A stretch of 10,453 nucleotides of DNA from an uncultured Candidatus Altimarinota bacterium. Its GTDB lineage: Bacteria; Patescibacteriota; Gracilibacteria; UBA4473. The DNA is taken from assembly GCA_938021445.1 (NCBI GenBank), contig CALIGR010000172.1:1-10453 (forward strand), in the 5' to 3' direction. Shown here one piece after another: positions 1 to 10,453 of the stretch (the stretch's first letter is position 1; each line of letters begins with the position of its first letter). The notes under the pieces are model-generated. The model saw nothing but the letters and a program-made list of their open reading frames with translations, searched no databases and had not been told where the DNA came from. A program made the position numbers and the translations under genes.

Positions 1-1
1 G

Positions 2-775
2 ATGAAAATAGATATCTCAATTATAAAAGAACTCAGTAAAGAAGCCGGGGAGATCGCTATGGGCTACTTTAAGAATGTTGCTATTGATTTTAAAGATTCG
101 GATAAAGATTTGTTTTCGCTCGTAACAGAAGCTGATAAATCAATTGAGAAATTTTTACGAGAGCGCCTTATTGAAAATTACCCTGACGTGGGGATAGTTG
201 GTGAAGAATTTGATGATTACAAGCCAGAGAGTGAGTATAAGTGGTATTTAGACCCGATAGATGGAACAACAAATTTTTCTCGTCACAACGAAATCTGGGG
301 AATCAGTATCGGTTTGGCATACAAGGAAAAGCCGATTTTGGGTGTGATTTATTTTCCAGTTTTTGACCAACTTTATTGGGCTGAAACTGGTACCGGCGCT
401 TTTTGTAATGAAGTGAAGTTGCAGGTTTCGAACCGAGCCATAAAGCAATCTATCTATCTTTGTGGCGCGATCTATAAATCAGGAAAACGTGTTTATCCAG
501 TAGACTTGATTCCGCATGTGGGCGCCATAAAAGCTGAGCTAGCAGCCGTCTATGGAATGATACAAATAGCGAGAGGGAGTGCCGAAATCTATTCTTCCAA
601 AACAGCTCACGCTTTTGATCTGTGTGCTGGCGCCATTATCGCTCAAGAAGCTGGGGCGAAAGTTTGTAATTTTGAAGGACGGCCATGGCATACTTCAGAT
701 TCTAATATTTTCATGACGGTGCCCAGTGTGAGCAATGAAGTTTGGTTACTGACGGAAGGGTTTAGGAAAAATTAG
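2..775 (+). CDS. Inositol-monophosphatase-family phosphatase
   Basis: This is a Mg2+-dependent sugar/inositol phosphate phosphatase of the IMPase/FBPase/CysQ superfamily, expected to act in the cytoplasm. Three family signatures are visible: Gly-Glu-Glu at residues 67-69, the metal-binding Asp-Pro-Ile-Asp-Gly-Thr-Thr-Asn-Phe at 84-92, and a C-terminal Phe-Asp-Leu-Cys-Ala-Gly around 205-210, where D206 is the usual third metal ligand. Most members have Trp-Asp at that last site; here it is Phe-Asp. The length of 257 aa is normal for the family (about 250-270), so the ATG at base 2 is probably the true start, but only one base upstream is visible and a longer N-terminus cannot be excluded. The substrate cannot be told from sequence: inositol phosphate, fructose-1,6-bisphosphate, histidinol phosphate and PAP are all hydrolysed by relatives. 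The fold is confident; the substrate is not. Confidence 0.9.
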   Translation: MKIDISIIKELSKEAGEIAMGYFKNVAIDFKDSDKDLFSLVTEADKSIEKFLRERLIENYPDVGIVGEEFDDYKPESEYKWYLDPIDGTTNFSRHNEIWGISIGLAYKEKPILGVIYFPVFDQLYWAETGTGAFCNEVKLQVSNRAIKQSIYLCGAIYKSGKRVYPVDLIPHVGAIKAELAAVYGMIQIARGSAEIYSSKTAHAFDLCAGAIIAQEAGAKVCNFEGRPWHTSDSNIFMTVPSVSNEVWLLTEGFRKN

Positions 776-790
776 TTTAAGAAAAACTAA
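767..790 (-). terminator. Weak intrinsic terminator for the HAD-like gene
   Basis: A 7-bp inverted repeat (TTAGTTT at 772-778, AAACTAA at 784-790, 5-nt loop) sits between the two convergent genes. Read on the minus strand it is followed at once by five T (bases 771 to 767), the layout of a Rho-independent terminator for the leftward gene. The stem is AT-rich and overlaps both stop codons, so it would be weak. On the plus strand no T-run follows. Confidence 0.4.
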
Positions 791-1716
791 GAGCTTGTGT
801 TTAGCCTATTCCAAATTTCTTGGTCTTCTGTTAAGCCGGTATGTTCTTTTATGGCTTGCAGTTTAACCTCTAACTGTCGTTCTCTCATTTTAATATTGTC
901 TCCTAAAACACCATCAAAATCATACAGCCAAAGTGTGTCTGAATCAGCTTCATGATTTAGTGTTGGAATTTGACTTAGATGGCTGGTCCCATTGTATTCT
1001 TGGCACATTTCCTGAAATTTTTTTGAATCTTCGGCTTCCATCTTCTGGCCTTCACGAGAGCTGGTTATCCAGACAGGATAAAATTCGATGCCGTGCCTTT
1101 CACAGACTTTTTTCATTTCATCAAGATTGGAGATTGAATCTTCTACTACGATTATTCTTTTTGGTATTTTTTCTGTATCGTCAAGATAGTACTCCACTTC
1201 GGTAAGTTTATCTTCAGCGACGATCCAATCGAAGGTCTGGGAGCCAAAGTTCGCCTGCCCTTGTTTTTTGGGGCTTTTATAAAAGTTTCTCAGCTCGCTT
1301 TTGGGGAGCACGGTTTCACTGGAGTTATTAATTACTTTGGCTACTCGAGGCCCCAATTGGCTTTTGAGCCACTTGGCTCTTTGATTTCCAGTATGAACGG
1401 AGTCGCCCTTGCTCCAGAGCATTTTTTGCCCAGGTAATACGACCAAGCTTCTTATGGTTTCTTCACTATCCTCGGCTAATAAATCTTTGTGGAGACAGTC
1501 AGACATATCGATAGCCTTCAACTTTTTTATGAGTTGGTTGGCGAAGTTGGCATAATTTGGATCTATCAGTTCCAGACCTAATCGCTTCCACAAATGCTGA
1601 GCATAGAGCTCGTAGTCCATACCGTGACTACTTTTCTCAATCTTGCCTTGTAGCGAAAATAAAATTTCAGCAATCTGAGAACGATCATCTTCTGCTGGCA
1701 TTTGGGCTTCCATCAT
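787..1716 (-). CDS. HAD-like hydrolase with motifs in permuted order
   Basis: This 309-aa protein of unknown function carries haloacid-dehalogenase (HAD) superfamily motifs in an unusual order. Residues 94-122 look like the HAD motif II region (Leu-Pro-Gly, then Leu-Trp-Ser-Lys-Gly-Asp with S102, then Gln112 and Lys115). K170 is a candidate motif III lysine. Residues 188-216 look like motif IV (Ile-Ile-Val-Val-Glu-Asp-Ser, then Asn-Leu-Asp, then His-Gly-Ile). The motif I equivalent, Asp-Phe-Asp-Gly-Val-Leu at 266-271, lies near the C-terminus instead of the N-terminus. Residues 30-90 are mostly helical in character and could be the cap. No DxD motif is seen near the N-terminus. The gene is convergent with the phosphatase (11-bp gap) and divergent from gnd. 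The start is ATG at 1716 with a second ATG next to it, no Shine-Dalgarno, and a -10 box just upstream. HAD assignment is inference from motifs; the substrate is unknown. Confidence 0.6.
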   Translation of the reverse strand: MMEAQMPAEDDRSQIAEILFSLQGKIEKSSHGMDYELYAQHLWKRLGLELIDPNYANFANQLIKKLKAIDMSDCLHKDLLAEDSEETIRSLVVLPGQKMLWSKGDSVHTGNQRAKWLKSQLGPRVAKVINNSSETVLPKSELRNFYKSPKKQGQANFGSQTFDWIVAEDKLTEVEYYLDDTEKIPKRIIVVEDSISNLDEMKKVCERHGIEFYPVWITSSREGQKMEAEDSKKFQEMCQEYNGTSHLSQIPTLNHEADSDTLWLYDFDGVLGDNIKMRERQLEVKLQAIKEHTGLTEDQEIWNRLNTSS

Positions 1717-1722
1717 TAAGTT

Positions 1723-1728
1723 ATTATA
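1723..1728 (-). promoter_or_regulatory. Consensus -10 box of a probably leaderless promoter
   Basis: The minus strand reads TATAAT here, a perfect -10 match, with only six bases between it and the ATG at 1716. Transcription would start at or within a base or two of the start codon, giving a leaderless mRNA. I see no convincing -35 box; the best is TTATGA at 18-bp spacing (3 of 6 matches). Confidence 0.5.
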
Positions 1729-1789
1729 CTGGATAATCTAAATAAATCATAACAAAATCAATTCGCGTAGTTTTTACAACAACCCTTGT

Positions 1790-1818
1790 TTGCGAGTTTT
1801 TGAAACCTTCCTTAGAAT
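1790..1818 (+). promoter_or_regulatory. Sigma70-type promoter of the gnd-zwf-pgl operon
   Basis: TTGCGA at 1790-1795 (4 of 6 to the -35 consensus) and TAGAAT at 1813-1818 (5 of 6 to the -10 consensus) are separated by exactly 17 bp. The predicted transcription start is near 1825, giving a leader of about ten bases before the gnd ATG at 1835. This placement argues against the in-frame TTG at 1790 and ATG at 1817 as start codons, because both lie inside the promoter. Confidence 0.55.
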
Positions 1819-1834
1819 GGAAACTGTAAAACAC

Positions 1835-3247
1835 ATGTCAGATAAATCACAGATCGGTCTCATCGGGTTGGCAGTAATGGGGCAAAACTTAGCACGAAAT
1901 TTAGCGCGAGCCCATAAAGTAACAGTCTATAACCGGACGACGGAAACCATGCAGGATTTTATAGGCGAGCATGGTTCTGAAAATCTAGCAGGAGAAGCAG
2001 AGCTTGAAGGCTTTGTAAACTCGCTCGAAAAACCAAGAAAAATTATCTTAATGGTTAAGGCGGGGCGAGCGGTGGATGCGGTAATTGGTTCACTCCTTCC
2101 ATTTTTGGATAAGGGAGACATTATCATTGATGGAGGGAATTCGCATTTCCCAGATACCATTAGACGAGAAAAAGAACTATCAGAAAAAGATATGAACTTC
2201 TTTGGTTGTGGGGTTAGTGGAGGAGAGGAAGGGGCACTAAACGGGCCGAGTATAATGCCGGGGGGCAGCACCAAAGTCTGGAAAGAGCTTGAGCCAATCT
2301 TGAAGAAAATCGCCGCGAAAGATTTTGAGGGGGAACCGTGTGTGACGTATATCGGGGAAAACGGAGCCGGTCACTACGTCAAAATGGTCCATAATGGAAT
2401 TGAGTACGCTGTCATGCAGATGATGGCAGAAGCTTATGACTTTTATAGATCAAACGGTCTTAGCGCTTCAGAAATTGGTAATATTTTTGAAAAATATAAT
2501 CAGGGTAAGCTGAAGTCTTTTCTCTTTGAGATTTCCGTCCCAATTTTAAGAAAAAAAGATGAGAAAGGCACGGATGAGTATTTGTTAGATCTGATTTTGG
2601 ACAAAGCGGGGCAGAAGGGCACAGGACGATGGACGGGGATTGAAGGACTAGAGCGGGGGATTGATATCTCGTGTATCCAACAAGCGGTTAATGCTCGTAT
2701 CGTCTCTAGTCGAAAAAATTACCGAGTTGAGTTAGATAAAAAGTATAAAAAGCCGTATGCCGATAAAACACTGCCCAAGGACGTGGTGAAAGAACTCGTT
2801 CCGGTCATAGAAAACGGACTCTATGCAGCCATGCTTATTGCCTACGCACAAGGCTTTGATCTACTCAGGCAAGCGGCAGAAGAGATGGAGTGGGATCTAA
2901 ACTATGCTGAAATTGCCCGGATCTGGCAGGGCGGATGTATCATCCGAGCCCAGATCCTCAAGACCCTGACCGAAGCGTTTAAAGAAGCGAATAACGCACC
3001 ATTGTGGGAGATTGAACAAATCGTTTCAGATCTGCAAGACAACTGGCTCGATCTTCGTGCAACCGTTTCACTGGGAGTCCAGGCTGGAACGCCTTTGTTT
3101 TGTCTTGGGGCCGCTTTAGCCAGTTTTGAAGCGATGAGTGACGCTCGTGGCTCGGCGAATTTTATCCAAGGACTAAGAGACTCATTTGGGGCTCATACTT
3201 ATAAACGGATAGATCAAGACGGTATATTTCATACTGAGTGGTCATAA
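1835..3247 (+). CDS. gnd: 6-phosphogluconate dehydrogenase, decarboxylating
   Basis: Oxidises and decarboxylates 6-phosphogluconate to ribulose-5-phosphate, the last step of the oxidative pentose phosphate branch, in the cytoplasm. The Rossmann motif Gly-Leu-Ala-Val-Met-Gly is at residues 11-16 and Asn-Arg-Thr at 33-35, the pattern of NADP-using enzymes. The substrate-binding signature (Ser-Gly-Gly-Glu-Glu-Gly, then Gly-Pro-Ser-Ile-Met-Pro-Gly-Gly) spans 128-144. The catalytic K183 and E190 fall at the same numbers as in classical enzymes. The C-terminal Phe-Gly-Ala-His-Thr-Tyr and Phe-His-x-x-Trp motifs are intact. From this ATG the protein is 470 aa, matching the long enterobacterial/eukaryotic type (about 468 aa). 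The frame stays open to a TTG at 1790, but that region holds the promoter. No Shine-Dalgarno is seen. It is first in an operon with zwf 13 bp downstream. Confidence 0.97.
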   Translation: MSDKSQIGLIGLAVMGQNLARNLARAHKVTVYNRTTETMQDFIGEHGSENLAGEAELEGFVNSLEKPRKIILMVKAGRAVDAVIGSLLPFLDKGDIIIDGGNSHFPDTIRREKELSEKDMNFFGCGVSGGEEGALNGPSIMPGGSTKVWKELEPILKKIAAKDFEGEPCVTYIGENGAGHYVKMVHNGIEYAVMQMMAEAYDFYRSNGLSASEIGNIFEKYNQGKLKSFLFEISVPILRKKDEKGTDEYLLDLILDKAGQKGTGRWTGIEGLERGIDISCIQQAVNARIVSSRKNYRVELDKKYKKPYADKTLPKDVVKELVPVIENGLYAAMLIAYAQGFDLLRQAAEEMEWDLNYAEIARIWQGGCIIRAQILKTLTEAFKEANNAPLWEIEQIVSDLQDNWLDLRATVSLGVQAGTPLFCLGAALASFEAMSDARGSANFIQGLRDSFGAHTYKRIDQDGIFHTEWS

Positions 3248-3260
3248 TGAGAAAATTATC

Positions 3261-4712
3261 ATGAAAAAAGCAGATTTTAATACTATTTTTCGGATTAGGG
3301 ACCCTTTTGTTTTTACTGTGTTTGGGGCTTCTGGGGATCTAGCACAGCTTAAAATTTTTCCAGCGCTTTTTGCACTCGCCGAGCAGAAACGTTTTCCTGA
3401 AAAATTAGCGATCATTGGGTATGCTCGTTCAAAAATAGAGACGGCTGAATTTAGAACTATTTTTGCTGACTCGGTGAAGAAATATTATCACGGAACCTGG
3501 GGAGCATATCAAGATGAAATACTAGAAGAGCTCCTCAGTTCAGTTCATTATTTTTCAGGGCAGTATGATCAAGTTGATGATTTCTCAGGCTACAAAAAAT
3601 TTATAGAAGTACTGGGGTTTGAGTCGAAAGAAACGGTTCATATTGCTTATTTTTCAGTGCCACCGTTTGTGGTAGAATCAATAACTTTAGGACTAGCAGA
3701 AGTATTTGAACCACAGGAGAATGATTTAAGATTGATTTTAGAGAAGCCTTTTGGAGAAGACGAAAAGAGTGCATCGGCTTTGTTTAACGTACTGCACAAA
3801 AACTATAAAAATCAGCAGCTCTATTTCTTGGATCACTATCTTGGGAAAAAAGCCGTGAGAAGCTTGATCCCATTGCGGCATATGAATCGGATCTTAAATA
3901 CGATGCTCAAAGGGAAAGAAATTGCGAGTATCCAGATATCCGCTCTTGAGCCAATGGGCGTGGGCGATCGAGTTGGGTATTTTGATGAAGTGGGGACGAT
4001 CAAAGATGTGGTGCAATCTCACTTACTTCAGATTTTAGCGATGACGACTATGTCGATCCCAGTCGACGCTTCCGCCGAAAGAGTCCAGGAAGAGCGAGCG
4101 GCAATACTTGAGGCGTTAGAGTTTCGTCCAGAGAAGAAAAATATCTCACTCGGGCAGTATGAAGCGTATAAATCGGAAGACCCAAAAGTAAGCAACTCTG
4201 ATACTGAAACTTTTGCAGCCGCAAAACTCTTTATTAATCGAGAGAGTTGGTACGATGTTCCAATTTTTCTTCGAACTGGAAAAAAACTGCACGAGAAGCA
4301 TACATATCTAGTAGTTGAGCTTAAGAAATTTAAGTTTCAAGGTGAAGACGAAGAACCTAACAGAGTGATTATCGAATTTTATCCAACTGAATCGATACAA
4401 ATTCGGTTACTCGATGAGGATGGGGCAACACTTCGTCATGGAGAAATTGCAGCAAGTGAGTCGATTGCGTGTTTTGGGGACTACTGTTTGCCGGAGCATG
4501 GTCTATTACTATTAGATGTTATACGAGGGGATAATCGGTACTTCTTGTCTCAATCGGAGATTATTGCCTCTTGGCGAATAACCGATCAAGTAATAAATTT
4601 TATAGCTTCTGAAAATCTAAAACCAGAAATATATAAAACTGGAACTGAAGGACCAAATTCTCAACATGACTTAATGGAGGGCACTAAATTTAAATGGTAT
4701 GACAATCACTAG
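3261..4712 (+). CDS. zwf: Glucose-6-phosphate 1-dehydrogenase
   Basis: Oxidises glucose-6-phosphate to 6-phosphogluconolactone, the entry step of the oxidative pentose phosphate branch, normally making NADPH. The 483-aa length is standard. Gly-Ala-Ser-Gly-Asp-Leu-Ala at residues 22-28 is the nucleotide-binding motif. Glu-Lys-Pro-Phe-Gly (161-165), Asp-His-Tyr-Leu-Gly-Lys (191-196) and H254 in Gln-Ser-His-Leu-Leu-Gln supply the expected substrate-binding and catalytic residues, and a Leu-Arg-Thr-Gly-Lys motif follows later. The flanks of the active-site signature diverge: the usual Arg-Ile before Asp-His is Phe-Leu, the Glu after the motif is Lys, and the usual Gly-Ala-Leu-Arg-Asp is Gly-Thr-Ile-Lys-Asp. 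All core catalytic residues remain, so it should be active. It lies 13 bp after gnd without a clear ribosome binding site, and its 3' end overlaps pgl, suggesting translational coupling. Confidence 0.96.
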   Translation: MKKADFNTIFRIRDPFVFTVFGASGDLAQLKIFPALFALAEQKRFPEKLAIIGYARSKIETAEFRTIFADSVKKYYHGTWGAYQDEILEELLSSVHYFSGQYDQVDDFSGYKKFIEVLGFESKETVHIAYFSVPPFVVESITLGLAEVFEPQENDLRLILEKPFGEDEKSASALFNVLHKNYKNQQLYFLDHYLGKKAVRSLIPLRHMNRILNTMLKGKEIASIQISALEPMGVGDRVGYFDEVGTIKDVVQSHLLQILAMTTMSIPVDASAERVQEERAAILEALEFRPEKKNISLGQYEAYKSEDPKVSNSDTETFAAAKLFINRESWYDVPIFLRTGKKLHEKHTYLVVELKKFKFQGEDEEPNRVIIEFYPTESIQIRLLDEDGATLRHGEIAASESIACFGDYCLPEHGLLLLDVIRGDNRYFLSQSEIIASWRITDQVINFIASENLKPEIYKTGTEGPNSQHDLMEGTKFKWYDNH

Positions 4713-5364
4713 CACACCCATGGCTGATATAAAAACAGTTAAGAACGAATCTGAGTTTTGGGACCAGTCGGTTCAAGTTTTTAAAACCTTGAAACCAAAT
4801 CGAATAGCCCTTAGTGGCGGAAGTTCAGCCGATATTATAGATCATCTAAAGAAAGCCAATTTTGATTTTGATAGTGTGCGTATTTTTCAGACAGACGAAC
4901 GTTTTGTCTTGAATGACGATGAAAACTCAAATACAAAATTATTACGGTCTAAGTTGGAAAATTCAAAATATCAGAATTGTTTTTTTCCTATATTAGAGAC
5001 CCCAGAAGCAAGTGTGGAGAAATATGAGGATCAGTTGATTGAAGACGATGCAGGTTTTTTGTTTGATATGACGGTTTTAGGTATCGGCCCAGATGGACAC
5101 ACGGCTTCTATTTTTCCCAATTCAAAACCCAATGAAGAAAAACTTGTAGACTTGACTGAAACTGAAGAGTTTGCGATTAAGAAAAGACTAACACTGACGT
5201 TTAACGCGCTGAAGAAATCTAAGCAAATAATAGTCTTAATGAAGGGCAAAAATAAGCGTGAAATTTTTGAGAAAATAACTGACTCGGAAACCGATCCTGA
5301 AAAATTTCCAGCCCGAACGCTCCTCGATTGGGACAACGTCACTATTCTTTTTGCGGATGTCTGA
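4699..5364 (+). CDS. pgl: 6-phosphogluconolactonase
   Basis: Hydrolyses 6-phosphogluconolactone to 6-phosphogluconate, linking Zwf and Gnd. The protein belongs to the glucosamine-6-phosphate isomerase/6PGL family: Ser-Gly-Gly-Ser-Ser at residues 39-43 (phosphate binding), Thr-Asp-Glu-Arg at 65-68, Ser-Asn at 77-78, and Gly-Ile-Gly-Pro-Asp-Gly-His-Thr-Ala-Ser at 128-137, with H134 as the likely catalytic histidine. The last motif and the operon with zwf and gnd favour 6PGL over NagB. At 221 aa it is slightly short for the DevB type. The start is uncertain: ATG 4699 overlaps zwf by 14 bases, while ATG 4720 would give 214 aa and no overlap. A GGAGG at 4676-4680 lies too far from either to decide. 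Its 3' end overlaps the next gene by 8 bases. Confidence 0.94.
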   Translation: MTITSTPMADIKTVKNESEFWDQSVQVFKTLKPNRIALSGGSSADIIDHLKKANFDFDSVRIFQTDERFVLNDDENSNTKLLRSKLENSKYQNCFFPILETPEASVEKYEDQLIEDDAGFLFDMTVLGIGPDGHTASIFPNSKPNEEKLVDLTETEEFAIKKRLTLTFNALKKSKQIIVLMKGKNKREIFEKITDSETDPEKFPARTLLDWDNVTILFADV

Positions 5365-6049
5365 TCTTAGTTTTCCCTACACAATTCGTCGCTCAGCACG
5401 AGCCAAAAACATAAGAGTCAGTATAAAAAATAATACAGAAGTTATTTTAGTTTTACCCAAATTCGTCCCAGAGTTTTTAGGTCTGCAGTTTTTAAAAGCA
5501 CAAAAAAAGTGGATTCAAAAGCATTTAGTTCCAGTTAGTAATTATCAAGAGCCCACTAAGAAAACTTATAAAACAGGCACAAAAATACAGTTGTTTGGAA
5601 AAAAGAATTTAAAGTTGCAATTAATACCATCGAGTAAATCTAGTTATGATTTAGAACCTCCTATTTTAAAGCTATATCTCAAGGATACGAACGACCAAAA
5701 TGAGATTAAACTGAGATTGACTGATTTTTATAAAAGCATTACAGAAGTGACACTGTATGATCGGGTGGATCGTTTTTGTGCGGATTTAGGACTTAACTAC
5801 AACCGAATCTGTCTTAAAAATAATAAGACCAACTGGGGGAGCTGCTCAAGCAAAAAAAACTTAAATTTTAATTGGCGAATTATCATGGCACCGGTTGAGA
5901 TTATTGACTATCTCGTTATCCACGAGGTGTGTCATCTGAAGCAGATGAATCACTCATCCAAATTTTGGAACTTAGTTGAGAGCTTAGACCCAAATTTTAA
6001 AGCGCACAAAAAATGGCTGAGGGAAAACGGTAAAAATCTGGTACTGTAG
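5357..6049 (+). CDS. YgjP-type zinc metallopeptidase (DUF45/M48-like)
   Basis: A 230-aa predicted zinc-dependent protease of the YgjP/DUF45 family, whose physiological substrate is generally unknown. The zinc motif His-Glu-Val-Cys-His is at residues 189-193, with a third histidine ligand likely H199 in Met-Asn-His-Ser. The family signature Trp-Gly-Ser-Cys-Ser-Ser-Lys is near 160-166, followed by Leu-Asn-Phe-Asn-Trp-Arg. The N-terminal half is basic and lysine-rich with no signal peptide or membrane segment, so it is probably cytoplasmic. The chosen ATG overlaps the pgl stop by 8 bases; an in-frame TTG two codons earlier is less likely. It is the last gene of the pentose phosphate operon by position, although no known link joins this family to that pathway. 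It is convergent with gatA. Confidence 0.9.
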   Translation: MSDLSFPYTIRRSARAKNIRVSIKNNTEVILVLPKFVPEFLGLQFLKAQKKWIQKHLVPVSNYQEPTKKTYKTGTKIQLFGKKNLKLQLIPSSKSSYDLEPPILKLYLKDTNDQNEIKLRLTDFYKSITEVTLYDRVDRFCADLGLNYNRICLKNNKTNWGSCSSKKNLNFNWRIIMAPVEIIDYLVIHEVCHLKQMNHSSKFWNLVESLDPNFKAHKKWLRENGKNLVL

Positions 6050-6050
6050 T

Positions 6051-6069
6051 GAACGAGCTGTACTCGTTC
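6051..6069. terminator. Hairpin between convergent operons
   Basis: A perfect 7-bp inverted repeat (GAACGAG at 6051-6057, CTCGTTC at 6063-6069) with a 5-nt loop fills most of the 27-bp gap between the metallopeptidase and gatA stop codons. Its position suggests a shared, bidirectional 3'-end or terminator structure. No T-run follows on either strand, so it does not meet the usual intrinsic terminator pattern. Confidence 0.4.
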
Positions 6070-6076
6070 GACTCGG

Positions 6077-7522
6077 CTAGGGGTTGTGTACCGCGTTGTA
6101 GATCTGGTTTCCGATCTGAAGCGCTCGTTCTTCGGTGTAAGCCGGGCAGAGGATTTGCGGGCCGATAGGAAGCTTGTCTTTACTAAAGCCAACGGGGAAA
6201 GAGATTCCACAGATTCCGGCTAAACTAGCGGGAATGGTAAAGGCGTCTTCAAGGTAAGCCAGAAGAGGATCTCCGTCATTTTTTCCAATTTTAAAAGCCG
6301 GAGTTGGCGCGGCTGGGCAAAGGATAGCGTCTACTTTTTCAAAAGCGTTATCAAAGTCTTGCTTAATAAGCGTTCTGACTTTTTGGGCTTTTCGGTAATA
6401 GGCGTCATAGTACCCAGCAGAAAGGGCGTAGGTCCCAATTAGGATTCTCCGTTTTACTTCATCACCCAGGCCTTCTTCTCTCGTACTGCTATAAATTTCT
6501 TCAAGAGATTCTTTTTCTGTTCCTAAGTGTCCAAACCGTATGCCGTCGTAGCGAGACATATTGGCAGAGATTTCAGAAGGGGCGATGATGTAGTAAGCCG
6601 AGATAGCGTACTTGGTATGGGGAAGTGAAATATCGACGACTTTCCCACCTAAGTTTTCAATGATCGCTTTTGTTGAGTCTATAATGCTTACAACTTCAGG
6701 ATTAATCCCATCGGTGAAGTACTCTTTTGGAATTCCAAAAGTCATCCCAGATATAGAATCCCCCAAGTTTTTTAAGTAATCGGGGACGGCTTGTTCTGGA
6801 GTTGTACTGTCTTTTGGGTCTTTTCCGGCGATGATTTGAAGCATTCTAGCACAGTCCTCGGGGGTTTTTGCAATAGGACCAACGGTATCAAGACTTGAGG
6901 CCATCGGCATACATCCCCAGCGCGAAACTCGTCCGTAGGAGACCTTGAGTCCACTGACCCCACAAAAGCTCGCTGGCTGACGAATAGAACCACCGGTATC
7001 GGTTCCAATTGACCCAGCACAAAAGTGAGCGGCTACACTTGCAGCAGAGCCTCCTGAACTCCCTCCTGGGACGCAAGTGGGATCGATTGGATTTTTGGTG
7101 ACTCCGAAAGCTGAAGACTCTGTACTTCCTCCCATAGTAAATTCATCCGTATTTACTTTTCCCAGTAAAACACATCCAGCGGATTCCAGTTTGTCCCAAA
7201 CAGTAGCATTGTAGGGAGGTGTGAAATTTTTAAGGATATTTGAGGCCGCGGTTGTGGTTATGCCTTTCGTACAAACCACGTCTTTGAGAGAAATCGGGAT
7301 TCCATCCAGATCAGATAACGCTTGGCCAGCCTTGATCCGGCTGTCGCTCGCATCAGCCATTTCTCGGGCTCGATCAAATGTGGTGGTGAGAAAAACATTG
7401 AGATCTTCATTTCTAGACTCAATTTCATCAATGTACGCCTCAGTCAGTTCACGAGAGGTGATTTCTTGAGATTGTAGTTTCGAAACCAGCTCAGATAAAG
7501 AGTATTCTATAAGTTTAGACAT
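6077..7522 (-). CDS. gatA: Asp-tRNA(Asn)/Glu-tRNA(Gln) amidotransferase subunit A
   Basis: GatA is the glutaminase subunit of the GatCAB complex. It releases ammonia from glutamine or asparagine, which GatB uses to convert misacylated Glu-tRNA(Gln) or Asp-tRNA(Asn) to the amide form. The protein is an amidase-signature enzyme with the Ser-cisSer-Lys triad visible at K80, S155 and S179, one residue offset from the numbering I recall for Staphylococcus aureus GatA. The Gly-Gly-Ser-Ser-Gly-Gly-Ser core is at 153-159 and a Tyr-Asp-Gly-Ile-Arg-Phe-Gly substrate-pocket motif follows later. The 481-aa length is typical. I chose ATG 7522 because it gives the usual Met-Ser-Lys-Leu start four bases after the gatC stop; the frame stays open 14 codons further, inside gatC. 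No Shine-Dalgarno precedes it, so coupling to gatC is likely. gatB must lie elsewhere. Confidence 0.96.
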   Translation of the reverse strand: MSKLIEYSLSELVSKLQSQEITSRELTEAYIDEIESRNEDLNVFLTTTFDRAREMADASDSRIKAGQALSDLDGIPISLKDVVCTKGITTTAASNILKNFTPPYNATVWDKLESAGCVLLGKVNTDEFTMGGSTESSAFGVTKNPIDPTCVPGGSSGGSAASVAAHFCAGSIGTDTGGSIRQPASFCGVSGLKVSYGRVSRWGCMPMASSLDTVGPIAKTPEDCARMLQIIAGKDPKDSTTPEQAVPDYLKNLGDSISGMTFGIPKEYFTDGINPEVVSIIDSTKAIIENLGGKVVDISLPHTKYAISAYYIIAPSEISANMSRYDGIRFGHLGTEKESLEEIYSSTREEGLGDEVKRRILIGTYALSAGYYDAYYRKAQKVRTLIKQDFDNAFEKVDAILCPAAPTPAFKIGKNDGDPLLAYLEDAFTIPASLAGICGISFPVGFSKDKLPIGPQILCPAYTEERALQIGNQIYNAVHNP

Positions 7523-7526
7523 TTTT

Positions 7527-7811
7527 TTACATAATATTAGGCAGTCGCACCATCCCTTCTTCAACCGTATGAGGGGTACACTCGAGGAGTTCTTTTTCTA
7601 TTTTAGAAGGGACAATGACATCCGGCCGGGTCACACTTTCAAGTCCGGTGACTTGGGAGGTCTCAATCACATCATTAGTATTCACTTCTTCTAGATCTTT
7701 AAAAAAGTCCAGGATGTTACTGAGTTCTGATGCATACTGTTCTAGTTTTTCATCGGTTACCTGTATTCTGGCGAGTTTGGCTATGTGTCGGACTTCGTCT
7801 TGAGTGAGCAT
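7527..7811 (-). CDS. gatC: Asp-tRNA(Asn)/Glu-tRNA(Gln) amidotransferase subunit C
   Basis: GatC is the small stabilising subunit that wraps around GatA and GatB in the amidotransferase. The 94-aa length is typical. Family features are visible: an N-terminal His-Ile-Ala-Lys-Leu-Ala-Arg helix segment, Leu-Ser-Asn-Ile-Leu-Asp-Phe-Phe, Leu-Glu-Glu-Val-Asn-Thr, a central Thr-Arg-Pro-Asp (usually Arg-x-Asp), and a C-terminal Val-Arg-Leu-Pro-Asn-Ile. It is the first gene of the gatC-gatA pair. The ATG at 7811 has a -10 box seven bases upstream, so the message is probably leaderless. Confidence 0.93.
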   Translation of the reverse strand: MLTQDEVRHIAKLARIQVTDEKLEQYASELSNILDFFKDLEEVNTNDVIETSQVTGLESVTRPDVIVPSKIEKELLECTPHTVEEGMVRLPNIM

Positions 7812-7818
7812 TACGGTA

Positions 7819-7846
7819 ATGATAAAAATTTGGGGAATAGAGGCAA
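7819..7846 (-). promoter_or_regulatory. Predicted gatCA promoter, leaderless
   Basis: On the minus strand, TTGCCT (7846-7841, 4 of 6 to the -35 consensus) and TATCAT (7824-7819, 5 of 6 to the -10 consensus) are 16 bp apart. Seven bases separate the -10 from the gatC ATG, placing transcription start at about the start codon. Confidence 0.45.
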
Positions 7847-7852
7847 AGATGT

Positions 7853-7880
7853 TTGCAAATAATTTAAAATATTTTATTTT
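7853..7880 (+). promoter_or_regulatory. Predicted promoter of the RelA/SpoT-like gene
   Basis: TTGCAA (7853-7858) and TATTTT (7875-7880), each 4 of 6 to consensus, are 16 bp apart in a very AT-rich stretch and end seven bases before the ATG at 7888. The arrangement mirrors the divergent gatC promoter, with the two -35 boxes only six bases apart. TAAAAT at 7865-7870 is an alternative -10. The AT-rich background makes chance matches likely. Confidence 0.3.
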
Positions 7881-7887
7881 AAAGAAA

Positions 7888-9783
7888 ATGAAATCTATCT
7901 ATCGATATTCTACAATTGCAGATACAAGATGCTGTTTTAGGTTTAGTAGAAAAGATATCGATCGTTTTGGTGAAGACGTACAAGTCAGTTTCCCAGAGGA
8001 AGTATATGACTTAGTCGGCTTGGTAAATAGTGCACATAAAGAATATCAAAAAAAATTTCCTTATCTTATTTCTAGACTAGATCTCTATCGTTTTTTCCCT
8101 TTTTTGCTGAAAGATAAAGATATTCATTCAGCTGATTTAGACGGTGCAAGTAAGGTTTTTAATGAAAACAATTTAACTCAACTAGTTAGAAACCGAACCA
8201 GCTGGTTAGACATTAATGATCGCACAGAGACAGAAGCCTTAAAAGAAAAAGTTAAGTATGTCAAAGATGTGCTTCTCAGATCGGTAGATTTTTTGAAGGT
8301 AGAACTTGAGTTTTCCCTCCCTAGAGGTGTCGCAAGCGAGATCGACAGGATTTCTAGTATGCAAAATCTGCTTGATTTTATATTCAAAGCTCAAGGCTTA
8401 AAAACGTCTCCTTATGGACCGGTTATCTGCGGGTTGCTGAAAGTGGCGGATGTTTTTATCGAGATGGATAATCAATCCAGTGAATTAGAAGATTTGAGAG
8501 GCAGGACTACTGAACTGGAAAATGATCTGAAAGCTCTTTTATCAGCACAGGGTGAAGAGTATAAAGCAATGGATTTTACAAACCCCGTTACCCAGACTGG
8601 CGCTATACAGATGACCGGTTCTGAAGCTGGTTCTTTTCGGGCCAGAGAAATCCATTTCAATGCCAAATCGGAACACAGCACAGCCAGCAAGATGCTCAGA
8701 AAGGTTAGAGCTCTAGCATCAACGGTGGTAAGCGATGGAGTCCAAATGCGAGTCATACTTCCAGACGATGAGTCTGCGGACAACAGAGAGGCTCGGATAC
8801 AGCAGTTTTTTGAGTCATTTCCCGGATATTACTTTCAGCTCGATGATGGCAATGCTAACTCAGCTAAGGATCCAAATAGAAAAGAAATTAAATTTGATGG
8901 TTTTAAGCTCGAACCAGCGGAAGTGATAGATGACCTAGACTCAATTGATCCAAGCCGTTTCAATATAGAAGTTCAGCTGGTGACCGAAAAAGCATACTTC
9001 AGAAATGAGAGTGGCATCCGGAATCATACGGTTTACCGAGCGGTGCAAAACTTTCAGGTACTGGCCCGTTTATTTGGATCTATTGGCAAAGTGCGCTTTG
9101 AAAAAAAACTAGACCAACTAGCCGCTCAAGAATTTAAAGACACCAATGGTAATCCGTACCATCTAAATCGAGAAACACTCGAAGATTTATTTTCCAAACA
9201 CTTTTATTTAAACAATCAAACAAACCGTTATCACTGGTTTGAGTATGACTTCAGAACGAATGGGATTGGAATATTTAGTGAAGAAGATCAAGAAAAAAGA
9301 AATGAAGGAACCATCGATGCGATCGTTAACCTAGCTCACGAGTATAAACCTATGAATCATTGTGATCTAGCAGATACGAGTCCTGCTGAGTGGAAAACAA
9401 TCATTGAAACAAATAATTTTCCGGATAATGCTAAATGGAGAAGTGTTCACTATCAAACTCATGCAACTCGATTTTTAGATACAATTCCGGGAATTCCTGG
9501 TTTTATAAAAGCCTGCTTAGAAATTCAAGTTAAAGCGACTCAGCGACTTTATTTTAGAATGCCTAAGTCAGTAAAAAATGTAGAACTGAGAACTTGGAGG
9601 TATCTTTTCAGAGAAAAATCATTTCCAAGTTGGTGCTCAAAGTCAGAAAGAAGGAATATCACGGCTTACTTAGCAGACTTTGAAGGTGAAATTTTTAAAG
9701 GGTTAAGCAATCCCTTCCAGTACTTTCTCCCGATGATCACGGAAGAAACCTCGGGGCAGGTTGGGAAGGCACTAGAAGGATAA
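7888..9783 (+). CDS. Large protein with RelA/SpoT-like nucleotidyltransferase motifs
   Basis: A 631-aa soluble protein not recognised as a named family. Its middle matches RelA/SpoT (p)ppGpp-synthetase motifs as I recall them from Rel: K260, S264 and K268-M269 at Rel spacing; D283 with R288, like the Asp-x4-Arg of the synthetase core; and I360 to R384, matching Ile-Glu-x-Gln, Thr, Glu, Gly, His and Tyr-Lys/Arg at every step without gaps. The tyrosine/histidine G-loop expected between these blocks is not recognisable. A second partial set follows: P512, W517-x-S519-V-H521 and E545-I-Q547. No HD hydrolase, ACT or TGS domain, signal peptide or membrane segment is seen; residues 192-218 may form a short coiled coil. 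The start is uncertain: ATG 7888 suits the promoter, ATG 7849 follows an AGAGG, and the frame opens at GTG 7804. Nucleotide transfer activity is inference. Confidence 0.6.
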   Translation: MKSIYRYSTIADTRCCFRFSRKDIDRFGEDVQVSFPEEVYDLVGLVNSAHKEYQKKFPYLISRLDLYRFFPFLLKDKDIHSADLDGASKVFNENNLTQLVRNRTSWLDINDRTETEALKEKVKYVKDVLLRSVDFLKVELEFSLPRGVASEIDRISSMQNLLDFIFKAQGLKTSPYGPVICGLLKVADVFIEMDNQSSELEDLRGRTTELENDLKALLSAQGEEYKAMDFTNPVTQTGAIQMTGSEAGSFRAREIHFNAKSEHSTASKMLRKVRALASTVVSDGVQMRVILPDDESADNREARIQQFFESFPGYYFQLDDGNANSAKDPNRKEIKFDGFKLEPAEVIDDLDSIDPSRFNIEVQLVTEKAYFRNESGIRNHTVYRAVQNFQVLARLFGSIGKVRFEKKLDQLAAQEFKDTNGNPYHLNRETLEDLFSKHFYLNNQTNRYHWFEYDFRTNGIGIFSEEDQEKRNEGTIDAIVNLAHEYKPMNHCDLADTSPAEWKTIIETNNFPDNAKWRSVHYQTHATRFLDTIPGIPGFIKACLEIQVKATQRLYFRMPKSVKNVELRTWRYLFREKSFPSWCSKSERRNITAYLADFEGEIFKGLSNPFQYFLPMITEETSGQVGKALEG

Positions 9784-9810
9784 AAAAAGTCCCCGGTTTA
9801 CCCGCCGGGG
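9782..9810 (-). terminator. Strong intrinsic terminator reading leftwards
   Basis: CCCCGG (9791-9796) and CCGGGG (9805-9810) form a GC-rich 6-bp stem with an 8-nt loop. Read on the minus strand the stem is followed by AC and seven T (9788 to 9782), a textbook Rho-independent terminator for transcripts arriving from the right. On the plus strand no T-run follows, so it is not an obvious terminator for the RelA/SpoT-like gene, whose stop codon overlaps the A-run. Confidence 0.65.
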
Positions 9811-9901
9811 TCGGGGTTAAGGATTATTTAGTGACGAGAGTTTACTGCTTCCTAGCTAGTTGTTAGCCTTGCAGCAAAAGGGTTTACGTTTTTGAGGGGT
9901 G

Positions 9902-9907
9902 TAAAAT
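9902..9907 (+). promoter_or_regulatory. -10 box of the transposase gene
   Basis: TAAAAT (5 of 6 to consensus) ends six bases before the transposase ATG, the same spacing seen at the HAD-like gene, implying a leaderless transcript. No clear -35 box lies at 15-18 bp. Confidence 0.35.
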
Positions 9908-9913
9908 AGAGTT

Positions 9914-10453
9914 ATGATAAACCGTTATGCCAGTAAGTATGTGGAGATGCAGATCAAAGTACTAGAGAGTATAAAACGTAAACAGCTGAAGAAAAAAGAA
10001 GGAGCTCATCGCTTGGGAGTGAGTCGAGTGACGCTAGATAAATGGCTCTATCGTTATAATCGTTTTGGTGTGACTGGGTTAGAGCCCCCAAAACGTAAGA
10101 GGTGTGCAATGGCTCATAACCGAACCGCTAGAGAGGTGGAAGACGAAGTGATTGAGCTAGCGGAGGAATACTGGTTCGATGGAGTAGAGACACTCTGTGA
10201 TAGACTTTGGGAAAAATCTCGGGTAACTCTGCACCCAACGACGATCTACCGTATCCTGAAGCGAAGAGGTGCTCGATATGACCATAAATGGTCAGGCACC
10301 AGGAAACGAACGAAGAAGCAGCTGTATTGTCACGGACAAGTAGGGCAAGAACTCCAGGTAGATACCAAGTACCCGTTTGGGTACAAACAAGGGAAAGTGA
10401 TCTACACAGCGATAGACGATGCCAGCCGATGGAGTTATGCCAAAGCCTACACG
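9914..10453 (+). CDS. IS481-type DDE transposase, 3' end beyond window
   Basis: The first 180 residues of a transposase, still open at the window edge. Residues 8-60 form a helix-turn-helix region (Glu-Gly-Ala-His-Arg-Leu-Gly-Val-Ser at 29-37, then Thr-Leu-Asp-Lys-Trp-Leu), which binds the element's ends. Residues 71-120 look like a second winged-helix segment ending in Thr-Thr-Ile-Tyr-Arg-Ile-Leu-Lys. The retroviral-integrase-type catalytic core starts near 146: D150 in Gln-Val-Asp-Thr-Lys-Tyr and D168 in Ala-Ile-Asp-Asp-Ala-Ser-Arg are the first two acids of the DDE triad; the glutamate would lie beyond the edge. No frameshift or stop interrupts the visible part, so it may be intact. IS3-group OrfB proteins share the core, but the fused N-terminal HTH in one frame favours IS481. 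Confidence 0.85.
   Translation, partial: MINRYASKYVEMQIKVLESIKRKQLKKKEGAHRLGVSRVTLDKWLYRYNRFGVTGLEPPKRKRCAMAHNRTAREVEDEVIELAEEYWFDGVETLCDRLWEKSRVTLHPTTIYRILKRRGARYDHKWSGTRKRTKKQLYCHGQVGQELQVDTKYPFGYKQGKVIYTAIDDASRWSYAKAYT

Follow-up and report, generated by a model that had tools for sequence, protein, structure and literature searches.

A divergent RelA/SpoT-type synthetase homologue at a variable place beside gatC in an uncultured Gracilibacteria bacterium

Genes at the locus

Here we report an RSH-like gene (a homologue of RelA/SpoT-type synthetases) that lies divergently beside gatC in the genome of an uncultured Candidatus Altimarinota bacterium. The window, i.e. the whole stretch of DNA analysed, comprises 10,453 nt of contig CALIGR010000172.1 (assembly GCA_938021445.1). 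Residues of the window protein are counted from position 7804 (P0001, 659 aa); subtracting 28 gives the numbering of a 631-aa form. Four sets of sequences were used for comparison: A1 (the close family), A2 (a profile of eight relatives), A4 (seven TIGR04552-type proteins, five of them above the TIGR04552 cut-off and the other two from genomes outside that scoring) and A5 (16 sequences with 18% mean column identity, namely the window segment, seven gatC-locus or close relatives and eight other relatives). The features of the locus are as follows.

6077..7564, minus strand: gatA, downstream of gatC (TIGR00132 above cut-off)
7527..7811, minus strand: gatC, the divergent neighbour and conserved locus marker (TIGR00135 above cut-off)
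7804..9783, plus strand: whole open frame of the RSH-like gene, 659 aa from GTG 7804
8221..8559, plus strand: N-terminal helical part in common with TIGR04552, P0001 residues about 140-252 (hhalign of A1 against A4)
8665..9042, plus strand: RelA_SpoT synthetase-like nucleotidyltransferase domain, P0001 residues 288-413 (PF04607, Foldseek, VIA-align)
8665..8700, plus strand: donor triphosphate motif K288-x3-S292-x3-K296-x2-R299, equivalent to FaRel2 K66, S70, K74 and R77
8734..8751, plus strand: metal-site D311 with R316, equivalent to FaRel2 D90 and R95 (Asp in 16/16, Arg in 10/16 A5 sequences)
8857..8901, plus strand: altered G-loop region N352 to G366 (N-SAKDPN-R359), where Rel has NGYxSLH; register uncertain
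8965..9039, plus strand: E-x-Q strand and E-x-G-x3-H-x2-Y helix motif (E389, E402, G404, H408, Y411)
9127..9783, plus strand: C-terminal part of close relatives only, with a RYHWFEYDFRTNG block and two W-x2-I-x4-FPD-like helical units (A1)

The protein-database prediction for the RSH-like frame starts at ATG 7849 and has 644 aa. We favour ATG 7888 as the start that best fits the homologues, which would give 631 aa, because of the lengths of the homologues (564 aa in P0003, 587 aa in P0004 and 577 aa in P0006; P0005, with 444 aa, begins inside the frame) and because the divergent gatC starts at 7811. A preliminary description of this DNA had placed two RelA/SpoT-like motif blocks in the frame, and its coordinates are exact in the translation of 7804-9783 (K288 begins at nt 8665, I388 at nt 8965, and R412 ends at 9039); its residues K260, K268, R288, E361 and Q363 were numbered from ATG 7888, i.e. 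with an offset of 28. Block one reads K288-SEH-S292-TAS-K296-M297, then D311-GVQM-R316, and block two I388-E389-V-Q391-LV-T394-EKAYFRN-E402-S-G404-IRN-H408-TV-Y411-R412.

Directly after the RSH-like gene lies a terminator-like stem with a T run (9810-9791, minus strand); three such sites were found in 7700-10000, against 1.4 expected. The next gene is transposase-like and runs from 9914 off the contig end (feature 9791-10453), with HTH_32 above its cut-off and rve, at 13.3 bits, below. At 1790-5364 the window carries gnd, zwf and pgl side by side, the oxidative branch of the pentose phosphate pathway in a genome of CPR type (above cut-off for gnd and pgl; zwf 367.2 bits vs 400.6), and at 787-1716 on the minus strand a DUF2608 protein of unknown function (25.9 bits, cut-off 22.6). 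Rfam and tRNA searches of the window were both empty. The short gaps flanking the RSH-like gene contain no ATG-started ORF of 25 or more residues wholly inside them, so no partner antitoxin is seen there.

Occurrence in related genomes

The locus was surveyed through the open reading frames of the window and of 18 further regions. The gatC gene is present in 19 of the 20 family genomes, and an RSH-like gene stands divergently beside it in five of these 19: the window's own genome (G000), G016, G019, G009 and, with weaker support, G014. Family-wide the gene was seen in 5/20 genomes, a count that copies as divergent as that of G014 would escape at the profile stage. The G014 copy was missed by the A2 HMM and is likewise without an NCBIfam match; it was included because of weak matches by hhalign (E 0.003, probability 10 with A2; E 2.2e-4, probability 45 with A4) and PF04607 (12.7 bits, E 0.16), its place beside gatC and its motif. 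A loose K-K-D-E-H scan found the pattern, among gatC-side frames, in those five only; seven chance occurrences lie in other frames elsewhere in the 19 regions. At all five loci the GC content of the RSH-like gene is 5.0 to 9.7 points below that of gatA.

The following gene is adenylyltransferase-like in G016, G019, G009 and G014 (TIGR00125 above cut-off for the G019 copy). In the three g10 genomes the adenylyltransferase-like gene is in turn followed by mutL, a name given by eye; by tblastn the G016 mutL gene matches both others. A search of genome contigs gave one locus, L002, which is identical to that of G016. In the 24 extra-family loci (of 26; 3-4 kb each, with some places included twice) no match to gatC, gatA, the adenylyltransferase, mutL or carA was found. 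G007 has a 198-aa ORF without a Pfam match at the gatC-side place. Near gatC in another family member, G005 (L105, 825-2180, minus strand), lies a 451-aa frame whose C-terminal end looks RAP or Vsr-type nuclease-like by eye. The G009 copy (L013, 568-2643) has an extra N-terminal part that looks Nudix hydrolase-like by eye (PGGK...EISEET) and is weakly matched by Pfam NUDIX (12.3 bits, E 0.18), so that this remains a suggestion.

Separate Rel-type frames of 674-735 aa (PF04607 140-141 bits) were found in G009, G016 and G019. In the window's assembly, which is 75% complete, PF04607 matches only the window protein and one other, an open frame of 1115 aa in the genome (L069, G000:C192; ORF 1-2556 of the locus, minus strand). 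This second RSH protein has a strong HD_4 match (134.3 bits), a weak ACT_4 match (15.9 bits), several C-terminal hydrophobic helices by eye and a degenerate RelA_SpoT domain (38.8 bits) without profile positions 1-21. At 11 or more further places a partial PF04607 match lies in a frame of 921-1156 aa.

Relationship to RSH synthetases

PF04607 is the sole Pfam match of the window protein (residues 288-413, E 1.2e-4) and scores 22.8 bits, under the cut-off of 27. TIGR04552 and TIGR04562 both match at E 1.5e-7 and stay below their cut-offs (31.1 vs 125 bits and 30.9 vs 140 bits). The protein database holds four relatives beyond the window's own entry, at 27-36% identity, and repeating the search with an alignment as query added none to these five entries. 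PF04607 matches at the equivalent place in P0003 and P0006, below cut-off, and gives no match in P0004 and P0005. Two divergent relatives from the same family as the window genome, L006 and L013 (the latter at the same gatC locus), score 21.8 bits, below the cut-off, and 31 bits, above it.

The A2 profile was searched against 379 genomes of the phylum and matched 14 places in 12 genomes, all of one class. Eight of the 13 places outside the window are Rel-type synthetase domains (PF04607 117 to 133.5 bits, frames of 656-748 aa), and the remaining five lie in genomes outside the PF04607 search set. With all divergent kinds counted, the A1 profile matches 20 of 353 genomes of the class; the window protein alone as query matched two of 99 relatives, G000 itself and G016. 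Further divergent A1 matches include L011, L015, L016 and L019-L023 (families f10, f14 and f22), seven of these eight with an in-frame TGA; L011, L016 and L019 carry the E-x-G-x3-H-x2-Y motif. A single-sequence phmmer search of PDB sequences gave nothing relevant (one irrelevant match at E 1).

Structure models were built on six sequences, and the domain model reached pLDDT 70.1 (the other four models 42-60) and pTM 0.64. The preliminary description had proposed a structure model and Foldseek as a check of its reading, and in that comparison ranks 1-23 of the domain model were all RSH enzymes, with loose superpositions (TM by target 0.14-0.50, rmsd 9-14). The best structural matches were the small alarmone synthetases RelP and RelQ (Foldseek, VIA-align), and the domain is thus modelled with the synthetase nucleotidyltransferase fold. 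The full-length model gave no Foldseek match at E <= 0.001; by VIA-align, GrpB (rank 4) and CdnC (rank 10) are mixed into its list. Searched against viral models, it had no Foldseek match at E <= 0.001 and no RSH-named row among the best 50.

The window protein almost certainly belongs to the RSH synthetase homologues. The earlier reading as a RelA/SpoT-like nucleotidyltransferase is supported by the near-cut-off PF04607 match, by the Rel domains that the relatives' profile finds and by the RSH enzymes found with Foldseek. As judged from sequence comparison, the protein represents a divergent, largely undescribed branch of RSH synthetases related to TIGR04552.

N- and C-terminal parts

The preliminary description held that the protein lacks HD, TGS and ACT domains and that everything outside the motif blocks resembles nothing known. 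The former was confirmed, PF04607 being the only Pfam match up to E 10; the latter needs correction for the N-terminal part. An hhalign comparison of A1 with A4 (probability 97.0, E 1.1e-10) extends over 264 columns and P0001 residues 140-435, from which it follows that the N-terminal helical part is common to the TIGR04552 family; the order of an N-terminal part and a nucleotidyltransferase domain is that of TIGR04552 and TIGR04562. The C-terminal part, about 220 residues beginning near residue 442, occurs in close relatives only (A1) and is predicted to be ordered and mostly helical (mean pLDDT per ten residues 65-92, model residues 381-600). An apparent second Rel-like block in this part (WRSVHYQTH...LEIQV, residues about 547-580) was dismissed as a coincidence because the homologues do not conserve it.

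Catalytic core and base-recognition residues

The pair of triphosphate lysines, the metal Asp and the Glu of E-x-Q are all present in the window protein. Only five columns of A5 are invariant (16/16 sequences), K288, K296, D311, E389 and H408, and these are the Rel catalytic positions. The K-K spacing is 8 in every row, and the E-H spacing is 19 in 9/16 rows (7/8 in the window's group) and 17, 18 or 21 in the others. Four Rel proteins chosen from the same class all have R-x-K-x3-S-x3-K with equal K-K spacing. They also have G, H and Y at E+15, E+19 and E+22 (4/4) and E at E+13 (2/4), as does the window protein at all four places, and block two aligns with Rel free of gaps, as had been claimed. 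Among the five residues singled out earlier as an active site, K288, K296 and E389 are invariant in the 16 relatives, and R316 and Q391 vary; D311 and H408 are the better markers.

In the available text on FaRel2, K66, S70, K74 and R77 bind the ATP triphosphate, D90 is a metal ligand, R64 and R95 stack on the adenine, E145 and Q147 contact it, and Y128 of the G-loop serves the acceptor base (PMC11782079). The window protein retains K288, S292, K296, R299, D311, R316, E389 and Q391 as equivalents of FaRel2 residues; across the 16 rows of A5 the equivalents of S70, R77, R95 and Q147 are variable. The Arg of R-x-K, which stacks the donor adenine, is missing, the equivalent of R64 being N286. This place is non-Arg in 8/8 close or gatC-locus rows and Arg in 7/8 other relatives (A5).

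The absence of an evident G-loop Tyr, noted in the preliminary description, was borne out: close relatives have Arg at the aligned place, in a register that is uncertain and set by alignment only. N352 is invariant in 8/8 A2 rows, and R359, seven residues further, is found in 5/5 and 6/6 close relatives in two alignments and is lost in the more divergent L006 and L013 (A2). The G014 copy has a Tyr in the G-loop region. The seven TIGR04552-type proteins differ from the window protein in retaining both the R-x-K Arg and the Tyr of the G-loop (N-x2-SS-x2-Y, 7/7). With the donor Arg replaced, the G-loop Tyr exchanged for Arg and the catalytic core kept, the protein is therefore predicted to have retained the phosphate and metal chemistry and to have changed base recognition on both the donor and the acceptor side.

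Variability of the gene

Between the three g10 species the RSH-like proteins are 24, 24 and 27% identical, whereas their neighbours are far more alike (GatA 89-93%, GatC 85-87%, MutL C-terminus 73-80%, adenylyltransferase 53-62%). Between G016 and the window the values are 36% for the RSH-like protein and 69% for GatA. In the RSH-like tree (20 rows, G014 left out) G016 groups with the window and P0003-P0006 (99/99). A single clade of the three g10 copies was rejected (p-AU 1.9e-7), while their GatA sequences do form a clade (100/99). G009 and G019, whose copies are the most divergent in g10, form long branches flagged by the program, and for this reason the tree does not distinguish allele swapping from very fast divergence; either allele replacement or extreme divergence fits the gatC-side gene. 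In its variability, patchy occurrence and low GC it resembles conflict genes.

Discussion

To our knowledge, TIGR04552 and TIGR04562 are NCBIfam subfamilies whose model names carry no function. They resemble the window protein in the N-terminal helical region, the nucleotidyltransferase domain and the K-8-K, D and E-x-Q motifs; the seven aligned TIGR04552-type proteins are without its long C-terminal part. RelQ (SAS1) and RelP (SAS2) have the same synthetase fold but consist of about 200 residues and make (p)ppGpp, whereas the window protein carries large additional parts and differs in its base-binding residues. Long RSH proteins (Rel, RelA, SpoT) share the PF04607 domain and the spacing of catalytic residues and differ in their HD, TGS or ACT domains. 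The toxSAS and CapRel proteins pyrophosphorylate the tRNA CCA end or synthesise (pp)pApp, are toxic and are neutralised by an antitoxin domain or partner. In the accessible part of its description, CapRel, a fused toxSAS and phage-defence tRNA pyrophosphokinase, has a fused C-terminal regulator and a phage trigger and differs from the window protein in keeping the G-loop Tyr, whose change abolishes defence (PMC9712102).

The window protein is probably competent in catalysis. We see an even chance that it is an RSH-type pyrophosphokinase with an altered substrate, and possibly a CapRel-like defence effector, where activity, substrate, regulation and conflict role are all inferred. Most likely it would transfer pyrophosphate from a nucleoside triphosphate to a 3' hydroxyl through the conserved Lys/Lys/Asp/Glu site. 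GDP or GTP in the usual mode is an unlikely acceptor because the donor Arg and the acceptor G-loop Tyr are both changed; the tRNA 3' end or another nucleotide is plausible, and the arguments for and against an acceptor other than GDP or GTP are balanced. The helical N- and C-terminal parts may recognise a target or restrain the enzyme until a trigger arrives, like the fused C-terminal domain of CapRel.

Strong variation at a constant chromosomal position suggests that the gene serves in conflict with phages or competitors, a role that we consider possible but somewhat doubtful; routine starvation signalling would then be left to the Rel-type protein in the relatives. A second, different task is likely because Rel-type frames coexist with the gene in G009, G016 and G019. 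Searches for known defence genes gave no match: PADLOC returned no family for either P0001 or P0004 up to E 1, and the window protein does not fall under a defence model. PHROGs gave three weak matches of P0001, the best at E 0.021 and all to families without a known function, but none of P0004. In viral contigs, none of 74 pattern matches of the A1 profile was confirmed, and tblastn of phage records found no match to the RSH-like protein. A broader proposal, that the gatC-side slot is hypervariable and holds repeatedly swapped RSH-type pyrophosphokinases which lack the base-recognition elements of Rel, use a new substrate and act as CPR conflict effectors, is speculative and on balance unlikely.

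The protein could instead be a housekeeping alarmone synthetase, with (p)ppGpp, pGpp or (p)ppApp as its signal product and the helical domains as its control, its divergence being that of a fast-evolving small-genome lineage. The conserved catalytic core, RelP and RelQ as best fold matches and the G-loop Tyr retained by the related TIGR04552-type group (7/7) agree with this. However, the genes next to the RSH-like gene show no such divergence in the same genomes, few family genomes yielded a copy (copies like that of G014 escaping the profile), three of these genomes already have Rel-type frames, and the base-recognition residues are changed; we consider a housekeeping synthetase improbable.

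Pseudoenzymes frequently lose both the metal Asp and the Glu. That the window protein keeps both, and that D311, E389, K288, K296 and H408 are invariant in 16/16 sequences sharing little else, speaks against a catalytically dead descendant acting as a nucleotide- or RNA-binding regulator, to which we also assign a low probability. Loss of the equivalents of R64 and of the G-loop Tyr in the window's group fits lost catalysis equally well and weighs against the main reading; the equivalents of Q391 and R316 are variable as well, and in the available texts G-loop Tyr changes inactivate or compromise CapRel and FaRel2 (PMC9712102, PMC11782079). A chance resemblance of motifs in an unrelated helical protein, which the sub-threshold single-sequence PF04607 score (22.8 vs 27 bits), the phmmer result and the loose motif in seven other frames of the 19 regions might suggest, is strongly disfavoured and highly improbable because independent homologues, forward and reverse profile searches and two structure models all point the same way.

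In the literature searched, as far as the texts were available, TIGR04552 appears only in a table of mutated Bdellovibrio genes, TIGR04562 has no mention, and nothing was found on Gracilibacteria with RelA_SpoT or ppGpp. The accessible parts of the toxSAS literature (including PMC11559606, PMC12691689, PMC9712102 and PMC11782079) and of that on alarmones and the candidate phyla radiation contain nothing on this RSH-like family, a variant apparently not described in the literature searched.

Reading the window protein as an RSH-type pyrophosphokinase with an altered substrate, we would see a tiny-genome CPR branch in which the phosphate-transfer core is frozen and the base-reading parts have changed, in a gene that differs strongly between species with about 90% identity in the neighbouring GatA. 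RSH enzymes were regarded as makers of (p)ppGpp until toxSAS enzymes revealed that this fold can also modify tRNA and fight phages. If active, the window protein would widen the chemistry of the RSH family further and may provide a testable conflict gene in very small genomes.
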